DNA of 64,000 nucleotides from Enterocloster clostridioformis (lineage in GTDB: Bacteria; Bacillota; Clostridia; Lachnospirales; Lachnospiraceae), in NCBI RefSeq assembly GCF_020297485.1, contig NZ_JAIWZC010000001.1, positions 992,001 through 1,056,000 of the forward strand, given 5' to 3'. Of this stretch, positions 1 to 64,000 are shown piece after piece (positions within the stretch are counted from its first letter, which is position 1; each line of letters begins with the position of its first letter). The notes below the pieces were generated by a model that saw only the letters and a list, made by a program, of their open reading frames with translations, was not told where the DNA came from and did no database searches. Position numbers and translations under genes: made by a program.

Positions 1-334
1 CAAAAGGCGCAATGGTCTCCGGTGTCTGCTGCCGGCCTTTTTCAGAATCAGACAGAGACGGCCCCAAGACATTTCCCTGTTCTCCTGTTTTGATTGAATC
101 CGACTGATTATCCCTTGCTTCGCTGTTTTTTGCTGCTATCCGGACAGCGGGACCATTGCTCCTGCCCGCCACCACATTCTTTCCATAAAAAAACAGCTGT
201 GCACACCCAATCACAACTGCCAGAATCAAAACCAGCTTCACACCAAACTTCAGGGTAGACTTTAATTCCTTCTCCCGCATCTTTGCCTGTCTGGTCTTAC
301 TGATTCGTTTCTTCATTTTGGTATCCTTTGACAT
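1..334 (-). CDS. Membrane-anchored protein of unknown function, C-terminus beyond window
   Basis: An open frame runs from the ATG at 334 off the left edge, giving at least 111 residues. The ATG is preceded by an AGGAGA ribosome site at normal spacing. The first 30 residues are strongly basic (many Lys and Arg), then one hydrophobic segment spans about residues 30-50. A polar, Ser/Gln/Glu-rich stretch follows and reads like an extracytoplasmic linker. This is a type II anchor topology: short cytoplasmic tail, one membrane span, outside domain. The functional domain lies outside the window, so no function is assigned. The promoter must lie in the 335-720 intergenic region, which also holds a TGTTTA-TTG-TAAACA palindrome. 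Confidence 0.7.
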   Translation of the reverse strand, partial: MSKDTKMKKRISKTRQAKMREKELKSTLKFGVKLVLILAVVIGCAQLFFYGKNVVAGRSNGPAVRIAAKNSEARDNQSDSIKTGEQGNVLGPSLSDSEKGRQQTPETIAPF

Positions 335-383
335 AAATTCTGGTCTCCTGTGTATTTTAAATGCAGCCAGCCTTTGACCAGCC

Positions 384-398
384 TGTTTATTGTAAACA
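384..398. promoter_or_regulatory. Palindrome TGTTTA-TTG-TAAACA, candidate operator
   Basis: A perfect 6-3-6 inverted repeat lies about 50 bases upstream of the ATG of the leftward gene at 334, where a repressor could act. No stem followed by a T-run is present, so it is not a terminator. The binding protein is unknown; the XRE regulator starting at 723 is the nearest candidate. Confidence 0.35.
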
Positions 399-524
399 AA
401 TTAAGTAGTGCTGTCCATGGATTTAAAGAAATTGAAAGAATATGTCACAATAACTCAATAAACGTATAGGAACAGATACCACTATCAAAAAGATATCAGC
501 CGTCACAACCGCGCGAAATGACGT

Positions 525-591
525 GAGAAAAAATAGTGCCGCACAAAATCTCTCAAAAGAAATATGAGAAAAAATATCACGAGAAAAAATA
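525..591 (+). repeat. Three copies of GAGAAAAAATA upstream of an XRE regulator
   Basis: Exact 11-base copies occur at 525-535, 566-576 and 581-591, in an A-rich stretch just upstream of the promoter at 613-641. The spacing is uneven (41 and 15 bases), which fits operator half-sites better than a tandem repeat. The sequence may simply be low-complexity, so the role is a guess. Confidence 0.35.
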
Positions 592-612
592 TCCTCAAAT
601 CAATGCCGTTTC

Positions 613-641
613 TTGAAGAATCTTAGTTTATATGGTAGAAT
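613..641 (+). promoter_or_regulatory. Sigma-A type promoter for the XRE regulator gene
   Basis: TTGAAG at 613-618 and TAGAAT at 636-641 are separated by 17 bases. This puts the transcription start near 648, about 75 bases before the GTG start codon at 723. Confidence 0.5.
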
Positions 642-722
642 TATCCATGAAAGGAATTTGATGGTTCATATCGGAGTTTGATATAGATAAAATATGGGAT
701 TACCAGGAAATGGGGACTTACT

Positions 723-1175
723 GTGAGAAACGAGAAACTGATTGCACTTATGAATTTAAAGGGTATGACCCAGGCAACCTTATCAAAGGAGACACACATA
801 CCTGCCAGCACCTTGAAAAGAATTATAAACGGGGAAAACCAGAAGGATAAGATGGTGCACATGGAGTCCATTTCAAAGGCACTTGGCACTTCCGTCCATT
901 CCATTTTCGACATTCCGTTGGAAACGCCCCTTGCTGCTGCGCTTCGCCCGGATGAAGCAGGAGCATCTGTCACCAAGCTTCTGACTTCAGACGAATCCCT
1001 GCTCATTTACTGGTTCCAGAATACATACCGCGAAGGCCAGGCAGCCATCCTTAAACGGGCCAAGGAAGAATACAACAAAACCCAAAACGAAATATCAAAA
1101 AAAGTGACGTCACTTGACAAACAAAAAGACAAACCCGATGATTTCGGCCAACTTTCCCTTGAGCTTAAAACGTAG
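723..1175 (+). CDS. XRE-family helix-turn-helix regulator
   Basis: A 150-residue protein. Residues about 5-60 form a Cro/CI-type helix-turn-helix: the pattern MTQATLSKETHIPASTLKR, a short turn, then NGENQ and a helix ending in the ALGTSVHSIFDI segment typical of the XRE fold. The rest is charged, with a Lys/Glu-rich helical tail that may mediate dimerisation. The start is GTG at 723, because an in-frame stop lies at 684-686 and no in-frame ATG precedes residue 10. A promoter sits at 613-641 and a strong terminator directly follows, so it is a single-gene unit. Its target is unknown; the repeats at 525-591 could be its own operators. The tail matches no domain I recognise. Confidence 0.8.
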   Translation: MRNEKLIALMNLKGMTQATLSKETHIPASTLKRIINGENQKDKMVHMESISKALGTSVHSIFDIPLETPLAAALRPDEAGASVTKLLTSDESLLIYWFQNTYREGQAAILKRAKEEYNKTQNEISKKVTSLDKQKDKPDDFGQLSLELKT

Positions 1176-1179
1176 CCAA

Positions 1180-1214
1180 GCTGCGGTGAGTTTTGCCTCA
1201 TCGCAGCCTTTTTC
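1180..1214 (+). terminator. Rho-independent terminator of the XRE gene
   Basis: An 11-bp stem, GCTGCGGTGAG with CTCATCGCAGC (one G-T pair), closes a 6-base loop and is followed by CTTTTTCT. It lies directly after the XRE stop codon, between two converging genes. Confidence 0.85.
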
Positions 1215-1221
1215 TCACATT

Positions 1222-1992
1222 TTAAGCATTCTGTTTCGTCTGGCCGGCCGTTCTCTTAATCTGCAGAGGCATCCTGACTCCCATGGGATTGAGGATCACG
1301 CCCTTTGCCTCTTCTGTCATGATTTGTGGTATCTTGTCAGCCGTCACCACAAGGGGGCGCAGCTTTCCCTCCCGGTTAAACCTCTGGAACTCTAATATGT
1401 CTGTAAAGATGGCCTGGAATAACTGTTCGTTCACCTTTACAGCTGCCAGCCCCTTACCCTCCTTCTCCACAGGAACAATGAAACTGCCCTTGCCGAAATC
1501 ATTGGAAATCTCATCCTGCCATTCCTTAATCTGCGGCAGGTTCTCCTGCCCCGGTTTCCTTCTCAGTTCCTGCATGTAATACAGCATGGTCAGATGAAGG
1601 GACGGATTCTCCACCCATATCTTCTCCCCCGACTCCTGTCCCTGCTGATTATTGCGCTTCACAAAGTCCTGCAGCTGAATCAGGCAGTCTCTCCCGCCGT
1701 CTTTTACCAGCAGCGCATTGACCCCAAGAGTATAAAGGCTGGTGTAGAACATCAGGAACTGCCTGTTCTCCAGCTTCATGGGCCTGACAGGTATTCCTGC
1801 CTCGGTCTGTTCTTTTGACTCCTTTATGGCTGCCTGACCGTCAAAGAAAACAATGATTTCGTCATCATAGGTTTCCTGGTCGCAGACCACATAGGGCTCT
1901 CCCGTACACATGGAAAGCAGAACGTAAAGCTCCCCTGCGTTCTTAAGACGGTACATAATTTCCTGTTTTCCTGTAGTTTCATTCGGTTTCAT
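1222..1992 (-). CDS. SseB-like domain protein
   Basis: A 256-residue soluble protein with no signal peptide or membrane segment. It resembles the SseB N-terminal family of Firmicutes and enterobacteria: an N-terminal half with a phrase about returning flagged values (EIIVFFDGQAAI), and near the C-terminus the ILNPMGVRMPL signature followed by a basic tail. Proteins of this family have been linked to enhanced serine sensitivity and type III secretion chaperones, but most have no known role. The ATG at 1992 has AAAGGAG about 10 bases upstream. It converges with the XRE gene and is separated from the methyltransferase by about 130 bases. Confidence 0.6.
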   Translation of the reverse strand: MKPNETTGKQEIMYRLKNAGELYVLLSMCTGEPYVVCDQETYDDEIIVFFDGQAAIKESKEQTEAGIPVRPMKLENRQFLMFYTSLYTLGVNALLVKDGGRDCLIQLQDFVKRNNQQGQESGEKIWVENPSLHLTMLYYMQELRRKPGQENLPQIKEWQDEISNDFGKGSFIVPVEKEGKGLAAVKVNEQLFQAIFTDILEFQRFNREGKLRPLVVTADKIPQIMTEEAKGVILNPMGVRMPLQIKRTAGQTKQNA

Positions 1993-2123
1993 TTGTTTGT
2001 TTCTCCTTTATGGTTTTTCCCTCTTTTCAAATGATACACAGCTTTTTTATTTTACCATATCATAAACCCATTGCCAAGCGAGACCTCCCTGCTTCGCTGT
2101 CCGGGCTACGGCTTTTTACCAAG

Positions 2124-3137
2124 TTATTTTCTGAATATATCCACATCCACATTGCCCGTGGAATAGATCCCGGTCCGTTTCTCAGCGCTCCTGAAGCCGG
2201 CTGCCATGGCAGCCTCTGCTATTTCATTCTTTTTCAATCCAAGGTCATAGCCCTGCATGTTGTACGGAAGCCAGCCCAGCATCATGTCCCACGGGCCCGA
2301 GCCATCCCGTTCGATTCCCTCTGAATAGCAAAGCAGCACGCCGCCCGGATTCATGGCCTTATAAAGCTTCTTCATAAGGCTGGCCAGCTCCTGTTCCACA
2401 AAGCTTAAGGTGGCTATGGCCATAATCAGGTCATAGCCCTCCCCTATATCATCCGCCAGGTAATCCCCTGTCATAGGAACCGCCCGCCCTTCCAGGCCGG
2501 TGAGACGGATGGACTCCCGGATTGCCGGTTCCATAGCAGGGCGGTCATAGAGAATCCCGGATATATCCTCCCGTTCCCCAATCACTCCCAGGCCCAGCAG
2601 CCCCGTTGCGCAGCCTAAATCCAGAATTTTCCTGATTACCGGATATTCCGGAAGTTCTCTTACCATTCTCTGTATCTCAGTCTGGCGGAAGCCCATTTGG
2701 GACTCCCGCATGTTCTGTACGTACTGCTCAAAGGTCAGCTGCCCTCCCAGTCCATGGCCCCCGCCGGGGCCGTCTTCAACCAGCCTCTTAATATCCCTGC
2801 ATCCCATGCATTCCTCTGCGCAGTTGAAGGCCAGATGGCCGCCGATGTATTCCGGCCTGCCTTTTACAAGGTAGCGGTCCGTTTCCCTGCAGTTACAGTA
2901 CATCCCATCCCTTTTCCAGATAAATCCCAGACAGTAAAGGGCGTCCAGGAAATACCGCGTGTTATCTTCATTCCACCCTCTCTCCTCTGAAAGCTCCCTG
3001 ACGCTCTTACGCTGGGTAAGGCCCGAAAAGACATCCAGTTCCACCGCCGCATTCAGTACACCGACATACAGCGGGAGATAGGGAAGCCTGATGAGCCTCC
3101 GTAAAATCCCCTCTGATGAAAATGAATCCATAGGCAT
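2124..3137 (-). CDS. SAM-dependent methyltransferase, O-methyltransferase-2-like
   Basis: A 337-residue class I methyltransferase. Residues 1-100 form a winged-helix dimerisation-like domain as in plant/polyketide O-methyltransferases (LNAAVELDVFSGL, a typical helix here). The Rossmann core starts at about 170, with motif I DLGCATG at 173-179, an acidic residue in ILYDRP, and LIMAIATLSFVEQ as motif IV. The core ends with NPGGVLLCYSE. I chose the ATG at 3137, because GGAGG lies 8 bases upstream; an in-frame ATG at 3161 has no ribosome site. A Cys-rich region (residues 81-113) may bind metal. The substrate is unknown. It lies just downstream of the PBP gene in the same direction, 84 bases apart. 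Confidence 0.7.
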   Translation of the reverse strand: MPMDSFSSEGILRRLIRLPYLPLYVGVLNAAVELDVFSGLTQRKSVRELSEERGWNEDNTRYFLDALYCLGFIWKRDGMYCNCRETDRYLVKGRPEYIGGHLAFNCAEECMGCRDIKRLVEDGPGGGHGLGGQLTFEQYVQNMRESQMGFRQTEIQRMVRELPEYPVIRKILDLGCATGLLGLGVIGEREDISGILYDRPAMEPAIRESIRLTGLEGRAVPMTGDYLADDIGEGYDLIMAIATLSFVEQELASLMKKLYKAMNPGGVLLCYSEGIERDGSGPWDMMLGWLPYNMQGYDLGLKKNEIAEAAMAAGFRSAEKRTGIYSTGNVDVDIFRK

Positions 3138-3220
3138 TGATTTCCCCTCCAATCCCCCCATACACAGTTTCCGTTTATTACCTCCTCACTAATAGTATAT
3201 GTTTATATCTCCGGATTGTC

Positions 3221-5443
3221 CTACTGTCCTGACGGTATATAGGCTCCCAGCACATCCCTGGACTTTCTGACCACCAGACCGCTTCCTCCGGCGTTTTTCA
3301 CATCCTCCACCATACTGACCATAAGAACCGGCTTCTGCATATCCGCATCAGCCGTGTACACGGCAAACCATCCCAGTTCCGTGCCGCTTGTATCTTCCTT
3401 GGATGCTTTTATCTCAGCTGTTCCTGTCTTTCCTGCCAGGGTGATGTCTGAACGCATGGCAGCGTGTCCTGTGCCGTGTTCCGAACTGATTACAGCCTTC
3501 ATTCCGTCCTCCACGATCTCTGCTGTTTCCGGTGTGCAGGCATCCTCAATCCAGACCTCCGGCTCCGGTGTATCCTTGTATACAAGATAGGGCTTCAGGA
3601 CCTTTCCCCGGTTGGGGTACATGGTATAAAGGGATGCCAGATGGACGGGATTTACCAGCACCTGGCCCTGACCGTATCCGCTGTCCGCCAGCTGGATTTC
3701 CGTTTCAATCTGGTCCGTATTGGAGTACTGGGATTCCGCCACCGAGATTTCAAAGGGAAGCTTCTGGTTAAATCCCAGCCGGTCCAGCCCTGCCATAAAA
3801 TCGTCTTTGCCGATTTTCAGGGCTGCCCTTGCAAAGTATATGTTATCCGAGTAAATATAGGCATTTTTAAGGTTGACCGGGCTGTAGCCGTGAAGGGTGG
3901 TAACGTAATATCCGCCCCAGCCCGCATCCTTCTGCCAGCTTAGTCCTGCCGCGTCCTCCCCGAAATTCTCATCCGGCGTAAGGGCGCCTGTGGTAAGGCC
4001 GATGACGCCTGTGATGGGCTTAAAGGAGGAGCCGGGGGCAAAGCGCTGCCTGAAACGGTTTAGCATGGGCTTTCTCTCATCCTCATTCAGCCCGGCCCAG
4101 GTTTCCTCCGACATGCCCAGGATGAAGTCATTGTCATCATAGCTGGGGGTGTTCACCAGAGCCAGAACCTCTCCTGTGTAGGGATTCATGGCCACTGTAC
4201 AGCTTTTGCTGTCCTCAAATGCATCATACACCATCTCCTGCAGGCTGCTGTCTATGGTGAGGGTAATATCCTGGCCGTCAATTCTGGGAATGGCTGCCAA
4301 AACCTGCTTTTCTTCTCCCTGGGACGTGACAATGGATATAATGCGGCCATTCTGTCCCTTTAACTCCTTCTCAAACAGACCTTCCATGCCGCTCCTGCCT
4401 ATGACGCTGTCTGACAGATATCCTTCCCCCTTGTGCTCCTCAAGATCCTCTGCCGTCACATTCTGTACATAGCCCACCAGATGGGCCGCTTTCTCGCCCA
4501 GGGGATAATACCTGACAGGCGTATCTGTGATCATGACGCCCGGAATGGTCAGAAGTTCGTCCTGAAGCGCCCTGTTCTGTACATTCTCATCCTCCGGAAG
4601 TTGGGACTGGAGATTGAGCTCATCCACCTTCTTTAGCGTCTTAATGGGAACAAGGGAATCATCCTTAACCCAGCCGGCCGACAGCTTTTTGCGGATGCTG
4701 TCAGCAGAAACGCCTAAAAGCTCTGAAAGCCGGTTTAAGTCGTCCTCTGAATATTTATCCGCCTCCCGGCTCATCTTTCCCGGCACAAGCCCCACCATGG
4801 ATGCGCTGCCCTTTCCGGCCAGCATAATACCGTTTCGGTCCAGGACGCTTCCCCTTACGGCCTTATCCGTGGTGACCCTTACCTTGTCGTTCCAGCTCAG
4901 GTTGGGAAATATGACGCGGTCGTTCCAGATCAGCCTGTATTCTTCGTCTTTCTTTCCATTCTTTTTCTTTCCGGCCTCTTCACTCTCATAGCCTTCTGTC
5001 CCGGCTGCCTCAGAGGATGCCTCCAGCTTAAAATCCACCCGGTTCAAAAAATGGATGGGGCCTGCGGAGCTCTCCATGCTGGTCTCATAGCTGACCGTCT
5101 GAATCCCCTGGTCCTCCTTCTCCTCCACTCCGGTAATATCCACCCGGATGGAGGAAGCGCCGATGCCCTCGTATATATTCTTATTTCTGGTGATAAAATC
5201 CTCCTGGCTGATGTCCATACGGCTTCCGGAATCCAGCATCCGGTACATGGCCTCGTAATTTCCCTCAGTCAGGTATCCTATATACTCCATGAACCGTTCA
5301 TCCGGCGTGGCTCGCCGTACACCGGCCTGCCCCTTTGCAAACCATAAAAATGCCATGCCCGCAGCAGCGGCCCCAATACACACCAAAACCAGGGGAATGA
5401 TAATAACCGCCCTTGATCTTCTTCGTTTTCTTCTGCTTCTCAT
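3221..5443 (-). CDS. Class B penicillin-binding protein with MecA-type NTF2 domain
   Basis: A 740-residue D,D-transpeptidase that cross-links peptidoglycan outside the membrane. Residues 1-12 are very basic and about 13-35 form the single membrane anchor. Residues 45-160 match the NTF2-like N-terminal domain of MecA/PBP2a-type proteins. A PBP dimerisation region follows, then the transpeptidase with its three motifs: SSFK (Ser472 nucleophile, Lys475), SDN (532-534) and KTG (672-674). All three are intact, so it should be active. The start has AAAGGAAT ahead of the ATG. The family includes low-affinity PBPs that cause beta-lactam resistance in Enterococcus and Staphylococcus; whether this one is low-affinity cannot be read from the sequence. 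Confidence 0.9.
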   Translation of the reverse strand: MRSRRKRRRSRAVIIIPLVLVCIGAAAAGMAFLWFAKGQAGVRRATPDERFMEYIGYLTEGNYEAMYRMLDSGSRMDISQEDFITRNKNIYEGIGASSIRVDITGVEEKEDQGIQTVSYETSMESSAGPIHFLNRVDFKLEASSEAAGTEGYESEEAGKKKNGKKDEEYRLIWNDRVIFPNLSWNDKVRVTTDKAVRGSVLDRNGIMLAGKGSASMVGLVPGKMSREADKYSEDDLNRLSELLGVSADSIRKKLSAGWVKDDSLVPIKTLKKVDELNLQSQLPEDENVQNRALQDELLTIPGVMITDTPVRYYPLGEKAAHLVGYVQNVTAEDLEEHKGEGYLSDSVIGRSGMEGLFEKELKGQNGRIISIVTSQGEEKQVLAAIPRIDGQDITLTIDSSLQEMVYDAFEDSKSCTVAMNPYTGEVLALVNTPSYDDNDFILGMSEETWAGLNEDERKPMLNRFRQRFAPGSSFKPITGVIGLTTGALTPDENFGEDAAGLSWQKDAGWGGYYVTTLHGYSPVNLKNAYIYSDNIYFARAALKIGKDDFMAGLDRLGFNQKLPFEISVAESQYSNTDQIETEIQLADSGYGQGQVLVNPVHLASLYTMYPNRGKVLKPYLVYKDTPEPEVWIEDACTPETAEIVEDGMKAVISSEHGTGHAAMRSDITLAGKTGTAEIKASKEDTSGTELGWFAVYTADADMQKPVLMVSMVEDVKNAGGSGLVVRKSRDVLGAYIPSGQ

Positions 5444-5570
5444 TTTAAATTCCTTTCAAATATCCATGATGATACCGGTCCAGACATACCTGCGCTGAAT
5501 CCATCAGTAAATTATTGCACATGCGGCAGGCAAAAACAATAGCGCAGCCGGATAATTAAGAAAAAAGAAG

Positions 5571-5597
5571 AAAACCCGGATAGTCTCCCTGGGTTGC
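5571..5597 (-). terminator. Probable terminator after the large lipoprotein gene
   Basis: On the minus strand, AACCC and GGGTT pair around an inner GGA/TCC stem, followed by TTTTCTTCTTTTTTCTT. The stem has a 2-base bulge, so it is moderate. It lies between the lipoprotein stop (5714) and the PBP start (5443). Confidence 0.5.
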
Positions 5598-5713
5598 TCC
5601 GGCTCCCAGGATGTTCAGGTCCAGGGTCCTGTCTATCTTCCGCCCTTCCCCTGTTTTTACACACTGGAACAGTCCGGCAAAGCAGCAGACGCATTCTCAG
5701 TCCGGTCAGCCGG

Positions 5714-7456
5714 TCACATCTGTACCGGCAGTACAAATTCCTGGTTCCATCCATAGGAGGGTCTTTGAAGCTGCAGCCGGATTACAGATTCCCCCTCCTG
5801 GTATACTGCCTTGAATCCGGCCAGCTCACCCGCATTATATTTGTCTGCCCCTGCCATATCCGCCATTGCGTATACGGTTTTTAAGGGGTCTTTGGAACTG
5901 CCCTCCCGGCCTTTCTCCGGCTGCACCGCATTTACGTAGTACAGGTTCTTATCCGCGTCCCTCATCTCTGCCCTGGCATCGATGTATGCCATATGCTTGG
6001 TAAGAGGGTTTCCGTTTTCATCCGTGCCATATTGATAAAGTTCATCCATGGGACTGACTCCGTTCAGATATATCCTGCAGTCCCTGAATTCCACCACCAT
6101 ATCCAGAGGCTGCCGCTCCCCGGAAACAGGTATCTCCAGCACTGTTCCCTGCTCCGGCGATATGACGATGGGTTTCTCCGCATGCAGGGACGCTTCCGTA
6201 ACCACAGCTCCCTCTGGTATCCTGTACAGTGTCTCCTGAATGCTTCTGGGCCGAATGCCGGACAGCTGGTCCAATGATGTAGTCAGCTGTTCCCCCAGCA
6301 CAGGCACCAGTTCGGTGGTCCTTCCATCTGACAGCGTAGCCATCAGTTTTCCGCGGCTGAATCCGATCCTGTATCCATCCTGTGAGTAGGTATAGGTGGT
6401 AAGCCTGAGACCGTCCTCCTCCACTCTCCCCTCTGCCATCCCGTAAAATCCTTCGTGGTCCACCATTCCCTTTATATCCTCCAGCGAATCATAGGCAGGC
6501 GCCTTCTTAAAAACGATTTTCATAGGTTCTTTAAAACCGTCCAGCCAGAGTTCATAGACACCCTCCGGCTCTTCCAATGTAAACCGGCCCTTTCCTATGG
6601 TTTTCTCCGACACTTCGGATATGTAGTAGCCGCCCTTTCCATTATCTTTGTAAGAGATGCTGTTTTGCTGCTGGGCAAAGCCCAGTCCGGTCATTCCCTT
6701 GCCGTTAATACGGTCAAAGGTGACCGTCCTTGCGCCTTCCTCCTTCTGCGCTTTCTTTTCCGCCCGCATTCTGTCCCGAAACGCACTGTGGCCGTAAATG
6801 TTTTTATCACTGTCAATACAGAAATAGCTGTCATCCCAAATTGTGTAAATCCCCTGTTCCTGTTTTTTCTGTTTTTCCTCCTCCTGTTTCAAAATCTCCT
6901 TTACCTTCTCATCCGGTATCAGGGTCACGGTATCATCCCTCAGCTTCACTCTGACGCTGATCACGTTATCCTGATACACCGCCGAAAGAAGCCTGGCGCT
7001 GACTCCATCCGCATCTGTTTTCATCTGGCTTGCGTCCATGTCCAATACATACAGGGCCGGTTCCCCCTTTTTACATATGCCGTATTCGGGAACCATCTGC
7101 CACCGGTCCACTGTCCCCGGACCGTCTGCCCCCTTCTCCGCCTTAGCCGCCTCCTGTCCATCTCCCATAGCCGGTGTTCCCGGCGCGTCCCTCTGCCTTT
7201 GAGACGCCTCTGCTTCCTGGACGTTCTCTCCTTCCGGGGCACCATTCTCCCTGTCCTTCTGTCCTGTGCCGCCCTGTCCCCGGACATCCGCGCTGCTCTC
7301 CTTCTGTTCCCCGGTCCCGCTGGCCGCTGATTGGCAGGCCGCCAGACCTACAGCCATGAACAAAAGACATGCCGCAAGTCCCAGGACTGTTATCCTGTGA
7401 ATTCGTATTATGCAGAGTTTTTTTCTGTAAGCTGATATTCCGTGGATTTTTTTCAT
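5714..7456 (-). CDS. Large lipoprotein, paralogue of the protein at 25.3-26.7 kb
   Basis: A 580-residue exported protein. A basic N-terminus and hydrophobic segment end in a lipobox GLAAC with Cys41. The next ~75 residues are a low-complexity Gly/Glu/Gln/Ala linker. The mature domain begins near MVPEYGICKKG. A central charged helix (EEEKQKKQEQG) precedes beta-rich regions, and the end reads SYGWNQEFVLPVQM. Similar phrases (P-x-[YF]G[I], YVL, PxYxWxQxF near the C-terminus) occur in the 473-residue lipoprotein at 25.3 kb, so I infer a common family. The ribosome site GAGGAGG precedes the ATG at 7456. I do not recognise the fold or function. It is followed by a terminator and then the PBP gene, so cell-envelope work is plausible but unproven. 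Confidence 0.65.
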   Translation of the reverse strand: MKKIHGISAYRKKLCIIRIHRITVLGLAACLLFMAVGLAACQSAASGTGEQKESSADVRGQGGTGQKDRENGAPEGENVQEAEASQRQRDAPGTPAMGDGQEAAKAEKGADGPGTVDRWQMVPEYGICKKGEPALYVLDMDASQMKTDADGVSARLLSAVYQDNVISVRVKLRDDTVTLIPDEKVKEILKQEEEKQKKQEQGIYTIWDDSYFCIDSDKNIYGHSAFRDRMRAEKKAQKEEGARTVTFDRINGKGMTGLGFAQQQNSISYKDNGKGGYYISEVSEKTIGKGRFTLEEPEGVYELWLDGFKEPMKIVFKKAPAYDSLEDIKGMVDHEGFYGMAEGRVEEDGLRLTTYTYSQDGYRIGFSRGKLMATLSDGRTTELVPVLGEQLTTSLDQLSGIRPRSIQETLYRIPEGAVVTEASLHAEKPIVISPEQGTVLEIPVSGERQPLDMVVEFRDCRIYLNGVSPMDELYQYGTDENGNPLTKHMAYIDARAEMRDADKNLYYVNAVQPEKGREGSSKDPLKTVYAMADMAGADKYNAGELAGFKAVYQEGESVIRLQLQRPSYGWNQEFVLPVQM

Positions 7457-7622
7457 ATTAATCCTCCTCGTTTAGAACGCTGCGCCGCGTCAGAAAACGT
7501 CCGGCATAATTCCTATCCTAATTTTACCATATCATCTTTTTTCAGTGCTGAACTTTTCTTTAATAATCCTTACAATTACGCGGACCGCTTTATTCCGGGA
7601 TAAATTTAACGCCCAATGTGTC

Positions 7623-7651
7623 TTGTCATATGTAAATATATGTGCTATACT
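7623..7651 (+). promoter_or_regulatory. Promoter of the nadABC-niaR operon
   Basis: TTGTCA (7623-7628), a 17-base spacer and TATACT (7646-7651) lie 68 bases before the nadA ATG. NiaR, encoded last in the operon, is known in related bacteria to repress NAD genes when niacin is present, so its operator probably overlaps this region. I cannot define the operator with confidence. Confidence 0.75.
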
Positions 7652-7718
7652 GTTGCAGACATAAACAGAAAGCCAAATGAAAAGCCGGTGTCACTCTGCC
7701 GGCAGAACAGGGGAAATT

Positions 7719-8624
7719 ATGACAAAGCAGGAAGAAATAGAGCAGTTAAAAGCAAAGCAGGACGCGGTCATCCTGGCCCATTACTATGTGGATCCCCAGG
7801 TACAGGAAGTGGCGGATTACATAGGAGATTCTTTCTATTTGAGCAAGATTGCGGCCGGCCTTGACCGCAGAACCATGGTGTTCTGCGGTGTCTCCTTCAT
7901 GGGAGAAAGCGGAAAGCTCCTGAGTCCGGACAAGGTGGTCCTGATGCCCGACGCACAGGCAGACTGTCCCATGGCCCACATGGTAACAAAGGAGGAAGTG
8001 GAACAATACAGAAGGGAATATCCTGACCTTGCAGTGGTCTGTTACATCAATTCCACTGCCGAAATCAAGTCCTGGTCCGATGTGTGCGTCACATCTGCCA
8101 ATGCGGTCCAGATTGTAAGAAACCTGCCAAACCGGGACATCCTTTTCATACCGGATAAGAACCTGGGACGGTACGTGGCCAGCCAGGTGCCTGAAAAGCA
8201 TGTGATGCCGGTAAACGGCTGCTGCCCTGTCCACGACCAGATGTCTCCCAAGGAGGTATCCGCCTTAAAGGAAATCCATCCAAACGCCCAGGTACTGGCT
8301 CACCCGGAATGCAATGCCCAGGTACTTGAGCTGGCTGATTATATCGGTTCCACCACCGGAATTCTCAAATTCGCCGCCGGCAGCACTTCCCGGGAATTCA
8401 TCATCTGCACGGAAAACGGCGTGCGCCATGAACTGGAACGGCAGAATCCGGGCAAACACTTTTATTTTCCTGATACAGAACCAATTTGCCGGGATATGAA
8501 AAAGATAACACTGGACAAAATCATCCATGTCCTGCGCACAGGACAGAATCAGGCATCCGTACCCAAAGCCTATGTCCCGTCGGCCGGCAGGGCTCTGGAG
8601 CAAATGCTTAATCTGGCCCGGTAG
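7719..8624 (+). CDS. nadA: Quinolinate synthase A
   Basis: A 301-residue enzyme that condenses iminoaspartate with dihydroxyacetone phosphate to quinolinate, the second step of de novo NAD synthesis in the cytoplasm. It needs a [4Fe-4S] cluster. The expected Cys ligands are present: Cys83 in ADCPMAH, a Cys in NGCCPVH at about 168-169, and Cys257 in PICRDM. The substrate-binding HYYVDPQVQ near residue 21 and HPECN near 195-199 are also family hallmarks. I chose the ATG at 7719 (AGGGGAAA upstream), not the in-frame ATG at 7677, which would add 14 non-conserved residues. It is the first gene of the operon, 66 bases before nadB. Confidence 0.95.
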   Translation: MTKQEEIEQLKAKQDAVILAHYYVDPQVQEVADYIGDSFYLSKIAAGLDRRTMVFCGVSFMGESGKLLSPDKVVLMPDAQADCPMAHMVTKEEVEQYRREYPDLAVVCYINSTAEIKSWSDVCVTSANAVQIVRNLPNRDILFIPDKNLGRYVASQVPEKHVMPVNGCCPVHDQMSPKEVSALKEIHPNAQVLAHPECNAQVLELADYIGSTTGILKFAAGSTSREFIICTENGVRHELERQNPGKHFYFPDTEPICRDMKKITLDKIIHVLRTGQNQASVPKAYVPSAGRALEQMLNLAR

Positions 8625-8689
8625 CCGCCTGAAAGCAGATTTCAGGCGGTCGATTTCAGACAGTCGATTTCATAAGGAGGCATTAGGAA

Positions 8690-9907
8690 ATGACAAAACA
8701 TATATACTGTGATGTGGTGATCGCGGGGTGCGGGGCGGCAGGGCTTTACACTGCCCTGAATCTGCCAAAGGACCTGCATGTTCTGATGATATGCAAGGAG
8801 GATATGGACACCTGTGATTCCATGCTGGCCCAGGGGGGCATCTGCGTGCTCCGGGGCGAGGACGACTATGAGTCATACTTTGAGGACACCATGAGGGCCG
8901 GTCATTATGAAAACCGGAAGGAGAGCGTGGATTTGATGATACGCACCAGCCCCGGCATCATCCGGCATCTTCTGGAGCTAGGAGTAGGGTTTGACAAGAA
9001 CCCGGATGGTAGTTTAAAATATACGAAGGAAGGCGCCCATTCCAGGCCCAGAATCTGTTTTCATGAGGACATCACCGGTAAAGCCATCACCACGGTTCTC
9101 CAGGAACAAACAGCCGCGCTCCCCAATGTGAATATCATGGAATACACTGTTATGACGGATATTCTGACCGCAAACGGAGCCTGCGCCGGCATCCTGGCCA
9201 GGACAGGGGACGGCAGTACCCTCTCCATACACGCCCGGGACACGGTCATGGCCACCGGGGGCATCGGAGGACTCTACCAGCATTCCACTAATTTTCCCTG
9301 TCTTACAGGTGACGCGCTGACCGTTGCCCGCAAGCATGGCGTAAAACTGGAGCACCTGGATTACGTCCAGATACATCCCACCAGCCTTTACACGGAAAAG
9401 CCCGGCAGGTCCTTTCTCATCTCGGAATCAGCCCGGGGCGAAGGAGCTGTGCTCCTTAACGGCAAAGGAGAACGCTTTGTCAATGAGCTGCTGCCCAGGG
9501 ACGCGGTATCCCAGGCCATTGAAGCTGAGATGGAAAAAGAGGGAAGCAGGCATGTTTGGCTGTCCTTTGCGCCCATGCCCCGTGAAACCATACGGGAACA
9601 TTTTCCACATATATATGAAACCTGCCTTGAGGAAGGTTATGACATCACAAGGGAGCCCATCCCGGTGGTGCCTGCCCAGCATTATTTTATGGGCGGCGTG
9701 TGGGTGGACCTGGATTCCAGAACCACCATGGAGCATCTGTACGCAGTGGGTGAAACCAGCTGCAACGGGGTTCACGGAAAGAACCGCCTGGCCAGCAACA
9801 GCCTGCTGGAGAGCCTGGTGTTTGCCGGGAAAGCCGCAAAAAGAATAGAGAACAGCCAGAAAGGGAGAATTAATTATGAATCCAATTACCATGCAGCTTG
9901 TTGCTGA
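8690..9907 (+). CDS. nadB: L-aspartate oxidase (short form)
   Basis: A 405-residue flavoprotein that oxidises L-aspartate to iminoaspartate for NadA. The FAD-binding motif GCGAAG is at residues 13-18, following a short beta strand. Family features follow: LAQGGI, SRPRI, HPTSLY, and a C-terminal NGVHGKNRLASNSLLE flavin segment. It is shorter than the ~540-residue proteobacterial enzyme because the C-terminal three-helix domain is reduced, as is common in Clostridia. An AAGGAGG site precedes the ATG. Its last 32 bases overlap nadC, which indicates translational coupling. In anaerobes fumarate or another acceptor likely replaces oxygen. Confidence 0.93.
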   Translation: MTKHIYCDVVIAGCGAAGLYTALNLPKDLHVLMICKEDMDTCDSMLAQGGICVLRGEDDYESYFEDTMRAGHYENRKESVDLMIRTSPGIIRHLLELGVGFDKNPDGSLKYTKEGAHSRPRICFHEDITGKAITTVLQEQTAALPNVNIMEYTVMTDILTANGACAGILARTGDGSTLSIHARDTVMATGGIGGLYQHSTNFPCLTGDALTVARKHGVKLEHLDYVQIHPTSLYTEKPGRSFLISESARGEGAVLLNGKGERFVNELLPRDAVSQAIEAEMEKEGSRHVWLSFAPMPRETIREHFPHIYETCLEEGYDITREPIPVVPAQHYFMGGVWVDLDSRTTMEHLYAVGETSCNGVHGKNRLASNSLLESLVFAGKAAKRIENSQKGRINYESNYHAACC

Positions 9908-10733
9908 CAAATACATACGTCTTGCCCTGGAGGAGGACATCAGCAGTGAGGACGTGTCCACCAACTCAGTCATGCCCGAATACAAAAAAGGCGAGGTACA
10001 GCTTATCTGCAGGGAGGACGGCATCATTGCCGGATTACAGATTTTTGAGCGCGTATTTACCCTTCTGGACCCGGAAACCAGGGTTGTCTTTGATGTCAGG
10101 GACGGGGAGGAAGTAAAGAAAGGCCAGCATCTGGCTGCGGTCACAGGGGATGTGCGCGTCCTCCTGTCCGGCGAACGGACGGCCCTGAATTATCTGCAGC
10201 GGTTAAGCGGCATTGCCACTTATACACATACCGTTGCGGGGATGCTTGAGGGTACCGGGACAAGACTTCTGGACACCCGGAAAACCACTCCCTGCATGCG
10301 TATTTTTGAAAAATATGCGGTGCGGATTGGAGGCGGGCAGAATCACCGCTATAACCTGTCCGACGGCGTGCTCTTAAAGGATAACCACATCGATGCAGCC
10401 GGAGGCGTCAGGGAGGCGGTGACCGCTGCAAAGGCATACGCTCCCTTTGTCCGCAGGATTGAAGTTGAGACAGAGAACCTGGATATGGTGAAGGAGGCAG
10501 TGGACGCCGGCGCCGACATCATCATGCTGGACAACATGACGCTGGAGCAGATGGCTGAAGCCATACGCTATATTGACGGCCGGGCCGAGACCGAGTGTTC
10601 CGGCAACATGACAAAAGAAAACATCCGGACCATTGCAGAGCTGGGTGTGGATTATGTATCCAGCGGCGCACTGACCCACTCTGCCCCGATTCTGGATATC
10701 AGCCTGAAGCACCTGAAGGTGTTGACGGATTAA
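9876..10733 (+). CDS. nadC: Nicotinate-nucleotide pyrophosphorylase (carboxylating)
   Basis: A 285-residue quinolinate phosphoribosyltransferase, converting quinolinate and PRPP to nicotinate mononucleotide plus CO2. It is full length. The signature DTRKTTPCMR lies near residue 135, followed by GGGQNHRYNLSD, KDNHI, and the barrel motifs EVETENL and IMLDNM. These give the Arg, Lys and acidic residues that bind substrate. It overlaps the end of nadB and is 33 bases before niaR, so the four genes form one transcript. Nothing unusual is seen. Confidence 0.95.
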   Translation: MNPITMQLVADKYIRLALEEDISSEDVSTNSVMPEYKKGEVQLICREDGIIAGLQIFERVFTLLDPETRVVFDVRDGEEVKKGQHLAAVTGDVRVLLSGERTALNYLQRLSGIATYTHTVAGMLEGTGTRLLDTRKTTPCMRIFEKYAVRIGGGQNHRYNLSDGVLLKDNHIDAAGGVREAVTAAKAYAPFVRRIEVETENLDMVKEAVDAGADIIMLDNMTLEQMAEAIRYIDGRAETECSGNMTKENIRTIAELGVDYVSSGALTHSAPILDISLKHLKVLTD

Positions 10734-10766
10734 ACCGTAACTATGTTTTGCAGGAGGGAATGAGAA

Positions 10767-11315
10767 ATGGAATGTGCAATGAACGGAACGCAGAGACGCA
10801 GAAAGCTTCTGGATATGATGAGGCAGGCTTCCGCCCCTTTATCCGGAGGAGCCCTTGGCAGGGCAACCGGCGTCAGCCGCCAGGTGGTGGTCCAGGATAT
10901 TGCTCTCCTGCGCACCATGGGCTATCCCATTCTCTCCACCGCCCGCGGGTATGTCCTCAATGAATCCAAACACGCATCCCGTCTCTTCAAGGTCTGCCAC
11001 ACCAATGAGCAGACCGAGGATGAACTGGTCACCATCGTGGACCTGGGCGGAACCGTGGCGGATGTCATGGTCAATCACCGGGTATACGGGAAAATGTCAG
11101 CCCCCTTAAATATCAAGAACCGCCGCGACGTGCAGTTGTTCATGAACAATATACAGACCGGAAAATCCACCCCTCTCATGAATGTCACCTCCGGCTACCA
11201 CTTCCACCATGTCTGCGCCGAGCAGGAGGAGATACTGGATGAGATAGAGGAAGCCCTGAGAAAAAAACACTATCTGGCAGAGCTGCTGCCCTATGAGATG
11301 TCCGATAATGAGTAA
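10767..11315 (+). CDS. niaR: NAD biosynthesis repressor NiaR (HTH_11 plus 3H domain)
   Basis: A 182-residue repressor. Residues about 10-65 form a winged helix (ALGRATGVSRQVVVQDIALLR, split here as a helix-turn-helix) like the BirA-type HTH_11. The rest is a 3H domain, named after three conserved His, with His in NHRVYG and GYHFHHV. NiaR/YrxA binds niacin and represses nad and niacin-uptake genes in Firmicutes. It is the last nad gene of this operon, which implies feedback on nadABC and itself. The ATG at 10767 has GGAGGGAA upstream. Its stop codon region overlaps an in-frame ATG of the following gene. Confidence 0.9.
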   Translation: MECAMNGTQRRRKLLDMMRQASAPLSGGALGRATGVSRQVVVQDIALLRTMGYPILSTARGYVLNESKHASRLFKVCHTNEQTEDELVTIVDLGGTVADVMVNHRVYGKMSAPLNIKNRRDVQLFMNNIQTGKSTPLMNVTSGYHFHHVCAEQEEILDEIEEALRKKHYLAELLPYEMSDNE

Positions 11316-11328
11316 ACAGGAGCCTGAT

Positions 11329-12135
11329 ATGCAGAAAAAAACACATGCTGTAAACCCATTTTACTGCGGTCTTACAGTACACCGTTATACGGAATACTCA
11401 AAAAAGCTTACAAAACGCCTGCGGGCAGCGCTGATTACAGACCTGCACAGCACCATATACGGCAGCGCACAGGAGCCGATTCTTAAGGCCCTGCAAAGTC
11501 ACAGGGCCGACCTGGTTCTCATGGCAGGCGATATTGCCGACCACAAAGTCCCACATAAGGGGACTTTACTGCTTTTAGAGGGCCTGAAGGGACAATACCC
11601 CTGTTATTATGTTACGGGAAACCATGAGCATTGGATTCACCAGATACCCGACATCAAGAAAATGTTCACCGGATATGGGGTTACTGTCCTTGGGGGCCAG
11701 ACCATCCGTACAACAATCAAGGGGCAGCCCCTGATCATAGGCGGGGTGGATGACCCCCATGCCTTTACAGACTCCCACCACTCCATTAAACTGGATTCCA
11801 GATGGAAGGAACAGTTCTGGCGCTGCTGTTCCCGCACCTCCCCCGCCGTCTACTCCATCCTGCTGTCACATCGGCCGGAGCTCACCAAATATTACAGGGA
11901 CAGCGGATTTGATCTGATTGTGGCCGGCCATGCCCATGGAGGGCAGGTCCGTATGCCCGGCTGCTCTGGCGGGCTTCTGGCGCCTCACCAGGGCTTCTTT
12001 CCCCGGTACGCAGGGGGACAGTATGCCCTGGGAACCACCTCCCTGATTGTCAGCCGGGGACTGTGCATCAACAGGCTTCCCCGTATTTATAATCCTCCGG
12101 AATTGGTGCTGGTGGACCTGAGCCCCATTTCATAG
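11329..12135 (+). CDS. Calcineurin-like metallophosphoesterase, YkuE type
   Basis: A 268-residue phosphoesterase. All metal-binding motifs of the calcineurin superfamily are present in order: TDLH, AGDIADH, GNHE, SHRPE and GHAHGGQ. These bind two metal ions. Related proteins (YkuE/YaeI) act on lipid or nucleotide phosphoesters at the membrane. The N-terminus is basic but has no clear membrane span. I chose the ATG at 11329 because AGGAG lies 6 bases upstream; in-frame ATGs at 11293 and 11308 overlap niaR and lack a site. It is probably co-transcribed with nad genes but has no obvious link to NAD. Confidence 0.85.
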   Translation: MQKKTHAVNPFYCGLTVHRYTEYSKKLTKRLRAALITDLHSTIYGSAQEPILKALQSHRADLVLMAGDIADHKVPHKGTLLLLEGLKGQYPCYYVTGNHEHWIHQIPDIKKMFTGYGVTVLGGQTIRTTIKGQPLIIGGVDDPHAFTDSHHSIKLDSRWKEQFWRCCSRTSPAVYSILLSHRPELTKYYRDSGFDLIVAGHAHGGQVRMPGCSGGLLAPHQGFFPRYAGGQYALGTTSLIVSRGLCINRLPRIYNPPELVLVDLSPIS

Positions 12136-12307
12136 AGCGTACCATCCTCTCTATATGCTCTTCCCGGCGGGTCACAAATGGGTCTGGTCCTCCTGCAACA
12201 GCCTGGCATCCGCTGCCCGCAGGGGCCGCGCATGCGGCAAGCGCTGCCGGCTGCATGCATCTGCTTGTGCTTCTTTTGTCTTGGATGATACTGGTCCTTT
12301 TTCTCAT
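12068..12307 (-). CDS. Possible small protein, unknown
   Basis: A 79-residue frame whose ATG at 12307 is preceded by GGAAGGAGAG with ideal spacing. It lies 75 bases downstream of the small membrane protein at 12383-12622 in the same direction, so the two could be one transcript. The sequence is Ala/Pro-rich with four Cys and matches nothing I know. The last 68 bases overlap the end of the phosphoesterase gene on the other strand, which argues against it. The ribosome site is the main support. Confidence 0.3.
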   Translation of the reverse strand: MRKRTSIIQDKRSTSRCMQPAALAACAAPAGSGCQAVAGGPDPFVTRREEHIERMVRSMKWGSGPPAPIPEDYKYGEAC

Positions 12308-12382
12308 TTTCTCTCCTTCCGGTCAGAAACCCGCAAAAATAACGACATGCCAGTCAGTTTACCGCGCCTGCAATGATCCAAA

Positions 12383-12622
12383 TCAGCCCTGCCCCGGCGC
12401 CCCCATCCCCATTTTTTTCTCTCCATAGCTGAGGCGAATTACCTGCACACCGTAAAATGCGCCCGGTACCATGACCAGCCAGGAGCTGCTTTCCGCGTTA
12501 CCGCTGCCTGCCAATAAAGCGCACTCCAACAGCATCATATGAAAAGGTACACACAGGGTCATCACCACTGTATATCCAATAGGGAGTATATATTGCCTCA
12601 CCTTGTTTTCTTTTTCCCACAT
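12383..12622 (-). CDS. Small two-span membrane protein
   Basis: A 79-residue protein with two hydrophobic segments, at about residues 10-38 and 47-63, separated by a short polar loop. GGGAGG sits 9 bases before the ATG at 12622, which makes it a real gene rather than a shadow. It reads away from the membrane protein at 12747, across a ~125-base divergent intergenic region. No family is recognised; a role alongside the DUF2079 system is possible only by position. Confidence 0.5.
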   Translation of the reverse strand: MWEKENKVRQYILPIGYTVVMTLCVPFHMMLLECALLAGSGNAESSSWLVMVPGAFYGVQVIRLSYGEKKMGMGAPGQG

Positions 12623-12746
12623 ATATCTTACCTCCCGGAGACGGCGGATTTTATTAAGGTTTTTCTAATTTTTCTTACAGTTGCTTCCAGCATCTTTACA
12701 TTTTCCAATCGTATGCTTACTATACAGTTTAAAGGAGGAGAACCCT

Positions 12747-13055
12747 ATGATTCAAACGATGAAACACGATTTCCGGCTGTCTCCATTCTGCTGCGGCCTT
12801 GGAAAACTGACCATTGCCAGCTGGCTGCTGACAAATACCATGTTCCTTTTGGCCAGTCATGTTCCCTTTGTGACACTGGACTTTGTGAGACAGATTTCAC
12901 TGGAAAGCTTCTTGGGCATCTGGCTTGGAATCTTTCTCTGCATGGTTATTCCCTATGTACTTCCCTCTGCCCGCTCCCGGATTCATTTTTCCCTGATTCC
13001 CAGCGTGCTCATGTATATTGCCACCCTGATGATAAAGGAAACGTTCATACTATGA
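12747..13055 (+). CDS. Small three-span membrane protein upstream of the DUF2079 gene
   Basis: A 102-residue hydrophobic protein with three predicted membrane spans (about residues 18-40, 50-68 and 78-96). The ATG at 12747 has GGAGGAG 7 bases upstream; the frame extends further upstream without a site. Its stop codon overlaps the ATG of the DUF2079 gene (ATGA), so the two are translationally coupled and the products probably work together. No family is recognised. A flippase or small partner of a polyprenyl-phosphate-sugar enzyme would fit the context, but that is inference. Confidence 0.65.
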   Translation: MIQTMKHDFRLSPFCCGLGKLTIASWLLTNTMFLLASHVPFVTLDFVRQISLESFLGIWLGIFLCMVIPYVLPSARSRIHFSLIPSVLMYIATLMIKETFIL

Positions 13056-14632
13056 TAAAAACCATGGAACAATGGCTGACCGGAAAAAGACTGCTGATAA
13101 TCCTCACCATCGCGGCGGCTGTCTGGTTTTCGTTCACCGCCGTCATGACAGTGCTGCGGTACCGGCTGAATTACGCGCCGGCTTATGATTTCGGAATTTT
13201 TTCACAGATGTATTACTATATGGATAAATGCCTGTCTCCTCTGACCACCTGTGAGCGCGACGGGCTTTTATCCCATTTTGCGGTCCATCTCTCACCTGTC
13301 TTTTACGTACTGCTGCCCTTTTACAAATTAGTCCCCCGGCCGGAAACCCTGTTGGTGCTCCAGTCCCTCGTTGTCATAAGCGGAATGGTTCCCTTATGTC
13401 TTTTGACCAGGGCATTTGGATTCACCCGCCCGCAAACCTTGTGTTTCGGTCTTATGTACTGCCTTTATCCGGCTTTTATGGGCGGATGTTTTTATGATTT
13501 CCACGAAAACAAATTCCTGGCCGTCATCATTCTCTGGTGCATGTACTTTCTGGAAACAGGTCATTTTAAATCCATGCTGGCCTCTGCCGCCCTTCTCCTT
13601 ATGGTGAAGGAGGACGCGCCTGTCTATGCGGCCTGTATCGGACTTTACCTGTTCCTGTGGAAAAAACAGTACCGCCTGGGAGCCGTTGTCTTTCTGGCGT
13701 CATGCGCATATTTCTGTATTGCTATCTGGTATATCAACCGTTTTGGGGAGGGAGCCATGATTAACAGGTTTGACAATTTCATATCGGACAAGCGCCTTGG
13801 CTTAGTCAGCATGTTTAAGACCATCCTGGTCAATCCGGCCTATGTGCTGTCCCAGATTGCGGTGAAGGACAAAATCCTGTTTTTCCTTGAAATGCTCCTT
13901 CCGCTGGGTTTCCTTCCACTCATGACAAAAGACTGGCAGAAATGGACCCTGCTCATCCCCTTTGTACTCATCAACCTGATGTCCAATTATAAATACCAGC
14001 ACTCCATCTACTTTCAGTATACCTACGGTTCCGGAGCCCTGCTCATTTATCTGGCATTGGTGAATTTCCGGGATATGAAGCATACCTTCGGCCACAGGCG
14101 CAAAAACCGTACAGGATATGACGGCCGGCTTCCGGGCTCCGCCTGCGCCTGCGGCCTGCTATGCGGCCTCGTCCTCATAGGAGGCGTGATGTACAGCAAG
14201 TCAAATTATGCCAGCCTGTTTCAGCGCCATCACGAGGAGGCCGCCCAGGCCAGGAGCATTCTGGATCAGATTCCCCAGGATGCCTCTGTAAAGTCCTCCA
14301 CCTTCTTCCTTCCCCAGCTTTCCATGCGGGATGAAGTCTACCTGCTCACAAGCAGTCATCCGGCTGACTATATGGTGGTGGACCTGAGAAAGGGTTATGA
14401 AAAGGACCTGGAACAGATTTTGGCCGACTGCCAGGAACATGGGTATGAGCCGGCAGGAACCGTGGACGGCTATGTGGCCCTGCTAAAGCAGGATGTGGAA
14501 TCCAAGGGCGGCCTGGCACGCAGCCATAAGCAGCTGTTTCACGCCGCCCCCAGCCAGGACCGGCAAAAGCTCCTGCCAGACCCTCATGATGTTCATGGGT
14601 CCGGATATTATCCGGATAAACCGTCTGCCTGA
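13052..14632 (+). CDS. DUF2079 polytopic membrane protein (GT-C-like)
   Basis: A 526-residue protein with about ten membrane spans and a soluble C-terminal part. It matches DUF2079: the NYAPAYDFGIFSQMYYYM phrase after the first span, SHFAVHLSPVFY, and YDFHENKFL. This family belongs to the GT-C glycosyltransferase superfamily and the acidic residues after span 1 (here in YDFGIF) resemble a GT-C catalytic loop. The sugar acceptor is unknown. I start it at the ATG at 13052, which overlaps the stop of the previous gene. The last ~35 residues after VALLKQDVE look unrelated to the family, as though the frame runs on into a decayed neighbour. Confidence 0.75.
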   Translation: MIKTMEQWLTGKRLLIILTIAAAVWFSFTAVMTVLRYRLNYAPAYDFGIFSQMYYYMDKCLSPLTTCERDGLLSHFAVHLSPVFYVLLPFYKLVPRPETLLVLQSLVVISGMVPLCLLTRAFGFTRPQTLCFGLMYCLYPAFMGGCFYDFHENKFLAVIILWCMYFLETGHFKSMLASAALLLMVKEDAPVYAACIGLYLFLWKKQYRLGAVVFLASCAYFCIAIWYINRFGEGAMINRFDNFISDKRLGLVSMFKTILVNPAYVLSQIAVKDKILFFLEMLLPLGFLPLMTKDWQKWTLLIPFVLINLMSNYKYQHSIYFQYTYGSGALLIYLALVNFRDMKHTFGHRRKNRTGYDGRLPGSACACGLLCGLVLIGGVMYSKSNYASLFQRHHEEAAQARSILDQIPQDASVKSSTFFLPQLSMRDEVYLLTSSHPADYMVVDLRKGYEKDLEQILADCQEHGYEPAGTVDGYVALLKQDVESKGGLARSHKQLFHAAPSQDRQKLLPDPHDVHGSGYYPDKPSA

Positions 14633-14661
14633 ATCATATATTTGATGACTTTGAACTTTTT

Positions 14662-14790
14662 ATGAGAAACAAAGACCTGTTTTTAAAGGATCTAAAGGCA
14701 CGGCAGCTTCATTCCTATAGGTCCGCCGGCATCACACAGATTAAAGTGCTGGTGCATCCGAAAGACAGGGACCTGCTGCGTCTTCGGTAA
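14662..14790 (+). other. Unexplained short open frame, possible gene relic
   Basis: A 42-residue frame (basic, ending in [11 protein letters not shown]) lies after the DUF2079 gene and overlaps the end of pepT on the opposite strand. It has no ribosome site. A neighbouring frame (14589-14643) gives a similarly protein-like stretch ending at a stop that abuts this frame, so the two could be one disrupted reading frame. No family is recognised. Confidence 0.2.
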
Positions 14791-16030
14791 TTGTTTCCGC
14801 AAAAGACCTGGAAATCTCTATAAGGAGTTCTGTTATCTTCTCCATGGACTGTACCGGAATGAATTCATACTTTCCATGGAAATTATGTCCTCCTGTACAC
14901 AGGTTCGGACAGGGCAGCCCCATATATGACAGTCTGGCGCCGTCCGTGCCTCCCCGGATCGGTACCACGATTGGCCGGATACCCAGCTTCTCCATGGATG
15001 CCCTGGCCTTATCAATCAGGTCCATGTGGGGCTCAATCTTCTCTTTCATGTTATAATAGGAGTCCTTTACCACAGCCTCCACGGTTCCGGAACCATATTT
15101 CCGGTTCAGGAATCCGGCTGCCTGGGCAAACAGTTCCTTCTTGTGCTCAAACTTCACCCTGTCATGGTCCCTGATGATATAATCCATCCTGGTCTCCTCC
15201 ACACAGCCGGTCATCCTGTCCAGATGGTAAAAGCCCTCATACCCTTCCGTATACATAGGATTCTCATCTGCCGGAAGCAGCGACTGGAATTCCATTGCCA
15301 TGAGAAGGGCATTTCTCATACGCCCCTTGGCCGTGCCCGGATGGATATTGGCACCATGGACCGTCACCCTGCCGGACGCAGCATTAAAGTTTTCGTACTC
15401 CAGCTCTCCCAGCGCTCCGCCGTCCACAGTGTAAGCCACATCAGCCCCAAAGCCTTCCACATCAAAGCCGTCGGCTCCCCGGCCCACCTCCTCGTCCGGC
15501 GTGAAGCCGATACAGATCGTCCCGTGCTTTACTTCCGGATGCCTGAGAAAATAAGCTGCCATGGTCATGATTTCAGCGATACCTGCCTTATCATCCGCTC
15601 CCAGCAGAGTGGTCCCATCCGTGGTAATCAGGGTCTTGCCCTCATATTCCTTTAAAACAGGAAAATCCGCTGTCCTCATCCATATGTCCTGTTCCCTGTT
15701 CAGGCAGATGTCCTGTCCGTCGTAGTCCCGGATGAACTGCGGCTTTACATCCTTTCCGGAAAAGGAGGGAGCCGTGTCCATATGGGCGATAAAGCCCAGG
15801 GCCGGAGATGTCTTTCCCTCCTCCAGATTGGACGGAATACATGCATATACATACCCCTGTTCACTCATCCTCACCTGGGATGCCCCCAGCTCCTTAAGCT
15901 CCCCGACCAGCTTATGCGCCAGTTCAAACTGCTTCTTTGTGCTGGGAACGGACTCCCTGTCATCCTCTGACTGAGTATCGTATGAAACGTAATCCAGCAA
16001 TCTCGCTGTAACCTCCGATATTTCTGCCAC
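14741..16030 (-). CDS. pepT: Peptidase T (tripeptide aminopeptidase)
   Basis: A 429-residue M20-family di-zinc exopeptidase that removes the N-terminal residue of tripeptides in the cytoplasm. Zinc ligands and catalytic residues are visible: His and Asp in IAHMDTAP, Asp in GADDKAG, the Glu pair in PDEEVGRG, Asp in [10 protein letters not shown], and His in GGHNFHG. The central lid domain is present. The start is GTG at 16030, with AGGAGG 9 bases upstream. It is the last gene of the leftward his-side cluster but is separated by 91 bases containing small inverted repeats, so it may have its own control. Length is typical, with a few extra C-terminal residues. Confidence 0.93.
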
Positions 16031-16121
16031 CTCTCTATTTCCTCCTGCATTTTTTATTATGAATTATATTGCCGGCCTTATATTACCAGAGCGTGTCTGG
16101 AACTTCCCTTGTTCCCCGACG

Positions 16122-17435
16122 CTACCGGTTTGCCAGCTCCTCCGTGATTTCCTCCCATGTAATGCCGCGGTCCGCCATGAGCACCATCATGTGGTAGAGA
16201 AAATCCGAAATCTCATATTTGATTTCCTCCGGGTTGGGATTCTTGGCCGCTATGACGATTTCAGTGGCCTCCTCTCCCAGCTTCTTGAGTATCTTGTCAA
16301 TTCCCTTGTCAAACAGATAGTTGGTGTAAGAGCCTTCCTTTGGATGCTCCTTACGGTCCAGTATGACCCCAAACACCTCCTCAAATACCTTCAGGGGATT
16401 TGTTTCCTTGTATTCCTTCTCCGCCAGCGTGGTAAAGAAACAGGACCTGTTTCCTGTATGGCAGGCAGCTCCCACCTGCTTCACCGCCGCCAATATGGTG
16501 TCATTGTCACAGTCAATCTTCAGGGATTTTACATACTGGAAGTGACCGCTGGTCTCACCCTTAAGCCACAGCTTCTGCCTGCTCCTGCTGAAATAGGTCA
16601 TCCTGCCGGACGCCAGTGTGGCCTGGAATGATTCCTCATTCATGTAGGCCATCATCAGCACCTCCATCGTCTTATAATCCTGGACAATGACAGGGATAAG
16701 ACCGTCACCTCCCAGCTTGAAATTCTTCCATTCCAAAGAGCTCTCAAAGGTATCCGTGACAATACCCGCGCCTTTTAAAATCTGCTTCAGCTCCATCACC
16801 TTGTCCAGGTCATCCTCCGCCAGAGTCAGGACAGCGCCTTCCACCTGGGGACACCCCAGGCTCAGCTTTAAATCCCCGGCCATTTCCTGGACGCTTTCAT
16901 GACCTCCGCAGAATATAAGGCTTGTGCAGGATATCTCACCGATCTCCCCCAGCTCAGCCAGGGTCGGGACAGGACCGGATGCCCTGCATATCATCATGGA
17001 CGCCCCCAGCTGAATATACTCCTCCACACGGTTCAGATAGGACAGGTCCGGCATGTAGGCATATATCTTTTCACTGCCAAACCGGTCTGCCGCCTCCTTC
17101 ATCATATCCACATTGTCTTCATAGCTCACATCCAAGAATACGGCGCTGGCTCCTGCATACAGGTACTTTTTCACATCCTCCAGGCGCCTGATCCGTCCTC
17201 CCGCCAGTATGGGCTCATCCACGGTGCGGGCTGTTTCCTTGATAGCGCCTATGACAGCCTCGTGGTCCTCATCTGAAAAAGAACGGTCGCAGATAAATAT
17301 TTCATCCGCCCCGTTGTCACAGGCTGTCCTGGCAAGGTCCTTAAGCCTGCCCTCATACTCAAGCTTTCCGTTCCAGGAAAATGCCTTTCCGTTCCTGTAA
17401 CCAAATCCCATAATCAGCTTCTTGCAATCAGTCAT
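16122..17435 (-). CDS. hisI: HisIE with N-terminal HisF-like pseudo-barrel
   Basis: A 437-residue fusion. Residues about 240-325 are phosphoribosyl-AMP cyclohydrolase (HisI), with [24 protein letters not shown] and the zinc Cys in [11 protein letters not shown]. Residues 345-437 are phosphoribosyl-ATP pyrophosphatase (HisE), with [13 protein letters not shown] and [14 protein letters not shown]. These do steps 2 and 3 of histidine synthesis. Residues 1-220 look like a HisF/HisA half-barrel ([19 protein letters not shown]), but where HisF has the catalytic Asp in PCLDV this protein reads MGFGY, so the barrel is probably inactive. It follows hisA by 26 bases. Confidence 0.88.
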
Positions 17436-17461
17436 TTGAATCTCTCCATTTTCTCTGGTAC

Positions 17462-18181
17462 TTAAGCCTCATAAAGCCTCACAGCCTCGGCAAGGTCAAT
17501 CCTGTTCTCATAAAGGGCCTTACCGATGACAGCTCCCCTGATACCCGCCTCATGCAGGCATTTTAAATCCTCCATACAGGATACCCCGCCGGAGGCTATG
17601 ATGTCAAGTCCTGTCTCCTCTGTAAGCTTCCTTGTGGCCTCCACATTAGGGCCGGACAGCATTCCGTCCCTGGATATGTCGGTATAGACAATGTGCCTGA
17701 CACCATATTCCTTCATGGTAAGACACAGGTCCCGGGCGGTAAGGGAGCTGACTTTCTCCCATCCCTCCACTGCCACCATGCCGTCCTTCGCGTCCACGCC
17801 TGCCACAATGGCCTCCTCGCCGAACGTTCTTACCATATCCCTGAGGAATTCCGGATGTTCCACTGCCTTGGTTCCGATGATGACACGCCTGACCCCCAGC
17901 CCCAGCATACGCTCCACCGCCTCTCCGGAACGGATGCCGCCGCCAATCTCAATCGGTATGGAAACCGTGTCCGCAATCCTGCGTATGACCTCCTCATTGA
18001 CAGAATACCCTGCCAGGGCACCGTCTAAGTCCACCAGATGCAGGAAGGACGCCCCTTTTTCCTGCCAGTGGGCAACCACCTTTTCCGGGGCGTCCGAGTA
18101 TATGGTGATATCCTTAAACGCTCCCTGCCTCAACCGGACACACTGTCCGTTCTTCATATCAATTGCCGGATATAGCTGCAT
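17462..18181 (-). CDS. hisA: HisA, ProFAR isomerase
   Basis: A 239-residue (beta/alpha)8 enzyme, converting ProFAR to PRFAR, step 4 of histidine synthesis. The catalytic Asp pair is present: Asp8 in AIDMKNG and the second Asp in YTDISRDGM. Phosphate-binding loops GGGIRS and SGGVSCMED are intact. It starts with ATG at 18181, 12 bases after the end of the frameshifted membrane gene. Its product would go to HisF/HisH, and neither gene is in this cluster. Confidence 0.95.
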
Positions 18182-18193
18182 ATGAATCTCCTT

Positions 18194-19131
18194 TTATTCT
18201 ATTATTTTCTCTCTGTACTCAGACGCCGGTTCTCCGGGACATCCGCACATTTCCATCCGCCGGTTAATCTCGCCGGCCAGCATGGCTCCATAGGGTCTGC
18301 TCCTTGGTCCCGCTGCCAGGATATGGGCGAATCCATCCTCAGTCACCCCGATAACCATGCCTGAGCTGTATTCTGCCTGCCTCAGACGGGTATACGGCAC
18401 TGCCTCAAACCGGCAGCCGCCAGTTCCCTGTCCGCCTGCGCCAGTTCCCCATGACGTCCTGCCAGCCGTCTGTTCTGGGCCTTCAGCCGCCTGCCGTAAG
18501 AAATTCCGCAGACTGCGGCACCAGCCAGAAGGACTGCCGGCACCACGTAAAACAGCAGTCCCAGGGGATACTGCTCCAAAAATGTCCTGGGCACCGCATC
18601 CAGATAATAGTTTCCGACTATATCTGACATTTCCTCCATGGTCATGGGTATCTGAGTCTCCTCCCACATCAGGCTGTATGACTCCCTTGCATATCCCATA
18701 AGCTCTGACTGGATGGGCTCCCCAAAACCACAGACGTCCACAGGAGCCGGCGGCTTCTCAAGACCATCGCTGTATGTATACTCCATCAGATCCTTCAGAT
18801 TTTCAGGCAGTTCCCCCTTCATGGAAATGATATAAGGACGGAACATAAAATCAAAGCCAAAATAGTACTGGTTTTTGCTTTTTACATGCTCCACGAAGCT
18901 GTCTGTCAGATACTGGAGTCTGACATAGCTGTACCTCTCCGGTTCTGATATATCAAAAAGAACCGGGGAGGCCAGCTCCTCCTCATAATTTTGTGCGGCC
19001 ACCCTCTCCAGTAAAAGGCCGGACAATGCCGCAGCCAGTCCCAGAACCAGGCACAGGACCGCGCCGTACAGCCGTATGTCCGTGTAACGGAGCATTGTCA
19101 TCTTCCGGGACAGGGCGGGCATCTCTCCCAT
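18194..19131 (-). pseudogene. Frameshifted membrane protein gene inside the his operon
   Basis: Two overlapping frames form one apparent protein of ~310 residues. The first (19131-18382) has a membrane span at about residues 20-42, an outside domain of ~150 residues, a second span near 192-215 and a coiled coil. The second (to 18194) continues with GCRFEAVPYTRLRQAEYSS and ends 12 bases before hisA. They join if one G is restored in the GG at about 18421-18423 of the plus strand (CTGGCGG to CTGGCGGG). The topology resembles a sensor with an extracytoplasmic region, and no family is recognised. A real frameshift or a sequencing error are equally possible. The start is coupled to hisB (one base after its stop). 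Confidence 0.6.
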
Positions 19132-19132
19132 C

Positions 19133-19720
19133 CTAAAGGCTCCCCTTGGTGGAAAGTACGCCTGACAGACGCGGTTCCGCCGCCACCGCGCCGTCCAGGG
19201 CCTTGGCGAAAGCCTTAAAGGCAGCCTCGATGATATGGTGATTGTTTGTCCCTGAAAGCTGTTTTAAATGAAGGTTCATCTCCGCCCCATAGGAGACGGC
19301 GTAAAAGAATTCCCGCACCATCTCAGTCTCCAAATCCCCTACCTTTTCCCGGTCCAAGACCAGGTCGCAGACCAGATAGGGCCTTCCGCAAAGGTCCAGG
19401 GCGCAGAGCACCAGGGATTCGTCCATGGGCAGTATTTGGGAGCCGTAACGCATAATCCCCTTTTTGTCTCCCACTGCCTTTCGGATGGCCTGTCCCAGCA
19501 CGATTCCCGTATCCTCTATGGTGTGGTGGGTATCCACCTCCAAATCTCCCTTCACCGTAAGGTCCAGGTCAAAAAAGCCATGGCGCGCGAAGCTGTTTAA
19601 CATATGGTCAAAGAATCCGATGCCTGTGCTGATGTTCCCTCTGCCGGATCCATCCAGGTTAAGGGTCATGGATATATGCGTTTCGTTGGTGTCTCGGGTG
19701 ATGGATGCAGTCCGTTCCAT
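19133..19720 (-). CDS. hisB: Imidazoleglycerol-phosphate dehydratase
   Basis: A 195-residue monofunctional dehydratase, converting IGP to imidazole-acetol phosphate (step 7). The metal-binding His clusters are present: GFFDHML, THHTIEDTG and GTNNHHIIEAAFK. It lacks the phosphatase domain found in enterobacterial HisB, as is usual in Firmicutes. It lies 15 bases after hisD and is followed directly by the frameshifted gene. Confidence 0.95.
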   Translation of the reverse strand: MERTASITRDTNETHISMTLNLDGSGRGNISTGIGFFDHMLNSFARHGFFDLDLTVKGDLEVDTHHTIEDTGIVLGQAIRKAVGDKKGIMRYGSQILPMDESLVLCALDLCGRPYLVCDLVLDREKVGDLETEMVREFFYAVSYGAEMNLHLKQLSGTNNHHIIEAAFKAFAKALDGAVAAEPRLSGVLSTKGSL

Positions 19721-19735
19721 ATTCGTTATACCTCC

Positions 19736-21028
19736 CTATTGTTCAAAGCGCACTCTGACTGAATTAGCGTGGGCTGTCAGGTGTTCTGACTCGGCAAATG
19801 CCTCTATGTCCTTATGGGCTGTCTCAAGAGCCTCTCTGGAATAATAAATAATGCTGGATTTCTTAATGAAATCATCCACGCCAAGGGGTGAAAAGAACTT
19901 AGCCGTCCCATTGGTGGGCAGGATGTGGTTGGGGCCGGCAAAATAATCTCCCAAAGGCTCTGAGCTGTACTCCCCTATAAAGATAGCGCCTGCGTTCTGA
20001 ATCTTGGTCATGACCTCAAAAGGATTCCTGGTGACGATTTCCATGTGCTCCGGCGCAATGCTGTTGGCTGTCTCCACTGCCTTTTCCATGGATTCCGCCA
20101 CCAGGATATAACCGTAATTATCCAGGGACTTTCTTATGATGTCTCTGCGTGACAGCACCTTCAGGAAGCCATCCACCTCAACGGATACCTTCCTGGCCAG
20201 CTCCATGCTGGTGGTCACCAGAATGGAGGACGCCAGCTCATCGTGTTCTGCCTGGCTTAACAGGTCTGCGGCCACAAAACGCGGATTGGCGCTGTCATCG
20301 GCAATCACCAGGATTTCGCTGGGGCCTGCTATACTGTCAATGCTCACGTGGCCATAGACAGCCTTTTTGGCCAGAGCCACAAAGATGTTGCCGGGTCCCA
20401 CGATTTTATTTACCCTGGGGATGGATGCCGTGCCGAAAGCCAGGGCCGCCACTGCCTGTGCCCCGCCTGCCTTATAGACCTCTGTGGCTCCTGCCATGTG
20501 GGCCGCTGTCAGAGTCACCGGATTTACCTTTCCGTCCTTTCCGGGCGGCGTCACCATGGCAATGCGCTTCACTCCCGCCACCTCGGCCGGAATAATATTC
20601 ATCAGGACAGAGGAAGGATACGCCGCCTTGCCGCCGGGCACATACACTCCCACACTCTCTAAGGCAGTCACCTTCTGGCCCAGGATGGTGCCGTCAGGCT
20701 GGGCGTCAAACCAACTGTTCTGTCTCTGCTTCTCATGATAACGGCGGATATTGTCCATGGACTTCTCCATGACCTTTAAAAGGCCCGGTTCCACCTGTTT
20801 CATGGCCTCATCAATTTCCTCCCGGGTCACGCGTATGCTGTCCCCATCCAGGGACGCCCCGTCAAACCGCTTTGTATACTCAAACAGCGCCTCGTCTCCC
20901 CTGGTCTTTACATCATCCACAATGGCCTGTACGGTCTGGGTATAGCTGTCATAATTATTGGGGTCCCTTTTCAACATGTCCGCCAGAATATTTTCCATGG
21001 ACTTATTGTCTAATGTCACGATTCTCAT
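19736..21028 (-). CDS. hisD: Histidinol dehydrogenase
   Basis: A 430-residue zinc enzyme doing the last two oxidations to L-histidine. Family motifs are YVPGG, AGPSEIL, QAEHDE (zinc-binding) and SIAPEHMEI, followed by [17 protein letters not shown] choose the ATG at 21028, 9 bases from GGAGGA, over the in-frame ATG at 21037, which sits directly on that site. It overlaps no gene; hisG ends 33 bases upstream. Confidence 0.95.
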
Positions 21029-21069
21029 GCCTAACATTCCTCCGCTTTCCTGACTTTGCTCCTGTGCTC

Positions 21070-21723
21070 CTACTTTCCGGCCTTCTCCTTAAGATATGCC
21101 TGAAACTTCTTGATGATGGCCGTGATGCGTTCATTTTCCGTCTTCATGCTCACCTGGTTCACCACCATCCTGGCGGACAGGCTGCACACTTCCTCTAACA
21201 CCATGAGTCCGTTCTCCCGCAGGGTGGAACCTGTCTCCACGATATCAACGATTACCTCGGACAGTCCCACGATGGGGGCCAGCTCGATGGAACCGTTCAG
21301 CTTAATGATTTCCACGGTCTGATACTTCTGGTTATAGAAATAGTCCTTTGCTATGTTGGGATACTTGGTGGCCACCCGAATCAACTCGTGGTGCTCCAGC
21401 CTTTCCCTGGCTGATTCAGGTCCGCAGACGCACATCCTGCATTTTCCCACCCCAAGGTCCATGACTTCATAGAGCTTGCGGCCCTCCTCCAATATGGTAT
21501 CCCTTCCCACAATGCCAATGTCAGCCGCCCCGTACTCCACGTATGTAGGCACATCATTGGCCTTTGCAAGAAAAAAACGCACTCCCAGGTCCTCATTAAC
21601 AAAGATAAGCTTCCTGGAAGCCTTATCCTTCATCTCATCACAGGAAATGCCGATTGCCTCAAACATCTCCATGGCTTTGTCCGCAAGCCTTCCTTTGGCT
21701 AACGCTATGGTCAAATATCTCAT
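21070..21723 (-). CDS. hisG: ATP phosphoribosyltransferase, short form
   Basis: A 217-residue catalytic subunit for step 1, ATP + PRPP to phosphoribosyl-ATP. It is the short HisG that lacks the C-terminal regulatory domain and requires HisZ, which is encoded immediately upstream. Signatures are [15 protein letters not shown], and the PRPP loop [13 protein letters not shown]. The ATG at 21723 is preceded by GGGAGG 11 bases upstream; a GTG three codons earlier is too close to it. Confidence 0.94.
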
Positions 21724-21745
21724 CGTTTTCACGGCCTCCCTGTGT

Positions 21746-23047
21746 TTACTCGTAAGCGGTAATGGGTATCTGGTCTATATTCCCGTTCACCGTGTCCATG
21801 GCTGTCACTGTGGTCCCGTCACCCTTCAGGTACAGGACATTGCGCATGCCCCTCTGTGCCGCCCTGGCCTTGTAATCCTCTAGCGGCACCTGCTCCTTCT
21901 TCTTCATGGACTGGACGGCCAGCCCCTTATCCCTGAAATAGCTGCCCAGCCACAGGGCCCGGGATCTGGCTGACGTCTCATAGAGTATCACCGTATTCAC
22001 CAGCGTCACCGGAACATCAATCTGCTGCCTGGAAAGGGCGGCCATCAGCTGGTCTACCACAATCACGAATCCCACTGCAGGCGTATCCTTTCCAAACTGC
22101 ACCAGCAGCTTGTCATACCGGCCTCCGGTGACAATATAATCCCCGGTTCCATAGGTATATGCCTTGAAAATGATTCCCGTATAGTACTGATACCTGCTGA
22201 GCATCCCCAGGTCGTAGGATACATAGGCTTCCAGGCCTCTGCTCTCCAGAATGGAGTGGACCTTCTCCAGCCGCTCAATGGCAGCCAGGGCCCCCGGATT
22301 GGCGGTAAGCTTTTTCGCCTCCTGCATCTGCTCCAGGGAGCCGAACAGCTCCGGAAGTTTCAGAAAAGCCGTCTTAAGCCCTTCGTCCATGGACTGGTTC
22401 TTCAGCAGACCCTCCACGGCAAAATAGTTCTTGTTTTCAATGTACTGATTCAGCTCTTGCTCTACTTCCTCTTCCAGCCCGGCCTCCTTGAGAAGGCTTC
22501 TGTAAAATGCCACCTGACCCAGCTCCACCTGGAACTCCTTAAGGCCAGCCTGCCTCAGGCTGTCAATGACCATGGCAATCATCTCGGCATCCGCATCCTC
22601 GGAATCATCCCCAATCAGCTCAGCCCCTGTCTCAGCCCGCTCCTTAAGGCGGCCCTGATAGCTGCTGTTATTCTTAAAGGTGCGCTCCAGGTAGCAGAGC
22701 CGAAGAGGCATGTGGTCGTCCATAAAGTACTTGGCCACGCACCGCGCAACCGCCGGCGTCATATCCGGCCTCAGCACCAGTGTATTGTTGTCCCGGTCAA
22801 AGAACTTAAACATCTCCCTGTCCGGCACGCTTCCCCTGTCCTTGCTGAAAATATCAAAATATTCAAAACTCGGAGTCTGGATATGCTCATATCCGTACAG
22901 GTAAAAGGTATCCAGAATCTTGTCCTGTACTGCCAGCTTCTTCCTGCATTCTCCGTTATAACTGTCCTTTACGCCCTCCGGCGTATGAATCAACCGATTA
23001 TTTCCTGCCATCCTGTTCCCTGCCTTTATATTTTTCCGCACTTTCAT
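21746..23047 (-). CDS. hisZ: HisZ, regulatory subunit of ATP phosphoribosyltransferase
   Basis: A 433-residue protein related to histidyl-tRNA synthetase but serving as the regulatory partner of short HisG. It keeps class II motifs 1-3 ([33 protein letters not shown]), while context and the modified C-terminus place it as HisZ. It probably carries histidine feedback. The first 12 residues ([12 protein letters not shown]) may not be translated: an internal ATG at residue 13 also has a purine-rich site. A strong promoter lies at 23101-23129, so this is the first gene of the operon. Confidence 0.9.
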
Positions 23048-23100
23048 CCTTTTTTTTGCTTTCCTGTGGTAAAGTGCTAATTCATTAACGTGATTGTTTC

Positions 23101-23129
23101 ATTATAGAGGAAAACCATGCGGCTGTCAA
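23101..23129 (-). promoter_or_regulatory. Consensus promoter of the his operon
   Basis: On the minus strand TTGACA, a 17-base spacer and TATAAT lie at 23129-23101, about 50 bases before hisZ. Both boxes match consensus exactly. An inverted repeat CCCGAA-GCAGT-TTCGGG (23147-23163) lies just upstream of the -35 box. No T-box (with AGGGTGGTACCGCG-like sequence) is seen in the short leader. Confidence 0.85.
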
Positions 23130-23287
23130 TCCTATTTTCGCGTGCCCGAAGCAGTTTCGGGATTCTATTCTGCTCATAGTACAATATACCTTATTATACT
23201 TTTATTTACAGGACTGGTCAATGAAAATGTACCCGCAGGGAGGCATGCGGGGAGGTATGGAAGGTGGGGCGCTTCACGCGCAGCCTC

Positions 23288-23821
23288 CTATGACCTTCTG
23301 TCCAGGTCTTTTTGTATTTCTTCCAGATAGTGGACCAGAAAGCCGGCATGGGAACGGACCCGCCAGTTTTTGTCCACCTCGTCGTAGGTAAAGCTTTTGC
23401 GCCCTCCCTCCTCCATCCGTTTCCAGTATCCCTCTATCTGTTCAAAAGGCAGGTAATATATCTCGTCCAGGCCGGTAAAATAGAGAATGATAAATGCAAT
23501 TCCGCCCTGTTTCTCAAATTCCCCCATGAATTCGATCTGGTGGGGATGGATATTTTGAAGGGGAAATGTCTTTACCGCGCATTCCTTGGCATCAAAACAC
23601 ACCGGAATCCCCTGCACGGCCCCGATATAGTCCACGGTACTCTTCTGGTCAAAATAGGCCAGGGTGATGTGGCGGCTGGACTTGGCAATTTCAATGGGAG
23701 TGATGGGCGTCGGTATCTTCTGTATCAGAGCCAGCTTCTTTTCCCTGTACAAATCGTTGGTATGGTTAATCAAATCTTCAAGGGTAGAGCCCCTTAATCC
23801 TCTGGAATTCCAGGTACCCAT
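23288..23821 (-). CDS. recU: Holliday junction resolvase RecU
   Basis: A 177-residue PD-(D/E)XK nuclease that resolves Holliday junctions and helps DNA repair and segregation. The RecU core is visible: STVDYIGAVQ, then CFDAKECAVKTFPL (catalytic Asp, Glu and Lys) and a downstream HQIEFMGEFEKQGGIAF. It is somewhat shorter at the N-terminus than Bacillus RecU (~200 residues). The ATG at 23821 has AAGGAATG upstream. In Bacillus recU pairs with a PBP gene; here it stands alone. Confidence 0.9.
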   Translation of the reverse strand: MGTWNSRGLRGSTLEDLINHTNDLYREKKLALIQKIPTPITPIEIAKSSRHITLAYFDQKSTVDYIGAVQGIPVCFDAKECAVKTFPLQNIHPHQIEFMGEFEKQGGIAFIILYFTGLDEIYYLPFEQIEGYWKRMEEGGRKSFTYDEVDKNWRVRSHAGFLVHYLEEIQKDLDRRS

Positions 23822-24027
23822 ATCAGTTCATTCCTTTTATGTATTCTGTATTTGCAGGATAGTGTTTCCCATGTGTCTCTATCCCGTGCATCAGATAAGT
23901 ATATCAAAATCAAGGATATTTCACAAGCACCGCAATTTCAAAAAAATATAAAGTAACGGAAAGGATTCCGGAGCCTCAATCGTATTATCGTATTAATAGT
24001 GAACGAATCAAAAAAGGAAATTGAAAC

Positions 24028-24405
24028 ATGAAAATCAGAACTATAATGACAGCAGCAGCCACAGGCATTCTATTAACCGCAGCGGGAAGCAGTCTTGCAT
24101 GGGGTGCCGGCCGGACCTGTCCCAGAGGATATGCTGGCTGTACGGACTATGAATACTGCAGGAGCCACGAACACGGAGACTGCGAAGGCCGCTGGTCTGA
24201 GGACGGGGATTGGATATGCCCGGACGGAAAAACCATGGACAGACGTCCTCACCAGGCACTTCAGGGTATGGATGCCATGGCGGAAACAGCCCTCATGGCA
24301 GACGCGGCTGCGGTTCACATTACAGATAGAAAAACGGTACTGCACCTGGCAGTACCGGACATATGGAGCGGCTATGCGGCAGGAATCAGATGTAGGAGGC
24401 CATGA
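24028..24405 (+). CDS. Small secreted Cys-rich protein, unknown
   Basis: A 125-residue protein with a clear signal peptide (basic start, hydrophobic residues 7-24, cleavage near SLAWGA). The mature part has several Cys (residues about 30-64) in a His/Gly/Glu-rich setting. AAAGGAAA precedes the ATG. It lies just ahead of a broken sigma factor gene and overlaps it by 4 bases, so it could have shared a promoter. No family is recognised; the C-terminal third looks poorly conserved and may have been altered by the adjacent deletion. Confidence 0.5.
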   Translation: MKIRTIMTAAATGILLTAAGSSLAWGAGRTCPRGYAGCTDYEYCRSHEHGDCEGRWSEDGDWICPDGKTMDRRPHQALQGMDAMAETALMADAAAVHITDRKTVLHLAVPDIWSGYAAGIRCRRP

Positions 24406-24719
24406 GCATGGCTGATACAAAAAGCCCGGATCTGTCCCATGTGCTGGAATCCGTGATGAAGCTTCCTGATAAATACAGAATCATCGTTTATCTGCATTAT
24501 TATGAGGGTTACTCAGCCGTGGAGATTGCGGGTATTTTACATAAAAATGTCAATACCATATATACACATCTGTCAAGAGCGAAAGCCGGTGCCGCGCAGA
24601 ATGAAATGGGCGGTATCCCTTGCCTGTCTCCTGCTCTTTGCCACCAGCGGCCTGGGCAGTTACAGCCTGTACTACACGAAAGCAGCCGTCATCAGCATAG
24701 ACGTGAACCCCGGCATTGA
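24402..24719 (+). pseudogene. ECF sigma factor relic (region 4 only)
   Basis: Residues about 10-65 of this frame match sigma-70 region 4 of an ECF sigma factor: KLPDKYRIIVYLHYYEGYS, then the helix-turn-helix AVEIAGILHKNVNTIYTHLSRAKA. Region 2, which binds the -10 element, is missing, and the frame then loses homology after 24600. The downstream anti-sigma sequence continues in another frame directly from that point. One internal deletion therefore appears to have joined the sigma 3' end to the middle of the anti-sigma gene. It cannot work as a sigma factor. Confidence 0.6.
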
Positions 24720-25350
24720 ACTGGACATCAACCGCTGGGGAAAGGTGGTGGGCCAGACCACCTACGGGGAAGAAAGCGAGACCGTCCTCCAGACCCTTTC
24801 GCTGAAACACCTGGAATATGAGGAGGCACTGGCGCTTCTGCTGGGCAGCGATGCCATGCAGCAGTATCTGAAAAAAGACGCCCTTGTCTCCATCACGCTG
24901 GAAACAAAAGACAGGGACCTTAAGATGCTCTCAAGCCTTCAGGAGTGCGTGGACACAGCCTTAATGCAGTGCCATGGCGTAAAAGCAGAGTATGCCACCG
25001 TGGACAGCCACATGTGTGAGGAAGCCCACCAGCACGGGATGTCCTTAGGAAAGTATTACGCCATACAGGAGCTTCTCACAGCTGACCCCCAGGCCACGCT
25101 GGACGAATTCAAGGATAAGACCATGAAAGAGATAAAGGGCCACACGGAACACTGTGAACACCGTCAGCAGAGAATGCAGGGGGAAATGTGGGGAGAATCA
25201 CCGGAAGGATCTCAGGATGAATCTCAGGATAAGCTACCGGAAACTAGAAATAGTAAACCAGATACTCCTTTTTTTCGGAAAAGCCCATCCTCTTATACAT
25301 GGCTTCAGGACACAGATATCTCCAGACTGAAAGGCTGCTCCCAGACATAA
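24601..25350 (+). CDS. RsgI-like anti-sigma sensor lacking its N-terminal domain
   Basis: About 249 residues from the ATG at 24601. A membrane span (residues 3-22) is followed by ISIDVNPGIELDINRWG, the hallmark of the RsgI extracytoplasmic region. The N-terminal anti-sigma domain is missing, replaced by the sigma relic in a different frame. A charged, His-rich helix and a Glu/Gln/Ser-rich tail complete it. The frame can be extended upstream to 24502 but that part lacks homology. The ribosome site is weak, so expression is uncertain. The final 46 bases overlap the converging lipoprotein gene. It is probably a decayed member of an ECF/RsgI pair. Confidence 0.55.
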   Translation: MKWAVSLACLLLFATSGLGSYSLYYTKAAVISIDVNPGIELDINRWGKVVGQTTYGEESETVLQTLSLKHLEYEEALALLLGSDAMQQYLKKDALVSITLETKDRDLKMLSSLQECVDTALMQCHGVKAEYATVDSHMCEEAHQHGMSLGKYYAIQELLTADPQATLDEFKDKTMKEIKGHTEHCEHRQQRMQGEMWGESPEGSQDESQDKLPETRNSKPDTPFFRKSPSSYTWLQDTDISRLKGCSQT

Positions 25351-26726
25351 TACGGATGCCAGAGCTGAAATGTAATGGAGTCATCCCCCTCCTCATACGG
25401 CAGATAAAATATAAAGCGGCCGCCCAGGTCAGGGTCTGATACGGACTCCTTATCCGGCATTACATCCAGCCACTCATCCTGGTCCGATGTCCCCTTTGTT
25501 TTAACCCTGCACAGGACCATTTCCATCTGCCCGCTGCCTTTTGCCGCCTGCGCTCTGAGCTCCAGACGGCAAAACAGGGATTCCCCTGTCCCCTCACCAT
25601 CACTTGCTCCCATTTCCGGTCCGAATGTCCCCTTACCGCCCGTGGCTTCCATTGACACGATTTCCAATCCGTGGTCCTTAAACAGGATTTCCCGGTCCGA
25701 TACACCTTCTTTTCCAGATTTCTCCCCAGTCAAAGGCAGGATAATCACCCCTGATTCTTCTGAAGATATGAGGGTGACGGAAGGCACGGAAAGCTGAAAG
25801 CTTCCGCTCTGCAATTCAGCCGGAACGTCAAAGTACCATATACGTCCGTCCGAGCCATTTATCCTGTATTCCACTTCTGGATCCCGGTTCATCACCATGG
25901 GCAGTGATTCCCTTGTCTGCCTGTAAATCTTTTTATCTTCACCCAAAAGGGTGATTTCCTCCTTTTGGCTGCTCAAAGGGTTGATTCTTCCTGGTATCAA
26001 CTGTTCACTGATGTTTTCGCTGAACGCATAAAGCTCCACTGCCAGCCCCTTTTCTCCTGCCGGAACCGCTCTTGGCACCATCCATCTGTCCTCATGCCGG
26101 ACAGCCCCTTCCATATCCGAAATCTGCTCGTAGCCTTTGGCCTGAGTCCAGGAAAATTCCAGGTTTTCATCCAGGCCGTCTATCTGGAAATAATATCCGG
26201 CCAGCCCTTTCTCCGTGTCAATCTTCTTGGATGTGGTACAGAACTCTGCCAAAATCTCACGGTATCCGGCGTCCCCGGCATCATGGTTTTCGCTGTGCGT
26301 TCCCATCCGCTCTGCCGTATACCCCATATCCGGTATTCCCGGTCCAAAACAGCGCATATCAAAGCTCCGGGAACCCGCCTCCATGTCATTCTCCATTCGG
26401 TTTTTCCTGTAGTCCAATATACGCAGTTCAGCGACCATCTCATTATTCTGCAGCATTCCACGCACCAATTCCACTGTCACCCCATTCCTGCTGACAGAAT
26501 ATCCGCTTTCATTTTCCAGAACATACACCTGATACGGTGAATGGGCTATGATTCCAAATCCTGGGGCAAACTGATATGCAGGTACAAAGCTGGATGCTTC
26601 CTGCGCGTTTTGCCGTCCCTCACCGCACCCGGCACACCCCAGAATAACCAGAAAAATCCCTGCCATGATTCCCGCCTTGACCCCTGCCATTTCTGCCCAT
26701 CTCCTTCCCCAACCGAAATGTTTCAT
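25305..26726 (-). CDS. Lipoprotein, paralogue of the 5.7-7.5 kb protein
   Basis: A 473-residue exported protein with a hydrophobic N-terminus and lipobox ILGC/CAGC (Cys31 or Cys34). The mature part starts with YQFAPGFGIIAHSPYQVYVL, similar in pattern to the start of the 580-residue lipoprotein at 5.7 kb, and its end WHPYYVWEQPFSLEIS matches RPSYGWNQEFVLPV there. It lacks the long Gly/Glu linker of its relative. The rest is beta-rich. A strong promoter (26777-26805) drives it alone. Function unknown; the shared ends suggest a common surface fold. Confidence 0.65.
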   Translation of the reverse strand: MKHFGWGRRWAEMAGVKAGIMAGIFLVILGCAGCGEGRQNAQEASSFVPAYQFAPGFGIIAHSPYQVYVLENESGYSVSRNGVTVELVRGMLQNNEMVAELRILDYRKNRMENDMEAGSRSFDMRCFGPGIPDMGYTAERMGTHSENHDAGDAGYREILAEFCTTSKKIDTEKGLAGYYFQIDGLDENLEFSWTQAKGYEQISDMEGAVRHEDRWMVPRAVPAGEKGLAVELYAFSENISEQLIPGRINPLSSQKEEITLLGEDKKIYRQTRESLPMVMNRDPEVEYRINGSDGRIWYFDVPAELQSGSFQLSVPSVTLISSEESGVIILPLTGEKSGKEGVSDREILFKDHGLEIVSMEATGGKGTFGPEMGASDGEGTGESLFCRLELRAQAAKGSGQMEMVLCRVKTKGTSDQDEWLDVMPDKESVSDPDLGGRFIFYLPYEEGDDSITFQLWHPYYVWEQPFSLEISVS

Positions 26727-26776
26727 AATACTGCCTCCATTCCCCCTGTGCCCAAACGAAATATACTATATTATCC

Positions 26777-26805
26777 AGTATATTGGACCAAAGAGGGCAA
26801 GTCAA
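26777..26805 (-). promoter_or_regulatory. Promoter of the lipoprotein gene
   Basis: On the minus strand TTGACT, a 17-base spacer and TATACT lie 50-80 bases before the ATG at 26726. Confidence 0.7.
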
Positions 26806-26903
26806 TGAAGGTTTTGGGATATTAAGGATATCTTCATAAAATCGAAAAACAAGTTATACGGGAAACGGTATGGAAGCTTGACGCATTCATGTAAATGTTT
26901 ATA

Positions 26904-26944
26904 TTGACATATGTTAACATCAGGAATATACTATATGTTAACAT
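26904..26944 (+). promoter_or_regulatory. TetR promoter with twin palindromic operators
   Basis: TTGACA (26904-26909), 17 bases, TATACT (26927-26932). Two identical palindromes ATGTTAACAT lie at 26911-26920 (in the spacer) and 26935-26944 (after the -10), 24 bases apart. A repressor bound here would block RNA polymerase; the TetR protein encoded next is the obvious candidate. Confidence 0.75.
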
Positions 26945-26967
26945 CTGTTAATTTGAGGGGATGTAAT

Positions 26968-27573
26968 ATGAATACACATACAAGAGAAAAAAAGCCATAT
27001 CATTTTGGTAATTTAAAAGAAACGCTCATCGAACAGGGAATTGAGCTAATTCATGAGCGGGGGATTGAAAAATTTTCTTTACGAAAGGTGGCGAAACAAG
27101 TAGGTGTATCAGCAACTGCCTGCTACAATCACTTTGGAAATATTGATGAGCTGCTCCGGGGAATGTACTCTTATGTGATCGACAGATTCGCAGCCGCTCT
27201 AAAACAGGCAGTTGAAGATAATCCCTGTCATAATGTTACAATTTCTATGGGCGTGGCCTATGTGGAATTTTTTGCAAAGTATCCGCACTATTTTAATTTC
27301 TTATTTGACAGTGAATATCTGGGCATTCAAATAAAGGAAACTGAAATCACATGGAACAGCTCCTTTACTCCATTTGAAATTTTTGTAAATGGTGCAAAAA
27401 GAGGAATGAGGGAACTAAACATTGATGAAAAAGAGTTAAGAGACGACCTTTTGGTAATGTGGGCAGCCGTACACGGTCTGGCAGCTATGGCTAACATGAA
27501 AGGCGTACAGTATGACAATGGTGATTGGGGCGCTCTTACAGAAAGAATACTGCTTAACAAGGTAATACTGTAA
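26968..27573 (+). CDS. TetR/AcrR-family repressor
   Basis: A 201-residue regulator. Residues about 12-60 form the TetR DNA-binding domain (GIEKFSLRKVAKQVGVSATA, then CYNHFGNIDELLRGMYSY). The C-terminal ligand domain is of the WHG type (PHYFNFLF, MWAAVHGLAAMA). I choose the ATG at 26968, preceded by GAGGGGAT; earlier in-frame ATGs lie within the promoter operators. It is probably autoregulated and also controls the nitroreductase gene 29 bases downstream. Base composition is AT-richer than the neighbours, suggesting horizontal transfer. Confidence 0.85.
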   Translation: MNTHTREKKPYHFGNLKETLIEQGIELIHERGIEKFSLRKVAKQVGVSATACYNHFGNIDELLRGMYSYVIDRFAAALKQAVEDNPCHNVTISMGVAYVEFFAKYPHYFNFLFDSEYLGIQIKETEITWNSSFTPFEIFVNGAKRGMRELNIDEKELRDDLLVMWAAVHGLAAMANMKGVQYDNGDWGALTERILLNKVIL

Positions 27574-27602
27574 CATGAGTTGAAAACCAGGAGGAACTTA
27601 TT

Positions 27603-28199
27603 ATGACGGAATCAGAAGCAATCAGAGCAAGACACGCAGTCAGGAATTATACAACGAAACCACTCTCACCTGCGGTTATTGATGGACTGAAAGAAGAAAT
27701 TGACCAGTGTAACCGGCTGGGACAGCTGCATATCCAGTTAGTAACGGAAAATGGGGAGGCATTTAAAAGCATGATTCCCCTTTTCGGGAGATTCAAAAAT
27801 GTAAAAAACTATATTGCTTTGGCAGCCAAAAAGCAAGACGGTTTTTATGCGGAGTGTGGCTACTATGGAGCGCGTCTCATGGTTAAGGCTCAACAAGCAG
27901 GTCTTAACTCGTGTTGGGTCACAAATACATACAATGCGAAAAAATGTCCTGTTTCGTTAGCTCCCCATGAGGAGCTGGTTGGTGTCATCGCGATTGGTTA
28001 TGGCACTACTGACGGTACGCAGCATAAGTCAAAGAGCATGGAAAAATTATTCAACAAACAGAATTTTTTTATCGAAGCTAGTGGGAATACCGTATCCATC
28101 CGCCCAAAGGATAATCGCCCTATGTCCCAAATTGATATTGGCATTGTGAAATACCATTTTGAGGTTGGCGCCGGAAGGGAAAATTTTATTTGGAAATGA
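27603..28199 (+). CDS. Nitroreductase-family protein, possibly shortened
   Basis: A 198-residue FMN-dependent nitroreductase-like protein. The start RARHAVRNYTTKPLSP carries the usual Arg pair for FMN phosphate. YGARLMVKAQQAGLNSCWV and VGVIAIGYGTTDG follow, and the end DIGIVKYHFEVGAG is typical of a ~240-residue subfamily. Between residues about 150 and 160 this protein jumps from KSMEKLF to NKQNFFIE; relatives have around 20 more residues there. An in-frame deletion is possible, or the protein may be a short variant. It follows the TetR gene at 29 bases and shares its low GC. Confidence 0.75.
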   Translation: MTESEAIRARHAVRNYTTKPLSPAVIDGLKEEIDQCNRLGQLHIQLVTENGEAFKSMIPLFGRFKNVKNYIALAAKKQDGFYAECGYYGARLMVKAQQAGLNSCWVTNTYNAKKCPVSLAPHEELVGVIAIGYGTTDGTQHKSKSMEKLFNKQNFFIEASGNTVSIRPKDNRPMSQIDIGIVKYHFEVGAGRENFIWK

Positions 28200-28218
28200 T
28201 TTGAAACTTATATCTGCA

Positions 28219-28261
28219 GGCTGTCGCAGCCCCTATGTTCTGGGACTACGGCAGCCTTTTG
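28219..28261 (+). terminator. Terminator of the TetR-nitroreductase unit
   Basis: GGCTGTCG pairs with CGGCAGCC (one G-T pair) around a 22-base loop, followed by TTTTGGG. It lies 20 bases after the stop codon. The T-run is short. Confidence 0.55.
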
Positions 28262-28288
28262 GGAACCTCTTCACCGCCTGCCTGTTCT

Positions 28289-29089
28289 TTACTTTTTCAC
28301 TGGAAAGAAAATCTCTGTCTCCCACTCATCCGGCGGAAGCTTGTCAAACTGGTTCTTGCGGTAAATCTCATAAGGCATCCCATTCATATGATAGCCATTG
28401 GCGTTAATCCAGGCCACGATGGCGCCGTAGGCATCCGGCAGTCCTGAATAGGGGCCCCTGTGGATAGTCGCCGCACACAGACAGCCCGGCATGATAAAGT
28501 CAGCCTTATCCCGCTCCGTGATACCCACTCCCAGTTCGATATCGCTGTATGCCGGGTCAAATTCCTGGTCGTGATAGACAGCCATGATCACCCCGTTTAT
28601 GGTCATGTGTTCCCTGGCAATTTTTTCGTATATCTTTCCATAGTATGTGCCGAATTCCTCCACTGACATCTTGTGTCTCTGGGTAACAAGAGCCTGTTCC
28701 TCCGCTTCCTTTATCTGAATCTCATAATTGTTCTGATAACTCATAATGTCACCTGTCCTTTCAAATTCTTCCAGATGATACCCCATTTCCCTGATAGTTA
28801 TGGAAATATACTCCATCTGCCGCTCCAGGCGGAATCTTTGTTTGTACAGCTGCCGCAGCAACTCCCTGCTGTCCGGGATGGTAAGCAGAGCCTGAATTTC
28901 CGTAAGGGAAAAACCATACCGTTTCAGCCTTCCAATCAAAAGCATGGTGCCAATCTGAGAGTCCTCGTAGTACCGGTATCCGTTTATCTCATCTGTTCTC
29001 TGGGGCTTTAGAAGGCCTATCTTATCATAGTGACGCAGTGTCTTAACGCTCACCCCACATACCTTTGACATCTGTCCTATGGCCAGCAT
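28289..29089 (-). CDS. MerR-family regulator with GyrI-like effector domain
   Basis: A 266-residue activator or repressor. Residues 1-70 form the MerR winged helix (GQMSKVCGVSVKTLRHYDKIGLL, in two parts, and GYRYYEDSQ), then a coiled coil. Residues about 110-266 are a GyrI/AraC-effector (SOUL-like) domain that binds small hydrophobic or cationic drugs, with GVIMAVYHDQEFDP and CLCAATIHRGPYSGL. I choose the ATG at 29089, with GGAGGAG upstream; an in-frame TTG at 29170 has none. Its targets are not adjacent in an obvious way. Confidence 0.85.
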   Translation of the reverse strand: MLAIGQMSKVCGVSVKTLRHYDKIGLLKPQRTDEINGYRYYEDSQIGTMLLIGRLKRYGFSLTEIQALLTIPDSRELLRQLYKQRFRLERQMEYISITIREMGYHLEEFERTGDIMSYQNNYEIQIKEAEEQALVTQRHKMSVEEFGTYYGKIYEKIAREHMTINGVIMAVYHDQEFDPAYSDIELGVGITERDKADFIMPGCLCAATIHRGPYSGLPDAYGAIVAWINANGYHMNGMPYEIYRKNQFDKLPPDEWETEIFFPVKK

Positions 29090-29221
29090 GGTTCCGCTCC
29101 TCCATTCATTTTCTGTTTGCCTGATTCGAATCTGTTCCAAGTATAAGCTCTGACCTAAGGGCAGAGTCAACAGGTTTTTCTAAAAAACGTCCCAAAGCTC
29201 GTCCCTGTCTTTTCCTGGCTC

Positions 29222-30418
29222 TCACAAACACACGGCCCGGATGATACTGGAAATCAGCACAGCCAATAATACCAGGGCTATCAGGATATAAAGCATCCTG
29301 TCATTCTTAAGAAGGACCTCTGTTTTATCCACTCCGCTCCACTTCACACCTCTGTCACGGCAGAAATTGAGAAATGCATCCATTTCCCCATGGTCCTTAA
29401 ACACCCACTTGGGAACCGGGATACACTCTATCCCGCGTCCTGCCCCTGTATTCACGAAATAAAATGTGTCCTCAGTTTCAGCCAGACAATTATAATCCTT
29501 CCAACCGTACCCTGCAAATTCCAGCCCCCTCTTCATGCAGATTCCATGTTCCCCAATGGAAAGTTCCCACCTTCCAATCCCTTTTGACGGCATCCATCCA
29601 CTCCTTATTTGTTTCATGTAAAATGACTCTGACATCCCATGCTCCCTCATATAGCTCAAAAGAAGCAAGGTCAGAAAAACCGCAGTCAGGGTAGTATTGT
29701 TCAGTATGATACCAATGCACAATCCGCATAACGCTGCCATGATTTCCATTACCCGGAACCATTTATCTCTCTTTACACCGTATAATTTCTTTACCCGAAG
29801 TCCCACCTGTATTCCCTGAATCCAGGCATGGGACCAAGCCTTCTGGTCCATAAAGAAATAAAAGTTAAATAAGCCCTCCACAACATGCCCATCATCCTCC
29901 ACTGCCTGCGGATTTTGAAATTGCTCCAGGAAGCGGTCCATAGTTACCCTGTCCGGGAAAATACGTTTAGGAACAGCCAGAAACACATGGTTTTTTCTTG
30001 CCACAGACCTTCTCAAAATCAGAACCCTGTGCGTTTCGGCCTGGTATGAATACCAGGAACACGGTATCCTGCTCTTATCGTTTTCACAACACAGGTATCC
30101 CTGTTCCACTTTGTATACCCTGGGTTTCAGGAATCCCTGCCTGCCGCACTGCCAATACAGCAGGATACACGAAACAGCCAGTATTCCGCCCATAAAAAGG
30201 CACCAGCAAACCACTACTCCCTCCAGATATTCAACTCCCATTCCCAATGCTGCCATAAGCAGTCCTTTTCCAACTCCTGCCAAAAGGAACATTACAAATA
30301 CTGCTACTACCAGCTTCTGTGACCATATTTCTTTTACAGTAACGTTCACACAGTATTCCGCCAATTCGCCTTTTGTCATCTGGAATTCCAACTGTATTTC
30401 ATTATTTTGTCGTTCCAT
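29222..30418 (-). CDS. Membrane protein with two YcxB-like halves
   Basis: A 398-residue protein that repeats one architecture twice. Each half has a pair of membrane spans followed by a YcxB-like beta domain: the first ends LAVPKRIFPDRVTMDRFLEQF, written here in short form, and the second CIPVPKWVFKDHGEMDAFLNF (alike in V-P-K-x-x-F-x-D and the helix after it). A final hydrophobic segment ends the protein. The tandem copy suggests gene fusion or internal duplication. YcxB-like proteins have no known function. It begins after an AAGGGGAGAT-like site. No partner gene is adjacent. Confidence 0.6.
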   Translation of the reverse strand: MERQNNEIQLEFQMTKGELAEYCVNVTVKEIWSQKLVVAVFVMFLLAGVGKGLLMAALGMGVEYLEGVVVCWCLFMGGILAVSCILLYWQCGRQGFLKPRVYKVEQGYLCCENDKSRIPCSWYSYQAETHRVLILRRSVARKNHVFLAVPKRIFPDRVTMDRFLEQFQNPQAVEDDGHVVEGLFNFYFFMDQKAWSHAWIQGIQVGLRVKKLYGVKRDKWFRVMEIMAALCGLCIGIILNNTTLTAVFLTLLLLSYMREHGMSESFYMKQIRSGWMPSKGIGRWELSIGEHGICMKRGLEFAGYGWKDYNCLAETEDTFYFVNTGAGRGIECIPVPKWVFKDHGEMDAFLNFCRDRGVKWSGVDKTEVLLKNDRMLYILIALVLLAVLISSIIRAVCL

Positions 30419-30483
30419 ATCTCCCCTTCTTCCCTATGTCCTGCCCTTGGTTTTCAATTACTCCTCCATTGTACCATGTAACG

Positions 30484-30513
30484 AAAAAAAACCCCAGCAT
30501 TTTCTGCCGGAGC
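30484..30513 (-). terminator. Terminator after trpS
   Basis: On the minus strand CTCCGGCA pairs with TGCTGGGG (two G-T pairs) around a GAAAA loop, followed by eight T. It lies about 80 bases after the trpS stop. Confidence 0.85.
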
Positions 30514-30594
30514 TTTCCATTCATTTATGTCTCATGCTTAATCATTGTCTTACGAAGCCGCATACCGCAAAAGCCAAATAAAGCCGTATAAAAC

Positions 30595-31689
30595 CTACTC
30601 CATCTCAGTCCTGAACCGCTCAGCCTGTTCCGCAATCAATTCCTTATCCTCGAAGTAATTGATTTTCATGGCCCTCTTCATCTCAGCCAGGGTCTGGGCT
30701 GCCTTCTGCTCTGCCTTGCGGCTGCCCTCCTCCAGGATGCGGTAAACAGCAGGAATGTCCTTGGCGATTTCCCTGCGGCGCTCACGGATGGGCCTCAGTT
30801 CATCCTGAAGCACGCTGTTGAGGAACCGCTTCACCTTCACATCACCCAAACCGCCTCTGGTGTAATGAGCTTTCAGCTCATCCAGGTTCTTATAATCCGG
30901 CAGATATTTTTCAAAATGCTCATCCCGGCAGAACGCATCCAGATAAATGAACACTGGATTTCCTTCCACCTGTCCCGGATCCTCCACCTTCAGGTGATTC
31001 GGATCCGTGAACATGGACATGATTTTCTTCTTTATCTCGTCCTCGGAATCAGACAGGTAAATGCAGTTTCCAAGGGATTTACTCATCTTAGCCTTGCCGT
31101 CTATACCGGGCAGGCGCAGACACGCCTTATTGTCCGGCAGAAGGATGTCCGGCTCCACCAGGGTCTCCCCGTAGACACTGTTGAACTTATGGACGATTTC
31201 CCTGGTCTGCTCAATCATGGGCGCCTGGTCCTCTCCTACCGGAACAGTGGTTGCCTTAAAGGCAGTGATGTCCGCTGCCTGGCTGATCGGATATGTGAAG
31301 AAGCCCACCGGAATGCTGGCCTCAAAGTTGCGCATCTGAATCTCAGATTTTACGGTAGGATTGCGCTGAAGCCTGGATACGGTCACTAAATCCATATAAT
31401 AAAACGTCATCTCGCACAGCTCAGGCACCTGTGACTGGATGAACAGAACGGATTTCCCCGGGTCCAATCCGCATGCCAGATAGTCCAGAGCCACCTCTAT
31501 TATGTTCTGACGCACCTTTTCCGGGTTGTCCGCATTGTCTGTCAACGCCTGGGCATCGGCTATCATAATATAAATCTCATCAAACTCTCCTGAATTCTGC
31601 AGCTCCACCCTGCGCTTTAAAGAGCCCACATAATGTCCTACGTGAAGCCGTCCTGTGGGGCGGTCACCGGTCAGTATAATCTTTCCCAT
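30595..31689 (-). CDS. trpS: Tryptophanyl-tRNA synthetase
   Basis: A 364-residue class I synthetase that charges tRNA-Trp. The HIGH motif is [10 protein letters not shown] (residues 13-22) and the KMSKS motif is [11 protein letters not shown] near residue 205. Other family features are ADAQALTDN and VPVGEDQ. I choose the ATG at 31689, with GAGGG about 9 bases upstream; the in-frame ATG at 31707 overlaps its own purine site. A good promoter lies at 31843-31871, leaving a ~150-base leader, in which I see no T-box. The protein is somewhat longer than the usual ~330 residues. Confidence 0.93.
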
Positions 31690-31842
31690 CTGATATATCC
31701 CTCTCATTTCCTCAGCATCAGGCCATCATTGGCCGGAAAGCTGTTTTTTACTTGTACAGAACACGCCTGAAAATTCCCTTCTGCCAACCATTCTCCACAC
31801 GGAGAAAACAGCAGCAAAAAACGGCAATTTCAAACATTATCT

Positions 31843-31871
31843 AGCATAACCCAAAGATGAATTCCTGTCAA
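31843..31871 (-). promoter_or_regulatory. trpS promoter
   Basis: TTGACA, a 17-base spacer and TATGCT on the minus strand. The transcript would carry a leader of about 150 bases before the trpS ATG, with some inverted repeats (GGCCAATGATGGCC). Confidence 0.75.
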
Positions 31872-31909
31872 GAATTCCCTGCCCAGGTCCGGGATAATGT
31901 CAGAAATAA

Positions 31910-33049
31910 TCATCCCTGTCCCGGTCCGGGATAATCGCCCTGGTTTCCGGAAGGCAGCCCTATCCCCTCACCTTCCATAACCGTGCTGAAAATCACCGGC
32001 AGACCGGCGGTAAACTCCTCTCCCCTCAGATGCTCCAGGGGCGCGGGAAGTGTTTCGGGCATGACCAGCCTCCAGGAATGAAGGAGCTGGGACCGGACCG
32101 CGTACTTCTTTTTTAATGCATCGTTTAAGCTGCGGCTTCCATACTTATAGTCTCCCACAATCGGATGACCAATGGACGCCAGATGGGCACGAATCTGATG
32201 GCTTCTTCCTGTAATCAGGGTCACCTGCAGCAGTGTGAATGTTCCGTTGCCGGACAGCGGCAGATATTCGGTCATGATAGGGACGCTGTTCTCCACTTCC
32301 AGAGGATAAATGCTTACGGTATTCGTGCTCTCATCCTTTTTCAGGAAGCCCGCAATCAGCTGTTTCTCCTTTATTTCACCGGCAACCAGACACTGGTAGT
32401 ACTTGTGTATGCTTCTGTCCTTAAACACCTCATTCATAACCTGGAGGCCCGCCAGGGATTTTCCGGCCACCACCAGTCCGCTGGTGTTTCTGTCCAGCCG
32501 GTTGCAGATAGACGGCTTAAAGGTGCGCAGCTGGGATATGGGAAGCTTTCCTGAATCAATAAGATAATTAAGGATGTATTCATTTAGGGACATGTCGCTG
32601 TCCTTTGCCTTCTGTGACAGCATGCCGGATGGTTTATTCACCACCAGGATATGCTGGTCCTCATAGACAATGTCCAGACGTTTCCTTCCATTCCAGCTCA
32701 TGTGTTCCCGGGATTCCACACCTTTTTCCCGGACTGCTCTCTCCGTTTCTCCGGCGGATGTGCCTGCACTCCCGCTGTCTCCGGTCCTGCCGGCATACCT
32801 TCTGATGTCCGGTACAGAAAACTTTTCTATGGTCTCATCCGAGAGGAACAGCTTTACCTGATCTCCCTCCTCCAGACGTTCGGAACCATCGCATCTCTTT
32901 CCATTCAGAGTTATGTTCTTTTTGCGCATCATTTTATAGAGAAAACCCTTGCCGGCCTGGTTCAGATATTTTGTAAGAAGCTTATCCAGCCGCTGTCCGG
33001 CTTCATTACGGGTAATTGTCAGTGTCTGCATATGGCGGCACTCCTTCAT
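31910..33049 (-). CDS. RluA-family pseudouridine synthase with S4 domain
   Basis: A 379-residue enzyme converting uridine to pseudouridine in 23S rRNA. Residues about 10-75 form an S4 RNA-binding domain (RLDKLLTKYLNQAG, KKNITLNGKRC). The catalytic domain has the key Asp in NRLDRNTSGLVVAGK and later TGRSHQIRAHL. Between them is a charged Gly/Ser/Glu linker of ~40 residues (about 85-120), which is unusual but probably disordered. The C-terminal tail is Gly/Pro-rich. It lies 6 bases after the SDR gene end, hence co-transcription. The exact target uridine cannot be told from sequence. Confidence 0.9.
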   Translation of the reverse strand: MKECRHMQTLTITRNEAGQRLDKLLTKYLNQAGKGFLYKMMRKKNITLNGKRCDGSERLEEGDQVKLFLSDETIEKFSVPDIRRYAGRTGDSGSAGTSAGETERAVREKGVESREHMSWNGRKRLDIVYEDQHILVVNKPSGMLSQKAKDSDMSLNEYILNYLIDSGKLPISQLRTFKPSICNRLDRNTSGLVVAGKSLAGLQVMNEVFKDRSIHKYYQCLVAGEIKEKQLIAGFLKKDESTNTVSIYPLEVENSVPIMTEYLPLSGNGTFTLLQVTLITGRSHQIRAHLASIGHPIVGDYKYGSRSLNDALKKKYAVRSQLLHSWRLVMPETLPAPLEHLRGEEFTAGLPVIFSTVMEGEGIGLPSGNQGDYPGPGQG

Positions 33050-33055
33050 AGGTAA

Positions 33056-33829
33056 TTATTCATTCATGAAGCTCATGACTGCCAGCAGCATGCGGTGGGG
33101 AAGCACCTTGCACAGCAGCCGGAAGACTTTCATGGTAATGCCGTAGACTGATATCTCTCTGCCCGCAATGCTGTCCCGGATGGCCTTTTGAACCACACGC
33201 TTTGGATTTGCCATGACTAACCTCTTATAGAGAGGAATCACACCTGTGGACTCGGCAATGTCAAAGAACTCCGTATTTACCGGTCCCGGACACACAGCCG
33301 TCACATAGATTCTCCGGCTTCTCAGCTCCTGGTTCAGGGCTCTGCTGTAGCTGAGGACAAAGGATTTTGTGGCCGCATAGATGGCAAATCCGGGCTGGGG
33401 CAGGAACGCTGCGGAAGATGCATACTGGATAATCCGGCTGTTGCATTCCATATAGGGCAGCACCATGCGGGTTACGGCGCACAGAGCCTCACAGTTTAAA
33501 ACCACCATGTCCGTCTCGCTCTTTAAGCCCAGTTCCTCCACCCGCCCAATCTTACCAAAGCCTGCTGCATTGACCAGAAACTTTACCTGAGGTTTCACGG
33601 TGACAAGGGCCTGTGACAGCACATCCCTGTCACGTTCCCTTGTCAGGTCCAGCGCGAATTTGCGCAGGGGTACCCCCGCCTGGCGGTCCAGTTCGTCCAG
33701 ACGCTCTCTTCTCCTGGCTATAATCCAAATCTCATCAAAGCCCTTAAAATGTTCCCACAGCTGGATGATGGTTTCCCTGCCCATACCGGAGGACGCTCCG
33801 GTCACTACAGCAATCTTCATACCTGTCAC
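33056..33829 (-). CDS. Short-chain dehydrogenase/reductase
   Basis: A 257-residue NAD(P)-dependent oxidoreductase of the classical SDR type. Cofactor motif TGASSGMG is at residues 10-17, NAAG near 88, and the catalytic Ser-Tyr-Lys set is in YASSAAF and YAATK. A C-terminal hydrophobic stretch (about 230-255) resembles SDRs that associate with membranes. It overlaps the YgiQ gene by 4 bases and is close to the pseudouridine synthase, so it is in the same operon. Substrate unknown. Confidence 0.88.
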   Translation of the reverse strand: MTGMKIAVVTGASSGMGRETIIQLWEHFKGFDEIWIIARRRERLDELDRQAGVPLRKFALDLTRERDRDVLSQALVTVKPQVKFLVNAAGFGKIGRVEELGLKSETDMVVLNCEALCAVTRMVLPYMECNSRIIQYASSAAFLPQPGFAIYAATKSFVLSYSRALNQELRSRRIYVTAVCPGPVNTEFFDIAESTGVIPLYKRLVMANPKRVVQKAIRDSIAGREISVYGITMKVFRLLCKVLPHRMLLAVMSFMNE

Positions 33830-35757
33830 GTTCCTTTCTTTTTGTGGATGTTGCGTATGGTCTTCTTAGGCTTCTGGCCGCGGCTTCCCTGGCCGGCCGC
33901 CTTATATCCGGTTCCCTTTGCCTTTCCTGCCGCCGGGACCGTCCCGCCGCCCCTGTATCCGTCCCTTGGGCGAATCAGGCATTTTCTGTCATATCCGATT
34001 AAATCCGTGCGCCCCGCAATCTTCAGGGCTTCCGCCACCAAATCATAATTCTTGGGATTCCTGTACTGAATCAGGGCCCTCTGCATGGCCTTCTCATGGG
34101 GATTGACCGGCACATAGACCTGCTCCATGGTCCGGCAGTCATATCCCGTGTAATACATACAGGTGGAAACAGTGGAGGGGGTGGGGTAAAAGTCCTGTAC
34201 CTGTTCCGGCATATATCCCAAATCCCTGAGATACTCAGCCAGCTCCACCGCCTCCTTCATGGAAGAACCGGGATGGGAGGACATGAGATAGGGCACCAGA
34301 TACTGCTCCTTGCCCAGCCTCTGGTTCATCTCCTTATACTCCTTCACAAACTGGCGGTAAACGCTGTTTTTGGGCTTTCCCATACGGCTCAGCACCTTAT
34401 CCGCCACATGCTCCGGCGCCACCTTAAGCTGACCGCTGACATGGAACTCACACAGTTCCCTTAAGAATTTCCGGTTGGAATCCGCCAGCACATAGTCAAA
34501 CCGGATACCGGAACGGATGAACACCTTCTTTACCTTTGGAAGAGCCCTCAGCTTTCTCAGCAGGGCAATGTAATCGCCGTGGTCCGCCCGCAGATTCTTA
34601 CAAGGTTCAGGAAAAAGACACTGGCGGCCCGGACACGCGCCGCTTGTCAGCTGCTTTTCACAGGCAGGGAAACGGAAATCCGCGGTGGGTCCGCCCACAT
34701 CATGGATATAACCCTTGAAATCCGGCTCCTCTGTCAGAAGCTTTGCCTCCTCCACCAGGGATTCGTGGCTTCTGGCCTGGATGATGCGTCCCTGGTGGAA
34801 GGTCAGGGCGCAGAAGCTGCATGCGCCGAAGCATCCCCGGTTGCTGATCAGGCTGAACTTGATTTCTCTTATGGCGGGCACGCCTCCAAACTCCTCATAG
34901 GACGGATGGTAGTTCCTCATGTAAGGAAGATCATATACCGCATCCATCTCCTCCTGGCTCAGGGGCTTGGAGGGAGGATTTTGCACCACAAAAAGCTGAT
35001 TCCCATAGGGCTCCACCAGACGCTTCCCGGAAAATGGGTCCGTATTGCTGTATTGGACATAAAAGCTTCTGGCATACTCCCTTTTGTCCTTTAAAAGCTC
35101 CTCATAATCAGGAAGCATTTTATAATCATAAACAGATTCCAGGCTTTTTGTCTTATATACCGTCCCGTCAATAAAGGTAATATCCTTCACATCCAGCCCG
35201 CTGTCCAGAGCATCGGCAATCTCCACAACGGACCGCTCTCCCATGCCATAGGATATCAGGTCCGCCTGGGAATCAAGCAGCACGGAGCGCTTCAGCTTAT
35301 CCGACCAATAGTCATAATGGGCAAGGCGGCGAAGGCTGGCCTCGATTCCGCCTATGATGACAGGCACATTCTTATACGCGGACCGTATCAGGTTGCAGTA
35401 CACCGTCACGGCATAGTCAGGCCGTTTTCCCATGACGCCGCCCGGTGTATAGGAGTCCTCCTTCCGGCGCTTCCTGGACACGGAATAATGGTTCACCATG
35501 GAATCCATGTTTCCCGCCGATACCAGAAAGCCCAGTCTGGGCCTTCCCAGCACTTCAATGCTCTTTTTATCCTTCCAGTCCGGCTGGGCAATGATTCCCA
35601 CCTTATATCCATGGGCCTCCAGCAGCCGGGATATGATGGCTGTGCCGAAGGAAGGATGGTCCACATAGGCGTCCCCGGACACATACACAAAGTCGCACTG
35701 CTTCCATCCCCTGATGCTCATATCATTCCGGTTCATAGGTAAATAATCGTTTTTCAT
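33826..35757 (-). CDS. YgiQ-family radical SAM protein
   Basis: A 643-residue member of the UPF0313/YgiQ family. The radical SAM cluster motif CFGACSFC lies near residue 310. The N-terminal region has a B12-binding-like fold (IISRLLEAHGYKVGIIAQPDW in part), and a family C-terminal domain follows. The final ~60 residues are rich in Arg, Lys and Gly, as in relatives. Its reaction is unknown. Start ATG at 35757 overlaps the end of the HAD gene by 4 bases, and its own end overlaps the SDR start, so translation is coupled along the operon. Confidence 0.9.
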   Translation of the reverse strand: MKNDYLPMNRNDMSIRGWKQCDFVYVSGDAYVDHPSFGTAIISRLLEAHGYKVGIIAQPDWKDKKSIEVLGRPRLGFLVSAGNMDSMVNHYSVSRKRRKEDSYTPGGVMGKRPDYAVTVYCNLIRSAYKNVPVIIGGIEASLRRLAHYDYWSDKLKRSVLLDSQADLISYGMGERSVVEIADALDSGLDVKDITFIDGTVYKTKSLESVYDYKMLPDYEELLKDKREYARSFYVQYSNTDPFSGKRLVEPYGNQLFVVQNPPSKPLSQEEMDAVYDLPYMRNYHPSYEEFGGVPAIREIKFSLISNRGCFGACSFCALTFHQGRIIQARSHESLVEEAKLLTEEPDFKGYIHDVGGPTADFRFPACEKQLTSGACPGRQCLFPEPCKNLRADHGDYIALLRKLRALPKVKKVFIRSGIRFDYVLADSNRKFLRELCEFHVSGQLKVAPEHVADKVLSRMGKPKNSVYRQFVKEYKEMNQRLGKEQYLVPYLMSSHPGSSMKEAVELAEYLRDLGYMPEQVQDFYPTPSTVSTCMYYTGYDCRTMEQVYVPVNPHEKAMQRALIQYRNPKNYDLVAEALKIAGRTDLIGYDRKCLIRPRDGYRGGGTVPAAGKAKGTGYKAAGQGSRGQKPKKTIRNIHKKKGT

Positions 35758-36416
35758 CCTGCCGCTCCATCCAATAATTCGTAATAATCCCTGATATAGT
35801 AATCTGCCAGCTTTTCCTTCTCTTCCTTCATCTCCAGTGAAAATGCATCCTCCACAGCAAAGACAGTCATGCCCGCATTCTTTCCGGCCTGGATGCCGGC
35901 AGGCACATCCTCGAACACAACACAGTCCTCCGGCGCCACCTGAAGGCGCTCCGCCACATTCAGATATATATCCGGGGCAGGCTTGCCGGCAGCCACCTCA
36001 CAGGCCGTTGCCACCACCTTAAAGTACCTGCGGATATCCAGGGAATCCAGAACCGCATCCACCATGGCCCTTCCGTTGCTGGTGGCAATGCCGGCCACCA
36101 GTCCCTTCCCTGAGATAAATTCCAGGAAAGCCCCTGCTCCCGGCTTTAGGGGTACTTCCTTTCTGTACTTCTCTATGGACATCTGAATCCAGGCATTCTT
36201 TATCTCATCCAGTGTCTCCTTTAACTGGAACCGTTCCTTAAAATACACCGCAGTCTCAGAAAAACTCATGCCCTCGATTTCCTTCTGCAGGTCATCCGGG
36301 CAGGTAAGGCCAAACCTGGCCAGGTATTCTATGTCAATGGCCTTCCACATCCACATGGAATCCACCAGGGTGCCGTCCAAATCAAATATAACTGCTTTTT
36401 TCCTGTTTAACTTCAT
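35754..36416 (-). CDS. HAD-superfamily phosphatase, phosphoglucomutase-like
   Basis: A 220-residue haloacid dehalogenase-type hydrolase with a helical cap domain (subfamily IA). Motif I is DLDGTLVDS (nucleophile Asp near residue 11), motif II Thr/Ser in ATSN, and motif III/IV FEDVPAGIQAGKNAGM. The substrate could be a sugar phosphate or a nucleotide; the family is broad. It sits between YgiQ and a pseudouridine synthase gene. Confidence 0.88.
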   Translation of the reverse strand: MKLNRKKAVIFDLDGTLVDSMWMWKAIDIEYLARFGLTCPDDLQKEIEGMSFSETAVYFKERFQLKETLDEIKNAWIQMSIEKYRKEVPLKPGAGAFLEFISGKGLVAGIATSNGRAMVDAVLDSLDIRRYFKVVATACEVAAGKPAPDIYLNVAERLQVAPEDCVVFEDVPAGIQAGKNAGMTVFAVEDAFSLEMKEEKEKLADYYIRDYYELLDGAAG

Positions 36417-36476
36417 CTTTCCCTATTTTCCTCTGTCTATAAACATGTTGACAAGTTTTCTGTGACTCTTATATAG

Positions 36477-37247
36477 TTATACACGGTTTCTGCGGTTCCC
36501 GCAATCCTTTATGGAATACTCCTCCTCAGGTGTCAGGGGGCGGTATTCCCCTGGTTTCAGTTCCGGATCCAGCATAAGGGGACCCACGGATATCCGTTTC
36601 AGATACTCCACCCTGCACCCCAGGGCCTCAAACATCCGCTTAATCTGGTGGAACTTCCCCTCCCTTATGGTGACCAGCACTTCCTGCCATTCTTTCTCCC
36701 TCCCTGCCGCTTCCTGTATCTTAAGCTTTGCCGGAAGCGTCATGGTGCCGTCCTCCAGTTTGATTCCTTCCTCAAACCGCCTTACGGCATCCTCCGGCAG
36801 CCCGCCTGACACATGGGCCAGATATACCTTATCCACATGCTTTTTAGGCGACAGCAGATTATGGGCCAGATCCCCGTCATTGGTGATGAGAAGGAGCCCC
36901 TCCGTGTCAATATCCAGCCTGCCCACCGGAAACAGGTCTTTTCTCAAGGCTTCCCTGATAAGCCCCACCACCGTAGGGTATTTCCTGTCCTCGGTGGCGG
37001 ACACCACGCCCTGGGGCTTATTGAGCATATAATACTCCATTCTGGCGTAAGCCACCTGGCTCCTGTCCACTTCTATCAGGTCCGATTCCGGGTTCACCTT
37101 CCGGTCCGCGTCCTTTACCGCCTCTGCGTTTACCCGGACCCGTCCCTTCTTCACCATATCCTTTACCTGGGTACGGGTTCCGTATCCCATCTCAGCCAGA
37201 AACCGGTCAAGACGCATCGGTCCGTTTTTCCTGCCCTTATCAGCCAT
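36477..37247 (-). CDS. RsuA/RluB-family pseudouridine synthase
   Basis: A 256-residue rRNA pseudouridine synthase. An S4 domain (MRLDRFLAEMGYGTRTQVKD) is followed by the catalytic motif VGRLDIDTEGLLLITNDG and IREGKFHQIKRMFEALGC. I start it at the ATG at 37247, with GGGAGGG 9 bases upstream; an upstream in-frame ATG at 37310 lies in a duplicated 17-base repeat that also overlaps the end of the methyltransferase gene. Which rRNA position it modifies is not evident. Confidence 0.88.
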   Translation of the reverse strand: MADKGRKNGPMRLDRFLAEMGYGTRTQVKDMVKKGRVRVNAEAVKDADRKVNPESDLIEVDRSQVAYARMEYYMLNKPQGVVSATEDRKYPTVVGLIREALRKDLFPVGRLDIDTEGLLLITNDGDLAHNLLSPKKHVDKVYLAHVSGGLPEDAVRRFEEGIKLEDGTMTLPAKLKIQEAAGREKEWQEVLVTIREGKFHQIKRMFEALGCRVEYLKRISVGPLMLDPELKPGEYRPLTPEEEYSIKDCGNRRNRV

Positions 37248-37279
37248 CGGTTTGTTCCCTCCCACTGCTTGTTTTACTG

Positions 37280-37320
37280 CTGCCATCTCCAGCCGGATTG
37301 CTACTGCCATCTCCAGCCGG
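37280..37320. repeat. 17-base tandem direct repeat at a gene junction
   Basis: CTGCCATCTCCAGCCGG occurs at 37280-37296 and 37304-37320, a 24-base period. The second copy holds the last codons of the rRNA methyltransferase; its TAG stop lies exactly at the edge. The first copy lies in the 5' region of the pseudouridine synthase gene. The copies probably arose by tandem duplication. Confidence 0.7.
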
Positions 37321-38785
37321 GATAGTACTTATTCTTCAGGCTCATTCCCGTACCTTTGGCCCAGCCAAGAGGAAATCCCTCCATGGCTGCCAGACACCAT
37401 CCCCTGACCGGCCCCTCGTCTACTTCCAGGGAAATAGTCTCTCCCTTCAGGTAGCGGAGAACCCGGCTGTCACCGGCAGGGAAGCTGACTGTATTTGGAA
37501 ATTGCCCGGCTTTCATGGACATGGCCAGGGCCTGGGACGGCTCAAACCGTCCCTTTTTAAGCTCGCCCAAAAGCAGTCCCGTGCGCAGAAATCTCAGGGG
37601 CAGGTTCCATGCAAGTCCCTCCGGCAGATAGTAGACGTTGTCCTGGTGTATGACAATCCTCCCATAGTCCCATTCCACGCCGCTCTGCCCTAAAAATACA
37701 TCCAGCTCCTTTTCCTTCTCCACGGCCCGGGCCCGCTTCCTGACTGTTCCGGGGTCTATGGGCGGCAGTATCCCCTTGTCCGTGGACCGGAAAATCCCCT
37801 TGTCCGCAGTTCCTCTCACCCCGCCGTGCTCAGTCCGGGCCTCCCCATCATCCCCGCCCTTTTTTCGCATCAGGGCCAGAAAATGCCCTTCTCCTCTTAG
37901 GCGGTGCGGAAAGAGCCGCATGCAGCCGGAAAGCCCGAATCCGCCGCAGGCTCCCGGCACTTTATCCAGGCCCAGACAGCATAATTCCATCTGGGGAAAT
38001 TCCTCCAGTATATAGGAGACGTTCCCCTCATCCTCCTCCACGGAAAACGTACAGGTGGAATACATCATATATCCCCCCGGTTTAAGCATGGCTGCCGCCT
38101 GGGACAGTATCTGCCGCTGGACGGGCACATAGTATTCCGGCCCCTTTTCCTTCCAATCCTTCACCATATCCTCATCGCGGCGGAACATACCTTCCCCGGA
38201 ACAGGGGGCATCCACCAGTATCTTATCAAAGTATTCCGGCCACACGCAGGCCAGCTTTTCAGGCGCTTCACTGGTGACGCAGATATTGGCCGCGCCGGCC
38301 AGCTCCAAGTTTTTGAGAAGGGCCCTGGCCCTGGAATAGCTGATGTCGTTGGACACAAGCATTCCGCGGCCTTTAAGCTTTGAAGCCAGCTCCGTGCTCT
38401 TGCCTCCCGGGGCAGCGCAAAGGTCCAGCACCCTGTCTCCGGGAACCACGGGCAGCATGGCTGCCGGAGTCATGGCGCTGGGTTCCTGGAGGTAATAGAG
38501 TCCCGCGTAATAAGCCGGATGCTTGGAGGGCCTTAAGGCCTCTCCCTCCAGCGACCCGTCGTAATAAAAACCATTGTCAGTCCACGGCACCGGCTCCAGG
38601 TCCCACGGCACCAGCTTTGCCAGATCCCGCGGATCTATCTTCCATGTGTTCACCCTGAGACCTGGCTTCCACTCCTCTTTGAAGCTTTTAAGGTACTGCC
38701 CGTATTCCTCCCCCAGAAGCTTCTGCATTTTCAGCAGAAAGTCCTCCGGAAGCCGTCTCACATCCGTCATATCATCCGTCCTCAT
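37301..38785 (-). CDS. RsmF/RsmB-type rRNA m5C methyltransferase
   Basis: A 494-residue SAM-dependent cytosine-C5 methyltransferase (NOL1/NOP2/Sun). It has LCAAPGGKST (SAM binding), DAPCSGEGMFR (with the Cys of motif IV) and STCTFSVEEDE (second Cys, motif VI). The C-terminal RNA-binding part includes a PUA-like/RsmF domain. An internal near-repeat, DKGIFRSTDKGILPP, lies in a linker near residue 330. The gene is longer than E. coli RsmB core and resembles YebU/RsmF. It starts the leftward run of rRNA modification genes here. Confidence 0.88.
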   Translation of the reverse strand: MRTDDMTDVRRLPEDFLLKMQKLLGEEYGQYLKSFKEEWKPGLRVNTWKIDPRDLAKLVPWDLEPVPWTDNGFYYDGSLEGEALRPSKHPAYYAGLYYLQEPSAMTPAAMLPVVPGDRVLDLCAAPGGKSTELASKLKGRGMLVSNDISYSRARALLKNLELAGAANICVTSEAPEKLACVWPEYFDKILVDAPCSGEGMFRRDEDMVKDWKEKGPEYYVPVQRQILSQAAAMLKPGGYMMYSTCTFSVEEDEGNVSYILEEFPQMELCCLGLDKVPGACGGFGLSGCMRLFPHRLRGEGHFLALMRKKGGDDGEARTEHGGVRGTADKGIFRSTDKGILPPIDPGTVRKRARAVEKEKELDVFLGQSGVEWDYGRIVIHQDNVYYLPEGLAWNLPLRFLRTGLLLGELKKGRFEPSQALAMSMKAGQFPNTVSFPAGDSRVLRYLKGETISLEVDEGPVRGWCLAAMEGFPLGWAKGTGMSLKNKYYPGWRWQ

Positions 38786-38828
38786 TTCTTTATGACAGTA
38801 CAGGACCGAACTGCCACAATCGTTTTTA

Positions 38829-39489
38829 TCATATCACATCCGCCGTGATTGTGCCACCACAGGTTTCTTCCCGGGAAATCCTGGAGATTTTATAAAAGTA
38901 ATAAGGCACAATGGGGATCAGGGCCGCCAGCCAGGCCGCAGGATCCGCCAGGCACACTCCCATATATCCGAGGCTTCCTGCCACAACCGCCACAATGGCT
39001 GCCCTGGCAACCAGTTCAAACATGCCTCCTGAAATACGTACTGGCCGCATCCATTACCTCTGTCTCCGATGCATCAATAAATATGCGAATCAGCATGTCT
39101 CCGAATAAATGGATCACCAGAATCATCACAGCGCTCCAGACCAGAATCATGATCTGGATGGACTTGACTCCCTGATGGACCCGGTCCATGCGGCCCGCGC
39201 CCCGGTTCTGCCCCACATAGGTCGCTGCCGCAGCCCCGAAGGCCACAAAAACAGTGGACACAATGTTTTGAATCTTACCCGCTGCCGAGAAACCGGCAAT
39301 GTACACGGACCCAAAGGCATTGACGGCCCCCTGTACGATGATAGTGCCTATGGCTGTTATGGAAAACTGAAGGCCCATGGGAATCCCGATGGACAGCAGC
39401 CAGTCCATTGTAGGCAGCCGTCGCAAAAAGCCCTGCGTAAATGACTGCCATATAGCCGGCTGTGTCATGTATGATTCCATCCGGTGCAT
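38829..39489 (-). pseudogene. MATE-family efflux transporter relic
   Basis: Two frames give the middle and C-terminal parts of a MATE transporter. The first (39489-39016) carries SIGIPMGLQFSITAIGTII and four spans; the second (39050-38829) carries GGMFELVARAAIVAVV and the last spans. They overlap in different frames near 39016-39050, and about 25 residues of the usual sequence between them are absent, so a deletion and frameshift separate them. The N-terminal half (~220 residues) is missing. It cannot form a transporter. Confidence 0.75.
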
Positions 39490-39645
39490 TATATTCTACC
39501 TTTCCAAAAATAGCAGGCATCATTATAATACAAAATCATGGAATATTCCAGTTGTTTTTTATCCGCTTAATGGTATACTGGAAAAATCAGACTTGGATGG
39601 ACATTTGCAAGGCATTTTTACATGATTGGCAGGGAGGCACTCTAT

Positions 39646-40929
39646 ATGAATGGAAAGAAACTTCGCTACGGATTGGTGTTTTTTGTTTTGACCACACTTA
39701 TATATATGCTCATGGAGCTTCGTTACGGCCTTCCCATCCGGGCGCTGCGCCCAAAGCATTATGCCGCCGCCGCTGTACTCGCCGTATACTCCTGCCTGAT
39801 TCACAGCAGGCGGGCCGGGGCTTCCTCCGGTTATGCAAGGGAGCTGTTCTTAGGATACCAGAATAAGCCCGGACGCATTGTATATATGGACTATCTGAGG
39901 GTACTGGCTGCCCTTCTGGTCATCCTCGTTCATGTATTGGAACCGGCTTACGCCCTGCTCCCTCCCCATACCTTTACCAGAAATGTGATGGCGGCCTCGG
40001 CTGGTCTTGGCTTAAGCTGCAACCTGCTGTTCATGATGCTCAGCGGGGCGCTTCTGCTGGGAGGAAAGGAGGAATCCGTCCTTGAATTTTATTCCAGGCG
40101 CTTTGTCAGAGTGCTGATACCCTGTTTTGCCTATTACCTGTTTTACTTCTTTTATGTGGAAGGCATTTCCGCCCTTAGTCCCGGAAACTGGGGAAGCCTG
40201 ATTCAAAGCTTCCTGTCCAATGACAGCGGCCAGACCCCCCATTTCTGGCTGGTGTATATAATTCTGATGTTTTACGTTGCAGCCCCCTTTTTCCGAATCA
40301 TGTTAAAACACATGACAGAACCCATTCTGGAGGCGCTGACCGCAGTTATTATTATCCTGCATTTCATCTACACCTATGGCCCCCTGGTTCGTGTAGAGTT
40401 TGCGGCCTCAGCCTTCCTGGCATCATGGGATTCCATTTTCCTGCTGGGATATTACTGCACCACCCAGTCTGCCATGAAACATTACCGGCTGTTCATGACA
40501 GCAGGCCTGCTGTCAGGGCTGGCAATAGCGGCTGCCATCATGGCCTCGGAGAGCCTGGGCCCATTGGTTTACAACAACGCGCCTCCCCAGATGCTCTTTA
40601 CCTGCGCCGTGTTTCTCTTCTTCCGAAAGCATGGGGACTCTCTGTTTGCAAGGATTCCCACCCTGCTTTCCGCCATAGGCAGGTACAGCTTCTCCATTCT
40701 CCTGGTTCACTGGCTGGTGCTGCACCGGATCGTGGATGACGTGTTTGGCATTAATGGATTGTCCTTTGGGATTGCAGGCGGCATACCGGCATCCTTTCTG
40801 CTTACCCTGATCATCAGCCTGGCCCTCGCCTTCCTGTACGACAATACGGTAGTCCTGTGTATGGACAGGGCCTGTGAGATTCTTTTTGGTGCTTTGGGGC
40901 GTGTGAGGAAGCGGCCCCCTAATATGTAA
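39646..40929 (+). CDS. Acyltransferase family 3 membrane protein
   Basis: A 427-residue protein with ten or more membrane spans. The acyltransferase 3 hallmark is near residue 90: MDYLRVLAALLVILVHV, with the catalytic His. Such OafA/YrhL-like enzymes add acetyl or other acyl groups to surface polysaccharides or lipids. I choose the ATG at 39646 with GGGAGG 8 bases upstream; an ATG at 39622 has none. An N-terminal pair of spans precedes the domain, an unusual but seen extension. It ends 11 bases into the converging M23 peptidase gene. Confidence 0.82.
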   Translation: MNGKKLRYGLVFFVLTTLIYMLMELRYGLPIRALRPKHYAAAAVLAVYSCLIHSRRAGASSGYARELFLGYQNKPGRIVYMDYLRVLAALLVILVHVLEPAYALLPPHTFTRNVMAASAGLGLSCNLLFMMLSGALLLGGKEESVLEFYSRRFVRVLIPCFAYYLFYFFYVEGISALSPGNWGSLIQSFLSNDSGQTPHFWLVYIILMFYVAAPFFRIMLKHMTEPILEALTAVIIILHFIYTYGPLVRVEFAASAFLASWDSIFLLGYYCTTQSAMKHYRLFMTAGLLSGLAIAAAIMASESLGPLVYNNAPPQMLFTCAVFLFFRKHGDSLFARIPTLLSAIGRYSFSILLVHWLVLHRIVDDVFGINGLSFGIAGGIPASFLLTLIISLALAFLYDNTVVLCMDRACEILFGALGRVRKRPPNM

Positions 40930-41830
40930 ACACCAACCGTCTCTTTTCCAGCCACTTGAGAATCCAGTAAGGATTCACGCTCATCTCCTCATTGTGGTCC
41001 GTCTTAATATAGATTCCCACATGGAGATGTACATCAAAATTCCCTCTGGTCCCCTCTGTCTTTCCGTATCCTGTATCCCCCATATATCCGATGAGTTCCC
41101 CGGCCTTAACCCTGTCCCCCTCCTTCAAATCCCCGGCATAGCTATAGAGATGCGCATAGTACAGATAGGCTCCCCCGGGAGCCCGCACGCCTATGCGCCA
41201 TCCCCCCATCTCCAGCCATCCGATTTTTTCGATGACTCCGTCCGTCATGCTGACAACAGGATAATATCCGGGCGGCATTTTTGCTCCCATGATATCGCAG
41301 CCTTCATGGCGGCGTTTTGGACTGTTTTGCCGGCCGCTGTCTTCCTGGCCGTTGTCCGTTTGACCTCCGCCCTCCTGGCCGCTTTCTGCCTGACCATCTC
41401 CCCGTCCGCCGCCATCACCGCCGCCGCTTACATACCCCCGCCCATCCATCCAGCCGTCCTCAAAAACCACCTCCGGCGTGTCCTTATTCCGGCTTTTGGG
41501 TATTGGAAAATACTTTAAATCCCCCAGGACGGTCTCATATGCGTGTTTCAGCTTTCTGTAATCCGCTGGCCTGGCAGCAGCCAGCAGCCTGTTGTTATAT
41601 CTGGTGTCCTTGAGACCTGTAAGGTCATAATCGTGTTCCACCATCAGGGTAGTGACCATATCCGTATCCAGGCTGTCAAGCCCTGCCACGGCATCCCCCA
41701 GACGCATGGCCCTGAAATCATTACTCTCCCAGGAATACGGCCCCAGCTGGTAATAATCCGGATTCGTAATCAGATAATTGGTAATGGAACACTGGAATAC
41801 CGCCAACAGCAAAATAAGAATCAAAGGCAT
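40919..41830 (-). CDS. M23-family peptidoglycan peptidase, membrane-anchored
   Basis: A 303-residue LytM-type zinc peptidase. The N-terminus has a membrane span or uncleaved signal (PLILILLLAVF). The middle has a Gly/Asp/Gln-rich linker of about 45 residues (around 135-180). The catalytic domain follows, with HEGCD (His and Asp zinc ligands), a conserved His in YYAHLYSY, and VHLHVG (HxH). These are intact, so it should cleave peptide cross-bridges. No partner gene is adjacent, and it converges with the acyltransferase gene. Confidence 0.88.
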   Translation of the reverse strand: MPLILILLLAVFQCSITNYLITNPDYYQLGPYSWESNDFRAMRLGDAVAGLDSLDTDMVTTLMVEHDYDLTGLKDTRYNNRLLAAARPADYRKLKHAYETVLGDLKYFPIPKSRNKDTPEVVFEDGWMDGRGYVSGGGDGGGRGDGQAESGQEGGGQTDNGQEDSGRQNSPKRRHEGCDIMGAKMPPGYYPVVSMTDGVIEKIGWLEMGGWRIGVRAPGGAYLYYAHLYSYAGDLKEGDRVKAGELIGYMGDTGYGKTEGTRGNFDVHLHVGIYIKTDHNEEMSVNPYWILKWLEKRRLVFTY

Positions 41831-41882
41831 AGCCCGCCACCCTTTACAATATATTTGTATAAACCATTGTATTCAGGTGCGT

Positions 41883-42857
41883 ATGAAAAAATCCATAGGA
41901 GGCATTCTGTCTGTCCTCTGTCTGCTCATGCTGCTGTTCAACCCCGGACTTGCACTGGAAGGTGCCAGGCAGGGTCTTGTACTTTGGGGAAATGTAGTTC
42001 TTCCAACCCTCCTTCCCTTCATGATATGCTCCGGCGTCATCGTGGCCATGGATGCCATCCGCATCCTCACAGGCCCTTTTAAACCCATCCTCTCAGGTAT
42101 CCTGTCCCTGTCAGATCAGGGCAGCTTCTGCCTCATGAGCGGGCTTTTATGCGGTTATCCCATGGGCGCCAAGACCACCAGCGACTTTTTGGACCAGGGA
42201 AGGCTCTCTGCCCGGGAGGGCAAATACCTGCTGGCCATCAGCAATCATCCCAGTCCCATGTTTGTGCTGGGATATGTAATGGCCCAGATTGCCCTGATTC
42301 CCTCCATGATGCCTCCCTGCCCGCTGATGGCTGTCCTGGCGGCCCTGTATCTGCCCATACTTCCCATCTCCATGTTAGCGAGATACTGCTATCATTACAA
42401 AAGACAGCCCCTTGAGGAAACATACCCGGTAACAGCACAGTCCGAACCGGGGACAACGGCCTGCTCAGAACCGGAGACGACAGCCTGCTTTTCCTTTGAC
42501 ACCCACATGATGAGCTGCTTTGAGACCATGGTGAAAATAGGAGGCTATATTATGCTGTTCTCCATCCTGGCCCTGTATCTGACCGTGTTTCCCTTTCAGA
42601 TGCCTCCCCTGCTCCGCCCGGCCCTGCTGGGAAGTGTGGAAATCACCACCGGCATCCAGATTATCGCATCCTCTGTGCCCGGAAAGATGGGAGCCCTCCT
42701 TATCATTGGTTCCGCTGCCTTCGGCGGATTCTCCGGCATATTTCAGACAAAAAGCGTATTAAAAAATGCCGGATTGTCCATCCGGCATTATATGCTGTGG
42801 AAAATTCTCCACAGCGCGCTGTCCTGTCTCATATTTTATGTATCCCTGTACCGGTAA
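41883..42857 (+). CDS. YlbJ-like sporulation gate-domain membrane protein
   Basis: A 324-residue protein with eight or more membrane spans, of the nucleoside-recognition (Gate) family. YlbJ of Bacillus is a sporulation membrane protein. Motifs: LLCGYPMGAKTTSDF, ISNHPSPMFVLGYVM and FGGFSGIFQTKSVL, each typical. The middle (about 180-205) has a polar Glu/Thr loop. I start at the ATG at 41883, though its ribosome site is weak. The frame overlaps the start of the M23 gene region on the other strand only upstream of this ATG. Its substrate is unknown. Confidence 0.75.
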   Translation: MKKSIGGILSVLCLLMLLFNPGLALEGARQGLVLWGNVVLPTLLPFMICSGVIVAMDAIRILTGPFKPILSGILSLSDQGSFCLMSGLLCGYPMGAKTTSDFLDQGRLSAREGKYLLAISNHPSPMFVLGYVMAQIALIPSMMPPCPLMAVLAALYLPILPISMLARYCYHYKRQPLEETYPVTAQSEPGTTACSEPETTACFSFDTHMMSCFETMVKIGGYIMLFSILALYLTVFPFQMPPLLRPALLGSVEITTGIQIIASSVPGKMGALLIIGSAAFGGFSGIFQTKSVLKNAGLSIRHYMLWKILHSALSCLIFYVSLYR

Positions 42858-42858
42858 C

Positions 42859-43497
42859 CTACGCCTTCTGCTGGCCGTCATCCATCTCCTGAGAAGCCTG
42901 GCCCTCGCCCTCCTCCGGCCTCACAATGCCGCCTGACAGTTCGTTCCGGTTGGAGGAAACAATGTCATAGCTGGACTGCATGGAAGTCATGAAGGCGTCG
43001 AAACGTCCCTTTGCACCTTCCATGGTATGGTTGATGATGGTCTGGAGGCTGCGCAGCATGTCGTCCGTATACTGGATGGAACTCTGGCGGATTCCATTGG
43101 CATCGTTCACGGCGGAGTCCACGATGGCCTGGGCCTGTATGCTGGCCTGCTCCACCACTTCATTGGCATGGGCATATGCGCGCTGCATAATTTCATGCTC
43201 ATTAATCATCTCCGAAGTCTGTTCGCTGGCCTGGGCTACCATGGAATCAGCCTGCTTCTTGGCATCATCCAGCATGGCGTCTGCCTGGGCCTGGGCTTCA
43301 TTTAAAATGGTCTCCTGCTGACTGATGATTTTCTGATATTTCTTGATTTCATCCGGTATCCTGAGTCGCAGCTCTACCAGCAACTCCTCCAGCTCTTCCT
43401 TATTAACAATAATCTTGCTGTTGGATAATGCCTGGAATTTACAACTGTCTATATATTCCTCGATTTCACTGATTAACTGCTCTATCCTACTCATCAT
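42859..43497 (-). CDS. Coiled-coil protein, conserved near coaD
   Basis: A 212-residue soluble protein made almost entirely of long helices: heptad-rich Gln/Glu/Ala segments from residue 55 to 175 ([18 protein letters not shown] and similar). It resembles proteins annotated as ATP synthase subunit B-like or H-like in Clostridia, but has no membrane span and is probably unrelated in function. The first codon overlaps the coaD stop (ATGA), so it is co-translated with coaD. No function is assigned. Confidence 0.65.
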
Positions 43498-43988
43498 GTC
43501 AACCGTCTCCTCTCCTCCAGCTTCTCTCTTACCCTGGCTGCAATGACCGGATGGAGGAACTCACTGATATCCCCCTCGTACTCCGCAATCTCTTTCACGA
43601 TGCTGGAACTCAAATATGAATATTTTAAATTAGTAGTCAAAAATATAGTATCAATCTCCGGCGCAATGACCCTGTTGGTCTGCGCCATCTGAAGCTCGTA
43701 TTCAAAATCCGTAATGGCCCGCAGTCCCCTGACTACGATATCCGCATGGCTCCCGCGCACAAAGTCAATGAGCAGACCTTCAAAAGACTGAATCTCCACA
43801 TTTGGCAGGGACGCAGTCACTTCCTTTAACATATTAACACGTTCCTGGGCAGAAAACAACGGGCATTTTGCCTTATTGTTAAGAACCCCGATGATTAATT
43901 TATCCACCATCTTTGCTGTGCGCTCTATGATGTCATAATGGCCTAATGTAACTGGGTCAAAGCTTCCCGGATATACTGCTGTCCTCAT
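43494..43988 (-). CDS. coaD: Phosphopantetheine adenylyltransferase
   Basis: A 164-residue enzyme that joins ATP to 4'-phosphopantetheine to give dephospho-CoA. The nucleotidyltransferase signature [12 protein letters not shown] is at the N-terminus, and the [14 protein letters not shown] motif (here [10 protein letters not shown]) follows near residue 127. It is one base apart from rsmD, the usual pairing in Firmicutes. Confidence 0.95.
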
Positions 43989-44546
43989 CTACTCTCCTCT
44001 GCCAACGAACACGTGCTTATTGGTCTTGTACTCTTTGCTTTTTATCAAATGCCAGCCGGATTCTTCCAGCCATCCAAAATCAGTTTCCCTGGATGCCTCA
44101 ATTACAATCAGGGTATCCTCCGTAACCATGGGGGAGTGGCTCAGGTAATCCAGAACCAGCCGTTCATACTCGTGATGATAGGGCGGATCCATGAAAACAA
44201 TATCGAACCTGTAATTCCTGCCCTCCAGGCGTTTCAGTCCGGTTATCACATCGCAGCCCATCACCATGGCCCTGCCCTCCAGCTTTGTCCTCGCCAGGTT
44301 CTCGCGGATACACTCCAATGCCCTTGGATTGTTCTCAATCATCACGGCCAAACCGGCTCCCCGGCTCAGCGCTTCAATCCCGATGGCTCCGCTGCCGGAA
44401 AAAAGATCCAGAAACATGCAGTCCGGCAAATCCGGCTGAAGCATATTAAACAGCGTCTCCTTAATTCTATCAGTGGTGGGCCTGGTATCCAGCCCATCCA
44501 GTGTCTTTAAAAGCAGCCTTTTGGCGCTGCCTGCGATTACTCTCAT
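43989..44546 (-). CDS. rsmD: 16S rRNA (guanine-966-N2) methyltransferase
   Basis: A 185-residue SAM-dependent methyltransferase acting on G966 of 16S rRNA. It has RPTTDRIKETLFN, the SAM loop LDLFSGSGAIGIEALSRGA (motif I) and DPPYHHEY (motif IV). It is full length, upstream of coaD and separated from it by no bases. Confidence 0.95.
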   Translation of the reverse strand: MRVIAGSAKRLLLKTLDGLDTRPTTDRIKETLFNMLQPDLPDCMFLDLFSGSGAIGIEALSRGAGLAVMIENNPRALECIRENLARTKLEGRAMVMGCDVITGLKRLEGRNYRFDIVFMDPPYHHEYERLVLDYLSHSPMVTEDTLIVIEASRETDFGWLEESGWHLIKSKEYKTNKHVFVGRGE

Positions 44547-44663
44547 TCATTACTCCCGCTTCCATACGCTGCACATTTACAGCATTTTTCATACCAAACA
44601 AGTATAATATGAAAATTCCAGATATACAAGGGTTTTTTTAGGATTTTTGCAACATTTCCCTCA

Positions 44664-45341
44664 TTATTTGGAAGTGGGAAGTCCCTGGGCAATCCGTCCG
44701 GTAAATTCAGCAATGTTCATGGTCTGCATGTATACCTTGCCGGGACCTGTCAGTTTTGTGAGGAACAGCCCTTCACCCCCGAACAGGATATTCTTCACGC
44801 CTTTCATTGTCTCGATTTCGTAGGATACGCTGGGTTCAAAGGCGAATACATTTCCCGTATCCACCTTAATCACTTCTCCTGGTGCCAGAACCCTCTCCAC
44901 CACATCTCCGTCCACCTCCAGGAATGCCATGCCGCTTCCCTGTATCTGCTGAAGGATGAAGCCTTCTCCGCCAAAGAAGCCGGCCGTAAACTTCTTAGTC
45001 AGTACGGTGTTGATTTCGACCGTTGTCTGTGCGCACAGGAATGCTCCCTTCTGGCAAATCAGGCTGGTCTTTGCCGTATCTATTGCCAATATCTTCCCCG
45101 GCACAGTGGATGCAAACGCAATAACGCTGTCCGGTCTGGACGCCGTATAGGTAGCCATGAACAGGGATTCGCCGGAAAACATCCTTCCCAGTCCCTTCAT
45201 AAGCCCTCCTTTCACATTGGAGTCCAATGTAAAACCGTCGCTCATCCAGGCCATTCCTCCGGACTGCGTATACATAGCTTCTCCCGCCTGCAGCCTAACT
45301 TCAACGGCCGGCAGTATATCTCCCAACATTCTGTAATCCAT
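44664..45341 (-). CDS. AIM24/TIGR00266-family protein
   Basis: A 225-residue beta-rich protein of the AIM24 family. The hallmarks are the Gly-rich start of the fold (MYTQSGGMAWMSDG), CQKGAFLCA and the GEGFILQQIQGSGMAFLEVDG phrase in short form, plus FGGEGLFLTKLTGPG. The function is unknown; some homologues act in mitochondria and some are linked to membrane or stress. The ATG has AAGGAGG upstream. Confidence 0.88.
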   Translation of the reverse strand: MDYRMLGDILPAVEVRLQAGEAMYTQSGGMAWMSDGFTLDSNVKGGLMKGLGRMFSGESLFMATYTASRPDSVIAFASTVPGKILAIDTAKTSLICQKGAFLCAQTTVEINTVLTKKFTAGFFGGEGFILQQIQGSGMAFLEVDGDVVERVLAPGEVIKVDTGNVFAFEPSVSYEIETMKGVKNILFGGEGLFLTKLTGPGKVYMQTMNIAEFTGRIAQGLPTSK

Positions 45342-45409
45342 GTAGTGTTTCCTCCTTAGATAATTTCACTTATGTACCAGTATATCATATGTACAAGCAA
45401 AATCCTTTA

Positions 45410-45426
45410 AAATACTCTTAATATTT
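45410..45426. repeat. 17-base direct repeat, left copy
   Basis: AAATACTCTTAATATTT is identical to 48366-48382, 2.96 kb away. The copies flank the accessory segment with the choline-binding-like protein, YmaF and IS630. It also lies in the last codons of the leftward gene at 45418. Confidence 0.5.
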
Positions 45427-46005
45427 ATGACTGAAAATTCCCGGACACAACAAAAATGCGTCCCCGGCTACATCCGTCTGGTAGCCGGTCAGCATGTAGC
45501 CCTCAGCATCGAATAGGTACCAGCCGCATGTGCCGTCTGTGGCCTCTCGGAGCCAGTACCAGCCATTGGCCGCATAGCTGCCATCCGCAAACTGGCACCA
45601 CCAGCGTTGCCCGTCCGCCGCCAACTGGAAGCCCTGGGTGTATGCTGCCGAGACAGGGGTGTAATCGATGTCGCAGAGCTTCAATGCCTTCTGCCAGAGA
45701 GCCGCCAGGAGGTGGCTCTTTAAAGCATCATTTAGTCGATTAATATCTGTCCAACTTTCCATTTCCCTCTCATCCTCCATAGCCTCAATCCGCCTCTTAA
45801 TGGATTCCTTCGTGTGGTACTGTTCAGTGTTGCCGTACATAGGCGGATATCCGTTCCTCAGAACGGAAGCCAGACTTGCGTCCATCAGCAGCCGCACGAA
45901 GAGGTTCTTCCTATATTCCATACACTCCTTCCGCCAGGTCTCGAATAAGCCGTGGGGTCCTACGGCCTGTACGGTCTTTGCCTGCGCATTGTCCCCATCA
46001 AACAC
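45418..46005 (-). CDS. Protein with C-terminal choline/glucan-binding-like repeats
   Basis: A 195-residue frame. Residues about 130-185 form two aromatic-rich repeats ([20 protein letters not shown] and [18 protein letters not shown]), the pattern of choline- or glucan-binding repeats that hold proteins on the cell wall. The first 120 residues are helical, with some resemblance to TnpV-like transposon proteins; I do not trust that match. There is no signal peptide. The start is GTG at 46005, but the frame continues open upstream to about 46135, so the true N-terminus could be longer. It is probably a fragment of a larger or mobile gene. Confidence 0.45.
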
Positions 46006-46154
46006 GATGTCCTTGACGTAGGGAAAGAACTGCTTCCCTGTCCATGCCCGATTCTTTATGAAACCCGGAATATTTTTTGTCTCCTCCCGTTCTTCTTTCC
46101 CCTCAATTGGTCCGCCATGCTCTGTATGGACTCAATTTTGTCATTTCCACCCGT

Positions 46155-46198
46155 TCTTTTGGCTTGTCACACGTTCATCTCTTTTTGCATATGATATA
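46155..46198 (+). promoter_or_regulatory. Candidate mother-cell (sigma-K-like) promoter
   Basis: CATATGATA fits the CATAnnnTA -10 of sigma-K promoters, and an AC-containing -35 lies about 17 bases upstream. It is 30 bases before the YmaF-like ATG. The evidence is the motif only, though the encoded proteins suit spore coat. Confidence 0.3.
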
Positions 46199-46226
46199 TT
46201 ACACTAAAAGAAAGGAGCAAACAAAA

Positions 46227-46562
46227 ATGAATGAAACGAATGCTTGCAGCATGCAGCATGTGCACGAAATCTTGGGAAGCACCCTCATAGCCGAACGCTG
46301 TGATGACCCTCATAATCACCGTTTTGCAACTGTATCCGGTGAGGCAATACCCTATATGGGAAGCCATGTTCACAGGGTAACATTTCTTACTGATTCTTAC
46401 GACGGGCATTTTCACGAATTTAGCGGGACATCTTCTCCTGCTATACCTGTGGGCGATGGAAGGCATATTCACTTTGCGAAGGCCCGCACGACTTTTCAGG
46501 ATGGACATACCCACGAATTCAGAGTGTCCTCTTTGATTAACAATCCTATTGATAGATGTTAA
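46227..46562 (+). CDS. YmaF-family histidine-rich protein
   Basis: A 111-residue protein of the YmaF family, rich in His arranged as HVHE, HNH, HVHR, HFHE, HIHF and HTHE, which suggests metal binding. AAAGGAG lies 9 bases ahead of the ATG at 46227; earlier in-frame ATGs lack one. No signal or membrane span is seen. It is followed 13 bases later by a 50-residue Cys/Pro/Arg-rich peptide gene and a terminator, forming a two-gene unit. YmaF of Bacillus has no known role. A spore-coat or metal role is inferred. Confidence 0.75.
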   Translation: MNETNACSMQHVHEILGSTLIAERCDDPHNHRFATVSGEAIPYMGSHVHRVTFLTDSYDGHFHEFSGTSSPAIPVGDGRHIHFAKARTTFQDGHTHEFRVSSLINNPIDRC

Positions 46563-46575
46563 AGGAGGTAACCCA

Positions 46576-46728
46576 ATGCGTGATAATTTTGAACAATTTA
46601 TTCAATGCCAACGCCGTAGACCTAGTTGCCCACCTTGTCCCCCCTGTCCTCCATGCCGCCGTGACCACGATAGGCGTGATGACTACAGGGACAGACGTGA
46701 CCGCAACATCTTTTGGCCCTGGAGATAA
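46576..46728 (+). CDS. 50-residue Cys/Pro/Arg/Asp-rich peptide
   Basis: A short gene: AAAGGAGGTAACCC immediately precedes the ATG, one of the best ribosome sites in the window. The product has a CPPCPPCPPC run in its first half (residues 18-27), then a basic/acidic RRD/DRRD tail and ends FWPWR. Such low-complexity Cys-Pro arrays occur in small spore-coat or metal-binding peptides. It lies 13 bases after the YmaF-like gene and before a perfect terminator. Unknown family. Confidence 0.6.
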   Translation: MRDNFEQFIQCQRRRPSCPPCPPCPPCRRDHDRRDDYRDRRDRNIFWPWR

Positions 46729-46730
46729 TA

Positions 46731-46775
46731 TGTAAGGAGCTGCTTCGGCAGCTCCTTACAGTCTTTCTGTTTTCT
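46731..46775 (+). terminator. Terminator of the YmaF-peptide unit
   Basis: A perfect 13-bp stem (TGTAAGGAGCTGC / GCAGCTCCTTACA) with a TTCG tetraloop at 46731-46760, then GTCTTTCTGTTTTCTTT. Confidence 0.9.
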
Positions 46776-47004
46776 TTAGGTAATTGCGAAACTCTGCAAG
46801 CCGCATAAAACCTACAGCTCAACATACTAAATGAGCCAAAACATACACCTCATGAATGCCGTCATACCTTTTCCCGACTCTGTGAAAAATACAAGGTTGC
46901 GGAAGGCTTCAAAAGCCCGTGAACCCGCATAAAAACCTACTATTTTCAACTATTTTAGTTCCAAAACCTGCCCTTCTAGTACAGCATTGCTTAAATATCA
47001 GTGA

Positions 47005-47769
47005 TTAAATTACTAATGGTATCCCGGCATATGTCCACTTAAATGGGTGTGCTGTAAGATTGTATTGTTCAATAAAGCGCAGGATGCTTGCTTCCAGTTC
47101 TTCTATTGATAGGTAGCTTTTCCGCTTCAGCAGCTTCCGGTTAATGATGCCAAACCATATCTCAATCTGGTTCATCCAGGAACTGTGTTTCGGAGTATAG
47201 ACAAAGCGGATCCGGTGGGAAGGGTCATGCAGGAAATCCGCTCGGCTTTCCATACTTTTAAGGATCCCTGTTTTCCCTTTTTTGCCCAGTTCCACGCCAA
47301 GGGCACAGGCTTCTGCCACAAAGCGGACAAGGGCTTCCGATTTATGGGTGTTTAGGCCATCGCATATAAATGTCCATGGGGCTTGCGGGTCTGTCCCTGC
47401 CAATGCTTTCACGGCTTCCACAAAATCCTCTTCTGTGCGTGTGGAGTTTAAATACGGCATTTCCATACGGCCCGTTGCAACATCAAAGAACCCGATGAGG
47501 CTGGTCGTGCCATGGCGGATATACTCAAACTCCATTTTGGCGCACTGGCCGGGTAATGGGAGCTTGTCAGGATATTTATGTTCCAGCGCTTGTACCCCGG
47601 TCATTTCATCCGTGGAAACAATGTGTGCACCTTCCCGGCTTTGTTCCTGGGCACTCTGGTACAGGCCGCAGATTTCGTTTACTTTCCGCGCAAAAGATTC
47701 CGGGGCTTCCGTCTTTTCCGAAGAATGAAGCCAGTAACGGATTTTGTGGGGATGTAAATCTACCTCATT
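47005..47769 (-). CDS. IS630 transposase, ORFB part (DDE domain)
   Basis: 254 residues entered by -1 frameshift from ORFA at 47769-47775. It holds the catalytic DDE triad: Asp in STDEMTG, Asp in FICDGLNTHKS, and Glu in HSSWMNQIEIWFG, followed by the typical RKLLKRKS. The frame has no start or ribosome site of its own at the N-terminus, which supports fusion by frameshift. Confidence 0.85.
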   Translation of the reverse strand, partial: NEVDLHPHKIRYWLHSSEKTEAPESFARKVNEICGLYQSAQEQSREGAHIVSTDEMTGVQALEHKYPDKLPLPGQCAKMEFEYIRHGTTSLIGFFDVATGRMEMPYLNSTRTEEDFVEAVKALAGTDPQAPWTFICDGLNTHKSEALVRFVAEACALGVELGKKGKTGILKSMESRADFLHDPSHRIRFVYTPKHSSWMNQIEIWFGIINRKLLKRKSYLSIEELEASILRFIEQYNLTAHPFKWTYAGIPLVI

Positions 47770-48254
47770 TTTAAAAAACGGCTGACAGATTTCTCAGAAA
47801 TCTGTTCAGCGATCCCCTGCTTTTTAATTTCTGCCACTAACAGCGGGAGACTCCACTGGCTTACTTCGTACCCAAAATCATTTGGGTTGCTGCAGGCAAG
47901 GTCGATGATCCGCATGATCTGGTCCGGCGTAAAAACAGACGGGGCACCGGGGCGTTTTTTATCGGACAGGACTGCCCGTATCTCATCTTCAAGCTTTTTC
48001 GGGTCGTCCATTTCAATCCTCCGCAAGGCTGGGAGCGCCGCGAGGAACCGACTGCGCCAGGTGGCAGCATTATTATAATGAAGCCCGACCTGTGGTGCAA
48101 TATTCTGGTTGAGTTCCCCCTGTGACGCAAGCAGGACAATGCTGGCTCTTTTGACCAGTCCTGACGGAAGGGAGCGGCTTTTTGAAAAAGCAGATAATAT
48201 GTTTTTCATGGCATCAGATAAAACCGGGATAGTATCAATTGTTTTCCTTCGCAT
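47760..48254 (-). CDS. IS630 transposase, ORFA part (HTH domain)
   Basis: 164 residues with helix-turn-helix regions that bind the ends (GLHYNNAATWRSRFLAALPA, in part). The frame runs to a TAG at 47760, but the sequence T TTA AAA at 47775-47769 fits the X XXY YYZ slippery heptamer for -1 frameshifting. Reading through would give a 416-residue transposase. I start at the ATG at 48254; a frame start at 48314 adds 20 residues that lie in the left end. The ribosome site is weak. Confidence 0.75.
   Translation of the reverse strand: MRRKTIDTIPVLSDAMKNILSAFSKSRSLPSGLVKRASIVLLASQGELNQNIAPQVGLHYNNAATWRSRFLAALPALRRIEMDDPKKLEDEIRAVLSDKKRPGAPSVFTPDQIMRIIDLACSNPNDFGYEVSQWSLPLLVAEIKKQGIAEQISEKSVSRFLKMR
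47769..47775 (-). promoter_or_regulatory. -1 ribosomal frameshift site TTTAAAA
   Basis: In ORFA's frame the codons are TTA AAA preceded by T, an exact slippery heptamer. After slipping, ORFB continues in frame without a stop. A stimulatory downstream structure was not checked. Confidence 0.7.
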
Positions 48255-48365
48255 AATAACACATCCATTCTTTAGTGATAGAATTATTATGCACCGACTA
48301 CAATAAAAAAGCAACGTCTATTCATTATTATTTTGGCAATGCTGTACTAGTAACCTCATTTTTTT

Positions 48366-48382
48366 AAATACTCTTAATATTT
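48366..48382. repeat. 17-base direct repeat, right copy
   Basis: Identical to AAATACTCTTAATATTT at 45410-45426. It lies 16 bases beyond the IS630 right end and just after the truncated hydrolase. Confidence 0.5.
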
Positions 48383-48392
48383 TTGTTAAAAA

Positions 48393-48876
48393 TCAACGGA
48401 TTTGCGTTGTTTCACCGTGTGTTGCCGCCTTTACTGTGTTTCTGTCTCCACTGTACTTATGCGCCCTGGCTTTTTCATGACCTCTCGCATCCGGCAGAAG
48501 AAGGTTAAATCCCGCCTGATAAAAAGCCAGCGCTTCTCTTCCAAACCACAAACCGGAATCATCATATTCATGGACCAATACAGCCCATTTTCTATTTGGT
48601 TCACTCTGCACACACAGATAACCATGAAGTCTTAAATGGTCAAAGGACACGATTTCCCGTTCCTCATACCGTGCTTTCAGTATTTTTACTGTTTCTTTCG
48701 GCATTTCTTTCCCTCTCCAGTCCTTTTTTCTGCCTTCTCTGTGCCGGGCGCTGGTTTTAACAGGGCTGATTTATACGCTGCCGCATCCAGGGCAATATGA
48801 AAAAAATATTCTCTGCCAGCAGTCCGGCTATTCCTGCGGCAGTTCCAGCCGCCGTAGCTGTCATAGTTTTCTTCAT
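48393..48876 (-). pseudogene. Truncated alpha/beta hydrolase
   Basis: Pieces of one alpha/beta hydrolase in two or three frames. A first piece from the ATG at 48876 (signal-like, AAGTAAGIAGLL) shifts frame within a run of seven T, and continues to a stop near 48686. A further piece from 48704 has the core WAVLVHEYDDSGLWFG and LLPDARGHEKARAH, then loses homology and stops at 48393. The catalytic Ser and His regions are absent. The gene was cut by the insertion of the region to its left and is dead. Confidence 0.65.
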
Positions 48877-48912
48877 CCAACTGTTGTTGCTAAGCTAATT
48901 TGTCATCCATAC

Positions 48913-48953
48913 TGCTCTGCTTGAATGTCAGAGACTTGCTCTGTATAATGTCA
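48913..48953. repeat. Two direct transposase-site-like repeats at the left end
   Basis: TGCTCTGCTTGAATGTCA (48913-48930) and TGCTCTGTATAATGTCA (48937-48953) share TGCTCTG and AATGTCA. The right end has an inverted relative at 52236-52252. Confidence 0.6.
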
Positions 48954-49003
48954 ATGAACATTCTACAGAAAGAGAAAGTCCCAGAAGACCCTCCCGCTAA
49001 GTT

Positions 49004-49561
49004 GTGTCCTCTGAGACTCATGATAAAACCATGATTATTGTATCAGAGTACACGGAATCTGACAAGGGGGATGGCGTAATTACTATCCATTGTAACGAAA
49101 ATTGTATATGCCCCATATGCCGGTCCCCTGTCAGCCACCGTGACTGGAAACCACGAATCATGAAGCTGGATGGCGGACAGGTGGTGTGGCTGATGATTGA
49201 GCGGAGACGGTGTGACAATGAGGGCTGCCGGAGGCTTCACAGTCTTCTCCCTGATAAGCTCGTCCCTTATAAGCATTATGGCTCCGACCTTATCGCTGCC
49301 GTGCTGGATGGTGATATCATGCCGGAGGATACCATGAACGAGGATTATCCTTGTGATGAAACCATACGGCGGTGGCACCACTGGCTTATGGCAAACTTCT
49401 CCCGGACAGAAGGTTACTGTCGGCAGGCTATGAGCCTCTTAAGGAATCCCGGACTGGCCGGCGCGGCCATTTTGGAAACAATTAGGAAATCCTGTGACAG
49501 GTGGCTTCCCGCTGTCCTGCGCATGGTCTATAACTCAGGCGGTTTCCTGGTATCCGTCTGA
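49004..49561 (+). CDS. DUF6431-like zinc-finger protein of the transposon
   Basis: A 185-residue protein. Residues about 34-60 form a treble-clef or ribbon-like zinc site: CPIC near 36 and CDNEGC near 70. A helix-turn-helix-like segment ETIRRWHHWLMAN follows near residue 120. It resembles proteins annotated DUF6431 that occur next to DDE transposases in Clostridia. By position it could choose the target or aid end binding, as TniQ/TnsD do in other elements. The start is GTG at 49004 or ATG at 49031; neither has a strong ribosome site. It is 78 bases before the transposase gene. Confidence 0.6.
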   Translation: MSSETHDKTMIIVSEYTESDKGDGVITIHCNENCICPICRSPVSHRDWKPRIMKLDGGQVVWLMIERRRCDNEGCRRLHSLLPDKLVPYKHYGSDLIAAVLDGDIMPEDTMNEDYPCDETIRRWHHWLMANFSRTEGYCRQAMSLLRNPGLAGAAILETIRKSCDRWLPAVLRMVYNSGGFLVSV

Positions 49562-49639
49562 GGACATCTTATATGCACCCACTTTGTTTTGGCTGTCAGC
49601 GCTTTTTGCGGTATGCTGTCCAAAAAGGAGGTGCATACC

Positions 49640-51055
49640 ATGCAGACAATCAAAAAAGATTTAAACTGGAGGGATAACGAGGCGCTCTCACGCTACACCT
49701 TGATCGCGCCACTGCTTGATGAGAGCCTGGATCCCGCCAAACGCAGCCAGCTGCGGGAAGAAGCAGCCTCAAAGTCAGGCTTATCCGAGCGTACCATCTT
49801 CCGGTACCTTGCCGCCTATGAAGAAAAAGGCTTCGAGGGTCTCAAACCCGTCGTGCCGGCTCAGGCGGTTGTCTCCGGGAGGCTGCCGGATAATTACCGG
49901 AAGATTGTGGAGCAGGCAATCCAACTGAGGAAGGAAGTACCCAGGCGGAGCGTGGAGCAGCTCATCTTCATCCTGGAGCAGGAGGGCTGGGCGGAGCCGG
50001 GCGTACTCAAGCGCCCTACCCTGCAGCGTCACCTTTATAAAGCCGGTTTCGGCACGAGACAGATGCAGACATACGCAAGCGCACGCGAAAGCTCGTCCAA
50101 ACGTTTCTGCAAGCCCAACAGGATGATGATGCTGCAGGCTGATATCAAGTATGGGTGTAAGCTCCCCATAGGGAAAAACGGGGCGATGGTGCAGACATAT
50201 CTGTCCTCCGCCATCGATGACCACTCCAGATACCTGGTCCATTCCCGGTTTTATGACAACCAGGAGGAAAGCATCGTGGAGGATACCTTCCGGAACGTCC
50301 TCTTGAAGGCCGGGGCTTGTGATGCCGTATACTTTGACAACGGTTCGCAGTATGTGGCAAAACAGCTGAAATTCTCCCTTGCCAGACTTGGGATTACGGT
50401 TCGGCACGCAAAAGTCCGCAGCGGAAAATCAAAGGGGAAAATAGAAAAATTCCATCAGGTGGTCGATGCTTTTCTCAGGGAGGCCCGGATCCATAAGGTC
50501 AAAACACTGGAAGAGCTTAACCGGCACTGGAAAAACTACCTGGAGGAATACTACCATAAGCAGCCGCACGAGGGCATCCGGGAGTATTATGAGAGCCTTG
50601 GCATGCCCGTCCCACCAGAAGGGATCACCCCTCTCCAGGAGTGGAACCGGGACTGCCGGCCTTTAAAGTTCCTGGATACATCCGTAGTGGCGGAAGCGTT
50701 CCTCCATCATGAAGAACGCCTTGTTGACAAGGGCGGCTGTATCAGCTTTCAGGGCCGCAAATATGAGACAAAACCGTCCCTTATCGGTTTCCGGGTGGAG
50801 ATTTCCTATGACCCTGCTTCGCCGGAAACCATCACGATCCGCCATAAAGGGATTGAACCGTTTACCGCAAAGCCGCTCGAAATGAGGCCGTTTTGTGATA
50901 AAAAAGACCCCCTGCCGATTTCCATGCAGGAAACGGAGCCGGATAATTCCCGTATGCTGGAGGCGCTGGAAAAGAAGAGCGCAGCATCCAAAAAGCACAT
51001 GGCAGATGCCATCTCTTTCGGACAGTACAGGAAGGATGGTGGCAGCAATGTATAA
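49640..51055 (+). CDS. DD35E transposase, TnsB/TniA-like
   Basis: A 471-residue transposase. An N-terminal HTH (SKSGLSERTIFRYLAAYEEKG, two parts) is followed by an Arg-rich linker and the rve catalytic core with Asp168 in QADIKYG, Asp233 in FDNGSQ and Glu269 in KGKIEKFH. The D-E interval is 35 residues. The C-terminal part has a beta-barrel-like domain (GGCISFQGRKYETKPSL) and a charged tail that probably contacts the ATPase. The ATG at 49640 has AAGGAGGTG upstream. The stop overlaps the next gene by 8 bases. Confidence 0.88.
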   Translation: MQTIKKDLNWRDNEALSRYTLIAPLLDESLDPAKRSQLREEAASKSGLSERTIFRYLAAYEEKGFEGLKPVVPAQAVVSGRLPDNYRKIVEQAIQLRKEVPRRSVEQLIFILEQEGWAEPGVLKRPTLQRHLYKAGFGTRQMQTYASARESSSKRFCKPNRMMMLQADIKYGCKLPIGKNGAMVQTYLSSAIDDHSRYLVHSRFYDNQEESIVEDTFRNVLLKAGACDAVYFDNGSQYVAKQLKFSLARLGITVRHAKVRSGKSKGKIEKFHQVVDAFLREARIHKVKTLEELNRHWKNYLEEYYHKQPHEGIREYYESLGMPVPPEGITPLQEWNRDCRPLKFLDTSVVAEAFLHHEERLVDKGGCISFQGRKYETKPSLIGFRVEISYDPASPETITIRHKGIEPFTAKPLEMRPFCDKKDPLPISMQETEPDNSRMLEALEKKSAASKKHMADAISFGQYRKDGGSNV

Positions 51056-51860
51056 AGCTTTTTACGAAATGCAGCGTCTCCCTTTCGTGCGCGATATCCC
51101 GTCGGGGATGCTGTATGAGTCACCGGCGATGGCGGACACCCTTGGGCGCCTGTCTTATGTGGCAGACCGCCAGCTGTTCGCCGTGGTGACGGCGGATGCC
51201 GGGTGCGGCAAGTCAACGCTGGTGCGCCGTTTTGTGGAGACGCTCCCCAAAGAGGAATATATCTTCCTCTACCTGTCGGACTCCAAACTGACCCCAAGAT
51301 GGTTCTACAAAGGCATGCTCGACCAGCTGGGCGTGGAATCAAAGTTCTACCGCGGCGATGCCAAGAGGCAGCTTCAGAAGGAGGTGGAGATCATCCGCGG
51401 CGTGCAGGGCAGGAAAGTCGTCTGCATCCTGGATGAAGCACACCTTCTGGAAAAAGAGACCATTGAGGAATTCCGCTTCCTGCTGAATTATAAATTCGAT
51501 TCTATGAGCCCTATGGCACTCGTGCTCGTCGGGCAGACGGAGCTGTGGGATAAACTCCGGCTCCAGCGGTATGCGGCCGTCGGGCAGCGGATTGATTTAA
51601 GCTGCATCCTGCCCCATCTTGACCGTGCGCAGACGGAAAGATATATCCGTTCCCACCTTGCGTATGCCGGAGGCAGGCAGGATATCTTTACCGATAAGGC
51701 CATGGACGAGATCTTCCGCGAGTCCACGGGGATCCCAAGGCGCATCAACCGGATCTGTAACGGCTGCCTGATGTACGCCAGCCAGCAGGGAAAGCGTCTC
51801 ACGGACGAACATCAGGTAAGGTTTGTCCTCGAACATGAGATGCTGGGAGGTGAGGCCTGA
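51048..51860 (+). CDS. AAA+ ATPase of the transposon (TnsC/TniB/ExeA-like)
   Basis: A 270-residue AAA+ protein. Walker A is TADAGCGKST (residues 48-57), Walker B CILDEAH (127-132), and the sensor region is VLVGQTEL. Related to ExeA and TnsC/TniB, regulators that bind ATP and choose or mark the target. The start at 51048 overlaps the transposase stop. It lacks the long C-terminal tail of TnsC. The next gene starts at its last base. Confidence 0.88.
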   Translation: MYKAFYEMQRLPFVRDIPSGMLYESPAMADTLGRLSYVADRQLFAVVTADAGCGKSTLVRRFVETLPKEEYIFLYLSDSKLTPRWFYKGMLDQLGVESKFYRGDAKRQLQKEVEIIRGVQGRKVVCILDEAHLLEKETIEEFRFLLNYKFDSMSPMALVLVGQTELWDKLRLQRYAAVGQRIDLSCILPHLDRAQTERYIRSHLAYAGGRQDIFTDKAMDEIFRESTGIPRRINRICNGCLMYASQQGKRLTDEHQVRFVLEHEMLGGEA

Positions 51861-52156
51861 TGGTTCAGAACAAAGAACATCGCCCGGCAGAGACCTTTGC
51901 TGACCGCATGCGCCAGTCCGGCGTATTGGATCTGCTGGAGGAATACATGGACATCCGGGACGAACTGGAGGAAGCCCTCAATTCCATAGAACTGCTCCAT
52001 GGGGATATCAGGATCGCCATGGATGACATCAGCGGACAGCTTGAAGATCTTCAGGAGCATATGGATAACGTCAGCAGTAAACTGCGCAGGTTCAAATCGC
52101 CGCATGCAAAGCAGTATGAAGTTGTCAAAGATCAAGGCGTGCTTCCATTTGACTGA
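51860..52156 (+). CDS. Small coiled-coil protein of the transposon
   Basis: A 98-residue acidic protein, mostly one long helix (residues 10-75: LLEEYMDIRDELEEALN and following heptads), with a short basic tail. It is joined to the ATPase gene by a 1-base overlap (ATGG/TGATGG), so it is translated with it. It is the right size for a TniQ-like or structural partner but has no zinc finger. Its role is unknown; bridging transposase and ATPase is a guess. Confidence 0.6.
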   Translation: MVQNKEHRPAETFADRMRQSGVLDLLEEYMDIRDELEEALNSIELLHGDIRIAMDDISGQLEDLQEHMDNVSSKLRRFKSPHAKQYEVVKDQGVLPFD

Positions 52157-52199
52157 AAAGCCTATGCAGGAGCACTCTCTATCAAAACGATGGTTTTAA

Positions 52200-52217
52200 G
52201 GGTGGAGAAATCCACCC
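52200..52217 (+). other. GGGTGGA-GAAA-TCCACCC hairpin in the transposon right end
   Basis: A perfect 7-bp stem with a GAAA tetraloop, followed by no T-run. It is within the non-coding right end, 43 bases after the last gene. It is too stable to ignore and too poor in T to terminate. Confidence 0.5.
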
Positions 52218-52235
52218 AGAAGCCACCGCAATGAC

Positions 52236-52252
52236 TGACATGAGTTAGAGCA
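52236..52252. repeat. Inverted transposase-site-like repeat at the right end
   Basis: TGACATGAGTTAGAGCA is the reverse complement of TGCTCTAACTCATGTCA, which matches the two left-end copies in TGCTCT and ATGTCA. The outer end TGTTCAT (inverted) lies at 52265-52271. Confidence 0.6.
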
Positions 52253-52271
52253 GCCTGCTGAAAAATGAACA

Positions 52272-52532
52272 AATCTGGTCAGCGTCATATCAGGAGGTCA
52301 GTAACAATCCAACGATGCCTCCTTAAAAATAAATATTAGCTTCTACTATACTATTTCAAACAATTTCAAATGTCTATAAGAACAAAAAAGGCCATTTCCT
52401 GTTTTAACCAAAATACGAAGAACCTTCTAGTTTATAATTTTTGAATCATCACATAATAGGATTGTAACACAAAACAAGCCATGAACCACTAAACAATTTC
52501 ATGGCAAATATAATACAAGGAGGCGTTTTATT
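52272..52532. other. AT-rich stretch before the SASP gene
   Basis: No gene is seen. An inverted repeat CCATGAA (52479-52485) and TTCATGG (52498-52504) lies just upstream of the SASP ribosome site. CATAATA near 52451 might be a sigma-G -10, but the spacing to a -35 is not clear. The rest is AT-rich with short runs only. Confidence 0.4.
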
Positions 52533-52736
52533 ATGTCTAACAATTCTAACAGAACAAATGTACCTGAAGCAAAGGAAGCAATGGACAGATTTAAGATGGA
52601 GGTTGCTAACGAGATTGGTGTACCGTTAACCAACGGATACAATGGTAACCTGACTTCTGCACAGAATGGTTCCGTAGGTGGCTATATGGTTAAGAAGATG
52701 ATTGAAGCCCAGGAGCGTCAGATGGCAGGTAAATAA
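52533..52736 (+). CDS. Alpha/beta-type small acid-soluble spore protein
   Basis: A 67-residue SASP. The family pattern is visible: MDRFKMEVANEIGVPL, then a Gly-Asn loop and NLTSAQNGSVGGYMVKKM. These proteins coat spore DNA and protect it from UV and heat; GPR protease cleaves them on germination at the EIGV type site. The start has ACAAGGAGG upstream. It should be expressed in the forespore under sigma-G. A bidirectional terminator follows. This shows the organism forms spores. Confidence 0.95.
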   Translation: MSNNSNRTNVPEAKEAMDRFKMEVANEIGVPLTNGYNGNLTSAQNGSVGGYMVKKMIEAQERQMAGK

Positions 52737-52793
52737 ATCCTCCCTTTCTGAAGGATTTCTAAAGTAAGATTGTAACATTGCTGGAGACAGCAG

Positions 52794-52834
52794 AAAATCC
52801 CCAGACTATGTGTTAAACACAGTCTGGGGATTTT
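52794..52834. terminator. Bidirectional terminator after SASP
   Basis: AAAATCCCCAGACT pairs with AGTCTGGGGATTTT with an inner TGTG/CACA stem and TTAAA loop. Both strands end in T-rich runs, so it stops both the SASP and the converging nitroreductase transcripts. Confidence 0.9.
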
Positions 52835-52879
52835 ATCATACCTATTTTGTCATGCATATATAATTTGCGCATATGCAGA

Positions 52880-53395
52880 CTAATCCACATATACCACTTT
52901 ACCTGTACGGGCCTTATCCGCCTTAGTGTCTGCCGCGTATCCAAGAGCCGCCATACCGTATACCACATGGTCAGAAGGCACTCCAAAGGATGTCAGTATC
53001 TGACGGATGGCCGGCTCATCGCAGATTCCCTGGAGCTGGTTAATCCACACAGAACCAATTCCAAGGGAATGGGCGGCAAGGAAAATGTTTTCCATGGCAC
53101 ACGCATCGTCCTCCCTGCCGAAGCGGCTCTCCTTTTCATTGGATGGAATAACCAGAACCTGGGGCTGGTACATATCATATCCCTGACGGTCCAGCGTCTT
53201 TTCAATGGCCGCTGCCAGCATCTGGATTTTCTCCCTGTTTCTCACAACCGTAAACTGCCATGTCTGGAGTCCCATTCCGCTGGGCGCATGAAGGGCTGCC
53301 TGTACAATCAGCTCCATCTCATCCTCAGGAATGGGCTTGTCTGAAAACTTTCTGGTACTTCTCCTGGTCAAAATCGTATTCAGTGTCTCATTCAT
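52880..53395 (-). CDS. Nitroreductase-family protein
   Basis: A 171-residue FMN-linked oxidoreductase. Motifs: RRSTRKFSDKPIPE (FMN binding), HAPSGMGLQTWQF, ENIFLAAHSLGIGSVWI, and YGMAALGYAAD. I start at the ATG at 53395, with AAAGGAG upstream; an in-frame start at 53428 precedes that site. It is of usual size. Substrate unknown; such enzymes reduce quinones or nitro compounds. Confidence 0.85.
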   Translation of the reverse strand: MNETLNTILTRRSTRKFSDKPIPEDEMELIVQAALHAPSGMGLQTWQFTVVRNREKIQMLAAAIEKTLDRQGYDMYQPQVLVIPSNEKESRFGREDDACAMENIFLAAHSLGIGSVWINQLQGICDEPAIRQILTSFGVPSDHVVYGMAALGYAADTKADKARTGKVVYVD

Positions 53396-53458
53396 GGTAA
53401 AACACTCCTTTCTGTTCTTATACAGCAATTCTTAATATGACTGCTCATATAAAATCCC

Positions 53459-55516
53459 CTACAGGTTCAGCTTTTCATAATTGGTTCCCAGATACTCCTC
53501 CACCTTCCGCTTCAACTCCCTGTGCTCATCCTTTTCCAGCCCGGGATCCTCATCCAGAAGCCGGTTCACTTCCTCAGAAACCTTTTTTAAAATATTGGCA
53601 TCTGTAAATATATCTGCCAGCTTAAATTCCATGTCCCCACTCTGACGCAGGCCGAAGATATCCCCTGGTCCCCGCAGCTTCAAATCCTCTGAGGCGATAT
53701 AAAACCCGTCATTGGAACGGTTTAGTATATCCAGGCGTTCTCCTGCCCCTTCATCCCGGGAACAGTTGACCATAATGCAGTAGGACTGGTCCTTTCCCCT
53801 TCCTACCCGTCCGCGGAGCTGATGGAGCTGGGCCAGGCCGAACCGCTCCGCATTTTCAATCATCATCACCGTGGCATTTGGCACATTGACTCCCACCTCA
53901 ATGACAGTGGTGGATACCAGTACATGAATTTCTCCCGCCGCAAAGCGCTCCATAAGGGCATTTTTCTCCTTGCCCTTCATCTTGCCGTGGAGATATTCCA
54001 CTATAACGGACGGCGGCAGCGCTTTCTTCAGGGCCTTGGTGTAATCCAGCACATTCTCAGCCTCAATCATCTCGCTCTCCTCCACCATGGGACAGATAAC
54101 GTAAGCCTGATGGCCCTCCGCCACCTGGCGCTCAATGAATGTATATGCCTTTGGACGATAGCCAGGATCCACCACACAGTTTTTTATGGTCTGGCGTCCC
54201 GCAGGCAGTTCATCTATGACGGATATATCCAAATCTCCGTACAGGATGATGGCCAGTGTACGCGGAATGGGCGTGGCGCTCATTACCAGCACATGGGGTT
54301 CCTGTCCCTTGCTGCTGAGAAGCTCCCTCTGTCCCACACCAAAACGGTGCTGCTCGTCGGTGATAACCAGGGCAAGGTTGTCGTACACCACCTTTTCCTG
54401 AATCAGGGCATGTGTGCCGATTATAATGTCCGCCTCGTGGCTGGCAATCTTTGCATATGCCAGACGCTTTTCCTTGGCCGTCATGGAGCCGGTGACCAGC
54501 ACGGGAACCTTTTCAATTCCCTGCTTTTCAAAAAGGCTGGTCATGGACTCAAAGTGCTGTCTGGCCAGCACCTCCGTGGGTACCATAAGCGCGCCCTGGT
54601 ATCCATTATATGCAGCCTGCAGCAGGGCCAGAATAGCAATGATGGTCTTGCCGGATCCCACGTCACCCTGAATCAGGCGGTTCATCACCAGGCCGCTTCC
54701 CATATCGTCATATACTTCCCTCAGAGCCCTTTCCTGCGCCCCTGTAAGGGCGTATGGCAGACTGGATTGAAAGGCGGTCACCTCTTCTGCCTCCTTTATC
54801 ATAAAGGCAGAATGCCTGTCCTCCCTGTGCTCCTTCAGACGCCTGACACCAACCAGGAACATGAAGAACTCGTCAAATACCAGACGTTTCCTGGCAAAGA
54901 GCAGCTCTGTCTGGTCAGCCGGAAAATGGATATGTTCCATGGCGTAATTGATTTCCGCCAGCTCATACCTGCGCCTTAAATCCGGCGGCATGTACTCCTT
55001 CTCCATCTTCCGCACTTCCAGGGCCATCTGCTGCGCCCGTACAATGGTCTTATTGCTCAGACCCCTGGTCTGTCCGTATACAGGCTGCATGGAGCCTGCC
55101 AGGACCTCGTAGCTTTCCGGAGTAAATACCTCCGGCTGTTCCATGACCATCCGGCCCCTTTTCCTTACCACCCTGCCCCGGAATACATACTTCACGCCGG
55201 TCTTTAAATTTGCCCTCATGTAGGGCATGTTATACCAGGATACCTGGAGGGATCCAGTCAGGTCCTTAAGCTGTACCGAGACAATCTGCATATGGCCCAG
55301 GCGCACCAGGTCAGCTCCCCTCACCAGCGCCGACTCCACAGCCATGATGGTCTGCTCCTTTAACTGCCCTATGGGCACCGGAGCCTCGTATGCATCGTAT
55401 GCCCTGGGATAATAGGCCAGAAGGTCATCTATGGTGACGACCCCCAGTTTTTCAAATAGTTTGCCTGTCTTCTCGCCAATTCCTTTTAACGAGTTTACCG
55501 GCTGTCTGTTCAACAT
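53459..55516 (-). CDS. recG: ATP-dependent DNA helicase RecG
   Basis: A 685-residue helicase that rescues stalled forks and branch-migrates Holliday junctions. The N-terminal wedge/OB domain (VTIDDLLAYYPRAY) is followed by superfamily 2 helicase motifs: GDVGSGKT (Walker A), TDEQHRFGV (DEQH), VMSATPIPRT, STTVIEVGVNVPNA and QLRGRVGRG. The C-terminal TRG-like region is present. Full length. It is 24 bases from the ROK kinase gene and probably co-transcribed with it. Confidence 0.97.
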   Translation of the reverse strand: MLNRQPVNSLKGIGEKTGKLFEKLGVVTIDDLLAYYPRAYDAYEAPVPIGQLKEQTIMAVESALVRGADLVRLGHMQIVSVQLKDLTGSLQVSWYNMPYMRANLKTGVKYVFRGRVVRKRGRMVMEQPEVFTPESYEVLAGSMQPVYGQTRGLSNKTIVRAQQMALEVRKMEKEYMPPDLRRRYELAEINYAMEHIHFPADQTELLFARKRLVFDEFFMFLVGVRRLKEHREDRHSAFMIKEAEEVTAFQSSLPYALTGAQERALREVYDDMGSGLVMNRLIQGDVGSGKTIIAILALLQAAYNGYQGALMVPTEVLARQHFESMTSLFEKQGIEKVPVLVTGSMTAKEKRLAYAKIASHEADIIIGTHALIQEKVVYDNLALVITDEQHRFGVGQRELLSSKGQEPHVLVMSATPIPRTLAIILYGDLDISVIDELPAGRQTIKNCVVDPGYRPKAYTFIERQVAEGHQAYVICPMVEESEMIEAENVLDYTKALKKALPPSVIVEYLHGKMKGKEKNALMERFAAGEIHVLVSTTVIEVGVNVPNATVMMIENAERFGLAQLHQLRGRVGRGKDQSYCIMVNCSRDEGAGERLDILNRSNDGFYIASEDLKLRGPGDIFGLRQSGDMEFKLADIFTDANILKKVSEEVNRLLDEDPGLEKDEHRELKRKVEEYLGTNYEKLNL

Positions 55517-55539
55517 GTATCAAAATCCTCCAAAGGAAG

Positions 55540-56412
55540 TCATGCCCGTAATGCATTGAGTCCCAGCTTTATGCATCCCATGATTCCCTGGTCATCGTGA
55601 AGGCTTGCCGGGACAATGTAGTTGTCCATGTCTTCCAGTTCCTTTGTCTTAATATAGCCGTTTAACATCTCCTTTACCTTTTGGCGAATCATGGGGAACA
55701 GCTGCTCCTGATGCATAACTCCGCCGCCCAGAATGATTTTCTGGGGGGAAAGAAGCACAATATAGTCCACAAGGGCCTGGGCAATGTAATAGCTCTCCAT
55801 CTCCCATACCTCGGGCCTGTCCACCAGTTCCACGGCCTTTTTGCCCCATCTGGCCTCGATAGAGGGACCGCTTGCAAAGCCCTCCAGACAGTTTTTGTGA
55901 TAAGGACAGATACCGCCCGTTGGGTCATCCTCATGGCGCGTCAGAAGAATGTGGCCTCCTTCGGGGTGAAGCATTCCGTGCAGCAGCGTTCCATTGATGC
56001 ATACGCCCACACCCACACCGGTTCCTATGGTGATATAGATAACGCTGTCCAGTCCCTTGGCACATCCGTATGTCACCTCTCCCAGACAGGAGCCGTTTAC
56101 ATCCGTATCCAGTCCCATGGGAACCTTGAGCTCATCCTTAAGCCTGCCCAGAAAATCCTTGTGCCTCCATGCCAGCTTAGGCGTGTCCAGAATATATCCG
56201 TAAGTCTCTGACTCCGGCTTTACATCCACAGGGCCAAAAGCCGCCACACCCAGGGCTTCAATCTCCTTATCCTGAAAATATTCGATAAGCTTAGGTATGG
56301 TCTCCTCCGGCGTGGTGGTAGGTATGGATACCTGCTCCAATATGGTGCCGTCTTCCTTTCCAACGGCACACACCATCTTTGTGCCGCCTGCTTCCAATGC
56401 TCCAATTAACAT
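55540..56412 (-). CDS. ROK-family fructokinase/glucokinase
   Basis: A 290-residue sugar kinase. ATP-binding ALEAGGTKM and the GTGVGVGV loop are present, the catalytic Asp is in DTDVNGS, and the ROK zinc site is in GGICPYHKNCLEG (with preceding His). This pattern matches the ScrK/GmuE-type fructokinases. The start ATG has AAGGGGAGC upstream. It is followed by a second, distinct ROK gene in the same direction. Confidence 0.88.
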   Translation of the reverse strand: MLIGALEAGGTKMVCAVGKEDGTILEQVSIPTTTPEETIPKLIEYFQDKEIEALGVAAFGPVDVKPESETYGYILDTPKLAWRHKDFLGRLKDELKVPMGLDTDVNGSCLGEVTYGCAKGLDSVIYITIGTGVGVGVCINGTLLHGMLHPEGGHILLTRHEDDPTGGICPYHKNCLEGFASGPSIEARWGKKAVELVDRPEVWEMESYYIAQALVDYIVLLSPQKIILGGGVMHQEQLFPMIRQKVKEMLNGYIKTKELEDMDNYIVPASLHDDQGIMGCIKLGLNALRA

Positions 56413-56536
56413 ATATGCTCCCCTTTCTGAAATATATTATTTCAATATATACTTTTGAAACAATGTATCTGACATGAAAATTATAACAGTCTTTGACTTC
56501 TTAGGCAACTAAATTTGCAAATGCCTTATGGCTTCC

Positions 56537-57505
56537 TTACTCCTCCCATATCTCCATGGCCGCCATCACAGCCCCGTAATCCCCAATCTGTTCCCCCAGG
56601 CCGGAAGGCAGGATACAGCAGGCATTTACATTGGCTGGGAGTGCCTCTCTCCGAAGCTCCTTTTCCATCTCTTCCTTGAGGAATCTGCCGGCCCTTGCAT
56701 AGATTCCTCCTGCTACAATCCTCTCGGGATTCAAAATGTCCACCAGCATGGCAAGACCCCGGCCAAAATACCGGCCGGACACTGCCAGAACGTTTCTGGC
56801 ATCTGCATACCCCATATCCGCAGCTTCCGCCACATCTCTGGCTGTAATACCTTCCAGCCCTCCATCCTTCATGTAAGAAACCGCGCGGCCTGCCATAAGG
56901 GCATCCTCTGCCATGGACCTGGCCAGCCGCGCGATTCCTCCCCCGCTGCAAAATCCCTCAAAGCTTCCTGCCTTTGCGTAGCCCACAGGTCCGTCCTCTG
57001 CCAGCCGTACATGCCCTGCTTCCCCTGCCATGCCGCATGCTCCTTCGTATAGCCTTCCGTTTAAAATCAATCCTGCCCCCAGTCCTGTTCCAAAGGTAAG
57101 GAAAATCATGTGTCGGCAGCTCTTGCCAGCCCCATACCGCCATTCTGCCAGGGCACAGGCATCCGCGTCGTTCTTAAGTCTTGCGTCCATGCCCAAGCGC
57201 TGTGCCAGATAGGACACAACCGGCACCTGGTCCCACCCCGGCAGATTAGGCGGCGACAGAATCACGCCTCTGCCGCTGTCTAACGGCCCTCCGCAGGAAA
57301 TGCCGAGGCAGCATTTTTCCCTGGATATCCGGTGCGTTTCCAGAAAGGCTTTCCCCATATCCGCAAGGCAGCCCAGCACTTCCTTCCATGTCCCGTGAGT
57401 GGGAATGGATTTTCTCTCCAGAAATACCACATGTTCTTTATCCGGACTGGCCAGAAGGACAGCTGATTTCGTTCCGCCTATGTCAAAGCCCAATACATAT
57501 TTCAT
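56537..57505 (-). CDS. ROK-family protein lacking the zinc Cys cluster
   Basis: A 322-residue sugar kinase or regulator. It has the ATP motif GFDIGGTKS, the substrate loop GDSCGGP-like GISCGGPLDS, the catalytic Asp in LKNDADACA and GTGLGAGL. The usual CxCGxxGCxE zinc motif is replaced by GPVGYAKAGSFEGFCSGGG, which keeps only one Cys. Zinc is probably absent, so stability or sugar specificity would differ. I start at the ATG at 57505 with GGAGGT upstream; an ATG at 57574 has no site. There is no HTH, so it is not a NagC-type repressor. Confidence 0.8.
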   Translation of the reverse strand: MKYVLGFDIGGTKSAVLLASPDKEHVVFLERKSIPTHGTWKEVLGCLADMGKAFLETHRISREKCCLGISCGGPLDSGRGVILSPPNLPGWDQVPVVSYLAQRLGMDARLKNDADACALAEWRYGAGKSCRHMIFLTFGTGLGAGLILNGRLYEGACGMAGEAGHVRLAEDGPVGYAKAGSFEGFCSGGGIARLARSMAEDALMAGRAVSYMKDGGLEGITARDVAEAADMGYADARNVLAVSGRYFGRGLAMLVDILNPERIVAGGIYARAGRFLKEEMEKELRREALPANVNACCILPSGLGEQIGDYGAVMAAMEIWEE

Positions 57506-57631
57506 TTTTACCTCCTGTCTGTATGCAAAACACATCATGAAAAAGGCGCATCGCCGCAACCATAATCCAGTCACGTCAATGCACCCCTTGGATAATCATA
57601 ATCTTCTTTAAGTATATGTGGGTATCCCTGC

Positions 57632-58336
57632 TTACTTCCTCCGCCCCAAAATCCTCATAATATAGACAAAGAGGTTGATAAAATCCAGATAAAGCTGCAG
57701 TGCAGAGAAGATGGATGCCTTGGCTGCCATCTCAGGCATCTGGCCGTAGTATGCGTGGAATGCCTGTATCTTCTTCACATCATAAGCGGTCAGTATCAGG
57801 AACAGGAAAATTCCCACAGTGGATACAATGGTATCAAATGCGCTTAAATCAATGAACATTGCAAAAATCCAGTAGAAAAACAGGAATACAAGCCCTCCAA
57901 TCATGAAGGGACGGAGTTTGGTAAAATTAATATTGCCAAACCATCCAATCAGGGCCATGATTCCAAAGAACAGGGCCGTGATGCCGAATACCATCCACAG
58001 TATCTCCAGGCTGAAGGCAAATAAATATGCGCTGAATACAATACCGTTAAGGGCAGCGTACAGGAAGAATAAGCTCCTGGCCATCCCCACAGACATCTTC
58101 TCAATCCTGGCTGAGAGATAAATCACCACTCCCAGCTCAGCTGCCAGAAGAGCCAGAGGCCAGTACCGGAAGGAATATACATAGAAAATCGTACCTGTCA
58201 TCGCAAAGCCGACTGCGACAATAAAAGTAATCAAAAGTCCTGCAAACATCCAGCCAAAGGTCTTTGCCGTGTAGCGTCCCAGGGAGTCTCCCTCTACCTG
58301 AACTTCATAAGATCTGTTCATCATGTTTTCATTCAT
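57632..58336 (-). CDS. Bax inhibitor-1/YccA-family membrane protein
   Basis: A 234-residue protein with seven membrane spans. The family features are a start with an NRSYEVQ segment, a first span GWMFAGLLITFIV, and acidic residues in the last spans (LTAYDVKKI) that form the calcium-leak channel in YetJ-like proteins. Bacterial homologues act in membrane stress and interact with FtsH. I place the start at 58336 (GGAG with 9-base spacing); 58342 also is possible. It stands between the ROK gene and the FakA region. Confidence 0.85.
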   Translation of the reverse strand: MNENMMNRSYEVQVEGDSLGRYTAKTFGWMFAGLLITFIVAVGFAMTGTIFYVYSFRYWPLALLAAELGVVIYLSARIEKMSVGMARSLFFLYAALNGIVFSAYLFAFSLEILWMVFGITALFFGIMALIGWFGNINFTKLRPFMIGGLVFLFFYWIFAMFIDLSAFDTIVSTVGIFLFLILTAYDVKKIQAFHAYYGQMPEMAAKASIFSALQLYLDFINLFVYIMRILGRRK

Positions 58337-58356
58337 AGTCATCCGCTCCTTTTATT

Positions 58357-58458
58357 TTAGAATATAAATGTAAATACAAAAATCAGATTGACGATATATC
58401 CGATGATGGCTGCCGCCATGGCAATGGACCCCAGTATCACAGCCGCCCTTCCTGGCAT
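58357..58458 (-). CDS. Possible 33-residue membrane peptide
   Basis: A very hydrophobic frame starting at an ATG at 58458. It has one strong membrane segment (residues 6-31). There is no clear ribosome site, and it overlaps a 44-residue frame at 58437-58571 in another frame. It may be the end of that gene after a frameshift. Low confidence. Confidence 0.25.
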   Translation of the reverse strand: MPGRAAVILGSIAMAAAIIGYIVNLIFVFTFIF

Positions 58459-58571
58459 GCCCCGTGGTCAGGCACATATATGGTAATGACGCCGCTTCCC
58501 GTGCCTTCCTGTCCCTGAGGCAGGGGCCGGTGGAGAAGGCGTATCAGCTCCTCCAGGCTCTCCCGGAACAT
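58437..58571 (-). CDS. Possible 44-residue small protein
   Basis: A frame starting at an ATG at 58571, 8 bases after the fakA stop, with AGAAGGA just upstream (spacing short). The N-terminal half is amphipathic (RESLEELIRLLHRPL) and the rest is polar. It could be translationally coupled to fakA. No family is recognised. Confidence 0.3.
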   Translation of the reverse strand: MFRESLEELIRLLHRPLPQGQEGTGSGVITIYVPDHGACQEGRL

Positions 58572-58578
58572 CTTCCTT

Positions 58579-60303
58579 CTACTCAGCAGAAATCAGATAG
58601 TAGTATATGGGCTGGCCCCCGTACTGAAGCTCGATTTCCTTATCAGGATACTGCTCCTGGGCCTGAGCCCTGAGAGTATCTGCCTCGTGCTCAGACACAT
58701 CTGCACCGTAGTATATGGTCACAAGCTCACATTCCTCATCCAGCATCTCTTTCATGGCATCCAGGGCAACCGCATCCACGGATTTTCCCACTGCCAGCAT
58801 ACCATGGTCTCCCAGAGCCATGATATCCCCTTCTTCAATGTCAATACCGTCAATATTGGTGGTTCGGACCGCATAGGTAATCTGGGCAGTCCTTACATTT
58901 CCCATTTCCTCGGTCATGGTCTGGGTATTTTCCTCCGGTCCCAAATCCGGCATGAAATTGACCAATGCCGTGATTCCCTGGGGAACGGTTCTGGAAGGTA
59001 TGACGATTATGTTCTTATCTTCCGTTAAATCCCTGGCCTGCTGTGCGGCCATGATAATATTCTTGTTGTTGGGCAGGATGAAAATGTTCTCTGCATTTAC
59101 CCGGTCAATGGCCTTTAGCATATCCTCTGTGCTGGGATTCATGGTCTGCCCTCCCTCAATAAGGCAGTCGGCTCCGATTCCCCTGAAAATATCGCTCAGT
59201 CCTTCCCCGCTGGATACGGCTATGAAACCATACTCCCTGCGTTCTGATGAAGCCTCATCCCCGGATTCCTGATCTTTGCCGGCCTGCTCCCCGGCGGCCT
59301 GTTCCTTGGCCAGACGCTCCGAATCCTGAATGACCCTCTCCTGGTGTTCTTCCCTCATGTTGTCTATCTTCATGCGGGATAAAGAACCGTAGGCCAGCGC
59401 CTTCTCAAAGGCCAGGCCTGGATGGTTGGTGTGCACATGCACCTTCACAATCTCATCGTCCGATACCACTACCAGGGAATCACCAATGGATTCCAAATAT
59501 GACTTTAACTCCGCCTCATCCTTATCCGTGTAATCTTTCTCCAGATTTATGATGAATTCGGTGCAGTACCCAAATTTGATATCTGCCGTATCTATGTCCG
59601 TCCTTGCGGCGCCCTTAGCGGCTCCTGCGCCGGCTGCAGGCGTTTTCCGGCTGTCCAGTACCGTGTCCAGGGAAAAGTCCACTGTCTTGCCCAGAAGGCC
59701 GTCCACGGCTCCTTTGACCACCTGCATCAGCCCCTGTCCGCCGGAATCCACCACACCCGCCTGTTTTAACACGGGAAGCATCTCCGGCGTCTGGCCCAGC
59801 ACGTAATCGCCGTATTCTATGACTTCCTTTACAAATTCCTCCATGTCATCTGTCTGTGAAGCCATCTCCAGGCCCTTATCCGCCATGGCCTTGGCCACAG
59901 TCAGAATGGTTCCTTCCTTTGGTTTCATGACAGCCTTGTATGCTGTTTCAGTTCCCCTCACCATGGCGTTTGCCAGGATGGTGGTATCAATCTCCTCCAC
60001 TGCTTTTATTTCTTTTGTAAAGCCTCTGAGAAGCTGTGATAATATAACTCCTGAATTTCCTCTTGCCCCGCGCAGGGAACCGGATGAAATGGCTTTTGCC
60101 AGCTGGTCCATGGTAGGGTTCTCAAGCTCCGCCACTTCCCTCGCCGCCGCCATAATGGTAAGCGTCATATTGGTTCCCGTATCCCCGTCCGGCACGGGAA
60201 ATACATTCAGTTCATTAATCCAGTCCTTTTTTGCCTCTAACCCCTTTGCTCCTGCCAGGAAGGCATTCTTAAGCATACCGGCGTCAATCGTACTTATACC
60301 CAC
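58579..60303 (-). CDS. fakA: FakA/YloV-like fatty acid kinase subunit (DAK2-type)
   Basis: A 574-residue protein with an N-terminal DhaL (DAK2) domain that binds ATP and Mg (NVFPVPDGDTGTNM and RGARGNSGVILSQ), then a middle linker and a C-terminal YloV domain (VSSGEGLSDIF, LPNNKNIIMAA). FakA with a FakB binding partner phosphorylates fatty acids for membrane lipid synthesis in Firmicutes. No FakB is in this window. It lies 13 bases after the Gls24-family gene, which is the usual order. Residues about 350-375 are a Glu/Gln-rich insertion. Confidence 0.88.
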   Translation of the reverse strand: MGISTIDAGMLKNAFLAGAKGLEAKKDWINELNVFPVPDGDTGTNMTLTIMAAAREVAELENPTMDQLAKAISSGSLRGARGNSGVILSQLLRGFTKEIKAVEEIDTTILANAMVRGTETAYKAVMKPKEGTILTVAKAMADKGLEMASQTDDMEEFVKEVIEYGDYVLGQTPEMLPVLKQAGVVDSGGQGLMQVVKGAVDGLLGKTVDFSLDTVLDSRKTPAAGAGAAKGAARTDIDTADIKFGYCTEFIINLEKDYTDKDEAELKSYLESIGDSLVVVSDDEIVKVHVHTNHPGLAFEKALAYGSLSRMKIDNMREEHQERVIQDSERLAKEQAAGEQAGKDQESGDEASSERREYGFIAVSSGEGLSDIFRGIGADCLIEGGQTMNPSTEDMLKAIDRVNAENIFILPNNKNIIMAAQQARDLTEDKNIIVIPSRTVPQGITALVNFMPDLGPEENTQTMTEEMGNVRTAQITYAVRTTNIDGIDIEEGDIMALGDHGMLAVGKSVDAVALDAMKEMLDEECELVTIYYGADVSEHEADTLRAQAQEQYPDKEIELQYGGQPIYYYLISAE

Positions 60304-60316
60304 AAGTTACTTCCTC

Positions 60317-60679
60317 CTAGTCAATCACTCTAACACCTTCCACATAGATGTTGATTTTCTCAACCTCCATGCCGGTGAATTCTTCTACTCTGTATTTCAC
60401 GCTTTCAATCAAGTTGTCAGATACAGCCGAAATACTGACCCCATAAGATACGATTACGTGAAAATCAATGGATATCTTATTATCATTTATATCCACGTTG
60501 ATTCCATGGGTCAGGCTCTCTCTCTTTAAAAGTTTAACCAGCCCGTCCTTCATGCTGACTGCTGCCATACCCACAATGCCAAAACATTCAACTGCGATGG
60601 TTCCTGCATATAAAGCAATCACGTCCGGGTTAATCTGGATTTCGCCCATTTTATTGCTGATTCGTCCCTTCATACACAT
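60317..60679 (-). CDS. Asp23/Gls24-family envelope stress protein
   Basis: A 120-residue protein of the Asp23/Gls24 (YloU-like) family. The family pattern IYVEGV near the C-terminus and the start GEIQINPDVIALYAGTIAVE are present. In Firmicutes it commonly precedes the DAK2-type gene, as here, and is thought to act in cell envelope homeostasis. ATG at 60679 with GGAGGC upstream. It is divergent from rpmB. Confidence 0.9.
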   Translation of the reverse strand: MCMKGRISNKMGEIQINPDVIALYAGTIAVECFGIVGMAAVSMKDGLVKLLKRESLTHGINVDINDNKISIDFHVIVSYGVSISAVSDNLIESVKYRVEEFTGMEVEKINIYVEGVRVID

Positions 60680-60750
60680 GCCTCCGTTTCTTTACTAGAG
60701 ACAGTATACACTATTTTCTGAAAAAAAGAAAGAAATTTTAATTTTTTCAC

Positions 60751-60779
60751 TTGCAAAATTTGCAAACTTCTGGTATCAT
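60751..60779 (+). promoter_or_regulatory. Promoter of rpmB
   Basis: TTGCAA, 17 bases and TATCAT lie 64 bases before the rpmB ATG. TTGCAA recurs within the spacer as TTTGCAAA. Confidence 0.55.
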
Positions 60780-60842
60780 ACATTTGTTGTGGATTTTTCT
60801 TAAAGAAAGAATCCAAGTTACGTGTTAAGGAGGTGCAATAGT

Positions 60843-61028
60843 ATGGCTAAGTGTGCAATCTGTGAAAAGGCAGCTCATTTCGGAATTCAAGTGAGCCATT
60901 CCCATAGAAGATCCAACAAGATGTGGAAAGCGAACGTTAAATCTGTCAGAGTCAAGGTTAATGGTGGAACCCAGAGAATGTACGTATGTACTTCCTGCTT
61001 ACGTTCAGGCCTTGTAGAAAGAGCTTAA
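60843..61028 (+). CDS. rpmB: 50S ribosomal protein L28
   Basis: A 61-residue basic ribosomal protein. It has the L28 pattern MAKCAICEKAAHFG, with a Cys pair CxxC at the start and CTSC near residue 50, giving the zinc-binding form. The ATG at 60843 follows AAGGAGGTG; an in-frame start at 60822 adds 7 residues without a site. A terminator follows directly. Confidence 0.95.
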   Translation: MAKCAICEKAAHFGIQVSHSHRRSNKMWKANVKSVRVKVNGGTQRMYVCTSCLRSGLVERA

Positions 61029-61053
61029 TGAAACAGAACATATCACGGAAAAA

Positions 61054-61092
61054 GGCATTGCCTCTGTCATAAGACGGGCGGTGTCTTTTTTT
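61054..61092 (+). terminator. Terminator of rpmB
   Basis: GGCATTGCC pairs with GGCGGTGTC (three G-T pairs), with an inner GTC/GAC stem around ATAA, then seven T. Confidence 0.85.
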
Positions 61093-61244
61093 GTGGAATA
61101 CTTTGGGGATTTTCAATCTTTTTTCCTGACGGGATAAAGCAGGTAGCAAAAAACAGGCCATGCCCATGGGATGGACGCATAACCTGTATTTTAATTCAAT
61201 TGCTATTGTAACCTTCTTCCTCTTCGATACGCCATACGTTTATA

Positions 61245-61382
61245 TTAACAACAGAACAGATTATATCCTAATACAAGGCAGCCGATAACGAACAGGAAGG
61301 TAAAGATTGTCTCCGGAATAAAGAGCAGCACTGCCATCCCCAGTCCAAAGCAGAACAGCATAAGCCCGCATATTCTTCTCAT
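61245..61382 (-). CDS. 45-residue two-span membrane peptide
   Basis: A short gene with GGGGGAG 10 bases before its ATG at 61382. The product is almost all hydrophobic: two spans (about residues 5-21 and 26-42) joined by IPET, with four Cys (residues 5, 11, 35 and the last two). It is downstream of gerW in the same direction. Small membrane proteins like this are common near sporulation genes; function unknown. Confidence 0.6.
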   Translation of the reverse strand: MRRICGLMLFCFGLGMAVLLFIPETIFTFLFVIGCLVLGYNLFCC

Positions 61383-61451
61383 ATCTTAATTGTCTCCCCC
61401 ATTCTGCAACAAGCTATATTCCATCATATGCAGAAAGGCGGCCCAGGATTC

Positions 61452-61880
61452 CTATTTCACATCCATATGTTCTGCCTTACCCGTGTCATAGACTGCCGCT
61501 GTATCCTTTGCGGTCCGGACCGTTTCCTCAGACACGGCCGGCTTCCCCCCCAGGAATTTATTGATGAAATCCGGCGCCATATCGATGACCTTAGTGATGG
61601 CATCCTGATTCTTTACGTTGACAAGCTTTGTCACGCCTCCCTGAATTACCAGAACGGCGCTGGGACTCATCTTGGCGCTCATGCCTCCGCCGCCCCGGTG
61701 TTTCTGCTTGACACCCTCTGCAAAGCTTCCGGCCGCCATACCACATGTCACATCAATCAGAGGGACGATGATTGTATCTCCCACCTGTACCGGTTCCCCC
61801 ACCACGGTCTTGGTGCTGACGAACTGGTCCATGCCTCTAAATAACGTGTCTATCGTAGATGTAAATTGATTCTCTGCCAT
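61452..61880 (-). CDS. gerW: GerW/YtfJ-family sporulation protein
   Basis: A 142-residue protein of the YtfJ/GerW family, needed for normal germination in Bacillus. It has TLFRGMDQFVSTKTVVGEPV and the pattern GDTIIVPLIDVTCGMAAGS, plus the Gly-rich HRGGGGMSAKMSP loop. The next upstream gene is the YtfI-like protein, the same order as in B. subtilis. The ATG has AGAGGGCATACT upstream. Confidence 0.88.
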   Translation of the reverse strand: MAENQFTSTIDTLFRGMDQFVSTKTVVGEPVQVGDTIIVPLIDVTCGMAAGSFAEGVKQKHRGGGGMSAKMSPSAVLVIQGGVTKLVNVKNQDAITKVIDMAPDFINKFLGGKPAVSEETVRTAKDTAAVYDTGKAEHMDVK

Positions 61881-61964
61881 AGTATGCCCTCTTCTCTATT
61901 TATTCCCGCGGGCTGCCGGCGGGACAGGATTTCCCATCCCCCGGCAGCCGCCGCGAGTGTCATA

Positions 61965-63014
61965 TCACTTTAAGAAACCCTTCAGCATCCTGCGGGTATG
62001 TCCGTCAAACAGGACCTGGAGTACCAGCCAAAGGATTACGGATAACCGTATTCTCCCCCTCAGACTCCCCTCTGCGTCCAGTATTTTCTCATCAAATACC
62101 GGGTACAAAAAAAGCTGCCTGTGGTAAAATGGGTAGATAAGGCTTGCGGCCTGAAGCACCTGCCCCGTGGTATAGGGGTCGTCAAACCCGAAGGTGACGG
62201 TGCACCTGCCTTTTCTGGGCCACAGATGTTTGAGGAGAAGTTTTGTCTGCCTGTAAAGGAGCCTTAAGGATGCCTGGTTCTTTTCATCCTCCAGCCAGAC
62301 TTTCTTCTCCAGAACAAATTCCCTGATTCCTTTAAGCTTATCACAAATTTTCTCAAAAGAAAACTTAAGTTTTCCCAGTATATGTCTGATTGACCGGCTG
62401 ATACGGGCTGCGATGCCTTTTATTTTTTCCATGACGCCGGACCCCTGTTTGTCAGGCTCAGGCCCTGTTTTATCTTCCTCTGCCCGGCTTTCCCTCCGGT
62501 TGGTGTCCTGCCCTCCCACGTGTTCCCCATGGAATTGTGTGCCATGAGCCTGTTTCCCGCCGGACTGGCCGTCATTCGATTGTTTCTCCCGTGACCGGCC
62601 GTCATCGGCCCGTCCATCCGTATCGGTCTTCCTGTGTTCCTCCTGAGCCTTCCTGTAATGCTCTTCATCCTGCTGGAGTTCCTCATACAGAGACTGTTCT
62701 TCATCTCCCAGTATGGTCTCCAGACCGTCCTCCAAATCCCGGGCAGGATCCTTTTCCCCATTGTGCCACAGCCGGAAGCCCAGAACCTTGAGACTGCACG
62801 CCATGCCTTCGCCTTCATAGACAGCCCCGAATACCAGAATATGGAAAAACCAGGTGGCGCAGACCGACAGCAGCAGCTGTCCGTGGTAATTTCCCTCTGC
62901 CTTATACCTTACAGGTATGAACAGCACTGCCAGGAGAATGCCAAGCAGCAGCCCCAGGATGACCAGAAGAACAATACCCATTATCTTCAATATTACAAGC
63001 AGAATATGAATCAT
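61965..63014 (-). CDS. DUF2953 (YtfI-like) membrane protein
   Basis: A 349-residue protein starting with one long membrane span (residues 6-33). The DUF2953 part resumes near residue 200 after a long charged linker (about 100-190, Lys/Glu/Gln/Asp-rich, with low-complexity Ser/Gly/His stretches). Near the end, GRCTVTFGFDDPYTTGQVLQ in part and a final span mark the family. It overlaps the next gene upstream by 4 bases. Sporulation role is suggested by the order YtfI-GerW, not by sequence. Confidence 0.75.
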   Translation of the reverse strand: MIHILLVILKIMGIVLLVILGLLLGILLAVLFIPVRYKAEGNYHGQLLLSVCATWFFHILVFGAVYEGEGMACSLKVLGFRLWHNGEKDPARDLEDGLETILGDEEQSLYEELQQDEEHYRKAQEEHRKTDTDGRADDGRSREKQSNDGQSGGKQAHGTQFHGEHVGGQDTNRRESRAEEDKTGPEPDKQGSGVMEKIKGIAARISRSIRHILGKLKFSFEKICDKLKGIREFVLEKKVWLEDEKNQASLRLLYRQTKLLLKHLWPRKGRCTVTFGFDDPYTTGQVLQAASLIYPFYHRQLFLYPVFDEKILDAEGSLRGRIRLSVILWLVLQVLFDGHTRRMLKGFLK

Positions 63015-63334
63015 CTTGCCTCCCCCAGGTACGACATATATGATTTCCAGTTAAAACCATCCGTATGCCGGTACATATCATCCACCATGGTGCGGACTAC
63101 CTCACATGCTTCCCCGTATCCCTGGGCCACGCCTAAAACCAGGAAATCCTCTGCCTTCCGTTCTTCCTCCGTCAGCAGCATCACAGGCCGTATGTCAAGT
63201 ATATGATTCCCACTCTGAGGAAGAGTAATCACATAGGTGTCCGGCATGAGCTTCCTTTCGCGGATTCCCATGAGGACCCTGGCCCGGTGCCGCCCGGCCC
63301 TGTCTCCCATATATAGGTGCTCCCACCAGCGCAT
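63011..63334 (-). CDS. Conserved-looking protein of unknown function
   Basis: A 107-residue soluble protein starting MRWWEHLYMG, basic at first and ending in an aromatic helix. No known domain is recognised. Its 3' end overlaps the YtfI-like start, so it is co-translated with it. The sequence has balanced composition and a plausible start, and it does not look like a shadow. Confidence 0.55.
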   Translation of the reverse strand: MRWWEHLYMGDRAGRHRARVLMGIRERKLMPDTYVITLPQSGNHILDIRPVMLLTEEERKAEDFLVLGVAQGYGEACEVVRTMVDDMYRHTDGFNWKSYMSYLGEAR

Positions 63335-63398
63335 TCATTCATCTCCCTCTGTCTGCGCGCCAGGCCATGTCTGAAACCCATTTCCGCCATAACGCGTC

Positions 63399-64000
63399 CT
63401 AATAATCTTCCAGGTCAAATATATCCTGTTCTATCAACATGCGTATAAGACGCATGGAAATCTCTTTTTCCTTACTGTCGGAACAGCTTCTGAGGCTTCC
63501 TTCCACATACAGACGCACTTCCTCCAGGGAATCGAAAAAGACTGGCAGCCTGGACAGAATCTTGGACATCACAGCCCTGACAAGGACCTTTGGTTTTCCC
63601 TCCCAGGCAGCTGACAGTTCTCCAAAGAAGCGCTCCAGCTTTCCGGCCATCAGTTCTTCATCCACCTTCTGGTCCGCCCTGTCTCCGGGACGCTCCAGGG
63701 ACATGAAGGAGCTGTCCGACATGAGCAGTTCTATCTTCCTGAGAATTTCCCCGTCCTCATCCCCGCCGTCTGCCGCGTTCTTAACCTCTGTCTCCAGACG
63801 CATCCACTGCTCAAAATAAGTCTCCTGCTTTCCCTCCAGCATGGACAGCTTATCTGTCAGCTCCCGGGGAATGGCCTTTACGGCCCCTTCCTCAAAAAGA
63901 GACTGAACCTCTGACAGGAGTTCTTTTAACAGGCTTTCCTCCGATACCTCCATCATGGCCCATTTTCTGGAAAGCATAAGCACATAAAGGTCATTTATCA
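63399..64000 (-). CDS. Helical protein of unknown function, continues past the window edge
   Basis: At least 200 residues in an open frame that runs off the right edge. The interior is helical and acidic (Glu/Leu-rich); a possible internal start is the Met-Met at about 63956. The C-terminal half has a hydrophobic LVRAVMSKILSRLPVFF segment that is amphipathic rather than a membrane span. It is 64 bases from the gene at 63334 and probably in the same unit. No family is recognised. Confidence 0.5.
   Translation of the reverse strand, partial: INDLYVLMLSRKWAMMEVSEESLLKELLSEVQSLFEEGAVKAIPRELTDKLSMLEGKQETYFEQWMRLETEVKNAADGGDEDGEILRKIELLMSDSSFMSLERPGDRADQKVDEELMAGKLERFFGELSAAWEGKPKVLVRAVMSKILSRLPVFFDSLEEVRLYVEGSLRSCSDSKEKEISMRLIRMLIEQDIFDLEDY

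Follow-up and report, generated by a model that had tools for sequence, protein, structure and literature searches.

The window, as the whole 64-kb stretch of DNA analysed here is termed, probably contains a complete, recently active and autonomous transposon of the DDE transposase and AAA+ ATPase class, which belongs to a DUF6431 lineage and in which an antisense RNA is probable. Its boundaries, its target duplications, its core gene set and the spread of its copies are established by sequence comparison.

Boundaries, copies and gene content

A transposon had been recognised at this locus in the preliminary description, correctly, as a mobile element of the transposase plus AAA+ class. The boundaries given there, 48901..52271, were both wrong, as copies remain alike for 19 bp more leftward and 35 bp more rightward (Table 1). 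The true ends are TGTTGTTGCT/TGTTACTGAC, and the right end, read inward, is TGTTACTGACC. A Tn402-like right end at 52271 is ruled out, given that this position is internal to the element and similarity among copies continues 35 bp past it. The broader assignment of Tn5053/Tn402-like ends likewise lacks support, since the true termini lie elsewhere and the duplication is 6-7 bp. The TGCTCT-ATGTCA motif described earlier, twice at the left end and once inverted at the right, was recovered by motif search: TGCTCT-N(4-7)-ATGTCA occurs three times in the window against 0.07 expected, and 0/100 shuffles reach three.

Table 1. Mapped and predicted features of the transposon, in window coordinates
Feature	Position	Strand	Basis or remark
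Whole transposon	48882..52306	+	3425 bp; ends TGTTGTTGCT.. / ..GGTCAGTAACA; set where same-genome copies diverge
Target duplication, left copy	48875..48881	none	ATCCAAC
Target duplication, right copy	52307..52313	none	ATCCAAC
Left-end subterminal repeat, presumed transposase-binding site	48913..48930	+	motif search
Second subterminal repeat, left end	48937..48953	+	motif search
Rightward operon promoter	48921..48949	+	TTGAAT-17-TATAAT; overlaps end repeats; consensus match
Predicted antisense RNA, about 70 nt	48960..49030	-	ends estimated; RNA model match
Covarying hairpin of antisense RNA	48978..49017	-	followed by T-rich tail on minus strand
DUF6431 zinc-ribbon protein	49031..49561	+	PF20020 E 1.4e-23; ATG 49031 preferred, GTG 49004 possible (relatives compared)
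Leftward promoter	49037..49065	-	TTGTCA-17-TACAAT; TG before -10; consensus match
DD35E transposase, 471 aa	49640..51055	+	ORF and domain searches, catalytic residues
AAA+ ATPase, 270 aa	51048..51860	+	domain and profile searches
Variable-slot gene, 98-aa coiled-coil-like accessory protein	51860..52156	+	ORF and locus comparison
Right-end subterminal repeat, inverted	52236..52252	-	motif search
Weaker outer repeat copy, right end	52283-52301	-	read by eye

The host genome contains four full-length copies, that of the window among them; from this one the remaining copies differ at 4, 4 and 5 of 3425 positions. There are also two copies with internal deletions, which are identical to each other (3247/3247) and lie at different sites. 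The DUF6431 and transposase genes are broken in the deleted copies, one of which has an intact 6-bp duplication; the presence of such copies at different sites, one of them flanked by a duplication, suggests movement in trans. No duplication flanks the defective copy at 3234k.

A 7-bp target duplication flanks the window element. Duplications were found in 25 of the 103 loci examined (6 bp in 14 loci, 7 bp in 11), a count that omits the 5-bp candidate L099, and a flank-swap control gave 0/600 matches. No clear target consensus was found among the 25 insertions; among the 7-bp duplications, A or C occupies the first position in 11/11 and T the second in 9/11, uncorrected for the many positions inspected. 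Insertions lie inside ORFs in 15/22 cases compared with 377/440 control positions (Fisher p = 0.06), a trend towards insertion away from genes. As to the earlier suggestion of a different mode of target choice, examined here at the sequence level, the lack of a clear common site, together with the ORF counts, suggests targeting of low specificity. A search for phage carriage gave no match in the phage collection; viral contigs hold four loci.

The four genes are adjacent on the same strand with two overlaps, as first described (51048-51055 and one base at 51860). Domain searches bear out the earlier reading of the first three. The transposase possesses rve and Mu-transpos_C domains and invariant D168, D233 and E269, with 35 residues between the last two; the ATPase exhibits an AAA_22 match and a weak TniB match; and the zinc protein is DUF6431 (PF20020, 82.9 bits against a gathering score of 26.6), with four cysteines invariant in 51 members. 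In many relatives a +1 step at a T-run interrupts the DUF6431 reading frame. TniQ is absent among the genes of the element, as had been stated, with no match in a domain search of the window proteins; a search elsewhere in the same genome also gave no match, but this carries no weight, as the control likewise gave none in any of its 14 genomes. Neither a TnsD/TniQ selector nor TnsA is present among the element genes, and no resolvase or recombinase domain was found in the 3425 bp, which hold only the four ORFs of the operon.

DUF6431, transposase and AAA+ ATPase occur together in 78 of the 84 loci of a genome scan that retained the best 80 of 198 relatives. The six loci without the full triad comprise three at contig ends (L133, L138, L132), one with a truncated transposase (L101) and two without the ATPase (L069, L092). 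The triad, annotated or read as ORFs, is also present in nine plasmid relatives picked from 337 records, and reaches distant Bacillota, Actinomycetota and Pseudomonadota. DUF6431 also exists apart from this transposase, as 19 of 51 DUF6431 matches have no downstream transposase match. The proposal that all four genes form a unit thus holds in part: the ends are shared between copies and three genes, the zinc protein among them, travel together, whereas the fourth is exchanged or missing. The fourth slot is empty in 12/21 elements with mapped ends (the five own-genome copies counted as one), leaving an element of three genes and about 3.1 kb, and where filled its contents vary. On these grounds the coiled-coil protein, one of several alternatives in the slot, is rejected as a substitute for TniQ. 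Six proteins examined for a defence link of the accessory genes gave no PADLOC match.

Relationship to known transposons

The nearest known kind is Tn552/Mu, from which the element is set apart by DUF6431, an absent resolvase and a transposase branch of its own. Like the element, the Tn552 family (p480 transposase, p271 ATPase and resolvase) has a DDE transposase followed by an AAA+ ATPase of similar sizes. The element lacks the resolvase and has a DUF6431 gene upstream and a candidate antisense RNA. Three resolvase-bearing loci of Tn552 type were fetched and have no TniQ annotated beside them, suggesting that the absence of TniQ is not unusual. Published accounts report Tn552 duplications of 6 bp (PMC3276174) and, with them, arrays of subterminal repeats at the ends (PMC3276174, PMC8649781), whereas in the element family 7 bp can be described as being as common as 6 bp (11/25 and 14/25).

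The shared layout, the shared lack of TniQ, the end repeats and the duplications of about 6 bp would all fit a transposon of Tn552 type from which the resolvase has been lost and in which DUF6431 is mere passenger cargo. This reading is unlikely, however, because DUF6431, either as an annotated gene or as an ORF, lies beside the transposase in 81/84 loci of the scan and in each of the nine distant plasmid relatives examined, whereas cargo would vary as the fourth gene does. It is further opposed by a phylogenetic tree in which a branch with 100/100 support separates 16 DUF6431-type transposases and three resolvase-bearing Tn552-type transposases; Tn552 itself is outside this tree and the label Tn552-type is ours. 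In an earlier tree, which included long rows for Mu A, B3, an IS481 and Annamia, the DUF6431-type group did not form one clade, and long branches prevented the wider grouping from being resolved. L078, which contains a stop codon, was omitted from both trees and L195-L198 from the second.

Mu (MuA/MuB) and B3-like phages share with the element an rve plus Mu-transpos_C transposase and low-specificity insertion of the kind suggested here, and among solved structures the ATPase matches MuB alone at E <= 0.001 (4e-6). The element differs from Mu in being compact (3.4 kb), in having DUF6431 and no phage genes, and in its duplication, which in Mu is 5 bp. For a B3/Tn552-family prophage, PMC8705779 reports a 6-bp duplication.

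Tn5053/Tn402 and Tn7-like elements likewise pair a transposase with an AAA+ protein, and among solved structures the transposase profile has its best match in the TnsB protein from a CRISPR-associated transposon (8e-12). The element differs from them in having no TniQ/TnsD, TnsA or resolvase and in its duplications of 6-7 bp, those of Tn5053/Tn402 and Tn7-like elements being 5 bp. Unlike Tn7-like elements it has no dedicated attachment site, and its insertion sites differ. The transposase falls below the cut-offs for IS481 (153.5 bits on NF033577, cut-off 224) and IS21 (46 bits on NF033546, cut-off 160), and IS481 is a one-gene family in contrast to the three-gene core described here.

Leader promoters and a candidate antisense RNA

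Two opposed promoters were predicted in the leader region as consensus matches. The rightward promoter matches at least 8/12 positions in 42/43 selected relatives. The leftward promoter, found in 43 selected loci, lies partly inside the coding sequence, and its score of 9 is also reached by 127/860 shuffled regions. Between the two lies a hairpin of 13 pairs, in which 98.0% of 557 cells are paired compared with a shuffled mean of 90.3 (0/500 as high); one arm was picked by motif and the other by best pairing, which introduces partial selection into the outer seven pairs but not into the inner six. Seven pairs are changed on both sides, covariation is 0.318 versus 0.168 (0/500), and the mean MFE is -24.0 versus -15.6 kcal/mol. 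The hairpin search left 12 loci without the motif and 2 cut, and 9/52 distinct picks were dropped from the alignment by eye (L083, L116, L137, L142, L143, L144, L145, L147, L152), five of which were later recovered by the RNA model at E <= 0.001.

The model matches the window at 48962-49031(-) with 65.9 bits, the window being a training member. At E <= 0.001 it finds 16 loci beyond the training set, all antisense to DUF6431, and its matches in the host genome are exactly the eight element copies. There was no match in the distant relatives L152-L156, L187-L189, L193 and L194, and the candidate had no Rfam match to E 1. The sense strand of the window overall folds no better than shuffles (z -0.92). 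The conservation of the RNA structure and its strand are established by these comparisons, and the leader probably encodes an antisense RNA of about 70 nt.

Two other readings of the leader were weighed, and both appear improbable. The hairpin might act in the sense mRNA, controlling translation or transcription, as its place in the operon leader is downstream of the rightward promoter and ahead of the first gene, and by eye its loop CCUCC could pair with the SD-like AAGGAGGA within the reading frame. Stem variation, however, keeps minus-strand pairing (546 of 557 cells, 98%) far better than plus-strand pairing (478, 86%), the losses being G-U pairs turned A-C, and only on the minus strand is the hairpin followed by a T-rich tail (mean 5.5 versus 2.9 T of 8). 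With about the same low probability, the hairpin would be a mere terminator confining internal antisense transcription to the element, and the leftward promoter a by-product of the conserved protein start M-I-I-x-S-D-Y: the -10 lies over codons 3-5, and coding constraint is present in the zero frame (pN/pS 0.66 in 21 sequences, versus 0.89 and 1.10 for the other two frames). Against this, codons 4 and 5, whose third bases fall in the -10, keep these bases invariant in those 21 sequences while most other third bases vary, and in 40/43 loci the promoter keeps its place, with TG ahead of the -10 and a -35 spaced by 16-18 nt. The arrangement favoured here, an inward operon promoter and an opposed promoter for a predicted antisense RNA of about 70 nt to the 5' leader, would resemble that of IS10, whose RNA-OUT is 69 nt (PMC5006887). 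It differs in that sequence and transposase are unrelated and that DUF6431, instead of the transposase, would be the first gene targeted.

Proposed mechanism and significance

We infer the biochemical roles of the proteins as follows. The transposase would bind the arrays of approximately 20-bp repeats at both ends, and the MuB-like ATPase would bind target DNA and recruit or activate the transposase. The duplications, at sites of no fixed sequence, would then arise from a stagger of 6 or 7 bp during strand transfer. DUF6431, a DNA-binding type of zinc ribbon whose gene heads the operon, would be a standing partner and, judging from its conservation, most likely serves the transposition complex as an adaptor or a regulator. 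We also infer transcription of the antisense RNA and repression by it: the leftward promoter inside the DUF6431 gene would give a hairpin-ended RNA complementary to the operon leader that probably holds expression down, as in the RNA-IN/RNA-OUT system of IS10. It is conceivable, though doubtful, that DUF6431 replaces TniQ as the adaptor between ATPase and target DNA, that the antisense RNA controls copy number by acting on this adaptor gene, and not on that of the transposase, and that the +1 split is a possible second control.

A literature search of open-access PMC papers returned no description of this element or RNA, and DUF6431 appears in one of these papers, as an annotation. CRISPR-guided insertion was recruited from among the AAA+-dependent transposons, a group in which the link between ATPase and target is a matter of current interest. 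A compact and widespread lineage without TniQ but with another zinc protein offers a testable alternative to TniQ-type adaptors, and its small size should allow easy laboratory testing. If transcribed, the antisense RNA would represent a new RNA family, clearly supported by covariation; it would place a brake like that of IS10 in a transposon class unrelated to it, and would explain why the leader is kept across a gut-bacterial family.

Boundaries and copies of the element

The preliminary description had proposed four genes with two overlaps, a DD35E triad in the transposase and a repeated TGCTCT-ATGTCA motif, and all were found to be real; the window has three occurrences of the motif where 0.07 would be expected, and 0/100 shuffles have as many. 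The boundaries it had drawn were not borne out. The genome that holds the window (5.87 Mb, two contigs) contains further copies, and seven were aligned: the window copy, three other full-length copies, two copies with internal deletions, and one copy on the second contig whose right end is missing. The copies match one another from TGTTGTTGCTAAGC through GGTCAGTAACA and diverge beyond these points; the limits of the element (table) follow from this. Relative to the window copy, the other full-length copies have 4, 4 and 5 differences in 3425 positions. The window copy has ATCCAAC (7 bp) on both flanks, the three other full-length copies have the 6-bp duplications TGTTGC, TTTGTA and CTTGAC, and one deleted copy is flanked by TTTCAC.

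Positions of the element, its neighbour and its copies in the E. clostridioformis genome (C1 and C2, the two contigs)
Feature	Position	Strand	Remarks
Element, window copy	window 48882-52306		3425 bp
DDE_3 / HTH_32 ORF pair	window 47005-48314	-	Beside the element; resembles a two-part IS630-type transposase
Deleted copies	C1:3234k, C1:5065k
Eighth copy	574 kb		Truncated
L037, L040	C1:2998k, C2:101k		Degenerate; belong to a divergent relative of the element, DNA identity about 71-76%

Core genes, kinship and the fourth position

A GTDB genome scan matched 198 relatives, of which the best 80 were examined together with four from viral contigs. The DUF6431 zinc protein, transposase and ATPase are present together in 78/84 of these loci; a DUF6431 match is missing in three (L101, L133 and L138, where the transposase either is truncated or lies at the edge of a contig), and the ATPase in another three (L069, L092 and, at a contig end, L132). 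On plasmids, 337 records match the transposase at <60% identity, 14 were opened, and nine of these carry the three genes. DUF6431 is annotated in six of the nine (Alicyclobacillus, Ruminococcus albus, Planococcus, Streptomyces, Acidithiobacillus and Metabacillus) and was read by eye, without annotation, as a DUF6431-like two-CxxC ORF in three (Thermobacillus, Geobacillus and Rhodococcus); the ATPases of the Acidithiobacillus and Geobacillus relatives were likewise read as ORFs. Three further opened records are resolvase, transposase and ATPase loci, here called Tn552-type (Listeria innocua, Dinoroseobacter and Sphingobium); the last two are an IS481 and a cyanobacterial resolvase element.

Among 250 genomes drawn from the host family, the transposase is present in 29 and DUF6431 in 40, 36 of them above cut-off. 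A transposase match lies just downstream of 32/51 above-cut-off DUF6431 matches and is absent from 19/51, so the domain also lives outside the element. Stand-alone DUF6431 of about 110-150 aa (L161, L162, L165, L168 and L175, in genomes G046, G247, G130, G210 and G149) adjoins a recurring set of small phage-like genes without a transposase; in these five loci the zinc ribbon has apparently been taken up into a different setting. Another stand-alone form is present at L166, L167 and L171, with the same adjoining gene in the first two.

Among the profile matches of the transposase are TnsB of a CRISPR-associated transposon (8e-12) and retroviral integrases; its scores against the IS481 and IS21 models fell under the cut-off. 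MuB is the sole match of the ATPase profile at E <= 0.001 (4e-6). All 51 DUF6431 members match PF20020, with weak zinc-ribbon matches scattered among them, and DUF6431 weakly matches a recombinase zinc domain (9e-4). NCBI names for the transposases of the opened plasmid relatives are generic only. A 19-row tree splits 16 DUF6431-type transposases, including the three with an ORF read by eye, from three Tn552-type ones with support of 100/100; when Mu A, B3, IS481 and Annamia are included (23 rows), the DUF6431-type transposases do not form one clade, and the added rows are very long-branched. According to a passage of PMC3276174, Tn552 reportedly has p271, p480 and a resolvase and generates 6-bp repeats, and an excerpt of PMC8649781 reports arrays of ~20-bp subterminal repeats in Tn7, Tn5090, Tn5053 and Tn552.

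The fourth gene position is an accessory slot. What lies downstream of the ATPase differs between elements: a coiled-coil-like protein in the window copy and in some of its relatives, elsewhere DUF6618, DUF6075, DUF5348, another ORF or no gene at all. An ORF of at least 80 aa is present in 9/21 elements with mapped ends and absent from 12/21.

The leader and its antisense RNA candidate

The stretch from the left end to DUF6431 is strongly conserved among relatives and without a match in Rfam at E <= 1; it holds a hairpin with covarying arms. A leftward promoter scores >=9 in 43/43 selected loci, in the same place and with TG ahead of the -10 in 40/43; 127/860 shuffled regions reach a score of 9. 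A rightward promoter with >=8 matches is present in 42/43. Aligned on the minus strand, 98.0% of the 557 cells are paired, 7/13 hairpin pairs are changed on both sides, and covariation is 0.318 versus 0.168 in shuffles (0/500 as high); pairing falls to 31-50% when the partner is shifted by 1-3 columns. The same pairs are kept in 546 cells on the minus strand versus 478 on the plus strand, mean folding energy of the hairpin is -24.0 versus -15.6 kcal/mol, and T content past the hairpin averages 5.5 of 8 versus 2.9. Because more cells pair and the hairpin folds more stably there, the minus strand is predicted to be the functional one. RNAalifold finds eight pairs on the plus strand, three with compensatory changes, and the window plus strand as a whole folds no better than shuffles (z -0.92).

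A covariance model of the candidate (~70 nt), run across 52 sources, matched 16 non-training loci at E <= 0.001, two of which (L135 and L136) are near-identical; every one is antisense to DUF6431. It also gave five weaker matches and two weak ones on the sense strand. In the genome holding the window it finds exactly the eight element copies; among 61 related genomes, this one counted, it matches in four, and it has no match in the distant plasmid relatives. The layout is similar to that of IS10, in which, as a section of PMC5006887 describes, a 69-nt antisense RNA spans the translation start of the transposase mRNA; here the antisense RNA is predicted from sequence. Transposase genes are among those enriched for antisense transcription in gut metatranscriptomes, according to part of PMC4555090, a pattern compatible with the candidate.

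Many relatives (e.g. L079, L132 and L075) have a DUF6431 gene in two parts. A zero-frame start no more than about 30 nt past the hairpin opens a conserved peptide, M-V/I-I-I/V-S-D-Y..D-I/V-F, followed by a T5-6 run and a stop, with the remainder in another frame. Where a start could be identified (54 distinct cases), the offset is 1 in 34, 2 in 4 and 0 in 16 (some zeros are misread); no start was found in 12 further cases. The window copy is in frame. Either a programmed frameshift or internal initiation may account for the split; a pN/pS of 0.66 in the zero frame versus 0.89 and 1.10 gives modest support for zero-frame coding.

Target duplications, mobility and possible roles of DUF6431

A survey of 103 loci (93, with 10 added later) yielded 25 accepted duplications, of which 14 are 6 bp and 11 are 7 bp long; many of the other loci are interrupted by contig ends. 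In a flank-swap control with the ends fixed, 0/600 pairs match. The two lengths are in different register and are thus both genuine, and both are seen for one element within the genome holding the window. Duplications are present in 5/9 distant plasmid relatives (L155, L156, L189, L193 and L194) and were not found at the other four (L153, L154, L187 and L188) or at the three Tn552-type loci. Compared insertion sites have no clear consensus, and A+T is 61% within 30 bp of them. The two deleted copies share the same deletions in DUF6431 and the transposase, are identical across 3247 bases, and occupy different sites, with a clean 6-bp duplication at one and none at the other; they were most likely moved by intact copies.

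By analogy with Mu, Tn7 and IS21, as treated in part of PMC11208146, the ATPase would load onto target DNA and activate the transposase at paired ends; neither TnsA nor a resolvase is among the element's genes. The present results are compatible with three roles for DUF6431: it may be an adaptor to the ATPase or the target or, almost as likely, a regulator, and an end-binding cofactor is somewhat less likely. Its first position in the operon, with the candidate antisense RNA aimed at its start, suggests that DUF6431 is expressed and controlled along with the transposase. No published description of the element or of the RNA was found in a search of the open-access PMC literature. The element is a machine of a known kind, a transposase with an AAA+ partner. 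Its lineage has another gene as the third core member and, in addition, a candidate antisense RNA.
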